From: a virus
Reading direction: 5' to 3' (one strand)
Virus record (IMG/VR): IMGVR_UViG_3300042691_020903
Location: 1 to 38,375 of that record
Length of the DNA: 38,375 nucleotides
Shown here: piece by piece, positions 1 to 38,375 of the stretch
How the letters are laid out: each line of letters starts with the position of its first letter
Position numbering within the stretch: the first letter of the stretch is position 1
Translations under genes and position numbers: made by a program
Notes under the pieces: model-generated
The model's input: the letters and a program-made list of their open reading frames with translations, nothing else
Databases searched by the model: none
Told to the model about the DNA's origin: nothing

Positions 1-69
1 ACACCACCGAGCGCCTCGGCCTTGAGCAGGCCGCCCATACCTTTACCCATGACCGCTGGAATAACCGCA
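1..69. repeat. 69-bp terminal direct repeat, left copy
   Basis: Bases 1-69 are identical to bases 38307-38375. The glycosyltransferase frame open at the right end continues through this repeat and stops at 107, so the repeat marks the seam of a circular sequence. Either the assembler duplicated an overlap at the seam, or the phage has a very short direct terminal repeat. The uninterrupted gene across the seam favours a circular or circularly permuted genome. Confidence 0.95.
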
Positions 70-107
70 TTAACGTCATAGAGCAATGGCACGCTACCTG
101 GTCCTGA
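1..107 (+). CDS. 3' end of CgeB-like glycosyltransferase (continues from 37547)
   Basis: This is the C-terminal end of the gene that starts at 37547 and crosses the circle junction. Reading from base 3 gives a segment beginning TTERLGLEQAAH and ending EQWHATWS before TGA at 105-107. Joined across the seam the protein is 288 residues. It overlaps the next gene (ATG at 86) by 22 bases, the tight overlap seen throughout this genome. See the entry at 37547 for function. Confidence 0.85.
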   Translation, partial: TTERLGLEQAAHTFTHDRWNNRINVIEQWHATWS

Positions 108-742
108 CCGGCTACGACGACAACATGAGCGCGATCGGGGACCGATGCTCCGCCACCCACCGAGCCTATGCCGAGCGGCATGGCTACGACCATGAGGTGG
201 TGCGCGAGTACCTACCCACCAGCCACGCCAGCCATCAGAAGATCCGGCTGCTCCGTGAGCGCATCGACAGTTATGACGCCATCCTGTGGCTCGATGCCGA
301 CACGGTGGTGTTCGGCGGCCTGACCATCGAAGGGTTCAAGGGCCACCGGCATGTGATGGACATCAGCGTGGACTGGTGCGCACCGGTCTCAGATGACGAC
401 CGCCCAGAGCGGACCACCTACGTCTCCTGCGGCAACTTCGTCCTGTGGAATACCCCCGACACAGCCGAGTTCATCAACGAATGGGAGCGCCACAGCGCAC
501 GGTACGCCACGCGGCAGGTGTGCTGCTGGGAGCAGGACGGCCTCCGCGCCGCCATGAACGCCTCGCTCTGGTTCAATGACCGCGTGCGCCGTCATCCACG
601 CCGCGTCCTCAACGCCGTCCATGATACCTGCACCAACCGCAACTTCCCCACCCGCGCCCCCAAGCCCTACCAGCCGGGAGACTTCCTCCTGCACCTGACC
701 AACGTCGACCGCATCGCCATCCTTAACGAGCTAGGCCTATGA
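86..742 (+). CDS. Glycosyltransferase with DxD motif, GT34 (GMA12/MNN10)-like
   Basis: A 218-residue protein with the layout of small GT-A glycosyltransferases. It has an N-terminal strand YLVLTGY, a KIRLLRE helix, and the metal-binding LWLDADTVV at about residues 67-75 (DAD at 70-72). An EQDGL segment follows near residue 150, and the C-terminal GDFLLHLTN recalls the GDF(I/L)(L/V)H end of GT34 galactosyl/mannosyl transferases. From the family, it should move a sugar from a nucleotide-sugar donor; the acceptor is unknown. It sits between the junction-spanning CgeB-like transferase and a lipoprotein, and its stop overlaps the next start (ATGA). It probably helps decorate a phage or host surface glycan. 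The GT assignment is firm; the GT34 label is by eye. Confidence 0.75.
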   Translation: MARYLVLTGYDDNMSAIGDRCSATHRAYAERHGYDHEVVREYLPTSHASHQKIRLLRERIDSYDAILWLDADTVVFGGLTIEGFKGHRHVMDISVDWCAPVSDDDRPERTTYVSCGNFVLWNTPDTAEFINEWERHSARYATRQVCCWEQDGLRAAMNASLWFNDRVRRHPRRVLNAVHDTCTNRNFPTRAPKPYQPGDFLLHLTNVDRIAILNELGL

Positions 743-1089
743 AACACGCAATCCTCCTCACCGCGCTCCTGTTCATCGGTTGCGCCAAGGAACGCCCCGA
801 CTCGCCCACCGGCACTTCGGCGCCCACCCCCAAGCGGGCCGTCACCTACACCGCCCAATGCACCGACTGCCTGATCGGGTGGTACGATAGCCTTGGCACC
901 TTCCAATACACCTACGCGCTGGGGTCATGGACCCTCACGCACAACCTGGAGCGGGGCGATCGCCTGTTCTTTGAGGTGAACAGCAACGGCGTCCCTGCCC
1001 CCGTCACCGGAACCGTGGTGATCGACGGTGACACCTTCGCCGCCGATACCGACCCCATGACCGTCACCTTTGATACCTCCGTGCCATGA
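739..1089 (+). CDS. Small lipoprotein
   Basis: A 116-residue protein with a lipoprotein signal peptide: MKHAILLTALLFIGC has a basic start, a hydrophobic core and a lipobox ending at Cys15. The mature part begins with a Ser/Thr/Pro-rich tether and continues as a compact, probably beta-rich domain with a C-x2-C pair (QCTDCL). It overlaps both neighbours by 4 bases, so it is translated with a glycosyltransferase and a methyltransferase. An exported phage lipoprotein could alter the infected cell surface, for example by blocking superinfection. That role is inferred from location only. Confidence 0.6.
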   Translation: MKHAILLTALLFIGCAKERPDSPTGTSAPTPKRAVTYTAQCTDCLIGWYDSLGTFQYTYALGSWTLTHNLERGDRLFFEVNSNGVPAPVTGTVVIDGDTFAADTDPMTVTFDTSVP

Positions 1090-1688
1090 AGAACCTTGAA
1101 GAGATCACCGCGCTGACGCCCTGGGTACCCGCATGGCATGAGACTGGCGCCTGCGCTGACCGCAGACACATACTATGGATCTACGAGATCCTGAAGCGCA
1201 CCGGCGTAAAGCGCACCTTAGAGATCGGCGTACATAGCGGGTGCAGCAGCGCGGCATTCGTTGCCGCCGGCGTGCCTGACGCTCACTTTTGCGACATCAC
1301 CCGTCGCGCCGATGCCATGTCGGTCATCAGAGGCCACGGCACGTTCCACCAGCGCAAAGGGTGTGACGTAATTCATGACAGCGAGCCGTTTGACCTGGTG
1401 TTCGTTGACGGGCGGCACGATATGGAGGCGGTGATGGAGGAATGGGAGGCGCTGAAGGCCAAGCCGCCAAAGATCATTATCGCCCATGACGTGAACAGCA
1501 CCACCATCGGCTTCCCGCATTGCGAGGGGGCGGCGTGGCTTCAAGGCGTTCTATCCGTTGGCGGAAGCATACACCTTGAAGACAAGCAGCTGCGCGAAGG
1601 CGAAATGACGCACAGGGGTATGCTTGCCGCCACATATAGCACCGACCTATCGTCGCGCATTCTTGCGGCCTATGATGCCATCCTGTAG
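1086..1688 (+). CDS. Class I SAM-dependent methyltransferase (Methyltransf_24-like)
   Basis: A 200-residue protein with the Rossmann methyltransferase signatures: motif I LEIGVHSGCSS (about residues 45-55), the acidic strand FDLVFVDGRHD (about 102-112) and IIAHDV (about 131-136). VDGRHD followed by HD is typical of the Methyltransf_24 / cephalosporin-hydroxylase-like group, often found in glycan or O-antigen loci. No target-recognition or PPC motif is present, so a DNA target is unlikely. It starts by ATGA overlap with the lipoprotein gene. Its last 42 bases overlap the 3' end of the opposite-strand glycosyltransferase gene. The substrate is unknown; a sugar is the best guess from context. 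Confidence 0.7.
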   Translation: MKNLEEITALTPWVPAWHETGACADRRHILWIYEILKRTGVKRTLEIGVHSGCSSAAFVAAGVPDAHFCDITRRADAMSVIRGHGTFHQRKGCDVIHDSEPFDLVFVDGRHDMEAVMEEWEALKAKPPKIIIAHDVNSTTIGFPHCEGAAWLQGVLSVGGSIHLEDKQLREGEMTHRGMLAATYSTDLSSRILAAYDAIL

Positions 1689-2360
1689 CTCCATGCCGAT
1701 CATCCCAAGGGCCACGTCAGCGGACAGGTAAATAGCCCGCGACACCCACTTGTCGTACGCCCATAGGTTGACGTCGGTCTTGATGTCGGTGAGGCACGGG
1801 ATGCCATCGCCAAGGCCGACCAGGGTGGCCCTGCCCCCGTTGGCAATGATCCGTGCGTTGCTGTCGGTATCCAGCCCACGCCCCTTGTGTGGGGTCCACA
1901 GCTCATCACCGATACGCTCCACCAGCCCCCTGCTCAGCACCCTGCCAGCCCCGAACGACAGGTTGCCGACCACAGGCTCGCGCTGCGACAATAGGCACGA
2001 CCTCCCGGTGGCCTTGTCGTAAAGCGCGCAGGACCGTGGCACCACATATTCAGCCCCGCCATCGATCGCCGCGGCTGCCAATGCCATATACCGAGCGTCA
2101 ATAAAGTCGTCGCTCGGTAGCACGATCAGCGCGTCCCAGTCCTTTGTAAGGGCCAGCGCCAGCGCCGAGTTATGCTTTGCCCCCAATGGCTCGTTGGCTA
2201 CCTCCACGTGGTCAACACCATGCCTCTTGCAGTTGTTGATATTATCCTGGTCACCAATGGTGACGGCTGCGCTTATATTTGCCATCGGCATGGTGTGTCG
2301 CATCCATAGATCCGATAGCCACGCCCTCTGATGCAGGCATGTGAGTACATGTAGTCTCAT
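1647..2360 (-). CDS. GT2-like glycosyltransferase, the only reverse-strand gene
   Basis: A 237-residue protein with a GT-A nucleotide-sugar transferase layout: an N-terminal strand RLHVLTCLHQR, the NEPLGAKHNSAL segment near residues 56-67 typical of GT2 enzymes, and the metal-binding VLPSDDFID (SDD at about 83-85). It is the only gene I can support on the minus strand. It converges on and overlaps the methyltransferase gene by 42 bases, and its 5' end overlaps the divergent + gene starting at 2341 by 20 bases. A -7-like TACCTTTG lies about 5 bases before its ATG on the minus strand, so its mRNA may be nearly leaderless. The inversion suggests an independently regulated, probably acquired gene. 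Confidence 0.7.
   Translation of the reverse strand: MRLHVLTCLHQRAWLSDLWMRHTMPMANISAAVTIGDQDNINNCKRHGVDHVEVANEPLGAKHNSALALALTKDWDALIVLPSDDFIDARYMALAAAAIDGGAEYVVPRSCALYDKATGRSCLLSQREPVVGNLSFGAGRVLSRGLVERIGDELWTPHKGRGLDTDSNARIIANGGRATLVGLGDGIPCLTDIKTDVNLWAYDKWVSRAIYLSADVALGMIGMELQDGIIGRKNARR
2274..2281 (+). promoter_or_regulatory. Candidate promoter -7 box (TATATTTG) for the structural operon
   Basis: A perfect Bacteroidota -7 element lies 59 bases before the first gene of the long rightward block, inside the reverse-strand glycosyltransferase gene. No TTG lies at the usual distance upstream, so the -33 element is weak or absent. Because it falls in coding sequence it could be chance, but the same octamer precedes three other transcription-unit starts here. 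Confidence 0.4.
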
Positions 2361-2826
2361 ACGCTCAAAGGTAGAGCCTCATCATATAGAGGAGGCTAAG
2401 GCTATCCTGTCGCGACTGCATTATATACCGCGACAAGACGTGGTGTGGGCCAATGGTGACTTCATCAAGGCCAAGGCCATCGCCCTTGAGCTGGCGTCAT
2501 ATCGACCCTCCTCAACGTGCCTGGGCTGTCACTTTCGCGTGATCAACATCTTGCGCGAAGTGGTAGGACAGCCCCCCATCGGAGGGGAAGCCTCGCCGCG
2601 CCTGCGCGATCACCGCCTATCCATCTGCCGAGGCGTGGCTCCTGACGGCAGCGATGCGTGCCGAGCCTTCCACCACAGCACACAGTCGTGCGGAAGGCTT
2701 ATCTTGGGAGCCATCATGCCTGAGCGCGTCACCATCAGCGATGGACGTCAGATACAACCGTGCGGCTGTTTCATGCCGCTCAAGGCGTCGATAAAAAGCG
2801 AACGTTGCCCCGCCAACCTATGGTGA
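2341..2826 (+). CDS. Cys-rich phage protein with C-terminal CGC..CP..W motif
   Basis: A 161-residue protein, first of the long rightward run. The N-terminal half is helical with a CLGCH pair. The C-terminal half has cysteines in SIC, ACR, SCG, CGC and a final ERCPANLW. The ending CGC-x3-K-x5-K-x2-CP-x2-W recurs in small Bacteroidota phage proteins and looks like a zinc-binding knuckle. The start is GTG at 2341, within the 5' end of the opposite gene; later in-frame GTG codons are possible, but they would remove the conserved-looking helical region. It overlaps the next gene by 7 bases. Function unknown; a zinc-stabilised DNA- or RNA-binding role is a guess. Confidence 0.6.
   Translation: MSTCSLIRSKVEPHHIEEAKAILSRLHYIPRQDVVWANGDFIKAKAIALELASYRPSSTCLGCHFRVINILREVVGQPPIGGEASPRLRDHRLSICRGVAPDGSDACRAFHHSTQSCGRLILGAIMPERVTISDGRQIQPCGCFMPLKASIKSERCPANLW
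2366..2373 (-). promoter_or_regulatory. Candidate -7 box (TACCTTTG) for the reverse glycosyltransferase gene
   Basis: On the minus strand TACCTTTG fits TAnnTTTG and ends 5 bases before the ATG at 2360, placing the transcription start at or next to the start codon. No clear -33 TTG is visible. It lies inside the divergent gene beginning at 2341, so this promoter and the one at 2274 would fire towards each other across about 90 bp. Confidence 0.35.
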
Positions 2827-3065
2827 TCCAAGCACAGCTGACGCTATCTGATGGCAAGACGCCTGGCGCCTGGCGCAAAGGCGCCACCATCATACTGGCC
2901 TGCATCGCCGCAGGATGCCGCATCGTGCCTAACCCACTGAACAAGATACCTGATGAGTGGAGCCAATATGTTGTGGACCAGCACGAACACCGGACATCCG
3001 TGGCACTGGACCAGCACAACGACGTGGTGAAGCGCAAGCGCGGACGACCTAAGAAGACCTCATGA
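2820..3065 (+). CDS. Hypothetical protein with AT-hook-like basic C-terminus
   Basis: An 81-residue protein. The ATG at 2820 overlaps the previous stop and is preferred to an upstream in-frame start at 2760, which would lie deep in the preceding gene. The body is unremarkable; the end KRKRGRPKK contains an RGRP AT-hook-like core that can bind the minor groove of DNA. Its position just before the terminase genes suggests a DNA-associated or packaging-linked job. The family is not recognised. Confidence 0.55.
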   Translation: MVIQAQLTLSDGKTPGAWRKGATIILACIAAGCRIVPNPLNKIPDEWSQYVVDQHEHRTSVALDQHNDVVKRKRGRPKKTS

Positions 3066-3289
3066 CCATGCCTACCTTCGCCGACATCTTTGCCGAGGCC
3101 GAGAGCATCGCCGTTGACGAACAGGCTTATGAGGTAGCTGCGCTCATCAGCGCCGATGGACACCAGCGCGCCATCGTTGAGCGGCGCCTCTCCGGTAAGG
3201 ATATAATCAGGTATCACGCCATCATGGAACGCGCCTACTCTCGCCTCTCCCTGCGCGAGAACACGCGCGGTAAAATAGAGCTGCTCTGA
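3062..3289 (+). CDS. Hypothetical small acidic helical protein
   Basis: A 75-residue protein in the ATGA-linked chain leading to the terminase. It starts at 3062 (overlap with previous stop) or at the second ATG at 3068. It looks mostly helical, with an acidic first half and a basic second half, and has no motif I recognise. It overlaps the next ATG by one base at 3289. It looks real because of the tight coupling and lack of competing frames. Confidence 0.5.
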   Translation: MTMPTFADIFAEAESIAVDEQAYEVAALISADGHQRAIVERRLSGKDIIRYHAIMERAYSRLSLRENTRGKIELL

Positions 3290-3741
3290 TGCCTGCCAAG
3301 CAATGTCCCAACGGCAAGTGGAAGTGGGGAGAGGATGGCCCATGCACCTTCGACAGCAAGGAGCAGGCACAGCGCTGGGGCTATTGGTACGAGGTGCACA
3401 AGAGGGTGAACGCCGCCGCATCGACCTATACACCCAACGACGGCATGGCTGAAGAGGCCAGGCGCGGCTTGCAATGGGTGAAGGAGCTTGGTCGTGGTGG
3501 CACCAACATTGGCAGAGGCAGAGCCACAGACATCGTCAACAGGACCGGCATGAGCCTCGACACGGTGAAGAGGATGAAGGCCTACTTCGACCGGCACGAG
3601 GTCGACAAGAAGGGGCAGGGCTGGTCACCGGGCGAGGAGGGCTACCCAAGCAACGGCCGCATCGCATGGGCGCTGTGGGGTGGCGACCCCGGATGGACGT
3701 GGTCTAAAGCCATCATAGAGCACGAAGAGAGGGACGAATGA
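3289..3741 (+). CDS. Phage protein with GR-IAW-LWGGDPG domain (capsid/packaging associated)
   Basis: A 150-residue protein in two parts. The first begins MPAKQCPNGKWKWGEDG. The second, about residues 46-140, holds MAEEARRGL, GRGGTNIGRGRATDI, a VKRMKAYFDRH helix and NGRIAWALWGGDPGW. The pattern (AEEAxRGL ... RAxxLxNR ... MxxYFxRH ... IAWxLWGGD) is one I know from phage head and packaging proteins, where it occurs alone or fused to portal or prohead-protease proteins. Biochemical function is not established. It lies two genes before the large terminase, consistent with head morphogenesis. Confidence 0.6.
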   Translation: MPAKQCPNGKWKWGEDGPCTFDSKEQAQRWGYWYEVHKRVNAAASTYTPNDGMAEEARRGLQWVKELGRGGTNIGRGRATDIVNRTGMSLDTVKRMKAYFDRHEVDKKGQGWSPGEEGYPSNGRIAWALWGGDPGWTWSKAIIEHEERDE

Positions 3742-3762
3742 TGCTTTCAATACCCTTTGACT

Positions 3763-4053
3763 ATGGCAAAGAACGGCACCTCATTCAGCAAGGATAACCC
3801 CGGACCTGGTAGGCCCAAGGGCATACCCAACAAGTCCACCATCGCTGCCAAGGAAGCCTTTCAGCTTGCCTTCGACAAGATGGGAGGATGGGAGCGCCTT
3901 GCCCAGTGGGCGATGGAGGACAAGGACAACACCAAGGAGTTCTACAAGCTGTATGCCCGCCTCATCCCGCAGGACGTGACCAGCGGAGGGGACAAGCTGC
4001 CGGTGGTGACCATTAACGTCCCACCAATGCCGGATGGCGGACCTCAGTCCTAA
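3763..4053 (+). CDS. Putative small terminase subunit / DUF5681-like DNA-binding protein
   Basis: A 96-residue protein beginning MAKNGTSFSKDNPGPGRPKG. The NPGPGRPKGIPNKST segment is the basic N-terminal hallmark of DUF5681-type proteins and several small terminase subunits. A helical region follows (KEAFQLAFDKMGGWERLAQW) and then an LIPQDVTSG region. The ATG at 3763 is chosen over an in-frame TTG at 3757. It overlaps the large terminase gene by 20 bases. Small terminases recognise the packaging start and regulate the motor; the gene position fits well, but the fold cannot be confirmed by eye. Confidence 0.65.
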   Translation: MAKNGTSFSKDNPGPGRPKGIPNKSTIAAKEAFQLAFDKMGGWERLAQWAMEDKDNTKEFYKLYARLIPQDVTSGGDKLPVVTINVPPMPDGGPQS

Positions 4054-5392
4054 GCAGGGCCTCGCGTGGCGCCTGCTCATGGATAGCCAGCACAACGAGG
4101 TGCTGTACGGTGGAGGTGCCGGTGGTGGCAAGTCGTGGCTCGGTGCGCTGTGGCTGATGACATCGGCGCTCCAGCACCAAGGTTCCAGATGGCTGATGGG
4201 TCGAGCGGTCCTCAAGACGCTCAAGGAGACCACCCTCAACTCCTTCTTCGACGTGGCATCCATGCACGGGCTGAAGGCCGGTGAACACTACGACTACAAC
4301 GGTCAGGCGGGTATCATCACCATAGGCCAGTCCACCATCATCCTCAAAGACCTCTTCGCCTATCCGTCGGACCCCAACTTCGACGACCTTGGTTCGTTGG
4401 AGATCACCGGGGCGTTCATCGATGAGGCCAACCAGGTGACGGCCAAGGCCAAGGCCATCGTGGGTTCCCGCATCCGCTACAAGCTGGATGAGTTCGCCCT
4501 GCGCCCTAAGATGCTGCTGACGTGCAACCCCGCCCGCAACTGGGTCTTCAGCGAGTTCTACGACCCGTGGCGCAAAGGACACCTCGAGCCGCACCGCGCC
4601 TTCGTCCCCGCCCTTGTCACCGACAACCAGCACATCAGCCCCCACTATGTCGACAACCTCAAGCGCCTGACCGGACCCGACCGGGAGCGCCTGCTGCTGG
4701 GCAACTGGGACTATGACAACGACCCGGCTGCCCTGATGGACCACGACGCCATCACCGACCTGTTCACCAACGAGGTGGTGGACGGCCACGCCTACATCAC
4801 CGCCGACATCGCCCGCTATGGCAGCGACCGCACGGTGATACTGCTGTGGTCTGGGCTGGCGGTGGTGGACGCCGTGGTGCTGCCCAAGAGCAGCGTGGTG
4901 GAGTGCGCCGACACCATCAAGAGGCTTGCTGCCGAGCATGGCGTGGCGCGGTCACGCATCGTCGTGGATGACGATGGGGTCGGAGGCGGCGTGGTGGACC
5001 TGCTGCCTGGGTGCGTGGCGTTCAAGGGCGGCGGCAAGAGCGACCAGAACTACCGCAACATGAAGGCACAGTGCAGCTACATGCTGGCCGAGCGGGTCAA
5101 CGCACGGGATGTGTCGTGGCAGGTGGACGCGTGGCATGAGGAGGTCAAGGCCGAGCTGCGGTGGGTGAAGAGGGACAAGGTCGATAGCGATGGCAAGCTC
5201 ATCGTCTTGGGCAAGGACAAGGTGAAGGAAGGGCTGGGTCGCTCTCCGGACTTCGCCGACGCCCTGATGATGCGGATGGTCTTCGAGGTGCGCCATAGCG
5301 ACGTGGCCCTGGTTGACTACCTTCGCACCAAGGGAAGGGCGCACCGCAAGGAGCAGTTTAAAAAGGAGTTCAGATCCATAGTCATCAAATGA
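4034..5392 (+). CDS. terL: Terminase large subunit (packaging ATPase-nuclease)
   Basis: A 452-residue DNA-packaging motor protein. The ATPase has Walker A GGGAGGGKS (residues 26-34), Walker B GAFIDEA (Asp130-Glu131) and coupling motif LLTCNP (161-166). The C-terminal RNase H-like nuclease has ITADIARYGSD (Asp258), a second acidic cluster VDDDGVGGG and a third, DFADALMMR. Length and layout are typical of siphovirus terminases with the Terminase_6/3-type N-domain. It follows the small-subunit candidate (20-base overlap) and overlaps the next gene by ATGA. It pumps DNA into the procapsid through the portal (17148) and cuts the concatemer. Confidence 0.95.
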   Translation: MADLSPKQGLAWRLLMDSQHNEVLYGGGAGGGKSWLGALWLMTSALQHQGSRWLMGRAVLKTLKETTLNSFFDVASMHGLKAGEHYDYNGQAGIITIGQSTIILKDLFAYPSDPNFDDLGSLEITGAFIDEANQVTAKAKAIVGSRIRYKLDEFALRPKMLLTCNPARNWVFSEFYDPWRKGHLEPHRAFVPALVTDNQHISPHYVDNLKRLTGPDRERLLLGNWDYDNDPAALMDHDAITDLFTNEVVDGHAYITADIARYGSDRTVILLWSGLAVVDAVVLPKSSVVECADTIKRLAAEHGVARSRIVVDDDGVGGGVVDLLPGCVAFKGGGKSDQNYRNMKAQCSYMLAERVNARDVSWQVDAWHEEVKAELRWVKRDKVDSDGKLIVLGKDKVKEGLGRSPDFADALMMRMVFEVRHSDVALVDYLRTKGRAHRKEQFKKEFRSIVIK

Positions 5393-6084
5393 GCTACGTC
5401 TTCAACCTCACCGATGAGCAGGGGCGCACCATGACGTTCAAGGCTCCAAGCGCCGAGACCATCACGGTGCAGCAATGGAAGGAGCTGGTGGTGCCGCCGA
5501 TCACCATCAGCGAGGACGACTGGCTGGCGCAGGCGGAGGCCAACTATGAGCTGGCGCATCGCTTTGCTGGCATCCCCAAGGACATCCTGCGCCGTATGCC
5601 GCTGACTGAGTTCCGCAAGCTGATGGAAGCCTTTGAGCAGGTGGCCCTGGCAGGAGCGACAGCGCGCAAGGAGGGTGTGACCATCCCTGACACCATCACG
5701 CACCGTGGCGTGACCTATCGCGTCCCCAAGGACGCTGCCAACCAGATCAGCTACGGCCAGTACATTGACCTGAACGCCAGCCTCAAGGGGCTTCAGTACG
5801 AGGACGATGGCATCGCTGCGGTGCTGGCCGTGGTGCTGATGGAGGGCGACACCTACGACAGCAGCGGCCTGAAGCAGAGGGCGGATGCGTTCTCGTCGCT
5901 TCCTGCCATGACGGCGATCCCCATCGCGGCTTTTTTTTTCGCTTCTTGTCCAGACTTGGAGAAGGTCTGGAGCCGCTATATGTCGCTGACGCTGACATCA
6001 CGTCTGCACAGCGTAGCGCAGACCCTGGAAGGCTTGAGCGCCGATATGGATACCTCCTCGAAATCCGAAGAGCCGCAGAGCTGA
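5389..6084 (+). CDS. Tail assembly chaperone-like protein, unshifted product (gpG analogue)
   Basis: A 231-residue protein. The first 180 residues look like a folded helical domain with TITVQQWKEL, LAHRFAGIPKDILRRMP, YGQYIDL and IAAVLAVVLMEGDTYD, resembling the N-domain of phage tail assembly chaperones. Near residue 182 it reads AAFFFAS across a run of nine T, a -1 frameshift site (see 5934). Without the shift, translation ends at 6084. Lambda G and its relatives make a short and a frameshifted form, both needed to load the tape measure protein. Oddly, this gene lies next to terL rather than next to the tape measure gene (11545). Confidence 0.65.
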   Translation: MSYVFNLTDEQGRTMTFKAPSAETITVQQWKELVVPPITISEDDWLAQAEANYELAHRFAGIPKDILRRMPLTEFRKLMEAFEQVALAGATARKEGVTIPDTITHRGVTYRVPKDAANQISYGQYIDLNASLKGLQYEDDGIAAVLAVVLMEGDTYDSSGLKQRADAFSSLPAMTAIPIAAFFFASCPDLEKVWSRYMSLTLTSRLHSVAQTLEGLSADMDTSSKSEEPQS

Positions 6085-6239
6085 AGCCATTGCTCGATGC
6101 CATCTATGGGGAGCGACCAACGGTGATGGATCATGCGGTCTGGCCGGTCATGAGCATGATGGCGATGGAGCGTGATAGCAACGGCTACGAGGCTTCGTTC
6201 CATCGCATCTATCAGCAGCGCATCAGCCAGCGGCGCTGA
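5389..6239 (+). CDS. Tail assembly chaperone-like protein, -1 frameshift fusion (gpGT analogue)
   Basis: If ribosomes slip back one base on T TTT TTC at 5934-5940, the next codon is CGC at 5940. Translation then continues for 99 residues to the stop at 6237-6239, giving a 283-residue fusion. The extension contains LERRYGYLLEIRRAAELKP and MDHAVWPVMSMMAMERD, a helical acidic-basic segment plausible as a gpT-like tape-measure-binding domain. It has no convincing start codon of its own (the nearest is a TTG at 5946 right after the slip site), as expected for a shift-dependent extension. Seen: frames, heptamer, hairpin. Inferred: function. Confidence 0.7.
5934..5971 (+). promoter_or_regulatory. 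Programmed -1 ribosomal frameshift signal
   Basis: Bases 5931-5939 are nine T followed by C. In the reading frame of the upstream gene this gives the canonical X XXY YYZ heptamer T TTT TTC at 5934-5940. Eight bases later a hairpin can form: TCCAGAC (5949-5955) pairs with GTCTGGA (5965-5971) around a 9-nt loop. Heptamer, spacer and stem match the standard -1 frameshift architecture, and the -1 frame stays open to 6239. Confidence 0.85.
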
Positions 6240-6768
6240 CCTTGCCCACCTTGGGCAAACGACAAGGCTATTTGGTCACCATCTTCGCACGGTGCTATCT
6301 GCAACGGGACTGCGCGACATTTGGGAAGGTATCGTCATCGCCCACCAGGCGCGACTGACGTTCACCTCCCTTTGGAATACCGTCCTTGACGAGGACCATG
6401 ATGCTACCTATCCGAGAGCTGTTTGGAAGGAACCTGAACAGAATGGGGTAGTAGAAGGCAGGGCCATGCTCGATGCCTTCGTTGTCTCCATCTGGTTTGA
6501 GGATCAGCACACGACGGAGCGGACCACCGACGAGCGCGACACGGTGCATAGCGACATGAGCACGGTGGCACGCGAGTGCTTCTATCGCTTCAAGAGCCTG
6601 TACATCGACCGCATCACCGACGGGCTGGACCTGCGACTGTCCGGCGGCTATACCATCACGCCCTTCTGGGACCGCGTAGGCACCAGCACCACCGGCGTGG
6701 TGCTAACCTTCACCGTCATCGACACGATCGCACCGTGCGTCACCGATGACACCTTCCCGATCAGCTGA
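6172..6768 (+). CDS. Putative tail completion / neck protein
   Basis: A protein of up to 198 residues from GTG at 6172. The start is uncertain because this places 68 bases inside the frameshifted extension of the previous gene. Convincing coding begins around LFGHHLRTVLSATG (from about 6269), but no ATG precedes it. The body has TYPRAVWKEPEQN, DAFVVSIWFEDQH, ARECFYRFKSLYID and a C-terminal YTITPFWDRVGTSTTGVVLTFTV. The last part resembles proteins encoded beside gp10-like genes in Bacteroidota phages. It overlaps the gp10-like gene by one base. Tail terminator or completion is inferred from the neighbours. Confidence 0.45.
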   Translation: MIATATRLRSIASISSASASGADLAHLGQTTRLFGHHLRTVLSATGLRDIWEGIVIAHQARLTFTSLWNTVLDEDHDATYPRAVWKEPEQNGVVEGRAMLDAFVVSIWFEDQHTTERTTDERDTVHSDMSTVARECFYRFKSLYIDRITDGLDLRLSGGYTITPFWDRVGTSTTGVVLTFTVIDTIAPCVTDDTFPIS

Positions 6769-7247
6769 TGGCAGAGGCGGTGGACACCCAGAGGCTTTCG
6801 CAGGCTGTTGAGGACGCCATGCTTGACCTGCTCGGCCGCATCCGCGAGGAGGCCAACGACAGGGGCAAGGTTGCAAGCGGGCGCACCCTCAACAGCCTGC
6901 GTACGTCAGTCCTTTCGTCCCCATCCTTTGTGGTAGGCACCATGACGGGGGAGGAGCAATGGAGGTACTGGGGCAATGGGCGCGGGCCTGGCCGTATGCC
7001 GCCGGTGGAGAACATCAAGGCGTGGATCATCAATAAGGGGCTTGACCTGTCCCCGTGGGCGGTGGCTAAGAAGATCGCGCGAGAGGGGTCGCGTGACCAC
7101 CGCCTTGGCCGCAGGAACGTGGTGGAGGTGAGCATCGAGGCATGGAAGGAAGGGGCAGCCATCAAAGCGGTGGAGCGCGCAGGTGTTGAGGCGTTCGGCG
7201 ATGCCTATGTGAAGTCCGTTGAGAGCACATTCAAAACACAAGCCTAA
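6768..7247 (+). CDS. HK97 gp10-like neck / tail completion protein
   Basis: A 159-residue protein with the pattern of the HK97-gp10 and phage virion morphogenesis group: an N-terminal helix, GKVASGRTLNSLRTSV (the basic SGRLxxSLR-type element), GNGRGPGRMPPVENIKAWI, and WAVAKKIAREGSRDH near residue 100. Family members close the head-tail interface or tail end. The gene starts on the TGA of the previous gene (TGATG) and its own TAA overlaps the next ATG (TAATG), so it is translationally coupled both ways. Confidence 0.7.
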   Translation: MAEAVDTQRLSQAVEDAMLDLLGRIREEANDRGKVASGRTLNSLRTSVLSSPSFVVGTMTGEEQWRYWGNGRGPGRMPPVENIKAWIINKGLDLSPWAVAKKIAREGSRDHRLGRRNVVEVSIEAWKEGAAIKAVERAGVEAFGDAYVKSVESTFKTQA

Positions 7248-7672
7248 TGGCAGACCTTACTATTACTTGGAAGTTGAGCGGTCGCGTAGGCGGTCGCCTG
7301 TTCAACTACACGGCCACATCCGTGGTGGATGACGTGGATGACATCATGCTTGCTCAGGCCACGGCGGGGGCAGGCGGTGACATCTTTACCCCTCAGTCGT
7401 TCGGTGGCCTTGCGGCGGTGATGATCGTCGGAGGGAATACGGTCGGGTTCAACGTCATTGAGCTTGAACAGGCATCTACGGATGTCTTGAAGGTGTTCAC
7501 CCCTGCGGGCTTCCCGTTGGTGGCATACAACGGCGGCGGGTTCAACGGCATGATGAAGTATAGCACCACGGCCACGCACGTCCCCGACCAGGATCCGATC
7601 CGCTATGCGGTGGGCAACCTTGGCGGACTCACCAACTTCAGCGCGATGGGCGCACTTAAAGCGATCAGCTAA
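7247..7672 (+). CDS. Hypothetical tail structural protein
   Basis: A 141-residue protein, beta-rich and Gly/Thr/Val-rich, without cysteine. It starts MADLTITWKLSGRVGG and ends LTNFSAMGALKAIS. It looks like a compact virion protein, and has the same size class and style as the next gene, so the two may be related or partner proteins. No catalytic motif is visible. Coupled by TAATG on both sides. Its position between the gp10-like gene and the large tail proteins suggests a tail or neck component; minor tail protein is a guess. Confidence 0.5.
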   Translation: MADLTITWKLSGRVGGRLFNYTATSVVDDVDDIMLAQATAGAGGDIFTPQSFGGLAAVMIVGGNTVGFNVIELEQASTDVLKVFTPAGFPLVAYNGGGFNGMMKYSTTATHVPDQDPIRYAVGNLGGLTNFSAMGALKAIS

Positions 7673-8034
7673 TGGATCAACTGACACTTTCGGCCACGGC
7701 CACCTACGGAAGCGACACGATCACGGGTAGCGTGGCTATCACGGCCAAGGAGGTCCAGCAGGGCGTCCTTACGGCCACCAACACCTACGCGGCGGTGCTC
7801 AGCGCAGTGGAGCCGTTTCAGGCCGTCCTGTTCACCAACGGGGGCGCGGTGGATGTGTCCGTGCGCCTTACGTTCGCGTCTACGCAATACGCCTTCTTCA
7901 CCGTCCCTTCGGGGTGTACGGTGGCCCTGCCTCGCCTTATCAACGTCAACAGCGCAACGCCTGACGGCGTAGAGGCGGTTCATGTGCGGACGGTAAGCGG
8001 CACAGCGGAGGTGACCTATATCGTGGTGCTCTAA
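7672..8034 (+). CDS. Hypothetical small beta-rich structural protein
   Basis: A 120-residue beta-sandwich-like protein with alternating hydrophobic and Thr/Ser residues (LTLSATATYGSDTITGSVAI) and a C-terminal strand VTYIVVL. It is coupled to both neighbours by TAATG. Composition resembles phage tail decoration or Ig-like accessory proteins, but no family-specific motif can be named. It may share ancestry with the protein at 7247. Confidence 0.45.
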   Translation: MDQLTLSATATYGSDTITGSVAITAKEVQQGVLTATNTYAAVLSAVEPFQAVLFTNGGAVDVSVRLTFASTQYAFFTVPSGCTVALPRLINVNSATPDGVEAVHVRTVSGTAEVTYIVVL

Positions 8035-9608
8035 TGGGTCTTCAGCTTTGGAATAACCCAGAACGATGGTCTGCCGTCTATCGGCCTATCATCTGGCAGT
8101 TCATTTCAGACCTGTACCCCATGCAGGATCCCCGCTACAGCGGGTGGTCCTTCGATGCCATCCGCAATCCCTCAGCGGCGGAGCTATCAAACTACCCGCA
8201 GCTAAATAGCGATAGCGTCCTGCTCGATCACCTGCCTATTGACCCGTCGTCGTTCTACATCGGGTCGACCCTGGAGCTGTATAACACCAACACCGGCCTC
8301 TATCAAGGCACCAGCAAAGTGCTGGACAGGCTTGGCGACAGCCTAACGGTGCTCGATACAGACCTGGATCCGGCATCTACCGGCGGGCTTAGCAGGCCCA
8401 CAAATGGCTTCTTTCGCGTCCACCTGACCAACTTCCAGGTATGGGTTGAGGTGTTGAGCGAGAACATGACCGCTCCGGTCATCCTCAAGCTCACCGCCAC
8501 AAAGGATGTGGATGGCACCGTGCTGTTCGAGGCTGACCCGCGCGACATTCTTGCCCGGTACTTCAAGGACATCAAGCAGGCCATCAGCCCCGGACTGCCT
8601 ACGGACACTGTCCCATTTATCGCTGGCGACGGGTACATAACGCAGAATTATAGTATCACTGCCTACGAAGCCTATGACGTCGTTGACAGCAGCGGGGTCA
8701 GCACCTTCACGGTGTTCACAGGCGGCAGCGACATCGGAAGCGGCAGCACCATCAAGGAGACCAACTACATAGCCGTCAACGCTGTTCATCCGTATCACGA
8801 GACCAGGCGCGATGGAACCTTGCGCCTTGGATGGAACGATACCCTTGGAAGCTATCTGGTCAAGACAAATGGCCTGTCGCTTGCGAGGATGCTCACGCAC
8901 GCCAGCACGACATCTCAGTTCGTCACCAGCGGTGACGACCACTTCCTTGCCTTCCTGTTCAATGGCTCACGCCCCAGCGATATGAAGGTGATGGTGAGCT
9001 ACTACAGCCAGCCCGATGGGGTAGGGTTCATCAGCACCGAGCGCATCCGTGGTACCGTTGCTGGGTATAGCGCCATAATGCCCGTTGGTCCTGCCAACCT
9101 TAATCCCCCTGGCAACGCCAAGAGCTACAAGGTGGCGCTGGCAAACCAGAACGAGAACTTCATCGGTGAGACATTCACCTACAACATCAGGCCGTGCGAG
9201 GGGGCTAACATCCGGTTCCATTACCTCAACAAGTTGGGAGGCGTGGACAGCTTCACCTTCCAGGGTGATTGCGAGCGGAGTCTCACGGTAAAGCGTGACA
9301 TCATCAGCAAGGCGCACATGGAGACGCGGCCCGGCTACTTCGTGAGCGACTGGCAGCGCAGGGTGTGGCGCACGCAGACCGATCGTCGCTACGGCATCAC
9401 CAGTGGGTACCTGCTCCCCGAGCAGATCAGGAGCATAACCGAGACGCTGTTCGAGAGCGCCAACGTATGGACCAACATCCACGGTGAGCTATGGACCGAT
9501 GTGCTTATCTTCACGGGGAATACGCCAGCCGACAGCAGCATCGGTCGACGTGAGCGCATGGTTCTTGAGTACGGCCTTGGCGTCGATAACGTCACACAGC
9601 GCACCTAA
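8034..9608 (+). CDS. Large tail structural protein
   Basis: A 524-residue protein whose N-terminus GLQLWNNPERWSAVYRPIIW recalls Bacteroidota phage tail proteins that open with a similar W-x4-YxPI(I/V) motif. The rest is beta-rich with ordinary composition, no signal peptide or transmembrane segment, and a C-terminal helical stretch (EQIRSITETLFESANVW). It starts by TAATG overlap and ends by the same overlap with the 644-residue gene. Distal tail or baseplate function is inferred from its place just before another large tail protein and the tape measure gene. Confidence 0.55.
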   Translation: MGLQLWNNPERWSAVYRPIIWQFISDLYPMQDPRYSGWSFDAIRNPSAAELSNYPQLNSDSVLLDHLPIDPSSFYIGSTLELYNTNTGLYQGTSKVLDRLGDSLTVLDTDLDPASTGGLSRPTNGFFRVHLTNFQVWVEVLSENMTAPVILKLTATKDVDGTVLFEADPRDILARYFKDIKQAISPGLPTDTVPFIAGDGYITQNYSITAYEAYDVVDSSGVSTFTVFTGGSDIGSGSTIKETNYIAVNAVHPYHETRRDGTLRLGWNDTLGSYLVKTNGLSLARMLTHASTTSQFVTSGDDHFLAFLFNGSRPSDMKVMVSYYSQPDGVGFISTERIRGTVAGYSAIMPVGPANLNPPGNAKSYKVALANQNENFIGETFTYNIRPCEGANIRFHYLNKLGGVDSFTFQGDCERSLTVKRDIISKAHMETRPGYFVSDWQRRVWRTQTDRRYGITSGYLLPEQIRSITETLFESANVWTNIHGELWTDVLIFTGNTPADSSIGRRERMVLEYGLGVDNVTQRT

Positions 9609-11542
9609 TGCCACAGGTATGGATCGGCGGCACCGAGATCTATCTGGACGCTGACAAGCTCCCTGAGTTCACCTATTCGCTCACCGACATCTCGGACCCA
9701 TCCAAGGTGCGAGGTGCTCGCTCCACGTCCTTTGAGATCCCTGCGACCAACGCTGTCAGGCAGGCTCTTGGTGGCGTCACCATGAGCGAAGGGGCCGCGC
9801 TGTCGGCGTCGTTCAGGATCGGAGAAGCTGGAGCGACCTTGTTCAACGGCACCTGTACGCCTGTGGAGTGGTCCGACGATAGCATCACGGTCAACGCCTT
9901 CAGCGATAATGCGGGGTGGGCGCAGGATGCCAAGGGGACAAAACTGCAAGACGTCAACCTTGGCATCAGTGAGCTGGTGACAGAGACGTATCAGCGCGAC
10001 AGCTGGACAGACCAGGAGAGGGCTGACTGCTACCCGCTGATCTGCTATGGCTCCTTTGAGGATAGGTCATCGGCGCACAACGTGACCGTCGCCAAGCTGC
10101 GGCCAGCGGTACGTGTACATCGCCTGCTCAACAAGTTCTTCAACGACCGTGGGTACACCGTGCGAGCGGTAGGCAGGCTGGCGCGCCATTGGAAGGGGCT
10201 TATCCTGCCAAATACCGGCAAGGTCAAGATAGCACAGGAGACCCTTGATGCAAGCACGGCCAGCGTGCAGGGTACTGCTGGGCTCACCCCTGTGGTCTAT
10301 AGCTTATGGCCTTCCACTGCGCCTGCTGATTACCCTGCGCCTGTTGTCATCACCGACCCCGGTGGCAATATGACCGGCAATGTCTACACCGCACCGGTAG
10401 ACATGCGCTTGCGCATAAGGGTTAACGGAACCAACATACATTCCGGAGGCTCCTTCGGCACACAGCAGTCCCAGCGCATCACGGTATACAGGCCCAACCT
10501 GTCCAACCTTCAACTCGGAGGGTTCACCTATTATGCCATCGGCCCCACGTGGACACAGACATTTAACGACCAGACTGTCTGGGAGGGCGATGTGGCGATG
10601 GGCGACCAGGTGGCCGTGGGGATCTACAGCGCGGGCAGCTTGTACTCATGCTTCACCGACGCTACCGTGACTTTCGAGCCGGCCAGCATCGACTTTACGG
10701 AGGGCGTGAAGTTCGACATCTCGGGAAGTGCCCCGAAGATGAGCGTCGGTGAGTTAATAGGAGGGCTGTGTAATGTGCTTCGGTTGGTCGTCTCTACCGA
10801 CGACAGTACGCACACGGTGACCTTCTCGTACTACAACGACTTCGCAAAGTCACCGGCTGACGGTATCGACTGGCGCGACAGGCTGGATCAGACCGAGCTG
10901 ATCAAGGTGCAGCCTGCGATACCATCATCATGGCTCTTCCGCTTCAAGGAGGACAGCAATGACCTGTACCTGCGCGGCTACGCCGAGGTGAACGACAGAG
11001 GATATGGCGATACCGACTGGGACATCCCTATGGGCGTGGATAAGCCTGTCGAGATAGAGGTGCCATTCGCTGCCACCATCTCCAAGATGAGGTTCGGCAA
11101 CATCATCATCCCTGCTATGCGCAAGGAGGGGCCCTACTACCAGCAGGACTTCTATGAATACCAGCCTCGCCTCTTGGTGATGGATGGAACGGTCGACGCC
11201 TTCTGGAGGCATGACGGTACCGACATGACGTATGCGCCCAACACCTACTTCGTAGGCATCACCGCCAATGACATCAGCTTGTCGTTCGGCCGAGAGAGCG
11301 ATCCCGGAGGCAATAAGGCTGGGACCGTCGAGAAAGAGTGGTCCGAGTTCATCAGGCGCAGCTACAGCCCCATGCTACAGGTGAAGGTGCGAGTGTATGA
11401 CGACGAGTTCCTGTCGTTCAGCTTCGGCAGGCCTCGCCTGGTGCATGACGGATGGCACTATCGGTGGTGCTATGTTCAGGAGGTGAAGGGCAAGCGGTTC
11501 GGTGATGAGTCATTCGTGGAGTGTGAACTGATACCTGTTTAG
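9608..11542 (+). CDS. Large tail / baseplate-hub-like protein
   Basis: A 644-residue protein. The N-terminal part ([34 protein letters not shown]) resembles a recurrent opening in Bacteroidota phage tail proteins in which a short strand and a DIxDxS element precede an S-x-SFxxPAT-N segment. The middle is beta-rich and the C-terminal part has [18 protein letters not shown] and [19 protein letters not shown]. There is no catalytic motif. It precedes the tape measure gene by two bases, the usual place for tail-tip proteins, though here on the other side of the tape measure from canonical order. Confidence 0.55.
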
Positions 11543-11544
11543 GC

Positions 11545-13881
11545 ATGGCACAGAACGAGGTTATCGTAACCCTCAAGGTAGACAACGCGGAGGCGCTGGC
11601 GCAGTTCGAGAAGCTGACGCAATCGCTCACCAAACTGAGCCTTGAAAAGAAGGCGCTCGGCAAGCAGATCAGGGACAACGACAAGGAGTTCCGCGCGCTG
11701 TCGCAGACGCTTCAGGAAGTGGGCGGCTCGTCTAAGGAGATCGAGGACGAGATCGCTAAGAACAGAACGCAGTTTGACCAGCTCACCAAGTCGCTGGCCC
11801 GTGCTGACGCGGCGTACGAGAGCACGCGGCTCCAGTTCAAGGAGGCCAGGAACGACATCAGCGGGGCCACGGCTGCTGGCCTGCGCTTCCGTGACGTGCT
11901 GGCCGACAGCACGGCCAAGGCCATCAACCAGACGGTACTCCCGGCCTTCGATAGCCTCAAGCAGCAACTGAGGGAGGCCACCAAGGAGGCACAGATCGCC
12001 TTCCAGACCTTCGGGCGCAACAGCAAGGAGTTCCGGACGGCAGCCGCCCGGGTGGACGACCTTCAGGACGCCATCAAGGAGGTCAACATCAGCGTCGAGG
12101 CCATCGACTTTGAGGGAAAGATCCAGACGTTCGGGCGGGTAGCGGAGGGAATCGCCGGTGCGTTCGCGGTGGCCCAGGGTGCGGCCGCGCTGTTCGGAGA
12201 GGAAAACGAGGCGGTGGAAAAGGCCATCCTGAAGGTTCAGGCTGCGCTTGCCATCACGCAGGGTATCGAGAGCATCAACAACGCGATCAAGGCCAGCAAG
12301 GGGCTTGCTATCGCGCTGGGCATCACCACCACGGCAACGAAGGCACAGAGCGTTGCCAACGTAGAAGAGGGCGGAACGAAGGTTGCCGGAACGGTAGCGA
12401 CAGGTGGGGCTACCATCGCTACACGGGCGCTCGGTGTCGCCATGAGCGCCTTGCCCATATTAGCCATCATCGCAGGTATCGCTGCTATAGCAGCCGCATA
12501 TAGCGCGTGGGTCAGCGAGTCGGAGGATGCTGCCGCAGAGATGGATCGCATCATTGACCTGAGCCGCAAGCTGGCGCAGGACACCGAGGATGCGGTAAAG
12601 GCCGAAGAAGACCTTGCCGTCGCCACCGGTCGCATGACCGAGGAGCAGCGCAAGAAGAACGACATCCAGCGCGAAGGAGCAAAGGAACTGACAAGCCTGC
12701 TCATCGAACGAGACCGCATAGCCAAGGAAGGCACAGCCGAGGAGTTAAGGCTGGCTGATGAGCGTATCGAGGCGGCTAAGCGGGAGCTAATTGCCAAGTT
12801 CGGGGTGGTTGATGCTGAGAAAGCTCGTGCAGATGCGGCTGCCAAGGCGGCAGAGGAGGAGAAAAAGCGCAGAGAGCTTGAGAAGGCAGAGGAAGAGCGC
12901 AAGCGAAAGGCGGATCAAGATGCGAAGCAGCGGGCCGCAGAGGCGGCAAAGCTGCGCGAGCAGGATCTCAAGCTGATTGCCGAGCAGTCCAAGGCCGAAG
13001 CGGAACGTGTGCTGCGCGTTGAGCAGCTCGAGAACGAATATCTCGACAGCAAGCTCACGAGGCTTCAGATCGAGGAGAACGCTATCAGGGAGAAGTACTT
13101 CGCAGAGATAGAGGCAGCAGGGCAGGCAGGGCAGGACATTGCTACCCTTGAGGCTGCCCAGCAGGCTGAGCTGAATCAGGCAAGGGCTATTGCAGCGGCT
13201 GAACAGCTTGCTGCCGACCAAGCATTGAGAGAATCGTCTGTTTCAGCATCTGAAACTATCATTAGCGCGAAGGAAGCGGAGCAGATGGCTACCGAAGCTA
13301 CTGCACAGGCCATTGGAGCCTTGGCTCAAGTGGCTAAAGAAAATAGCGCTGGTCAAAAAGCGCTCGCCATCTCTCAGGCACTGCTTAATACGTATTTAGG
13401 TGTGGCTCGTGTCCTTGGGAACGAGACGGTATTGCCTGAGCCTGCTGGTACGATTAACAAGGTAGCAAGTATAGCCACCGTACTTGCAACTGGCCTATCT
13501 GCTGTGGCACGGATGCGAGGATTCAGCGATGGCGGCTACACCGGCAACGGTGGGAAGTATGAACCGGCTGGCGTGGTCCACCGTGGCGAGTACGTCCTGC
13601 CCCAAGAGGTGGTGCGTGCATTGGGCGTCGATAGGCTTGACGCCCTGCGGGCCATGTTCACCAACGCCCCGCGCATCAACGGCAGCTATGTCAATGGTGG
13701 CTATGTAGCAACGCGCGGCACGGCCTTGGTCAATGTTGCCGCTCCAACGACCGAGAGTATCTTGCAGTCACAACAGATTGCAGCCACCCGAGGCATGGAC
13801 ATGCAGCCCGTCATGGTGATCGAAGACCTTAACAGGGTCCAGCGCCGCGTGTCAATCCGTGAAAGCCGATCCACGCTATGA
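11545..13881 (+). CDS. Tape measure protein
   Basis: A 778-residue protein with classic tape-measure architecture. Residues 1-190 form heptad-rich coiled coil ([20 protein letters not shown]). Hydrophobic Ala/Gly-rich segments follow around 205-320, including [21 protein letters not shown] long Glu/Lys/Ala coiled coil spans about 330-560. The tail has [20 protein letters not shown] and an [10 protein letters not shown] helix, a C-terminal signature seen in many tape measures. It sets tail length and is ejected with the DNA. The 13,200-13,500 stretch is visibly more AT-rich than its surroundings, suggesting local recombination. Start ATG at 11545, two bases after the previous stop. Confidence 0.9.
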
Positions 13882-14138
13882 GCAAGTATAAAGCCCAGCT
13901 GATCACCACCCTCAACGCAGCTCTACAAAAGGACTGCGCCGATGTCATCGCCGAACTGTATGCCATTGGCATCCTAGACGACACGCTGGCCCGGCGCGGA
14001 TGCGTAGTGCATGAGTACATGAGCGCCGCCATTGATACCAGCAGGTCGGAGACCGTGGTCCTGTCCGAGATCGCCGAGCGGCATGGCGTGCATGAGCGCA
14101 CGGCGTGGAAGTATGTACAGTTTAGCCGTTTGCCCTAA
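13878..14138 (+). CDS. Small helix-turn-helix-like protein
   Basis: An 86-residue protein overlapping the tape measure stop by ATGA. The C-terminal part ([29 protein letters not shown]) reads as a helix-turn-helix: a helix with EIAER, a turn HGVHE, and a recognition-like helix RTAWKYVQF. The N-terminal half is helical with a [11 protein letters not shown] turn. It sits at the boundary between tail and head blocks, followed by a 41-base gap. A transcription role at the block boundary is possible; a morphogenesis role cannot be excluded. Confidence 0.5.
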
Positions 14139-14179
14139 GTCGCCAAACTTTGGTATTTATCGGTTGAGACCTTCGCATT

Positions 14180-15262
14180 GTGCAAGGTCTCGACATTCGC
14201 GCCAGCGTCACCAGCGACTCCGCAGAACTCGCCATCTACGGCGAGATCACCGAGGGCAACGCTTCACAGATCCTTAGCGCCCTGGATTACTTCAAGGGCA
14301 AGGACATCATCCTGTCGGTATATAGCACGGGAGGCGATGTCTTTGCGGGCCTCGGCATCCGTGATGCCTTGGCATCCCGCAATGTGACGGCCCGCGTCTA
14401 TGGCCTTGCCGCCAGCGCTGCGGCACTTATCCTGACGGGGGCCAAGCGCGTGGAGATGACCCCGTTCAGCAGCCTTATGATCCATAAGGCGTATAAGGTC
14501 AGCGCCAACGGCGAGAAGCAGTACGATGAGGACACCGACCGCATCAACAAGATGCAGACGGAAGCCTTCAGCAAAAAGAGCGGCAAGCGAAAAGACATCG
14601 TCGAGCGATGGATGGCCGCAGGTGATAAGTTCTTCAACGCACAGGAGGCCATCGATGCGGGCCTCGCTGATGCCATCCACACCCCGGAGAAGATGGCTGC
14701 GTCAATGGATACCATGCAACCTATGAGCGAGATCCTTAATACCGAGCAGCCATCCGAAGAGGTGGTGCTCGAAGCACCTGCCGTCGTCAGCGACCCCGGT
14801 GATGAGCAGCCCGAACCCACCGAGGAGATCGAGGTGGAAATCCCGGTGAACGCCGCCACCGCTGTGCAGGCGGCATTCCTTGGCAAGTTCAAAGCGAAGG
14901 TGAATGTGGGCAAGCACTACGGCGAGATCGTAGCGGGCTTGATCACCGAGAACAAAGGCATCAAGGCGCAGCTCGATGAGGCCAACGCCAAGATCGAGGA
15001 GCTGGCACCCAAGGCCGATGCCGCAGCAAACGCTGAGGCGAAGGCAGAAGAGGCCACCGCCAAGGTCGCCGAGATGGCCCAGGAGGTGGAGAAGCTCAAG
15101 ACCACTCCGCTGACCGCTCCGGTGATGCCTGACGCGGCGCCCGCTGCGGTGGTGCCTGCTGCTCCCGCTCAGAGCGGTCCGGCCAAGACGGTCCTGGAAG
15201 GCAAGATCGAGAAGAACATGAGCGCCATCGATGCTGCCATTCAGCGTCGTGGCATCAAGTAA
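14180..15262 (+). CDS. ClpP/S14-type prohead protease with fused scaffold-like C-terminus
   Basis: A 360-residue protein. Residues 1-190 have the ClpP-like serine protease fold: LSVYSTGGDVFAGLGIRDAL is the Gly-rich oxyanion strand region, GLAASAAALI carries the nucleophile (Ser79) and MIHKAYKV carries His102. Residues 200-360 are acidic, then Ala/Glu/Lys coiled coil (about 265-310), then Pro/Ala-rich. This resembles protease-scaffold fusions that guide capsid assembly and are then degraded. The start is GTG at 14180; an in-frame stop lies just upstream and there is no ATG. It immediately precedes the capsid gene, as expected. Confidence 0.85.
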   Translation: MQGLDIRASVTSDSAELAIYGEITEGNASQILSALDYFKGKDIILSVYSTGGDVFAGLGIRDALASRNVTARVYGLAASAAALILTGAKRVEMTPFSSLMIHKAYKVSANGEKQYDEDTDRINKMQTEAFSKKSGKRKDIVERWMAAGDKFFNAQEAIDAGLADAIHTPEKMAASMDTMQPMSEILNTEQPSEEVVLEAPAVVSDPGDEQPEPTEEIEVEIPVNAATAVQAAFLGKFKAKVNVGKHYGEIVAGLITENKGIKAQLDEANAKIEELAPKADAAANAEAKAEEATAKVAEMAQEVEKLKTTPLTAPVMPDAAPAAVVPAAPAQSGPAKTVLEGKIEKNMSAIDAAIQRRGIK

Positions 15263-15287
15263 GTAACCAACCCAACCCCAATAACCA

Positions 15288-16277
15288 ATGGCAGTTAGTT
15301 TCTCTGGTCTGTCGGCTCTTGCTGATGAGACCCGCCTGGCGTTCTTCACGGACGCCATCGCCGCCAATGACGTGCTCCCTTTCGTACGTCAGTATGGCGA
15401 CTTCATCCCCAACGTGAAGGCTGACACGTACAAGCTCCGCCGCCTGTCCACCTCGCTGACCATCGCCGACGGTAGCAACTGCTTCACCAGCGCTGATGGC
15501 AACAACGACAACACGATCAGCGAGCGCAGCATCAGCCTGAAGAAGGGTCTGATCCGTGATGAGATCTGCCCGCACGATGGCTGGGAGACCTACTACACGC
15601 ACCAGGGCATGACCGCCGGTCAGCACTACACGGGCCTCGGCGCTTTTGAGGCCGGTCTGCTGGCTGACATCGCCAAGCGCGCTGGCAAGGCCATCGGCAA
15701 TGAGATGTGGAACGGTGGCTCCAACTGGATCACCTCTGGCTGGGTCGATCAGCTCTATGCCGCCTTTGGCATCGAGACCGGCGCAAGCACCACCCCGACC
15801 GCTGGTGGCAGCACTGGCACCGACGCTGAGGGTGCGTTCAACATCTGCCAGCTCCTGGTGGATTCGGTGATGGCTAACGTGGACTTCGGCTTCGAGGCCC
15901 GCGCTGGCAACGTCATCATCGTGATGTCGCCCAAGGAGTACAGCTTCTACTTCCAGAACTACCGCAAGCTGTACGGCGACAACTTGGTGGCCCCCGGCCT
16001 GGCTACGCTGGCGAACGGCAGCCCTGCCCCTGTGTACCACCCCGGCACCCGCATCGAGATCGTGCAGCAGAACTTCCTGACCGGTAGCGGCACCATCGTG
16101 ATCACCCGCAAGGGTAACTTCGCCGCCGCCATCGACCTGGAGAGCGACTTCAGCGAGATCAAGGTCGGCATGGACCAGTACGACGAGAAAATGTGGTGGA
16201 AGATGCGCTTCAAGGGCGGTGTCGGCATCAACGACATCAGCGCCAACAGCCTGCTCTACTACGGTCCCGCTTCCTAA
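15288..16277 (+). CDS. Major capsid protein
   Basis: A 329-residue protein directly after the protease-scaffold gene, the canonical capsid position. It begins MAVSFSGLSALADETRLAFF and contains KADTYKLRRLSTSLTIADG, a KGLIRDEICPHDGWE segment, long helix ADIAKRAGKAIGNEMWNGG, and a C-terminal part with SPKEYSFYFQNYRKLYGDN and GMDQYDEKMWWKMRFKGGV. The AYxDxxxWxKxRFKxG-like ending is seen in HK97-fold capsid proteins. Codon use is strongly GC-ending, as for a highly expressed gene. The leader is CA-rich without a Shine-Dalgarno sequence. A GC-rich hairpin follows 16 bases after the stop. Confidence 0.85.
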   Translation: MAVSFSGLSALADETRLAFFTDAIAANDVLPFVRQYGDFIPNVKADTYKLRRLSTSLTIADGSNCFTSADGNNDNTISERSISLKKGLIRDEICPHDGWETYYTHQGMTAGQHYTGLGAFEAGLLADIAKRAGKAIGNEMWNGGSNWITSGWVDQLYAAFGIETGASTTPTAGGSTGTDAEGAFNICQLLVDSVMANVDFGFEARAGNVIIVMSPKEYSFYFQNYRKLYGDNLVAPGLATLANGSPAPVYHPGTRIEIVQQNFLTGSGTIVITRKGNFAAAIDLESDFSEIKVGMDQYDEKMWWKMRFKGGVGINDISANSLLYYGPAS

Positions 16278-16293
16278 AAATAACTGAGGCATA

Positions 16294-16319
16294 GTGCGGG
16301 GGACCGTAAGCCCCCGCAC
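16294..16319 (+). terminator. Strong hairpin between capsid and tail-tube genes
   Basis: GTGCGGGGG (16294-16302) pairs perfectly with CCCCCGCAC (16311-16319) around an 8-nt loop. No T-run follows, so it is not a classical intrinsic terminator. It may attenuate transcription or protect the capsid mRNA 3' end after processing. It begins 16 bases after the capsid stop and ends 19 bases before the next ATG. Confidence 0.6.
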
Positions 16320-16338
16320 AAGCCCAACAACAACCCAG

Positions 16339-16890
16339 ATGGCTAACAACTGTCAAGTATTGAGCGGCGGCTATCAGCTCGCCGTGGATGAGTGTGCCAA
16401 TTACACCGCTGGCGTGTGGCACAATCGCATCTGGATCGCTTCGCTGCGCGAGGTATCGTCTTGGACCCTGAGCGGAACGGACAATGTGTATGAGGACGTG
16501 ACCTTCACGGCCGGCAACGGCTTCTTCGAGCTGGATGTCGAGAAAGATACCTGCCAGTGGCGCAACGAGTACGACGAGGGCACCAAGAGCTTCTTCCAGT
16601 CGTTGAGCGTGCGCATCCCCGACCTGAGCATCACGGCGCGCAATTTCTTGCAGTCCACCAAGGGTCCGGACATGGTGATCATCGCCGAGCTGAAGGCTGG
16701 CGTGTTCCAGATCATCGGCAAGGATAGCGGCGCACAGCTGTTCAGCCTTATCGGATCGAGCGAAGGTGAAGAGGTGGGCTACGCCGTTGAGTTCCGCGCC
16801 AGCAATATGGATGAACTAAGCCCGCACTTCCTCGAAACCGATGAGGCTACGACCCTTACCTTGCTCGCGTCCAAGACCGTAACCAGCTAA
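16339..16890 (+). CDS. Putative major tail tube protein
   Basis: A 183-residue protein. The ATG at 16339 is chosen; an in-frame GTG at 16294 would start inside the hairpin. The layout ELDVEKDTCQWRNEYDEGTK, FFQSLSVRIPDLSITARNFL, DMVIIAELKAGVFQIIGKDSG and GYAVEFRASNMDELSPHFL resembles tail-tube proteins of Bacteroidota phages: beta strands, a pleated xLxFxxPxLS element followed by a helix, an IxEx.GxxxLxG strand pair and a final xLxGxExxP-like strand. Sitting one gene after the capsid gene and in the same GC-ending codon style fits a high-copy virion protein. The assignment is by pattern only. Confidence 0.55.
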   Translation: MANNCQVLSGGYQLAVDECANYTAGVWHNRIWIASLREVSSWTLSGTDNVYEDVTFTAGNGFFELDVEKDTCQWRNEYDEGTKSFFQSLSVRIPDLSITARNFLQSTKGPDMVIIAELKAGVFQIIGKDSGAQLFSLIGSSEGEEVGYAVEFRASNMDELSPHFLETDEATTLTLLASKTVTS

Positions 16891-16900
16891 TTATACCACG

Positions 16901-17083
16901 ATGGCAGAAGAGATCAAGACCGTGAAGGCCAAGGTTTACAAGCTCGCGAAGGGCGCGGCTCTGGAGCTTCCCAAGCTCAAGGGTGTCGTGCTGACGAATG
17001 AGACGCTGAAGAACCCCAAGGTGATCGAGCTGGTGATGCTGAAGCACCCCGAGGTGTTCGGCACCCAGATCGTCTACGCCTGA
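16901..17083 (+). CDS. Small virion-associated hypothetical protein
   Basis: A 60-residue Lys/Leu/Val-rich protein (MAEEIKTVKAKVYKLAKGAA ... HPEVFGTQIVYA), with GC-ending codons like the capsid genes. It lies between the tail-tube candidate and the portal, separated from the portal by a GC-rich hairpin. No recognisable domain. Small basic proteins at this place may be tail or head accessory factors; function unknown. Confidence 0.55.
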   Translation: MAEEIKTVKAKVYKLAKGAALELPKLKGVVLTNETLKNPKVIELVMLKHPEVFGTQIVYA

Positions 17084-17098
17084 TATTGCACCAAGTGA

Positions 17099-17130
17099 GG
17101 GGGCGGGCCGGGGCGACCTTGCCCGCCCCT
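17099..17130 (+). terminator. GC-rich hairpin upstream of the portal gene
   Basis: GGGGCGGGC (17100-17108) pairs with GCCCGCCCC (17121-17129), extended by a G-T pair, around a 12-nt loop. It is followed by TCTTAC rather than a T-run. With the hairpin at 16294 it brackets the tail-tube and 60-residue genes, which could insulate abundant from scarce virion gene messages. Confidence 0.55.
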
Positions 17131-17147
17131 CTTACTAAACGCCAGCG

Positions 17148-18455
17148 ATGAAGCTAAAGAGCAATGTACGGTTCCTGAGCTACATGAAGCAGGGGACCAA
17201 TGCGCCACAGGTTGTAGAGCGGTACACCGGCAACCCGTGGGTGTATTTCGGCGCAAATAACCTCTTCCCTGAGGCGATGCGCACGTTGGCGGACAACTGT
17301 GTGCCTCTTTCTCGCTGTGTTGAGATGGCTGCGATGTTCATCTCTGGTGATGGCATCAAGTTCAAAGATCGCGAAGGCAACGAGCTGGAGGCAGCACAGA
17401 AGCTATTTCAGTCTTGGCTTGCGGACACCACAGAGGAGGCATTCTTGTATGCCACGGCTATGGACGTGGCGCTGCTCAATACGCTGTCGTGGCAGGTGCG
17501 GCGTGCTGCTGGAGCGGGCATTGTGCGGCTCGACCACATCGATGTGAGCCGCATACGCGCTGCCGAGATGAAGGACAGGCGCATCCCTGCCTATTGGTTC
17601 AGCAGCGACTGGTCGCGCGTTGGTACCAGGGGCGGTGCTGAAGATCGTTACAGGCCCATCGAGATACCGGCCTACGACCCGAAGAAGCCTGCGCCTATTG
17701 AGCTGTGGTATGCCAAGACATACAAACAGGGGCGCGACTACTACGGTGAGCCTTGGTATCTGAGCGCTGTGCCGGACTGCGAGGTGTGGGCCAAGGTGCC
17801 TGTGTTCAACAGGACGCAGATCGACACGGGGTTCAAGCCCACCATCCACCTGCACCTGCCGTACAGCGGCGACCCAAAAGAGGTGGACAAGGTGATCGAC
17901 GACATCCGGGACGCCTACACCGGGGCCAACGCCGAGGGGCTGTTCTGCACCTTCGGGCTTCCTGGCGAGGTGGGGGCCACCTTGACGCCCATCGAGCGTG
18001 GTGACCGCGCCGGTGAGCTGGACCTGATCCGAGACAACGCCGAGCGCGTGATCGTGCGCGGCTATGGGGTGCCTGACATCCTGTACAGGATGGATACAAC
18101 CGGAGGGCTGACATCGCAGGGCAGCGCGCTCAAGGCCGCGATGGATCAGTTCCAAAGCACGTTCGTGGAGCCTAAGCAGAAGCTCATCACGCGGTCGCTG
18201 GTCAAGCTGCTTAACGACGCAGGCATGGCTGATGTTTGGGAGGCCGAGATCGAGGAGCTGGAAGTATTCGAGGAGGAGAGCTATACCGAGAAGATCATGC
18301 TCACGGCCATGACGGTAAATGAGATCCGCGATGAGATGGATATGCCCCCGCTGGATGACGATAGGGGGCTGATGATCCCATCGCTTGACGGTGCGGCATC
18401 ACCTGGCGCTCAGATCCCGGCCGAGCAAAACTCACCAGACACAGAGGACCAATGA
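17148..18455 (+). CDS. Portal protein
   Basis: A 435-residue protein with portal-family features: an N-terminal VRFLSYMKQG and NPWVYFGANNLFPEAM, LADNCVPLSRCVEMAAMFISGDG, a DVALLNTLSWQVRR strand-helix, wing-like beta segments, and the C-terminal helical stem GVPDILYRMDTTGGLTSQGS with MDQFQSTFVEPKQKLI. The GLTSQGS..KAAMDQFQSTFVEPKQ segment matches the portal pattern in which a loop is followed by a helix ending at PxQxxI. The dodecameric portal forms the DNA gate for the terminase (4034). It lies downstream of the capsid gene, unlike the usual terL-portal order. Ends by ATGA overlap with the connector gene. Confidence 0.8.
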   Translation: MKLKSNVRFLSYMKQGTNAPQVVERYTGNPWVYFGANNLFPEAMRTLADNCVPLSRCVEMAAMFISGDGIKFKDREGNELEAAQKLFQSWLADTTEEAFLYATAMDVALLNTLSWQVRRAAGAGIVRLDHIDVSRIRAAEMKDRRIPAYWFSSDWSRVGTRGGAEDRYRPIEIPAYDPKKPAPIELWYAKTYKQGRDYYGEPWYLSAVPDCEVWAKVPVFNRTQIDTGFKPTIHLHLPYSGDPKEVDKVIDDIRDAYTGANAEGLFCTFGLPGEVGATLTPIERGDRAGELDLIRDNAERVIVRGYGVPDILYRMDTTGGLTSQGSALKAAMDQFQSTFVEPKQKLITRSLVKLLNDAGMADVWEAEIEELEVFEEESYTEKIMLTAMTVNEIRDEMDMPPLDDDRGLMIPSLDGAASPGAQIPAEQNSPDTEDQ

Positions 18456-19033
18456 GCATCGTCACTTTTGCCCAGATCAAGGATGTCACGGGTCTGTCAA
18501 AGATCGTTGACGAGTCCCGCAAGATCACACCGTTCCTTGAAGAGGCGCAGCGCGAGCTGAAGCGCATTCTTGGAACCACGCTATATGGGGAGCTTGAGGC
18601 TGCATTGCCGAACTTCACCGGGCAAGATGATCTCGAGACGCTGTTCAACGACTACATCAAGGTGGCCCTGTCGTGGCGCACCCTTGAACTCAGCTACCCG
18701 CGACTGTACTCAGAGCCTACGGCCAACGGAGTACACCTTGTCGGCAACGCCGAGTATTCGCCAGTATCTCCGCAGGTGCTGGCGATGCAGGTGAACCAGG
18801 CTCGCTCCTTCGCCGACAACAGGTACGGCGAGATGCTGCGATACCTGCGCGACAATACCGACCTCTTTCCTTCCTACGACGATAACGTCGACAACGAGGA
18901 GCGCGTGGGCAAGGTGTACCGTGGCGGCGTGGTGACAAAGCGCAGCCGATGGACCTATCCATATGGGGTGAAGGACACCTACGATCGAGGCGACCGTAAC
19001 CAATACGGAGAGTGCTGCCCGGATGATTACTGA
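18452..19033 (+). CDS. Head-tail connector / adaptor-like protein (DUF6712-like)
   Basis: A 193-residue helical protein starting MSIVTFAQIKDVTGLSKIVD, with ITPFLEEAQRELKRILGTTLY, LFNDYIKVALSWRTLELSYPRL and QVLAMQVNQARSFADNRYGEM. The two-helix core followed by a YxxxLxxYLxxN-type C-terminal segment (EMLRYLRDNTDLFPSYDD) resembles DUF6712 and related adaptor proteins encoded next to Bacteroidota phage portals. It overlaps the portal stop and the next gene start (19023). It probably forms the ring below the portal. Confidence 0.6.
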   Translation: MSIVTFAQIKDVTGLSKIVDESRKITPFLEEAQRELKRILGTTLYGELEAALPNFTGQDDLETLFNDYIKVALSWRTLELSYPRLYSEPTANGVHLVGNAEYSPVSPQVLAMQVNQARSFADNRYGEMLRYLRDNTDLFPSYDDNVDNEERVGKVYRGGVVTKRSRWTYPYGVKDTYDRGDRNQYGECCPDDY

Positions 19034-20486
19034 GCGATATGCACGACTGATAGAGCTACCGCAGCTTCCTGTGGCCGACTGGACGCGGATACCCAACGAT
19101 GGGGAGATGTTCCAGGACGGCACCAATGTTTACATGGGCGACGGCGTTACAGCAGCCGCATCGCTCACGCCTATCAACGGCGGCGGCGGTGGAGGTGGCG
19201 GCGATGTCGTCGGCCCGGCATCAGCGACAGATAATGCCATCGCCCGATACAACCTGACGACAGGTAAGCTCATCCAGAACAGCACCGTCCTGGTGGATGA
19301 TAACGGCAAGCTAGGACAGGTCGATGCCATCGACCTTGACACCACGCCTACCAGCGCACCGGCCGAGGGTCGTATCATGTGGGACAGCACCGAGGGGTCT
19401 CCCAAGGCTGGCCTGAGCGGAGGTAACGTCACCGCGCTGCTCGGCACCGACCTGCATGTGCTGGCCTACAACAACACCGGAAGCCCCATCGCCAAGGGCA
19501 AGGTGGTGCGTGTGAGCGGTTCGAGCGGACTGCGACTGACAATAGCCTTGGCGCGTGGCAATGCTGACATCAACAGTGCAGACACCATTGGACTGACTGC
19601 CGAGACCATCGGCAACAATAGTAGCGGCTACGTTATCACGCGGGGTCTCATCGGGTCATTGAACACCAACGCGTTCAACGAAGGCGATGTCTTGTATTTA
19701 TCGCCCGATACGGCAGGAGAGATTACCAATACCAAGCCGAGTGCTCCGAACCATATGGTTCGCGTAGGATACTGCCTGAAAAAAGCTGGAGGCGCAGGTA
19801 TCATCTATGTGGATCCGCTCAACGGCTTCGAGCTAAATGAGCTACACGACGTGCGCATCACCACGCCTGCCACCAACACGGTGGGCTTGTTTTGGAATGC
19901 GACAGACTCGGTGTGGGAGAACAAGACGCCAGCCAACGCACGCACGGAACTAGGCCTCGGCACAGCAGCAACGGTGAATACAGGCACAGGCAGCGGTGAC
20001 GTTCCGACCATCACGCAGGCGGATGCGCGGTATGCAATGCTCTATGCCCCCTCATTCCTCGCCTATACTGGAGGCAACCAGAACACCACCAGCGTAACGC
20101 TTGCTGATATTCATAGCAGCGCAGCATGGAGTAGCGTTGCCCCAGGCTTTTACAAGTTCGAGGTCAGGATTGTTCATAATAGCGCGGCCACAACCACCGG
20201 TGTTGCATTTGCATTGAACGGCACAGCGACAATTGATTATTTGTCTGGCATTCATGTGTATAATCCATTAACAGGAGATCGTGCTGCGTATGCAATGAAT
20301 GGAGCATTCAACAGTGCATCAGCAAGTGTGTCGTCCATCGTAGCCAACTCTGCAATGAGCGCGACGATTACAGGGCATTTCAATGTCACCGTAAGTGGCA
20401 ATGTGAGGCTTGTTTTTGCTACAGAAATTGCTGGCTCACAGATTCAGGTGACCGGCATGACTGGTTTCATACAGAGGATCAACTAA
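19023..20486 (+). CDS. Tail fibre protein A with shared N-terminal anchor and variable tip
   Basis: A 487-residue modular fibre. Residues 20-50 hold IPNDGEMFQDGTNVYMGDGV, then LTPING and a run of eight Gly, a module repeated in the second fibre at 20761. Residues 60-340 resemble a tail-fibre shaft with RTELGLGTAATV and DARYAMLYAPSF, phage-fibre motifs often seen before a receptor-binding head. The final 140 residues (from about 20050) are beta-rich, and their DNA is visibly more AT-rich, suggesting a swapped receptor-binding tip. No chaperone gene is evident nearby, though the small gene at 20489 is a candidate. Confidence 0.75.
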   Translation: MITERYARLIELPQLPVADWTRIPNDGEMFQDGTNVYMGDGVTAAASLTPINGGGGGGGGDVVGPASATDNAIARYNLTTGKLIQNSTVLVDDNGKLGQVDAIDLDTTPTSAPAEGRIMWDSTEGSPKAGLSGGNVTALLGTDLHVLAYNNTGSPIAKGKVVRVSGSSGLRLTIALARGNADINSADTIGLTAETIGNNSSGYVITRGLIGSLNTNAFNEGDVLYLSPDTAGEITNTKPSAPNHMVRVGYCLKKAGGAGIIYVDPLNGFELNELHDVRITTPATNTVGLFWNATDSVWENKTPANARTELGLGTAATVNTGTGSGDVPTITQADARYAMLYAPSFLAYTGGNQNTTSVTLADIHSSAAWSSVAPGFYKFEVRIVHNSAATTTGVAFALNGTATIDYLSGIHVYNPLTGDRAAYAMNGAFNSASASVSSIVANSAMSATITGHFNVTVSGNVRLVFATEIAGSQIQVTGMTGFIQRIN

Positions 20487-20488
20487 GC

Positions 20489-20758
20489 ATGGAGATCAAC
20501 ACCCAGCTCACCCCTGATCTGTTGGTGGTATCCACCGAAAGCGTCACCAATGGAGCGGGAACAACCTGCTGTCGGTTCAACTGCATCTACCAGGGGGAGG
20601 TCATGCTGGCTGACTTTTCCCCTGATGATGAGGTGTCTGATATGTCTTTGATCGAGGCGGTGGGTTCGGGAGTTGTCTTTGACTCCTTTCTCAACTTGGT
20701 CCGCAACACACACCGAGACCAGTTCCAGGCCTGGTATACACAGCACAAAAACTCATAA
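20489..20758 (+). CDS. Hypothetical protein between two fibre genes
   Basis: An 89-residue protein, two bases after fibre A and two bases before fibre B. It starts MEINTQLTPDLLVVSTESVT, has CCRFNCIYQGEVML in the middle and ends SFLNLVRNTHRDQFQAWYTQ. It is acidic, with three cysteines. Small genes in this position may encode fibre assembly chaperones or tip-bound factors, but no motif supports either. Strong coding evidence comes from the tight spacing. Confidence 0.5.
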   Translation: MEINTQLTPDLLVVSTESVTNGAGTTCCRFNCIYQGEVMLADFSPDDEVSDMSLIEAVGSGVVFDSFLNLVRNTHRDQFQAWYTQHKNS

Positions 20759-20760
20759 CG

Positions 20761-21576
20761 ATGGGAGTATACTCCAACCGCATACAGGCACCGACCAAGA
20801 CGCTAACGTCCGAATGGATCCCCGATGATGGGGAGCTTTTCCGCGACGAGGTCGGCAACCTCTACATGGGCGACAACGTCACGGCATCCGACGCGTTAAC
20901 CCCTATCAACGGCGGCGGCGGCGGCGGCGCGTTGGGTTCTTTTTCGGGCATTCCATACGCCTACAGCAGCAACACCAGCGCCAGCGGCATCGCGACCGGC
21001 ACCTTCCGGTTGGACAACGTCGCGTTCGGGTCAGCCACCAAGCTGTACATCCACGATACGGACGGCCTGAACTACAATCAGGACGGTTACTGGGACCTGT
21101 TCACCAGCGGCACGATCACCCTGCACCGCTCTAGCCCCGAGGGGTATGTGATGTTCAATGTGACGCGCATGGTGGACCAAGGCACCTACCATGAGTTCGA
21201 CGTGACCCGCGTGGGCGGTGCCACGGGCTTCACCAACGCCGACGAGATCCGCATGGCGGTGACGATGGACGCGCCGGGGGTGAGGAGGCTGGTGGTTGAC
21301 ATGCGCCCCGCAGCGTCGGCGTTCACCCCGCTGGTAAACTCGCTGATCGGAGACCCATCCGCATCCTTCTCCCCTAGCCAGTGCGTGGTAACGCTGACCG
21401 ATGGCTTTGGTACTGGAAGTGCGATAAACGGGTATGGGGCGCTGTCTTCACAAGACAACTCAGGAGAATGGGTGCAGGTAAGTGTATCGAAGGAAGATCA
21501 AGACACCGTGCATATCCATTGGCCCCCTCAGACAAACGAACCAAGTGCCGGTATCGTAACCATCATCGTAGGATAA
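20761..21576 (+). CDS. Tail fibre protein B
   Basis: A 271-residue fibre with the same N-terminal module as fibre A: WIPDDGELFRDEVGNLYMGD, then LTPING and six Gly. The DNA is identical over at least CCTATCAACGGCGGCGGCGG. After the Gly hinge the protein is entirely beta-rich (LGSFSGIPYAYSSNTSASGI, LYIHDTDGLNYNQDGYWDLF) and ends DTVHIHWPPQTNEPSAGIVT before IIVG. The last 45 residues resemble the translated remnant that follows (21578). It is probably a second receptor-binding or accessory fibre using the same attachment site as fibre A. Confidence 0.7.
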   Translation: MGVYSNRIQAPTKTLTSEWIPDDGELFRDEVGNLYMGDNVTASDALTPINGGGGGGALGSFSGIPYAYSSNTSASGIATGTFRLDNVAFGSATKLYIHDTDGLNYNQDGYWDLFTSGTITLHRSSPEGYVMFNVTRMVDQGTYHEFDVTRVGGATGFTNADEIRMAVTMDAPGVRRLVVDMRPAASAFTPLVNSLIGDPSASFSPSQCVVTLTDGFGTGSAINGYGALSSQDNSGEWVQVSVSKEDQDTVHIHWPPQTNEPSAGIVTIIVG

Positions 21577-21577
21577 T

Positions 21578-21748
21578 GATGGCAATGTCAACGCCTTCGT
21601 GCAAGGGCAGGACCGTGGATACACGTTCTATGCCCACCATGAGCCTGACAGCAACACGGTCACGGTGGTGTGCTTCAACAACAACGCCGGAGAGCCAACG
21701 GATGGAGGGCTGCTCCATGTTCAACTGCGCATCGAAGCCTATTCGTAG
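21578..21748 (+). pseudogene. Orphan C-terminal fibre-tip fragment without a start codon
   Basis: Just after fibre B stops (TAA at 21574-21576), the +1 frame reads DGNVNAFVQGQDRGYTFYAH and continues for 56 codons to TAG at 21746-21748, ending LLHVQLRIEAYS. It has no ATG; the only in-frame candidate is GTG at 21599, and a stop (TAG at 21569) blocks the frame upstream. Its end (NTVTVV...EPTDGG..HVQL) lines up with the end of fibre B (DTVHIH...EPSAG..TIIV). It looks like the leftover tip of an earlier fibre, displaced when a new tip recombined in. Translation by +1 frameshift at the stop is possible but less likely. Confidence 0.55.
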
Positions 21749-21751
21749 ACC

Positions 21752-21964
21752 ATGACCGAACTCACCCCATACCTGCTCACCGCGCTGCTCGCCCTTGTGG
21801 GCTGGATCGGTGCCCGCCTGTGGAACAAGATGGACAAGATCGAGGGCAAGGTGGACGAACACAACACGTCCGCGATCCAACGCCTGTCCATCGTAGAGAC
21901 GAAGGTGGACACGATCGAGGGGCGGGTGGAGCACATCGAAAGAGTCATCCTAAAAAACGCATGA
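21752..21964 (+). CDS. Holin-like small membrane protein with coiled coil
   Basis: A 70-residue protein: one N-terminal transmembrane helix (PYLLTALLALVGWIGARLW, about residues 6-24), then an amphipathic coiled coil (NKMDKIEGKVDEH ... VETKVDTIEGRVEHIERVIL). This layout resembles XhlA-type and other class III-like holin or holin-associated proteins. It opens a cluster of membrane genes that includes an amidase (22206). Overlaps the next ATG by ATGA. Lysis function is inferred from layout and neighbours. Confidence 0.6.
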   Translation: MTELTPYLLTALLALVGWIGARLWNKMDKIEGKVDEHNTSAIQRLSIVETKVDTIEGRVEHIERVILKNA

Positions 21965-22080
21965 CCATGTTGAACCTGTTGATCGTCGCCCTGCTACTGG
22001 GGCTTATCGAGTACACCAAGCCGGGCGCGCTGCTCGGCATCTGGTCCGCCCTGAAATCACTGTGGAACCGCCATGCGTGA
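21961..22080 (+). CDS. 39-residue single-pass membrane protein
   Basis: A very short gene, linked to its neighbours by overlaps on both sides (ATGA at 21961; its end overlaps the next ATG at 22073). The product is mostly one hydrophobic helix (LLIVALLLGLIEYTKPGALL) with a basic end LWNRHA. Several tiny membrane proteins in a row next to an amidase suggest holin or pinholin components. ATG at 21967 is an alternative start, giving two start sites two codons apart, a dual-start pattern used by some holin/antiholin pairs. Confidence 0.5.
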   Translation: MTMLNLLIVALLLGLIEYTKPGALLGIWSALKSLWNRHA

Positions 22081-22204
22081 GCACCTGGAGTTCTACCTGC
22101 ACGGGTACGTGTTCGCGGCTTGCGCCGCTGCGCTGTGGGGCGTGGTGCATGAGGTTGTGAAGTACGCCGTGAAGCGGTGGATCCTGCGCATCGACTACAA
22201 GTAA
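22073..22204 (+). CDS. 43-residue single-pass membrane protein
   Basis: Encoded by ATG at 22073 to TAA at 22202-22204, overlapping the previous gene by 8 bases and ending one base before the amidase ATG. The product MREHLEFYLHGYVFAACAAA continues LWGVVHEVVKYAVKRW and ends in basic residues. It has one amphipathic-to-hydrophobic helix and a positive C-terminus. A holin-cassette or membrane-anchor role is inferred from spacing to the amidase gene. Confidence 0.5.
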   Translation: MREHLEFYLHGYVFAACAAALWGVVHEVVKYAVKRWILRIDYK

Positions 22205-22205
22205 G

Positions 22206-22745
22206 ATGCTGCACACCTTCGCCCGCCGCATCGTTGAGAAGGCCGCCGTGCGCGGCCTTGCCTTTGCCGTGGCGATAGGTTCCGAGGAAATCCCGCTGGT
22301 GGACCTGCGCGGCAAGCTGCCCACCGCCTGCGCCTACCCTGAGCGGGACATGGGCGCGGTCACGGGGATCATCATCCACCACAGCGCCACCAAGGGACAG
22401 CCGATCAACAGCATCGCACAGTTCCACGTTGCCACGCGCGGATGGTGCGGCATCGCATACCACTACGGCGTAGACAGCGACAGTAAGGTTTACTTACTAA
22501 ACGATCCAGAGCGGAAGACAAACCACGCGGCCGGGAACAACACGCGGAACATCGGCATCTGTCTGATCGGGAACTACGACGAGCAGCCCGTGCCTCCGGA
22601 GGTGGTGCATAGCGCGGCGCGACTGGTGGCGATGCTTCAGCACAAGTACGGCCCGCTGCGGGTCATGTTCCACTCCGATACCAAGGCGACGGCCTGCCCA
22701 GGCCGCTACGCACGCGAAGCACTTGACCGCCTGAAGACACGATGA
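22206..22745 (+). CDS. N-acetylmuramoyl-L-alanine amidase endolysin (Amidase_2)
   Basis: A 179-residue peptidoglycan amidase. The zinc ligands fit T7-lysozyme spacing: His58 in GIIIHHSAT, His156 in MFHSDT and Cys164 in TACPGR, the last two eight residues apart as in T7 lysozyme. YHYGVDSDSKVYLLND and NTRNIGICLIGNYDE are the usual core strands. The N-terminal 30 residues include a mildly hydrophobic stretch (AAVRGLAFAVAIG) that could be a weak signal or anchor. It cuts the bond between MurNAc and L-Ala at lysis. Starts ATG at 22206, one base after the upstream membrane gene. Confidence 0.9.
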   Translation: MLHTFARRIVEKAAVRGLAFAVAIGSEEIPLVDLRGKLPTACAYPERDMGAVTGIIIHHSATKGQPINSIAQFHVATRGWCGIAYHYGVDSDSKVYLLNDPERKTNHAAGNNTRNIGICLIGNYDEQPVPPEVVHSAARLVAMLQHKYGPLRVMFHSDTKATACPGRYAREALDRLKTR

Positions 22746-22814
22746 CAACCGCTCTTGACCGTGGGCATGGATACTCAAGCGACAAGCTGAAGGAGCGGAT
22801 CAAAAACACAGCCA

Positions 22815-23819
22815 ATGGCAGGAACGCAGTCAACCCAGGGCAAGGTGGTGGTGGAGTATGTGAGGAGGTACCCGAAGCTGCCCAAGCAGACGATCGCCAA
22901 GCTGATCATGCAGGAGCAGCCCGGCCTGTTCCCAAGCCTGGAAGCCGCACGAAAAAGGGTGCGTGACTACTGCGGCGTGGGATCATCAACGATGAACCCC
23001 GACAAGCACGGCACGCGCCGCGCCAAGGGAGTGAGCGGTGCTGACGCATGGGCGGACCTGATGCCGGAGAGCTGGGCCGAGCCGATCGAGCCGTTCGTGG
23101 TGCCTGCGTCGGTGCGCAAGCTGCTGGTGTTATCGGATATTCACGTACCATTCCACGACATCGGTGCGCTCACGGCCGCGATCAAGTGGGGTATGACTGC
23201 CAAGCCTGACGCGGTGCTGCTCAACGGGGACACGCTGGACTTCTACGCCATCAGCGACCATGAGAAAGACCCGCGCAAGGTGCGGTGGAGTGAGGAGTTA
23301 GAGGCATCGCGCCAGGTGCTGCGCATGGTCCGGCAGGCATTTCCGGCCATCCCGATCTACTTCAAGGAGGGCAACCACGAATACCGCATGGAGCGGCACC
23401 TGATGAAGCACGCACCGGTGCTGATCGGGATGCAGGAGTTCGAGCTGCCTGTGCTGCTGCGGATGGGGGAGGCAGGCATCGAGTACATCCGAAACAAGCG
23501 GATGGTATACGCCGGGGAATTGACCATCGGCCACGGCGACGAATGGAAGGGCAGCGGAGGCGTGAACCCCGGACGGTGGGCGGGACTGCGGGCAAAGGAG
23601 AGCGTGCTGGTGGGTCACTTCCACCGCGCATCCGAGCATATCGAGCGCACCGTGCGCGGCAACGTGCGCGGGTATTGGTCGCTAGGGTGCCTGTGCGAGC
23701 TTCAGCCAGCCTACCTTCCCTACAACGAATGGGCGCACGGCTTCGCCCTTGTCCACCTTGACGGGGATGGGGGCTTCGAGGTGGAGAACCACAAGGTCAT
23801 CAACGGCAAGGTCAGGTGA
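22815..23819 (+). CDS. Calcineurin-like metallophosphoesterase with N-terminal helical domain
   Basis: A 334-residue enzyme. Residues 1-60 form a helical domain (VVEYVRRYPKLPKQTIAKLI ... ARKRVRDYCG) common at the front of phage phosphoesterases and resembling an HTH. Residues 100-310 carry the two-metal motifs: SDIHVPF (about 107-113), NGDTLDF (137-143), EGNHEYRMERH near 186, IGHGDEW and VGHFHRASEH. The predicted activity is hydrolysis of phosphoesters; the substrate is unknown. It lies after the amidase (69-base gap) and is coupled to the next gene by GTGA. Presence in a lysis and membrane region is unusual, so the link may be operonic only. Confidence 0.85.
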   Translation: MAGTQSTQGKVVVEYVRRYPKLPKQTIAKLIMQEQPGLFPSLEAARKRVRDYCGVGSSTMNPDKHGTRRAKGVSGADAWADLMPESWAEPIEPFVVPASVRKLLVLSDIHVPFHDIGALTAAIKWGMTAKPDAVLLNGDTLDFYAISDHEKDPRKVRWSEELEASRQVLRMVRQAFPAIPIYFKEGNHEYRMERHLMKHAPVLIGMQEFELPVLLRMGEAGIEYIRNKRMVYAGELTIGHGDEWKGSGGVNPGRWAGLRAKESVLVGHFHRASEHIERTVRGNVRGYWSLGCLCELQPAYLPYNEWAHGFALVHLDGDGGFEVENHKVINGKVR

Positions 23820-24055
23820 GCACCACCAGCCGCATCGAGGTGAACAAGCTGCGCCGCCGCATCGTGGTGTACGGCAGCGTCACCGTGGCACAGATAAGCC
23901 GGGCCATTGAGGTGCTGGAGGCCGAGATCGGGGAGAAGGCCATGCGCTACCGCCTGGAGTGGGGCGATGCCCCCAAGCGGTCGCGGGTGCGTGTGCGGTC
24001 CTACCATATCGAGAGCGGAATGCCGTTTACCCCGCCCGATGATGACATGCAGTGA
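23816..24055 (+). CDS. Hypothetical small basic protein
   Basis: A 79-residue protein starting at GTG 23816, overlapping the phosphoesterase stop (GTGA). It is a short alpha/beta protein: strand KLRRRIVVYG, helix VAQISRAIEVLEAEIGE, strand MRYRLEWG, basic strand RSRVRVRSY. No recognised family. Its end overlaps the next small gene by 17 bases. Confidence 0.5.
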   Translation: MSTTSRIEVNKLRRRIVVYGSVTVAQISRAIEVLEAEIGEKAMRYRLEWGDAPKRSRVRVRSYHIESGMPFTPPDDDMQ

Positions 24056-24182
24056 CAAGATCAAGGAACTGGAGGACATCGTCTTCGTCCAGCGCCTGGT
24101 CATGACGATGCTTGAGAAGAAGCTGGCAAAGGCGCAGCACGATGCCCGGCGGTATAAGGCGCGTCTTGAGAAAAAAGCATAG
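24039..24182 (+). CDS. 47-residue coiled-coil protein
   Basis: From tandem ATG codons at 24039 and 24042 to TAG at 24180-24182. The product is one charged helix (KIKELEDIVFVQRLVMTMLE ... RRYKARLEKK) with heptad spacing of Leu/Ile/Val. It ends nine bases before the next gene. It probably binds another protein through the coiled coil; the role is unknown. Confidence 0.5.
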   Translation: MMTCSDKIKELEDIVFVQRLVMTMLEKKLAKAQHDARRYKARLEKKA

Positions 24183-24191
24183 CTTAGCTTT

Positions 24192-24494
24192 ATGTGGCGC
24201 ACGGTCTTGATCATCATCTTAGTGCTGGTGGCGATGGCAGGGTGGCTGCGACCCGTGCCTGTGGTTTATGATGACACCTATCGCCATGCCTACGACAGCC
24301 TGATGGCGGTGGTGGACGGGACCAACCTTCGTGCTGGCGAGGCCGAGCGCACAGCGCGATGGTGGAAGGCCAAGGCCGATAGCTTGGCTGCACTTCGATA
24401 CGATGTTGACGCCGTTGTGGATGAGGCTCATCAGTCCTTGGATGGGGCCAGCCTTGACACCTTACAGTCCATACTGATGGCTGCGCCGCGATGA
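24192..24494 (+). CDS. Membrane-anchored coiled-coil protein, inner-membrane spanin-like
   Basis: A 100-residue protein with an N-terminal transmembrane helix (VLIIILVLVAMAGWL, about residues 5-19) followed by a periplasmic helical domain (ERTARWWKAKADSLAALRYD ... VDEAHQSLDGASL). This is the type II topology of i-spanins. No lipoprotein o-spanin is nested in it, but a signal-bearing partner follows at 24491. Overlaps that gene by ATGA. Spanin function is inferred from topology and the nearby amidase. Confidence 0.45.
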   Translation: MWRTVLIIILVLVAMAGWLRPVPVVYDDTYRHAYDSLMAVVDGTNLRAGEAERTARWWKAKADSLAALRYDVDAVVDEAHQSLDGASLDTLQSILMAAPR

Positions 24495-24886
24495 GGTGGA
24501 TGCTGCTGATCATGCCGCTGCTGGCCCAAGCCCAAGCAGACCATCGCTGGAGGCTCATGCCTGACAGCACGATTCAAGGCATTACCTACAACGACATCAT
24601 GCAGGCTGCCACCAATAGGGTGGCATCGGACAACCTGCACGTCTTGGCGGTGGGTCAAATAGGAGCCATGCACCGTCAGATACAAGCTACCGAGCTGGCA
24701 TTGCTGGAAGAGCGCAAGGGTGCCGAGGCGGCCAAAAAAGCCGCCGAGCTATGCAACAGCGACCGCTCCACGGCTATCGCCGACAGGGACAGGTGGCAGC
24801 GCAAGGCTCAACGCAGAGGCACAACGGTAGCTATTCTAACGACATCTTTGTTATCTTTCGCCCTCACCTTGATCCTGCAGCGATGA
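24491..24886 (+). CDS. Exported coiled-coil protein with C-terminal membrane helix
   Basis: A 131-residue protein. An N-terminal signal peptide (MRWMLLIMPLLAQAQA, cleavage plausible after AQA) leads into a long charged helix (QIQATELALLEERKGAEAAK and DRDRWQRKAQRRG), then a hydrophobic C-terminal helix TVAILTTSLLSFALTLIL. That topology places a coiled coil between two membrane attachments. It could pair with the protein at 24192 as a lysis complex. It overlaps the next gene by ATGA. Confidence 0.45.
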   Translation: MRWMLLIMPLLAQAQADHRWRLMPDSTIQGITYNDIMQAATNRVASDNLHVLAVGQIGAMHRQIQATELALLEERKGAEAAKKAAELCNSDRSTAIADRDRWQRKAQRRGTTVAILTTSLLSFALTLILQR

Positions 24887-25386
24887 TCGTCACCAGCATA
24901 GCCCTCATGATCGCGTTCTTCGCCTTATGCTTTGCCGAGATCGAGGCGGAGAACGAGCACGAACGCCTGATGGCAGGGCAGCGACCAGGCTGGGATAAAC
25001 ACTTGCTGCAACGTCTCGTCTGTGGCGTTGCTCCAGTACTTGGCGTGGTGATGTTCTTCCACGCAGCAGGAAGGCCAATATGGGGCAGCTCAATACCGAT
25101 CCTCGTGATCGAGGCAGCGGTCTTCTCCTTGGTCATGCGGCGGCGTCTCAACAGCCTTCGATCACTTGACAAGAACTACATCGACCCGTCCACCGCATAT
25201 GGCAGGCTGATGATCTGGCTTGGCGCTCGCCGCCTTCCAGACAGATTATACCACGGCATCAACTATCATGCTGAGCCTGACCAGGAGTACGTCAACGACA
25301 TACACGACGCAGGGCGGTATGCCAGCCGCCTGGAGCTGATCACCGCCTCGATGTGCCTGTTCATTCTGATCGTCACGAACCAATGA
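24883..25386 (+). CDS. Multi-pass membrane protein
   Basis: A 167-residue protein from ATG 24883, overlapping the previous stop. Hydrophobic segments are IVTSIALMIAFFALCFAEIE (about 2-21), VCGVAPVLGVVMFFHAAG (about 45-62), SSIPILVIEAAVFSLVM (about 68-85) and a C-terminal ELITASMCLFILIV (about 150-164). A soluble loop holds LDKNYIDPSTAYGRLMIWLG and a His-containing LYHGINYHAE. No family recognised. A holin, antiholin or superinfection-exclusion role is possible. Confidence 0.5.
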   Translation: MIVTSIALMIAFFALCFAEIEAENEHERLMAGQRPGWDKHLLQRLVCGVAPVLGVVMFFHAAGRPIWGSSIPILVIEAAVFSLVMRRRLNSLRSLDKNYIDPSTAYGRLMIWLGARRLPDRLYHGINYHAEPDQEYVNDIHDAGRYASRLELITASMCLFILIVTNQ

Positions 25387-25619
25387 AGCCTGTGATCATC
25401 ACCACCAAGATGGAGCGCCGCAAGCGCCAGCCCTATAGTGTTACGATCAAAACTCCAGGTGGAGGTCCATTGATCGAGCTGCGCGAGCGCTATGGGACGC
25501 TGCGTAACGCCAAAAGGGGGGCTTTGCGCAAGCTAAAGGCATGGCGAGGAAGCATCACAGATAGCACAACAGCTGTGATCGGCAGGACCGAGCGACCCAT
25601 TATCTATAACGACCTGTAG
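25383..25619 (+). CDS. Hypothetical small basic protein
   Basis: A 78-residue protein. The ATG at 25383 overlaps the previous stop and is preferred over the in-frame upstream start at 25353. Content: KMERRKRQPYSVTIKTPGGG, IELRERYGTLRNAKRGALRK, and a polar end. The YxVxIKxPxGGxLxExxERYxTxxNAKRGAxR pattern resembles short DUF1508-like beta-beta-alpha units, but this is weak. Ends one base before the spike gene. Confidence 0.45.
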   Translation: MKPVIITTKMERRKRQPYSVTIKTPGGGPLIELRERYGTLRNAKRGALRKLKAWRGSITDSTTAVIGRTERPIIYNDL

Positions 25620-25620
25620 C

Positions 25621-27411
25621 ATGCCCATCAACCCAATCCCTGAGCGCGTCAACCTCGCGACCAAGTATAGCCTCGGCCTTTACTCTGATGGCCGAAAGGT
25701 CACGCTGGCTGCCGAGATCGCTGCTGGCCGCCTTCAAAAGGCAGCGTTCGCCGACCTCTACGCACGATACACGACCATCGGGTGGAGCGAGGCCAAGATC
25801 GGCCAGTTGACGCCGTTCTGTGCGGCGTGGGAGAACGAGGTGTGGGGGACCAACCCGCTGCCGGTAATGAACGGCGGGAAGCCGTTCTTCTGCGGGTCGA
25901 GGGTGGCGATCGAGATGGGCATGGGCCTGTGGGCGATCAATTACCCGCTGACGTGGCACTTCGGGAAGGGGATCGGGAATGGCCCCGGCTACGTGTACCC
26001 CGACGCCCGATCCCCCAAGGGCTACGGCGGCACGGCCTTCGAGCACTGGGCCGACGCGTGGATCGACGATGACGGCTTCACGCTGCGGGTGAACGACCTT
26101 GGCACCACGGCTCACCGCCTGCGCCCCATCTTCCGCTCCACCACCTACGGCTTCGAGGGCACGGTGGGCGCTTACCATGAGCTTGCCGAGCTGGATCAGT
26201 TCGCGGTGAACGGGCCTTACGGCAACGGCTTCAAGTCCGGCGTCCTGTACTGCGGCGTGGTGGGCTGGGATATGGGCAGCGCATCGCGGATCGGCAACCT
26301 GTACATCACCAACGTGGACGCCCCGCTGGTGCTTGTGCGCTCGACGCCCGCACAGGTGGAAAAGCTCACGGCCATGAACGGCAACGTGGCGGGTATCCTG
26401 TCCATCGGCGGGGCTGGCGGCACTGTACACGTCAAGGACTACGAATGCGATGACTTTCCGTGCAAGTTCATGGCCCGCGCCCAATTGACCGCCGCTGGTG
26501 CTGTGGTGCGCGAAGCCGGTGGCGCGATCAAGGTGGACTTCGGAAAGACCGAGACGGGCGTAACGCCTGAGCAGCGCGGCCCGTGGAAAGGCACGATCAT
26601 CGCCGACCTGAAGGGGCAGTTCGCCGCGCAGTTCGACATGGACAGCCTCGCCACCGCCTTTGTTAAGGTGGACAGCGCCTTCGTGCTGGACCCGACACTT
26701 GAGGGCGGACAGCCGCAGGAATGCCGCCTAGAGGCCACCGTGAAGCGCTTCGACTGCGGAGCCAACAGCATCCATGTAGTGAAGGGTCCGGTGTACCCTG
26801 CTCGCGTTGGTCCCTACGGGTCTGCCAAGATCGAATGGACAACGGCGGACGGATGCCGCGTGAACGGCGTGGTCGTGCAGCCCGTGGTGGCGGTCGGCGC
26901 ATCCAAGCGCCTCGGCTTCCAGCGGTGGAACGGAACGGCATGGGCCCCGGCCTTCAACCATGCCGCTGGTACCCCCGCCTATGTATTCGGCACGGAGACG
27001 GCCCCTCCGCCCACGGGTGGTGGCACTACGCCCCCTCCGCCTCCTCCTCCGCCGCCCAGCACCACGCCGCTGTACAGCGCCACCAATGTGCGCGTCACCT
27101 CCGGCAGCTACACGCTGAACATCACGGACGTGCCAGGCGTCACCCGCATCGTGCTCACCGACTACGTGCAGACCGGCACGCCGAACTACTCCAGCTTCGC
27201 CACCGGCGCGGACACGGCCACGGCGGGCAACTACGTGAGCGTGTGGCCCGATGGGACGTGGAACACGCCGGCTGGTAAATGCACGGTGAGCAAGGCGGGC
27301 AACGTCACCACCATCACCTTACCCGCGCCGATGACCATCGTGCGCATGGGTACCTTCCAGGGGGCTGGGGGGGCGCTGCTGTACACGGCCTCCAAGGTGG
27401 AGGTGTTCTGA
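25621..27411 (+). CDS. Large spike-like structural protein with polyproline hinge
   Basis: A 596-residue protein. Residues 1-150 are mixed (AEIAAGRLQKAAFADLYARY, WAINYPLTWHFGKGIG). Residues 150-450 are strand-rich with repeated short beta elements (GILSIGGAGGTVHVKDYECD), consistent with a right-handed beta-helix as in phage tailspikes and pectate lyases. Near residue 470 a linker PPPTGGG leads to ten Pro in a row, followed by a 110-residue beta-sandwich-like C-terminal domain. There is no signal peptide. It is last in the late block, one base after the previous stop, and is followed by the early promoter. A receptor-binding or glycan-degrading spike is inferred; no catalytic residues can be named. 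Confidence 0.55.
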   Translation: MPINPIPERVNLATKYSLGLYSDGRKVTLAAEIAAGRLQKAAFADLYARYTTIGWSEAKIGQLTPFCAAWENEVWGTNPLPVMNGGKPFFCGSRVAIEMGMGLWAINYPLTWHFGKGIGNGPGYVYPDARSPKGYGGTAFEHWADAWIDDDGFTLRVNDLGTTAHRLRPIFRSTTYGFEGTVGAYHELAELDQFAVNGPYGNGFKSGVLYCGVVGWDMGSASRIGNLYITNVDAPLVLVRSTPAQVEKLTAMNGNVAGILSIGGAGGTVHVKDYECDDFPCKFMARAQLTAAGAVVREAGGAIKVDFGKTETGVTPEQRGPWKGTIIADLKGQFAAQFDMDSLATAFVKVDSAFVLDPTLEGGQPQECRLEATVKRFDCGANSIHVVKGPVYPARVGPYGSAKIEWTTADGCRVNGVVVQPVVAVGASKRLGFQRWNGTAWAPAFNHAAGTPAYVFGTETAPPPTGGGTTPPPPPPPPPSTTPLYSATNVRVTSGSYTLNITDVPGVTRIVLTDYVQTGTPNYSSFATGADTATAGNYVSVWPDGTWNTPAGKCTVSKAGNVTTITLPAPMTIVRMGTFQGAGGALLYTASKVEVF

Positions 27412-27418
27412 TAGCCTT

Positions 27419-27437
27419 ATTTAGAATGAGTCTAAAT
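27419..27437. promoter_or_regulatory. Perfect 7-5-7 inverted repeat upstream of early promoter (operator candidate)
   Basis: ATTTAGA (27419-27425) and TCTAAAT (27431-27437) form a perfect inverted repeat around ATGAG. It lies 8 bases after the spike gene stop and 13 bases before the -33 TTG of the promoter at 27451. Symmetry and placement suit a dimeric regulator upstream of the promoter. It could also be a weak hairpin ending the late transcript, but the stem is AT-rich. Confidence 0.5.
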
Positions 27438-27450
27438 TATGGCCGCCCTG

Positions 27451-27480
27451 TTGCACATATCAAAATGATATATATATTTG
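27451..27480 (+). promoter_or_regulatory. Early promoter, TTG-N19-TATATTTG
   Basis: TTG at 27451-27453, a 19-base spacer and TATATTTG at 27473-27480 match the Bacteroidota vegetative promoter. The expected start is about 27484-27487, giving a leader of about 16-19 bases before ATG at 27503. It is the first promoter after the 25-kb late block and likely starts early transcription. Confidence 0.75.
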
Positions 27481-27502
27481 CACCATCAACAACACGCAAC
27501 CG

Positions 27503-27802
27503 ATGAACACCTTTGCACACCTCGACACCGATACCGGAGTGGTCAACATGTACCGCGACTGTGACTGCTGCTATGAGCAGGTCTATGCCACCACCAGCAT
27601 TGACATCCTGATGGGCGACTATAAGATCTGGGAAGACGTGAAGGGCGGTGAATACCACGACAGCTGCGACATCATCGACTACACAGAGGCCGATTGGCGC
27701 GACTACCGCAACAACGCCATCATGTACGATGAGTACGAGCTGCGCGTCAAGGCATGGGCCAAGGAGCTTGGATGCAACATGTACGAACTCAACATCAACT
27801 GA
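27503..27802 (+). CDS. Hypothetical early acidic protein
   Basis: A 99-residue, strongly acidic protein and the first gene after the early promoter. It is rich in Asp, Tyr and Cys: MYRDCDCCYEQVYA, DVKGGEYHDSCDIIDYTEAD, ELGCNMYELNIN. The CDCC cluster and later cysteines may bind metal. Acidic first-expressed phage proteins are often host-takeover factors, for example DNA mimics or inhibitors of defence. That is inference from position and composition only. Confidence 0.55.
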   Translation: MNTFAHLDTDTGVVNMYRDCDCCYEQVYATTSIDILMGDYKIWEDVKGGEYHDSCDIIDYTEADWRDYRNNAIMYDEYELRVKAWAKELGCNMYELNIN

Positions 27803-27805
27803 GCC

Positions 27806-28117
27806 ATGAACACATTTGAACAACAAGCTGAGCGCCGCATGGACAATCTGGAACACAGCTACGAGCTGTACCTTGAGAGCCAATACCTGGACAAACAGCC
27901 GCTGGAGCGCAGCAAGAGCCACGGCGCAGACGAGGACCGCTGCATCTGGATTTCCACGATTAGCCCAAACCAGCGTGACGCTCACGTCTACATGGACATC
28001 TACACCAAGGGAGGCTCGATGACCAGCTGCATCTACATGCGCCCCGACGAGCTGGAGGCGCTGGCCTTCGACCTGGTGCGCGCCGCACGATACATCCGCA
28101 AGCACGCCGCACAATGA
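27806..28117 (+). CDS. Hypothetical early protein
   Basis: A 103-residue protein, three bases after the previous gene. It has a helical N-terminus (FEQQAERRMDNLEHSYELYL), a beta core with CIWISTISP, VYMDIYTKGG and CIYMRPDELEALAFDLVRAA, and a basic end. The second half looks like a small alpha/beta fold ending in a helix. It overlaps the next gene by ATGA. Family not recognised. Confidence 0.5.
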   Translation: MNTFEQQAERRMDNLEHSYELYLESQYLDKQPLERSKSHGADEDRCIWISTISPNQRDAHVYMDIYTKGGSMTSCIYMRPDELEALAFDLVRAARYIRKHAAQ

Positions 28118-28317
28118 GCCTCGCAAAGCGCTGGTCGAAAATTGACCTCTGGTGCCGCAGGCATGGCATCGACGACATCTACCTTTTCTTCTCCGCCACC
28201 CGCCCCGCCATCGCCGACCACCACCTCCGCATCCGTGCGGTGGTGCGTGGCGGGGTGGTGAGCGACGTCGATAGCGACTGGCTTACGACGATGGAAGGAG
28301 TTATCGCCAAAATCTGA
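28114..28317 (+). CDS. Hypothetical early protein
   Basis: A 67-residue protein with a basic N-terminus (KRWSKIDLWCRRHGIDDIYL) and a beta-rich rest (HLRIRAVVRGGVVSDVDSDW). It overlaps the upstream stop (ATGA) and is followed three bases later by a 35-residue gene. No family recognised. Confidence 0.45.
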   Translation: MSLAKRWSKIDLWCRRHGIDDIYLFFSATRPAIADHHLRIRAVVRGGVVSDVDSDWLTTMEGVIAKI

Positions 28318-28320
28318 CCG

Positions 28321-28428
28321 ATGGAAGACTTTGATGCCCTTTGGGATACATTTAAGGCCCGCGTGCGCGAGGCCAGGACACAACAGGCGACGGTCGCGGC
28401 CTCTGACGGCGACCAGAACAACAAGTGA
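28321..28428 (+). CDS. 35-residue hypothetical peptide
   Basis: A short frame, ATG 28321 to TGA 28426-28428. It fills the gap between two genes exactly: 3 bases after one stop and 1 base before the SSB start. The product MEDFDALWDTFKARVREART has an amphipathic helix and then a polar tail ending DGDQNNK. It is supported only by its fit in the operon. Confidence 0.4.
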   Translation: MEDFDALWDTFKARVREARTQQATVAASDGDQNNK

Positions 28429-28429
28429 A

Positions 28430-28891
28430 ATGATGAAGAAGGCTGAAGAATTGGTACTGAATAATTGCTCGGTGCGCTACGCCAAGGTGCATACGCCGGG
28501 CAAGGCGTACGAGGAGACGGCTCCGCCGGAGTGGAGCATCAACTGCTACGTGAGCGACGAGAACCGCGACCTTCTGATGGCGCACGGCGTGCAGCCCAAG
28601 GAGGACAAGGAGGGCGCTGAGTACTTCACGGCCAAGCGCGCCACCAAGAGCCGCGCTGGGGCTGATGTGAAGCCGCCCATCGTGGTGGACGCCAAGAAGG
28701 CACCATTCACAGATGACATCGGCAACGGGTCGGTGTGCAACGTGGCGGTGACGCTGTTCCCCTGGACGAAGGGCAAGAAGAGCGGGGTGAAGGTGTACCT
28801 GCAAGCCGTGCAGGTGATGACCCACATCCCCTACGGCAAGGGCGGCGTGGACGCCTTCGATGTCCACGATGTGGAGAATCCCTTCGCGTGA
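28430..28891 (+). CDS. Single-stranded DNA-binding protein, T7 gp2.5-like
   Basis: A 153-residue protein. The tandem ATG at 28430/28433 is chosen; an in-frame start at 28331 would lie inside the preceding gene. The OB-fold pattern is visible: YAKVHTPGKAYEETAPPEWS (first strand and loop), SINCYVSDE, the ADVKPPIVVDAKKAPF central segment, and GNGSVCNVAVTLFPW / SGVKVYLQAVQVMTHIPYG strands. The IGNGSxxNVxxxxxxW...GVxxxLQAVQV block is characteristic of gp2.5 / DUF2815 phage SSBs. It ends acidic (DVHDVENPFA), with a terminal Phe like the gp2.5 tail that docks replication partners. Supports replication or recombination with the primase-helicase at 30596. Confidence 0.8.
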   Translation: MMKKAEELVLNNCSVRYAKVHTPGKAYEETAPPEWSINCYVSDENRDLLMAHGVQPKEDKEGAEYFTAKRATKSRAGADVKPPIVVDAKKAPFTDDIGNGSVCNVAVTLFPWTKGKKSGVKVYLQAVQVMTHIPYGKGGVDAFDVHDVENPFA

Positions 28892-29076
28892 CTATCACGG
28901 AGGACCAACTGATCAGCTTGCAGGCCCGCCTCGACAGGGTGGGCCTGCAACTGACAGTGCGCACGCTGGCACGAATCCACCAGCTCATCGACGACTGCCT
29001 GCCCGACAACCGCGCCGAAAGCACACAGCACGAGCTTCTGCAGCTTGTGCGCGAACGCATGGAGCGAGATCGGTAA
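28888..29076 (+). CDS. Small helical hypothetical protein
   Basis: A 62-residue protein starting at GTG 28888, overlapping the SSB stop (GTGA). It is almost entirely helical: EDQLISLQARLDRVGLQLTV, LARIHQLIDDCLPDN, HELLQLVRERMERD. It could be an SSB partner or small regulator. It is the last gene before the second early promoter. Not recognised. Confidence 0.5.
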   Translation: MTITEDQLISLQARLDRVGLQLTVRTLARIHQLIDDCLPDNRAESTQHELLQLVRERMERDR

Positions 29077-29090
29077 ATGTTAAATCTACC
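29072..29090. promoter_or_regulatory. Imperfect 7-5-7 inverted repeat upstream of second early promoter
   Basis: GGTAAAT (29072-29078) and ATCTACC (29084-29090) are inverted with one mismatch around GTTAA. The geometry is the same as the repeat at 27419, and it again lies just before a TTG-N19-TATATTT promoter. The arm sequences differ from that site, so a shared regulator is uncertain. Confidence 0.3.
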
Positions 29091-29098
29091 TTGGTCGC

Positions 29099-29128
29099 TT
29101 GACATGATGACAAAGTGATATATATTTA
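29099..29128 (+). promoter_or_regulatory. Second early promoter, TTG-N19-TATATTTA
   Basis: TTG at 29099-29101, a 19-base spacer and TATATTTA at 29121-29128. It has the same spacing as the promoter at 27451 and one change in the last base of the -7 box. The expected start is about 29132-29135, shortly before ATG at 29149. Confidence 0.65.
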
Positions 29129-29148
29129 ACCCCGTCAAACAAACAACC

Positions 29149-29361
29149 ATGAGCACGCACATCACCCTGATCAACAAGTGGACCCCACACCAAACGGCTG
29201 ACTTCAGCTTTGACGCAGCCGTAGACATGCTGGCCGCTGACGAGAGCCGCTCTCTCCTCGCATACATGGACAGCCACCTGGTCTTTGATTCCAGCTACGA
29301 CCACGAGCGCACTGCTGACGACATCGCTGACCGCATCTGCACAAACTGGGCTAATAGCTGA
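29149..29361 (+). CDS. Hypothetical small acidic early protein
   Basis: A 70-residue acidic protein, first under the second early promoter. Layout: strand HITLINKWTPHQTADFSFD, helix AAVDMLAADESRSLLAYMD, helix TADDIADRICTNWAN. No family recognised. It is followed 11 bases later by an RHH regulator gene. Confidence 0.5.
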   Translation: MSTHITLINKWTPHQTADFSFDAAVDMLAADESRSLLAYMDSHLVFDSSYDHERTADDIADRICTNWANS

Positions 29362-29372
29362 GAACAAGACAG

Positions 29373-29510
29373 ATGACCAGACCAGCATACCTCCTCAGAT
29401 TCCCGGACAAAGAGATGCGCGAACGGCTCAAGGCCGAGGCCAAGGCCCAAGGGCGCACCCTCAACGCCCATATCATCTACCTCCTCACCAATGGACACCA
29501 ACATCAGTAA
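29373..29510 (+). CDS. Arc-type ribbon-helix-helix DNA-binding protein
   Basis: A 45-residue protein, ATG 29373 to TAA 29508-29510. The sequence YLLRFPDKEMRERLKAEAKA followed by QGRTLNAHIIYLL is a textbook Arc/MetJ fold: beta strand (YLLRFP), helix A (DKEMRERLKAEAKAQG), turn (RT), helix B (LNAHIIYLL). Such proteins bind palindromic operators as dimers through the paired strands. It is the best candidate regulator for the inverted repeats near 27419 and 29072. It overlaps the next gene by 20 bases. Confidence 0.8.
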   Translation: MTRPAYLLRFPDKEMRERLKAEAKAQGRTLNAHIIYLLTNGHQHQ

Positions 29511-29892
29511 CTACCTGCGCGACTTGGCCCTCGCTGTCACCAACGGCAACGCCAAACCCGCCGAGACCTATGCCTATCTCTACAACCTCTCCAAGGTCGT
29601 GGCAGAATGCATGGAGGCGGTCAAGGAGTCGGCCATTGAGGAGGTCGCCAAGTACGGCGCAGAGGGCTGCACGGCAATGGGCCTGCGCATGACCACCAAG
29701 AGCGCCGCAGGGCGCTGGAACTACAAGGCGGTGGCGGCACATGCCGACCTGATGGCGCGGGTCAAGGAAGTCGAGGAACTGGCGCAGACAGCCTACCGCA
29801 CTGGCGGCAATGTCACCGACCAAGACGGTTGGTACATCGAGCCTGCCGTATACCTGCCAGGAGGCACCACCATCTACACAACCAAAGCATGA
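29491..29892 (+). CDS. Hypothetical phage protein, Gp157-like style
   Basis: A 133-residue protein with a helical first half (ISNYLRDLALAVTNGNAKPA, AYLYNLSKVVAECMEAVKES) followed by EEVAKYGAEGCTAMGLRMTT, a second helical region and a short beta C-terminus. The helix-KYG-G..MTTK.AAGRWNY plan is common in early or replication-linked phage proteins (the x-KYG-x2-G element). No activity can be assigned. It overlaps the RHH gene at its start and the next gene by ATGA. Confidence 0.5.
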   Translation: MDTNISNYLRDLALAVTNGNAKPAETYAYLYNLSKVVAECMEAVKESAIEEVAKYGAEGCTAMGLRMTTKSAAGRWNYKAVAAHADLMARVKEVEELAQTAYRTGGNVTDQDGWYIEPAVYLPGGTTIYTTKA

Positions 29893-30290
29893 ACACGCTG
29901 ACCGTCAAGAGCAGGTGGCAGGACAGCCCCTGGGTGCCGGAGCCAGGCTCCGTCCTCGGCGTCTACAGCTACACCCTCGATGGGGTGACCCACACCATCA
30001 CCGAGCGCGAGGTGCGGGCCGCCGAGCGCATGGGGCGGCAGAGCCACCGCGACTATGGCGCCACCTGTGAGCAGCCCACCACCCCGCGCGGCGGCTGGGA
30101 GCTGTTCGGCATGCGCCCGGGGGCCACAGGGGACAAGCCGGTGGATGAGTTAGGCAACAGCCGATGGAACACAGAGCAAGACGCCAAGCTGCGCAGGCTC
30201 TACCTGAATGGGACGGGCCTGACGGAGCTGGCCGAGCTGATGCGCCGCAGCGAACGTGCCTGCGTTACACGACTGAGGCGTCTGGTGTAG
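29889..30290 (+). CDS. Protein with C-terminal HTH/SANT-like domain
   Basis: A 133-residue protein. The ATG at 29889 overlaps the upstream stop. The N-terminal 80 residues are polar with ITEREVRAAERMGRQSHRDY. The C-terminal 45 read WNTEQDAKLRRLYLNGTGLT followed by ELAELMRRSERACVTRLRRL: a Trp then a three-helix HTH or SANT/Myb-like unit with 'LTELAELMRRS..ACVTRLRRL' as turn and recognition helix. Probably a DNA-binding regulator. It ends at the exact base before the TATATTTG box (30291) of the first structured RNA. Confidence 0.6.
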   Translation: MNTLTVKSRWQDSPWVPEPGSVLGVYSYTLDGVTHTITEREVRAAERMGRQSHRDYGATCEQPTTPRGGWELFGMRPGATGDKPVDELGNSRWNTEQDAKLRRLYLNGTGLTELAELMRRSERACVTRLRRLV

Positions 30291-30298
30291 TATATTTG
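30291..30298 (+). promoter_or_regulatory. -7 box (TATATTTG) of structured-RNA promoter A
   Basis: A perfect TATATTTG immediately after the upstream stop codon, followed by ACCGC. The same 13 bases TATATTTGACCGC occur at 33016. No TTG lies 19 bases upstream, so a -33 contact is weak or an activator is used. The expected start is about 30302-30305, the first bases of hairpin P1. Confidence 0.65.
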
Positions 30299-30301
30299 AC
30301 C

Positions 30302-30411
30302 GCCCGACCATCGGGCCACGGGTAGCCGACCGTGATGAGAAGACCACCATACCGCCCCAATGGGAACGCGCCAGCGGCTACTGGCGTCAGTACCTGCGGG
30401 GCGCTTTCTTT
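30302..30411 (+). ncRNA. Structured RNA, copy A, with kissing-loop architecture
   Basis: Hairpins in order: P1 GCCCGA/TCGGGC (30302-30316); P2 CACGG/CCGTG (30317-30334, loop GTAGCCGA) directly abutting P1; linker ATGAGA..GACCA..ATACC; P3 outer CGCCCC (30353-30358) with GGGGCG (30398-30403), and P3 inner CGCCAG/CTGGCG (30369-30386, loop CGGCTA). The P2 loop TAGCCG (30323-30328) is perfectly complementary to the P3 loop CGGCTA (30375-30380). Then comes CTTTCTTT, so it may end here as a small RNA or continue as the leader of the primase-helicase mRNA. The homologue at 33027 shows compensatory changes in every helix. I know no named family that fits. Confidence 0.75.
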
Positions 30412-30595
30412 GGACGGCGGATGGCACATGGCGAATCCCCCTATTCTTGCCGGGGTAAAATGGTCCGGCGAAAATGCAGTGTTGGAAAAAAGTGTCGAGC
30501 AATGTGCCGTTGCGCCGTAACCTTAGAGGCTGTAGGGAGATAGGAGGAAAACGATGTGCCGTAAACCGCTGTACGAGCTGTAAAATGTGCCGAAC
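30412..30595 (+). other. Repeat-rich leader before the primase gene, candidate replication origin
   Basis: About 180 bases without a convincing gene. ATGTGCCG occurs three times (30502, 30554, 30585), twice followed by T, plus one inverted copy of its first seven bases (GGCACAT at 30423-30429). CCCC and GGGG around 30437-30455 can form a small stem. Short repeats just upstream of a primase-helicase suit an iteron-type origin or an operator array. The repeats also create tiny Cys-rich frames (30460-30543 and 30504-30605), considered unlikely genes. Confidence 0.35.
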
Positions 30596-32983
30596 ATGCC
30601 AGTAGTAACCGTCTTTAAGAACATCAGGGAGACCTCCACCCCCTTCTACAGGGATGCAGAGGGAATGCTTGACCGTATCAGGGAGGGAAAAAACAGGGAC
30701 CAGGTTGAAGCCATCCGTGCGGCAGGGGACAAGGCCGCACAGAACCGCCTAAAGGCCTCCCTGCCCTCGATCTGCTGGTCGGGCAAGTTCCCCCAACGCA
30801 ACGATGCCGCCATCCTTGCCCACTCCGGCCTCGTCTGCCTGGACTTCGATGGCCTCGGCACCGACGCCCCACGCCTGCGAGCCAAGCTGGTGGCAGACCC
30901 ATACACGTGGGCGCTGTTCACCTCCCCCGGCGGCGACGGCCTCAAGGTGCTGGTGCGCATACCGCCTGAGCCGCAGGACCACAAAGCTCATTTCGACGCC
31001 CTGGCCGAATATTACAGCGAGCCATCCTTCGACAGCACCAGCGGCAACATAAGCCGGGTGTGCTACACCTCCTACGACGCTGACCTATACCACAACCATG
31101 AAGCCCTGCTCTGGGAGGGGAAGAAGGAGAAGGACTGGCACGACATGGCGGTAAAGGCTCCCGAGATCAGGTTGCGGTCCAATAACGAGATCATCCGCCG
31201 CCTGCTCAAATGGTGGGCCGGCAAGTATGGGCTGGTGGAGGGGCAGCGCAACGCCAACGTGTTCAAGCTGGCCAGCGCCTTCAACCGCTTCGGCGTGCCA
31301 CAGATCGAGGCTCGCGGGGTGCTGATGGAGATGGCGCACGAGGGCTTCGACGACCGCGAGATAGACCGCATCCTGCACAGCGCCTACTCCAACAAGGAGC
31401 AGCACGGCACCCACTACTTCGAGGACCGCACCACGCGCGACCACATCCAGCGCCTGCTCATATCGGGGGAGAGCAAGTCGGCCATCAAGGCGACGCTGGC
31501 CGACAGGATGCCGCCCGATGAGGCCGAAGCCGCCATCAGCACCGTGGAGCGCAGCTCCCCTTGGATAGAGTTCTGGGAGAAGAACGACAAGGGAGTGGTG
31601 TCCATCGTCCACCATAAGTTCCGCTCATGGCTCGAGCACAACGGCTTCCGCAAGCTCTACCCAGAAGGCTCCGAGAACTTCGTCCTGGTCCACGTGGAGA
31701 ACAACCTGATCAGCAACACCAGCGCCGACCAGGTGAAGGACTATGTGCTCAAGCACCTCGAGCAGAAGGTGCCTGACGTGTCCATCTGGGAGCGCATGGC
31801 AGGCAGCGCCAAGTTCTTCGAGGAGAACTACCTGTCGATGCTGTCGCCCATCGAGGCGGCCTTCGTGAACGACACGCCCGAGGAGGGCATGCTATACTAC
31901 CGAAACTGCGCCGTGAAGGTCACCAAGGACCAGGTTGAGACCATCGACTACATCGACCTCGACGGCTATGTCTGGAAGAAGCATATCGTGGACAGGGAGT
32001 GGACCGGTGTAGGGCAGGGCGACGATGGCGTGTTCCGCCGCTTCATCCACCTGATCGCCGGGAAGAACAGCGATCGCGAGCGCAGCCTGCGCACCACCAT
32101 CGGCTACCTGCTGCACAGCCACAAGACAGCAGCCAAGAACAGGGCGGTCATCCTCAACGACGAGCAGATCAGCGACAACCCCAACGGCGGCAGCGGCAAG
32201 GGCATCTTCTGCCAATCCTTGGGCAAGATGAAGCGGCTGGCAAGCCTCGACGGCAAGGTGTTCAGCTTCGACAAGTCCTTTCCGTACCAGACCGTGGGTG
32301 CCGACACGCAGGTGCTGGTGTTCGACGACGTCGACAAGTACTTCCGGTTCGAGCGCCTCTTCAGCCTCATCACCGAGGGTATCACCCTGGAGAAGAAGAA
32401 CAAGGATGCGGTGCGCCTGCCGGTGCAGCGGTCGCCCAAGGTGGTCATCACCACCAACTACACCGTGGGAGGCGTCGGCGGCAGCTTCGAGCGCCGCAAG
32501 TGGGAGGTGGAGCTGTCGGCGCACTTCAACGCCAAGCACACCCCACAGGACGAGTTCGGCCATATGCTCTTCGACGAGTGGGACGGGCTGGAGTGGGCGC
32601 GGTTCGATGCCTACATGGTGGGGTGCCTGAGCCAGTTCCTGCGCGAGGGGCTGGTGGCCGCTCCGTTCAAAAACCTGAAGGTGCGGAAGTTCATCAAGCA
32701 CACCAGCCATGAGTTCTGGGAGTGGTGCTTCGATGGGAACCTGGAGCTGGGGCCGAGGCATGTGAGGGGCGCCAAGATGGAGGAGTTCACACGTGAGTAC
32801 CCCGACTACAAGGAGCGCGGCAAGTATGCCGTCACACAGAAAAGGTTCACGCAGTGGATGGCCGCCTGGGGCGAGTTCAATGGCTGGGAGGTAGGTGAAG
32901 GGAAGGACCAGAGCGGCAACAGGTACACCTACTACCGCACCGACGCGGATGTCAAGGAAGAAAGCGACGAAGCACCATTCTGA
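30596..32983 (+). CDS. Primase-helicase: VirE_N/BT4734-like N-terminus with SF3-like helicase
   Basis: About 795 residues. The N-terminal 180 residues match the VirE_N / BT4734-like domain (HSGLVCLDFDGLG, WALFTSPGGDGLKVLVRIP, DSTSGNISRVCYTSYDADLY), an archaeo-eukaryotic primase-like fold. A PriCT-like helical unit with RNANVFKLASAFNRFGVPQI follows near residues 215-265. The C-terminal half has an SF3/D5-like ATPase: NPNGGSGKGIFCQ (about 524-536, Walker A), QVLVFDDVDKY (about 570-580, Walker B) and KVVITTNYTVGG (sensor region). ATG 30596 is preferred; an in-frame GTG at 30587 lies in a leader repeat. It synthesises primers and unwinds DNA; no phage DNA polymerase was found, so host polymerase probably extends. 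Confidence 0.85.
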   Translation: MPVVTVFKNIRETSTPFYRDAEGMLDRIREGKNRDQVEAIRAAGDKAAQNRLKASLPSICWSGKFPQRNDAAILAHSGLVCLDFDGLGTDAPRLRAKLVADPYTWALFTSPGGDGLKVLVRIPPEPQDHKAHFDALAEYYSEPSFDSTSGNISRVCYTSYDADLYHNHEALLWEGKKEKDWHDMAVKAPEIRLRSNNEIIRRLLKWWAGKYGLVEGQRNANVFKLASAFNRFGVPQIEARGVLMEMAHEGFDDREIDRILHSAYSNKEQHGTHYFEDRTTRDHIQRLLISGESKSAIKATLADRMPPDEAEAAISTVERSSPWIEFWEKNDKGVVSIVHHKFRSWLEHNGFRKLYPEGSENFVLVHVENNLISNTSADQVKDYVLKHLEQKVPDVSIWERMAGSAKFFEENYLSMLSPIEAAFVNDTPEEGMLYYRNCAVKVTKDQVETIDYIDLDGYVWKKHIVDREWTGVGQGDDGVFRRFIHLIAGKNSDRERSLRTTIGYLLHSHKTAAKNRAVILNDEQISDNPNGGSGKGIFCQSLGKMKRLASLDGKVFSFDKSFPYQTVGADTQVLVFDDVDKYFRFERLFSLITEGITLEKKNKDAVRLPVQRSPKVVITTNYTVGGVGGSFERRKWEVELSAHFNAKHTPQDEFGHMLFDEWDGLEWARFDAYMVGCLSQFLREGLVAAPFKNLKVRKFIKHTSHEFWEWCFDGNLELGPRHVRGAKMEEFTREYPDYKERGKYAVTQKRFTQWMAAWGEFNGWEVGEGKDQSGNRYTYYRTDADVKEESDEAPF

Positions 32984-33015
32984 TCATGAGACATGGTGGA
33001 GTTGAAAAGAACATC

Positions 33016-33023
33016 TATATTTG
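33016..33023 (+). promoter_or_regulatory. -7 box (TATATTTG) of structured-RNA promoter B
   Basis: A perfect TATATTTG followed by ACCGC, identical over 13 bases to the site at 30291. A TGG stands 19 bases upstream (32994-32996), a weak -33. It lies 32 bases after the primase gene stop. The expected start is about 33027-33030, at the first bases of hairpin P1 of RNA copy B. Confidence 0.65.
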
Positions 33024-33026
33024 ACC

Positions 33027-33130
33027 GCTGCCGTTAAGGTAGCCGCAGGTGCCGCTGCGATGAGACAGACCAACCACATACCCCCAAAGCGAAAGGACGC
33101 CCGGCACGGCGTGCGAGTAGCTGCGGGGGT
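33027..33130 (+). ncRNA. Structured RNA, copy B, with kissing-loop architecture
   Basis: Homologue of the RNA at 30302, with hairpins in the same order: P1 GCTGCC/GGTAGC (33027-33043, one G-U pair); P2 CGCAG/CTGCG (33044-33059, loop GTGCCG), again abutting P1; linker ATGAGA..GACCA..ATACC; P3 outer ACCCCC/GGGGGT (33080-33085 with 33125-33130) and P3 inner ACGCC/GGCGT (33097-33112, loop CGGCAC). The P2 loop GTGCCG (33049-33054) pairs perfectly with the P3 loop CGGCAC (33102-33107), with different bases from copy A. It is followed by TGCTGTTTC and then the ATG at 33147, so it is probably a 5' leader. Confidence 0.75.
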
Positions 33131-33146
33131 TGCTGTTTCATAAACC

Positions 33147-33854
33147 ATGTACAACGCACCGCGAGATACGTTCAAGCCTGATGCTGTTGTGATAGGTGGT
33201 TGCATCGAGATGCAAAGACCATCAGACACCAGTACGGGATGTGATTGCTTTCAGGTGAGCTTTATCATCTGTCACAACCTGAAAAGTGTCCGCATTACCA
33301 TGTGCCGTGAATGGGCCAGATACATGGCTGGACATCTTGCCATATCATCTCGCAGACACGCGACAGATGCTTGGGGGCAAGTTATTCGCGAGGCTGTACA
33401 AAAAGCATTCCCTATCAATTATGTGGTACATCATAGGATGTACCACATCCATAGTTCGACATTGCGAAAATTGATTGAGCCTCTTGGATACTTCCCGTCA
33501 TACTTTGATGAGACTGTGATGGATAATAGATATGGCACCATAGTCAACTCGATTCCATTGAGGGACATTGCTGAACAATACTTTTCTGAAGACATCGAAG
33601 AGTGGAAAAAAGTGAGTTACTATAAGTGTCAATGGACAGGTCCGATTGATAGATTGGGTGGTGATGTATTCGATAGAAATTATGAAGAGCACAGGAAGTT
33701 CCGCCGAGTACTTGACAACATCGCCAACCATGCGAAGGCGATAGACTCAATCAAGGAACACATCAAAAAAAGAGGAACACGGTCTGAAGACTTCGCGGCA
33801 GTTCTGCTGCATCTTTCATCAACAGAAGCAAAAACCAAACAACCAAACCAATGA
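33147..33854 (+). CDS. AT-rich orphan protein downstream of structured RNA B
   Basis: A 235-residue protein of unknown family. The DNA is clearly more AT-rich than the flanking genes and uses A/T-ending codons, suggesting recent transfer. Visible segments: CDCFQVSFIICHNLKSVRIT, CREWARYMAGHL, helix QVIREAVQKAFPINYVVHHR, FDRNYEEHRKFRRVLDNIAN and a Lys-rich end EAKTKQPNQ. It contains several Cys/His but no clear zinc-finger spacing. Start ATG 33147, 16 bases after the RNA. It overlaps the next gene by ATGA. Its own promoter and RNA leader make it a candidate host-interaction or counter-defence gene, by inference. Confidence 0.55.
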   Translation: MYNAPRDTFKPDAVVIGGCIEMQRPSDTSTGCDCFQVSFIICHNLKSVRITMCREWARYMAGHLAISSRRHATDAWGQVIREAVQKAFPINYVVHHRMYHIHSSTLRKLIEPLGYFPSYFDETVMDNRYGTIVNSIPLRDIAEQYFSEDIEEWKKVSYYKCQWTGPIDRLGGDVFDRNYEEHRKFRRVLDNIANHAKAIDSIKEHIKKRGTRSEDFAAVLLHLSSTEAKTKQPNQ

Positions 33855-34090
33855 CACCGACGAACCAGAAGGCACTCTATCACAAGCTGATGGATGCAAT
33901 CGACAAAGTGATGAACGGAGACCTATCTCCTTCACAAGGCAAGGCCGTATCAGAACTTGCGGCAAGGATGAACAAGGCAAAAGACCTTGAGCATGATCGC
34001 GCTCGTGTGGCGATGGAGATTGACAACCATGCACGTACTGGTGGGCGCAACGTAGAGCTGCGTGAAATTGAAGGCAAGAACTTCGATTGA
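33851..34090 (+). CDS. Small helical phage protein
   Basis: A 79-residue protein: KALYHKLMDAIDKVMNGDLS, PSQGKAVSELAARMNKAKDL, EHDRARVAMEIDNHARTGGR. The plan (helix, NGDLSPSQGKAVSELA turn-helix, then a charged helix) is familiar from small early proteins of Bacteroidota phages with the motif MxGxISxxxAxxxxxLAxxxN. It is probably a dimeric helical protein; function unknown. AT-richer like its upstream neighbour. Coupled to it by ATGA and 3 bases before the next gene. Confidence 0.5.
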   Translation: MTPTNQKALYHKLMDAIDKVMNGDLSPSQGKAVSELAARMNKAKDLEHDRARVAMEIDNHARTGGRNVELREIEGKNFD

Positions 34091-34093
34091 CCA

Positions 34094-34528
34094 ATGAGAA
34101 CCACGATCACAGCGTTTGCCGTCGCGCTCACCATGACGGCAGCAGCACAGCCACAGCGTATCCTTGAAGCCCTGGGCGAACCCATGACCACCAACATCCT
34201 CGAAAAGAAGATGTGGTATGTTATGAAGACGGGCGACTGCGCCATGTCCTTTGGCATCACTCCCATCGGCATCAAGGCCGCGATGGACTACGAGGTCTAT
34301 CTGATGGGCAGGCTAAAGGACTACTACGTCGAGCGCCAACGCAGCGAGGAACTGCTACCGCCGTACGTCAGTAGCATGGTGGACATCTACGCCATGAAGC
34401 TGGCGCTGGAGAAGGACGACGCGTTCATACTGCACAAAGACATCTACAACATCGAAGGGCAGCTGATGTTCTTCGCGTTGATGATGAGCAGCAAGGGGGT
34501 CACCATCTACTGCGGCACGGAGGAATGA
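34094..34528 (+). CDS. Exported hypothetical protein
   Basis: A 144-residue protein with a signal peptide (MRTTITAFAVALTMTAAAQP, cleavage plausible after AAA or AAQ). The mature part is helical with RILEALGEPMTTNILEKKMW, IGIKAAMDYEVYLMGRLKDY, YAMKLALEKDDAFILHKDI, and two cysteines (GDCAM and IYCGTEE). A secreted protein in an early region is unusual and may act in the periplasm, for example in superinfection exclusion. That is inference. It overlaps the methyltransferase-like gene by ATGA. Confidence 0.5.
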   Translation: MRTTITAFAVALTMTAAAQPQRILEALGEPMTTNILEKKMWYVMKTGDCAMSFGITPIGIKAAMDYEVYLMGRLKDYYVERQRSEELLPPYVSSMVDIYAMKLALEKDDAFILHKDIYNIEGQLMFFALMMSSKGVTIYCGTEE

Positions 34529-35175
34529 GAGTCCTGATTGCTTGTGAAAGTAGCGGAACGGTTCGGGAAGCATTCCGGGCATTAGGCCATGAGGCTTGGA
34601 GTGCCGACCTGCTTCCTGCTGATGACGGTTCACCATACCACCTACAAGGTGACGTGCTCCAGGTTCTCGCAAATGACTGGGACTTGATGGTTGGGCATCC
34701 GCCATGCACCTACCTGAGCGTTTCTGGTATGCACTGGACTACACGTGGCCTGCGTGACCCGAAGCTAACAGAGGATGCGCTGGAGTTCGCCCGCGCTTTG
34801 ATGGATGCTCCGATACCGCGAATTGCCATCGAGAACCCGGTGAGCATCATATCCAGCCGCATCCGCAAGCCCGACCAGATCATCCAGCCGTGGCAGTTCG
34901 GCGATGATGCCAGTAAGAAGACGTGCCTCTGGCTGAAGAACCTGCCGAAGCTGAACAATGAGGACAGGTCAAAGTGGATACCTGGGCGCATCGTTGGCGA
35001 GGACAAGCGCGGCATGACGATTGTGCGATGGGCTAATCAGTGCGACAGCGGCCAGAACAGGCTTCCACCATCAGAAGATAGGTGGAAGCAAAGAAGCAAA
35101 ACGTATAACGGCATCGCGCAGGCGATGGCACAAACTTGGGGTCATGGAATGGAAGCGAGTGGTGTTCTCTTTTGA
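34525..35175 (+). CDS. Short cytosine-C5 DNA methyltransferase-like protein
   Basis: A 216-residue protein with C5-MTase landmarks in order: the motif I region RVLIACESSGTVREAFRALG (residues 2-21), SADLLP (26-31) as the acidic strand, the catalytic VGHPPCTYLS (Pro60-Cys61) as motif IV, and AIENPVS (101-107) as the ENV-like motif VI. The C-terminal part has KKTCLWLKNLPKL and a final helical AYxGIAxAMAxxW-like segment (YNGIAQAMAQTWG). It is much shorter than a standard C5-MTase and lacks a clear target-recognition domain. It may be a minimal phage MTase, or a relative that modifies DNA or nucleotides differently. Overlaps both neighbours. Confidence 0.75.
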   Translation: MRVLIACESSGTVREAFRALGHEAWSADLLPADDGSPYHLQGDVLQVLANDWDLMVGHPPCTYLSVSGMHWTTRGLRDPKLTEDALEFARALMDAPIPRIAIENPVSIISSRIRKPDQIIQPWQFGDDASKKTCLWLKNLPKLNNEDRSKWIPGRIVGEDKRGMTIVRWANQCDSGQNRLPPSEDRWKQRSKTYNGIAQAMAQTWGHGMEASGVLF

Positions 35176-35320
35176 CTTCATAGAAGATGGCATATGTCCA
35201 GAATGCCGAGAGCAGGATGGGGAATGCGAATGTCCTGGACCACATAGCGAAACTGAAGATGGAGAGCCATATCTGTTCAAGGAGATAGATGGAGTTCTAT
35301 ACGCGAAGCCACCACGATGA
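35144..35320 (+). CDS. Small zinc-knuckle-like protein
   Basis: A 58-residue protein. ATG at 35144 is chosen, overlapping the methyltransferase-like gene by 32 bases; an in-frame start at 35021 would overlap it far more. CPECREQDGECECPGPHSET has Cys residues spaced C-x2-C-x6-C-x-C, then an acidic stretch and EIDGVLYAKPP. The CPGPHSE...DGVLY pattern recurs in small phage proteins beside C5-MTase-like genes, so a partnership is plausible. It overlaps the helicase gene by ATGA. Confidence 0.6.
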   Translation: MEWKRVVFSFDFIEDGICPECREQDGECECPGPHSETEDGEPYLFKEIDGVLYAKPPR

Positions 35321-36567
35321 TTACCCTCCGACCATACCAGACCGAAGCCGCGCATAAGCTGCGGTCAATCCTCGTCAACCACCGCATCGCCTACCTGCGT
35401 GGTGAGGTGAGGACAGGCAAGACGCTCACCGCGTTCGAGACTGCTCGGCTGCTTCAGGTCAGCAAGGTGCTGGTGGTCACGAAGAAGAAGGCCATCGCCT
35501 CCATCATCAAGGATGCCGAGGCCATCGGGGTCGAGGCCACCGTCACCAACTACGAGCAACTCCCCAAGCTGAAGGGCACATCCTGGGACCTGCTCATCGT
35601 CGATGAGGGCCATTGCGTTGGAAAATATGCTAAGCCGTCCAAGCGGTTCAAAGACCTCCGGCAGCTGCACTACGGCATGGTCCTGCTGATGTCCGGCACG
35701 CCATCCCCGGAGAGCTACAGCCAGCTGTACCACCAGTTCGCCCTCGGCCCCGCCCCGTGGAGCCAGTACCGCAACTTCTATAGGTGGGCCGATACCTATG
35801 TCCGTGTCAAGGACAAGCGGGTCGGCACCGGCACGGTGGTGAAGGACTACAGCGACGCCATCGAGGTGATGGTGCTGCGCGACATTGAGCCGCTCACGGT
35901 CACCATCACACAAGAGCAGGCAGGGTTCCAGACGCAGATCGTGGAGCAGGTCCACAAGGTGCCGATGAAGGAGCGCACCTACAGGATGGCGGGCCGCATC
36001 ATGCGCGACGGCGTGGTGGGCAAGCCGGGGCGCCGCGTGGTGCTGGCGGATACCGCCGTGAAGCAGATGAGCAAGCTCCACCAGATCTACAGCGGCACGG
36101 TCATCACCGAGCACCACGGCCCGGTGACGTTCGACAGGTCCAAGGCGGAGTACTGCGTCAAGACCTTCACGCGCAAGACCGCGGTGCTCTACAAGTTCAA
36201 GGCCGAGGGCGACATGCTGAAGCAGGTCTATGCAGGACGCTGGACCGACAGCCCGGAGGTGTTCAACGCCACGCCGGATGCGGTCTACATAGGGCAGGTC
36301 CAGTCCAGCAGGGAGGGCGTCAACCTGTCCAGCGCGGATGACCTGGTGTTCTTCTCCATCGACCATTCTTCGCTCAGCTATTTGCAGGGGAGAGATCGGG
36401 CTTCCTACCTTGGCCGCACGACACCGCCCGTGGTGCATTGGGTCTTCGCCGAGCGCAGCATCGAGCCGCGCATCTACAAGCTGGTGAAGGAAAAGCAGGA
36501 CTACACCGTGAGCCATTACCGACATGACAGAGCAGGACTTCCAAGCCAAGCTGATCAAGCAGTATGA
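35317..36567 (+). CDS. SF2 (SNF2/DEAD-like) DNA helicase
   Basis: A 416-residue helicase. The Q-like RPYQ at 5-8 precedes motif I LRGEVRTGKTLTA (about 27-39), motif II LLIVDEGH (Asp96-His99), motif III LMSGTPSPES (124-133) and, in the second RecA domain, VQSSREGVNLSSADDLVFFS with YLQGRDRAS as motif VI (Gln-Gly-Arg). DEGH rather than DEAH and the overall length fit compact phage SNF2/SF2 helicases. Its last bases overlap the VRR-NUC gene by 44, a pairing seen in many phages. Probably acts in replication, recombination or DNA repair. Confidence 0.85.
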   Translation: MITLRPYQTEAAHKLRSILVNHRIAYLRGEVRTGKTLTAFETARLLQVSKVLVVTKKKAIASIIKDAEAIGVEATVTNYEQLPKLKGTSWDLLIVDEGHCVGKYAKPSKRFKDLRQLHYGMVLLMSGTPSPESYSQLYHQFALGPAPWSQYRNFYRWADTYVRVKDKRVGTGTVVKDYSDAIEVMVLRDIEPLTVTITQEQAGFQTQIVEQVHKVPMKERTYRMAGRIMRDGVVGKPGRRVVLADTAVKQMSKLHQIYSGTVITEHHGPVTFDRSKAEYCVKTFTRKTAVLYKFKAEGDMLKQVYAGRWTDSPEVFNATPDAVYIGQVQSSREGVNLSSADDLVFFSIDHSSLSYLQGRDRASYLGRTTPPVVHWVFAERSIEPRIYKLVKEKQDYTVSHYRHDRAGLPSQADQAV

Positions 36568-36760
36568 GGCGCAGGGCTGGTATGTGGTCAAGCTCATCCA
36601 ATGCAACAAGACCGGCATGCCCGACCTGATCCTGACCAAGCCCGACGAGGTGAAGTGGGTGGAGGTAAAGAGCGCCAAGGGCAGGCTCTCCCCCGTGCAA
36701 GAGTACCGCCACGCTGAACTGAGAGCGCGTGGATTCACCGTTGAAACTGTCAAGCCATGA
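36524..36760 (+). CDS. VRR-NUC domain endonuclease
   Basis: A 78-residue protein that is almost exactly a VRR-NUC domain: helix EQDFQAKLIKQYEAQGWYVV, the loop KTGMPDLILTKP with the first catalytic Asp (PDL), then WVEVKSAKGRLSPVQEYRHA carrying the E-x-K and the Lys/Gln of the PD-(D/E)XK fold (EVK). The final strand GFTVETVKP closes the fold. Stand-alone phage versions act on Holliday junctions or other DNA structures. It is encoded with the SF2 helicase, suggesting joint action in recombination or concatemer processing. Confidence 0.85.
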   Translation: MTEQDFQAKLIKQYEAQGWYVVKLIQCNKTGMPDLILTKPDEVKWVEVKSAKGRLSPVQEYRHAELRARGFTVETVKP

Positions 36761-37002
36761 GCACCACACCACGACCCCCGCTACTGAGCGATGAGGCAAT
36801 ACACAGCCCTGAGTTGATCATCCCACTTTCCACGAAGATGGTCCGCGACGTTTACGAGGCCGCCCGCGCCAAGGATGCGCAGTTGATCCAGCAGTTGGTG
36901 GATGCCATTCAGCAGATAGCAGACGAAGGGCATTGGACACCAGATATGCACGAACTACTGAATGCCGCAGCCGCCGCAGGCTTCAACCCTTACGAGACAT
37001 GA
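36757..37002 (+). CDS. Hypothetical small helical protein
   Basis: An 81-residue protein overlapping the nuclease stop (ATGA) and the next gene (ATGA). It has a flexible N-terminus (MSTTPRPPLLSDEAIHSPEL) and then two helices (MVRDVYEAARAKDAQLIQQL and MHELLNAAAAAGFNP). No recognised family. It lies between the DNA-processing genes and the glycan module. Confidence 0.45.
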   Translation: MSTTPRPPLLSDEAIHSPELIIPLSTKMVRDVYEAARAKDAQLIQQLVDAIQQIADEGHWTPDMHELLNAAAAAGFNPYET

Positions 37003-37559
37003 CGCTCCACCTCATCCAGCCCCGTGAACTGTACGGCCCACCAGAAAGGCAGGCTGAACTGCAACAGGCGTGGGACATCAACGATGCCATCTTCGACGCC
37101 GTCACCATCCCACACGGGCGCCCCACCTTCACCGACCTCTTCGCCATGTGCCGCGCCGATGCCGTCAACGTCATCGCCAACAGCGACATCTACTTCGACC
37201 ATACCCTGAGCGAGAATATCCATATTCTGGAGGAGGACGAGGTGTGGGCGTTGTCTCGATGGGATGACGGCGGCACCACCCTGGTGCCGTACTACCGCGC
37301 CGACAGCCAGGACGCATGGATAGTGCGCGGCGGACCATACGGCATCGACGCCCCCTTCACGATGGGCGTTCCGGGCTGCGACAACGCCATAGCCCATATC
37401 CTGTGTGTGGCTGGCTTCAACCTGCTCAACCCGTGCATGAGCGTCAAGGCCATCCACCTGCACAAGAGCGGGTACCGTACCTATGGCGAGGGGCGTGGCA
37501 AACCCAAGGAGTACCGCATCCCACCCCCATACCAACAGGTTCAGCCATGCAGCCTCTGA
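36999..37559 (+). CDS. Glycosyltransferase-like protein of the glycan module
   Basis: A 186-residue protein. ATG at 36999 is preferred over the in-frame upstream start at 36933, which lies within the previous gene. It contains VNVIANSDIYFDHTL (with the D-x-Y-F-D acidic motif typical of GT-A-like proteins), VWALSRWDDGG, SQDAWIVRGGPYGIDAPFTM, GVPGCDNAIAHILCVAGFNL and MSVKAIHLHKSGYRTYG. The ANSDI.FD ... LSRWD ... SQDAWI ... GxxGCDN ... KxxHxHxSxxRxY series is a recognisable but poorly characterised family found beside glycosyltransferases. It overlaps the CgeB-like gene by 13 bases. Role inferred: sugar transfer or glycan recognition. Confidence 0.6.
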   Translation: MTLHLIQPRELYGPPERQAELQQAWDINDAIFDAVTIPHGRPTFTDLFAMCRADAVNVIANSDIYFDHTLSENIHILEEDEVWALSRWDDGGTTLVPYYRADSQDAWIVRGGPYGIDAPFTMGVPGCDNAIAHILCVAGFNLLNPCMSVKAIHLHKSGYRTYGEGRGKPKEYRIPPPYQQVQPCSL

Positions 37560-38375
37560 CGATCATCCACCTCGCAATGGGCATGCCTGAGTTCGACAGG
37601 GCATGCCTCGAAGAGGGCCACCGCATCATGCGCCTCGAATGGGGTGACATGGATCACCGCACGCGCCAACAGGCCATCATCGATAATTGCCGTAACCTCA
37701 AGGCCGATGTCCTGTTCATGCAGCTCCAGAACCCCAAGGTGGTGGACCCAGCCACGCTCAAGGCGGTGCGCGAGATGGGCGTTATGGTCATCAACTGGAC
37801 CGGCGACGTGCGCGACCCCATCCCGCAGCACTACATCGACCTGGCACCCCACGTCCACATCACCGCCTTCACCAACAACCCGGACGTGGTTACCATGCGC
37901 GAGATGGGCTACGACGCCCGGTTCCTCCAGATCGGCTACGACCCGCTGATCTATAACGCCGACAACCGCATGACGGAGCGTTGCGTGGTCTTCGTCGGCA
38001 ATGACTACCGTGACCGCTTCCCGCTCTCTGGTGACCGGCGTGACAAGGTGCAAGCCTTGCACAGTGCCTTCCGCAATGAGTTCACGGCCTATGGTAAAGG
38101 TTTCGGCAAGATGCTCGTCAAAGGTGCCGATGCCGAGGTGTACAAGGAAGCGCTCATCGCCATCAACCTGGACCACTTCAACAGGCTGGGCTTCCACAGC
38201 GACCGCTACCTGCGGTCCCGCGCCTGTGGTGCCTATACCATCGACGGCACAAGGCTGTCCGAGGATGGCCTCATCGAGGCGGTGCGTGCTGCGCTCGACC
38301 AGCCAGACACCACCGAGCGCCTCGGCCTTGAGCAGGCCGCCCATACCTTTACCCATGACCGCTGGAATAACCGCA
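37547..38375 (+). CDS. CgeB-like glycosyltransferase (GT1/GT4 superfamily), crosses the circle junction
   Basis: From ATG at 37547 the frame is open to the right end, then continues at base 3 and stops at 107 (288 residues when joined). Not seen as one frame in linear form because the seam interrupts it. Features: N-terminal Rossmann strand LTIIHLAMGMPE, DVLFMQLQNPKV, MVINWTGDVRDPI, the middle FLQIGYDPLIY, VVFVGNDYRDRFP, and the C-terminal INLDHFNRLGFHSDRYLRSR then ACGAYTI, matching the CgeB/Glyco_trans_1_2 signature (R.xE..ACGxxxx). It transfers a sugar from a nucleotide donor to an unknown acceptor. It heads the chain of glycan genes that continues at 86. Confidence 0.85.
   Translation, partial: MQPLTIIHLAMGMPEFDRACLEEGHRIMRLEWGDMDHRTRQQAIIDNCRNLKADVLFMQLQNPKVVDPATLKAVREMGVMVINWTGDVRDPIPQHYIDLAPHVHITAFTNNPDVVTMREMGYDARFLQIGYDPLIYNADNRMTERCVVFVGNDYRDRFPLSGDRRDKVQALHSAFRNEFTAYGKGFGKMLVKGADAEVYKEALIAINLDHFNRLGFHSDRYLRSRACGAYTIDGTRLSEDGLIEAVRAALDQPDTTERLGLEQAAHTFTHDRWNNR
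38307..38375. repeat. 69-bp terminal direct repeat, right copy
   Basis: Identical to bases 1-69. It lies inside the CgeB-like glycosyltransferase gene, whose frame is continuous across the join. Removing one copy gives a circle of 38,306 bp. Confidence 0.95.

Follow-up and report, generated by a model that had tools for sequence, protein, structure and literature searches.

Results

A kissing-loop RNA probably heads two transcripts of a phage

We found that a phage genome fragment of 38,375 nucleotides (the whole stretch analyzed here, hereafter the window) carries two copies, A and B, of a structured RNA in which the loop of a 5' hairpin (P2) is exactly complementary to the loop of a terminator-like 3' hairpin (P3). 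This RNA is very probably a cis-acting 5' leader. Its likeliest role, to which we give an even chance, is to attenuate transcription, with P3 as a terminator-like hairpin that the kiss links to P2, as the sequence layout suggests. The kissing-loop leader is undescribed, in the sense that it has no entry in Rfam 15 and was not found in the openly accessible literature (most subscription journals lie outside this scope). The putative assignment of the phage to Bacteroidota is based on its promoter type and the occurrence of relatives in Bacteroidota phages.

Both copies lie on the plus strand behind a perfect promoter -7 box TATATTTG (30291..30298 for A, 33016..33023 for B), which matches the Bacteroidetes sigma-A -7 box TAnnTTTG. 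As this box is located at -12 to -5 (PMC9723704; PMC7366714), the RNAs are predicted to start near 30303 (A) and 33028 (B), coinciding with the first helix, P1, to within one base. The window holds four perfect TATATTTG boxes against 0.13 expected, of which only those of A and B precede the fold. A third non-coding box (window 27473-27503) lies 22 bases ahead of a 99-aa open reading frame (ORF) and has no RNA, so the leader is not attached to every TATATTTG promoter of the phage.

In copy A, P1 (GCCCGA/TCGGGC, 30302..30316) forms the extreme 5' end of the RNA; its pairs are retained through double-sided changes in B and in two relatives, L062 and L118, and it is absent in another, L234. P2 follows (CACGG/CCGTG, 30317-30321/30330-30334, span 30317..30334), with the loop core L2 TAGCCG at 30323-30328; the full loop is GTAGCCGA, so the kiss could be extended to 7 bp. 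The linker ATGAGAAGACCACCATAC (30335..30352), in which the pattern GATGA...CATACC is conserved across the GC-rich family, leads into P3 (30353..30403), a two-part stem with a GAA/AGTA internal loop between P3a (30353-30358/30398-30403) and P3b (30368-30374/30381-30387), the latter closed by the loop L3 CGGCTA (30375-30380). A T-rich tail, CTTTCTTT (30404..30411), comes next; of the 10 bases that follow P3, 6 are T. Copy B has the same parts: P1 (GCTGCC/GGTAGC, 33027..33043), P2 (CGCAG/CTGCG, 33044..33059) with L2 at 33049-33054, and, after a linker of 18-20 nt as in A, the two-part P3 (33080..33130) with its GAA/AGTA internal loop, composed of P3a (33080-33085/33125-33130) and P3b (33095-33101/33108-33114) with L3 at 33102-33107, followed by the tail TGCTGTTTCA (33131..33140). 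The loops are exactly complementary within each copy (TAGCCG/CGGCTA in A, GTGCCG/CGGCAC in B). A preliminary description, made by a model from the letters alone, had given this fold and held that copy B keeps every helix and the loop-loop pairing; on re-checking both copies, we found all its positions and sequences correct, both kisses exact, and both copies folding as described.

Covariation supports the helices and the kiss

Folding energy separates the two copies from shuffled sequences to different degrees (z = -1.9 for A and -4.0 for B), and energy alone is no proof of a fold; the proof is comparative. The preliminary description had inferred a conserved structure from compensatory changes between its two copies. 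In a comparison by hand of A, B, L062, and L118, 117 of 120 cells were standard pairs and 19 pairs had double-sided changes, which bears out that inference. Because a MAFFT alignment of the whole family places P1 and P2 out of register between A/B and L062, we counted covariation by hand and on a consistent subset of seven in-register sequences, A included. In this subset, which carries the covariation beyond the two copies, 98.2% of cells were paired (none of 500 shuffles scored as high), and double-sided changes occurred at 13 of 24 pairs. P2 was paired in 100% of cells, as was the L2-L3 kiss, with four of its six pairs covarying, while sliding the partners against each other as a control lowered pairing to 27-46%. 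Minimum-free-energy folding, which is blind to the kiss, recovered P2, P3a, and most of P3b in nearly all ten GC-rich copies and left L2 and L3 unpaired in nearly all of them. A long-range helix around P3 in the predicted folds of A and B (GAGAAG/CTTTCTT; ATGAGACAG/CTGTTTCAT) was rejected as non-conserved, being present in only some of the copies. The minus strand folded no better than shuffles.

Relatives in GC-rich phages

Among the close relatives, L062 and L065 were reached via the helicase gene and L118 via a primase alignment. In L062 and L118, the fold lies immediately 5' of the primase start and has the loops GTGCAG/CTGCAC, and in L065, where the RNA heads a different operon, the 5' region pairs with the loop of the last hairpin over 7 nt (GAGCAAG/CTTGCTC). 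Further homologues came from a blind search of IMG/VR with a pattern of 16 fixed P3 bases (outer stem, GAA, AGTA, and GGGG) that held no letters of the promoter, P2, L2, or L3. It matched ten stretches, nine of them real members. The leaders among these that differ number eight, since L228 and the L118 contig are one and the same and L233 carries an identical leader. In each of the nine, a TAnnTTTG box (or TATCTTTA) precedes the match by about 58-67 nt, and the P2 loop is the exact complement of the leader's own L3; the tenth match, L230, has neither a promoter-like box nor a complementary P2 loop. We also trained a covariance model on the P3 hairpins of A, B, L062, and L118, and it scored the other blind members at 44-76 bits (E-values are rough). 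The RNA that the preliminary description knew from one phage has homologues by pattern and by model alike. The GC-rich model R1 had no match in 396 Bacteroidota genomes, a small sample with no positive control.

Two other searches yielded mainly chance matches. The lone match to TATATTTG...GATGAGA...AGACCA, in L010, was set aside as chance, as ATGAGAAAGACC there appears to open an ORF, and most of the 52 loci matching the AAGAACTTTTTT pattern look like chance matches inside coding sequence; the remaining ones are leaders of homing endonucleases or primases. Most marine primase relatives lack both the kissing fold and the TAnnTTTG leader. In L061 and in most marine relatives among L128-L197, we observed direct repeats such as AAATCGACAT together with a TGATAATCAG..AGTTA-like motif upstream of the primase, in place of the kissing RNA; this is possibly an origin or an operator.

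A wider family in AT-rich phages

AT-rich phages have the architecture in a less strict form, with the P2 loop kissing the loop of a hairpin that carries a T-run. With a descriptor score of at least 70, it was found behind 23 of 293 TATATTTG boxes and in 0 of 293 dinucleotide shuffles; a looser pseudoknot descriptor (at least 65) gave 20 of 355 against 0 of 710. Among 18 leaders selected by box and start codon alone, with no structural criterion, 12 had a complement weight of at least 17 between their own 5' and 3' parts, compared to 7.5% of swapped partners. In one type of endonuclease leader, the loops read GTCGCCG/CGGCGAC, GTCGTCG/CGACGAC, and GTCGCTG/CAGCGAC, each with its matching partner, indicating compensatory change. 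Most AT-rich members close with a stem and a T-run. They precede primases (L121, L123, L124, L126, L127, L134, and L165), NUMOD4/HNH-type endonucleases (L004, L072, L149, and L175), and a GIY-YIG endonuclease (L185). Flavobacterium phage mumin6-4 (MN812223.1) has one copy at 11160, preceding the endonuclease gp033, and another at 12195, preceding gp036 and the helicase-primase genes, and Flavobacterium phage elemoE_10-3D has a copy upstream of its replication genes. One and the same leader, with the loop GTGGAAG, precedes an HNH-type endonuclease in L006 (4206) and the primase in L007 (5802); since L007 lacks that endonuclease gene, the endonuclease in L006 is placed between leader and primase. 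The internal loops of the AT-rich subfamilies (GGA/GAA and UGAU/UGAU) and their linker are unlike those of the GC-rich group, and the two groups may be either homologous or convergent.

These differences bear on what the RNA might bind. None of the ten aligned GC-rich copies departs from GAA/AGTA in the internal loop of P3, which matches the G-bulged sarcin-ricin (loop E) consensus. Some known riboswitches combine loop-E-like motifs with kissing loops, and in the leader these two elements could together form a pocket for a metabolite, for example a nucleotide. We consider such a switch very unlikely, given that the internal loop changes in the AT-rich subfamilies and that homing endonucleases and primases share no obvious metabolite. 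More generally, L2, L3, the linker, and the internal loop all vary between subfamilies, and we see no one site for a ligand or protein.

The leader lies directly before varied genes

A T-rich tail (at least 5 T among the 10 bases that follow P3) is present in all ten GC-rich copies, although T makes up 16-20% of these sequences, against a background of 7.4% for equally T-rich 10 bases after GGGG. In most GC-rich copies, including A and B, the T-tract is interrupted (CTTTCTTT and TGCTGTTT), and it may therefore terminate transcription weakly or not at all. The first ATG follows 11-17 nt past P3 in all ten GC-rich copies, opening ORFs of 40-799 codons, and 7-26 nt past P3 in 26 of 30 AT-rich ones (27% at random positions). 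No promoter box lies between P3 and the first ATG in the ten GC-rich copies and these 26 others. The short, box-free gap leaves the next gene without room for a promoter of its own, which indicates that the RNA lies in its 5' UTR.

The preliminary description had the RNA either heading the primase-helicase transcript or forming a separate small RNA. The position of copy A agrees with the first of these, with the amendment that the first ATG, 17 nt past P3, belongs to a possible 40-codon Cys-rich ORF (30421..30543, plus strand; MAHGESPYSCRGK...; MAHGESPYSCRGKMVRRKCSVGKKCRAMCRCAVTLEAVGR), which is putatively coding, and that the ATG of the primase-helicase (30596..32983, plus strand; BT4734-like N-terminal, PriCT-1, DUF5906; phrog_28855) lies 192 nt behind P3. 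Several ATGTGCCG repeats occupy the gap between copy A and the primase. Copy B is followed, 16 nt past P3, by the ATG of a gene for a 235-aa protein (33147..33854, plus strand) with no Pfam or PHROG match. As for the second option, a stable RNA of about 110 nt acting in trans, with the gene behind it receiving read-through only, would account for the bracketing by promoter and terminator-like hairpin, and a 5'-terminal hairpin joined to the 3' part by a kiss would protect such an RNA. We regard it as unlikely: the hypervariable loops leave no common target, the ATG is tightly spaced in nearly every copy, and a gene stands almost always directly behind the RNA even though its identity differs.

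The genes downstream of the RNA include primases, DUF6291 genes, a DnaD-like loader with DnaB behind it, DUF3223 genes, and NUMOD4/HNH and GIY-YIG endonucleases, and its usual site is the head of a replication module. The gene immediately upstream of copy A (29829..30290, plus strand; phrog_323-like C-terminus) has homologues in L226 and L231, where they likewise directly precede the RNA, and in L062 no counterpart of the RNA follows the primase. The shared upstream gene suggests that copy A occupies the ancestral site, and copy B is probably an additional copy. Elsewhere in the window, a DNA methyltransferase (34525-35175) is 90% identical to one at L011:7001-7654, on a phage contig that has no further detected DNA similarity to the window; this probably reflects recent gene transfer.

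Attenuation as the proposed function

The layout of an attenuator is present: a promoter, a leader with a 5' fold, a GC-rich hairpin with a T-tract, and an ORF whose start codon is near. We propose that a Bacteroidota-type sigma-A promoter would drive the leader in one mRNA with the gene 7-26 nt behind it. P2 would display a loop of 6-10 nt at the 5' end of the RNA, and P3 with its T-rich tail, which resembles an intrinsic terminator, would be linked to that end by the kiss between its own loop and the complementary P2 loop. The T-tract would stop some or all transcripts, and read-through into the replication operon or homing-endonuclease gene would be set by the kissing complex, whose state could depend on folding order or on a bound phage or host factor. 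As P3 and the kiss can coexist, the kiss would not displace the terminator hairpin but would stabilize or reorient it. We saw no alternative antiterminator pairing in the leader and found no obvious partner protein. The preliminary description had listed a put-like antiterminator, polymerase or ribosome control, and a switch as roles, and the T-rich tail behind P3 favors attenuation among them.

The put RNAs of phage HK022 suppress termination without protein through the zinc-binding domain of the RNA polymerase beta' subunit, and a nascent fold that binds RNA polymerase and carries it past later terminators in this manner, like putL and putR, would fit the position of the leader: both RNAs form compact hairpins at the 5' end of a transcript, both occur in two copies per genome behind (early) promoters (PMC9378689), and the present one heads replication operons. 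The put RNAs are about 70 nt with two stem-loops and copies alike in sequence, whereas the leader is longer, has two or three hairpins, and differs in its loops and internal loops between subfamilies; the leader also closes with a terminator-like T-tract right before an ORF, a feature put lacks, and a kissing loop goes unmentioned in the put paper. A put-like role is therefore improbable in our judgment.

P3 is near enough to the start codon (7-26 nt) to act on ribosomes, and P3 and the U-rich tract before the AUG might govern ribosome loading, with the kiss as an on/off state. Free-standing homing-endonuclease genes of phage T4 are kept down by RNA structure at their 5' end (PMC2988022), and Bacteroidetes are reported to lack Shine-Dalgarno sequences and to tune initiation by structure (PMC6847099). 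The T4 structures are simple hairpins over a Shine-Dalgarno site, unlike a kissing fold with a T-tract that also stands before replication genes. The activator pseudoknot of IncI-type rep mRNAs is comparable too, but its opposing antisense RNA is not indicated here by a search that covered this promoter type: no antisense TAnnTTTG occurs within 400 nt in any of ten copies. With the start codon outside the structure, and termination explaining the T-tracts better, translational control appears quite improbable from this analysis.

Comparison with known RNA families

We compared the window, eight GC-rich loci, and ten that are mostly AT-rich with the 4227 families of Rfam 15; the RNA matched none of them at gathering score, in line with the earlier suggestion that it was undescribed; the sole match at that score was a tRNA elsewhere in L124. 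DUF3800-IX (RF02968) scored 21.9 bits on P3 of B and 16.4 bits on P3 of L062, below its gathering score of 36.8, and did not hit A. It resembles P3 of B and L062 in its order of outer stem, CGAA, inner hairpin, UAG, and outer stem, but has no P1, P2, or kiss. No DUF3800 gene was present among the subset of window and downstream ORFs scanned with Pfam, and a search of 297 genomes with this model returned no match, with the controls likewise silent. In the cobalamin riboswitch, a kissing loop joins the aptamer and the expression platform, so the regulatory contact is, as in the phage leader, a loop-loop kiss to an expression-platform hairpin. The leader is much smaller, lacks a cobalamin core, and has no Rfam match.

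Discussion

Little is known about gene timing in phages of Bacteroidota, a dominant gut phylum. The leader recurs in front of unrelated replication modules (a VirE-type primase; DnaD or DUF6291 with DnaB) and of mobile endonucleases of the HNH and GIY-YIG types, suggesting that these genes share a step of control, one that is now open to testing in the cultured phages mumin and elemo. As loop-loop pairing accepts many sequences, the element could also be put to use as a designable switch. A bolder reading, which we think rather unlikely, is that such widespread Bacteroidota-phage leaders act on the host RNA polymerase as conditional terminators with a private loop-loop code per copy; if so, replication and homing-endonuclease genes would be controlled by terminators that need no protein. 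Whatever the mechanism, the leader, judged by its place in these genomes, probably controls how strongly replication and homing-endonuclease genes are expressed.
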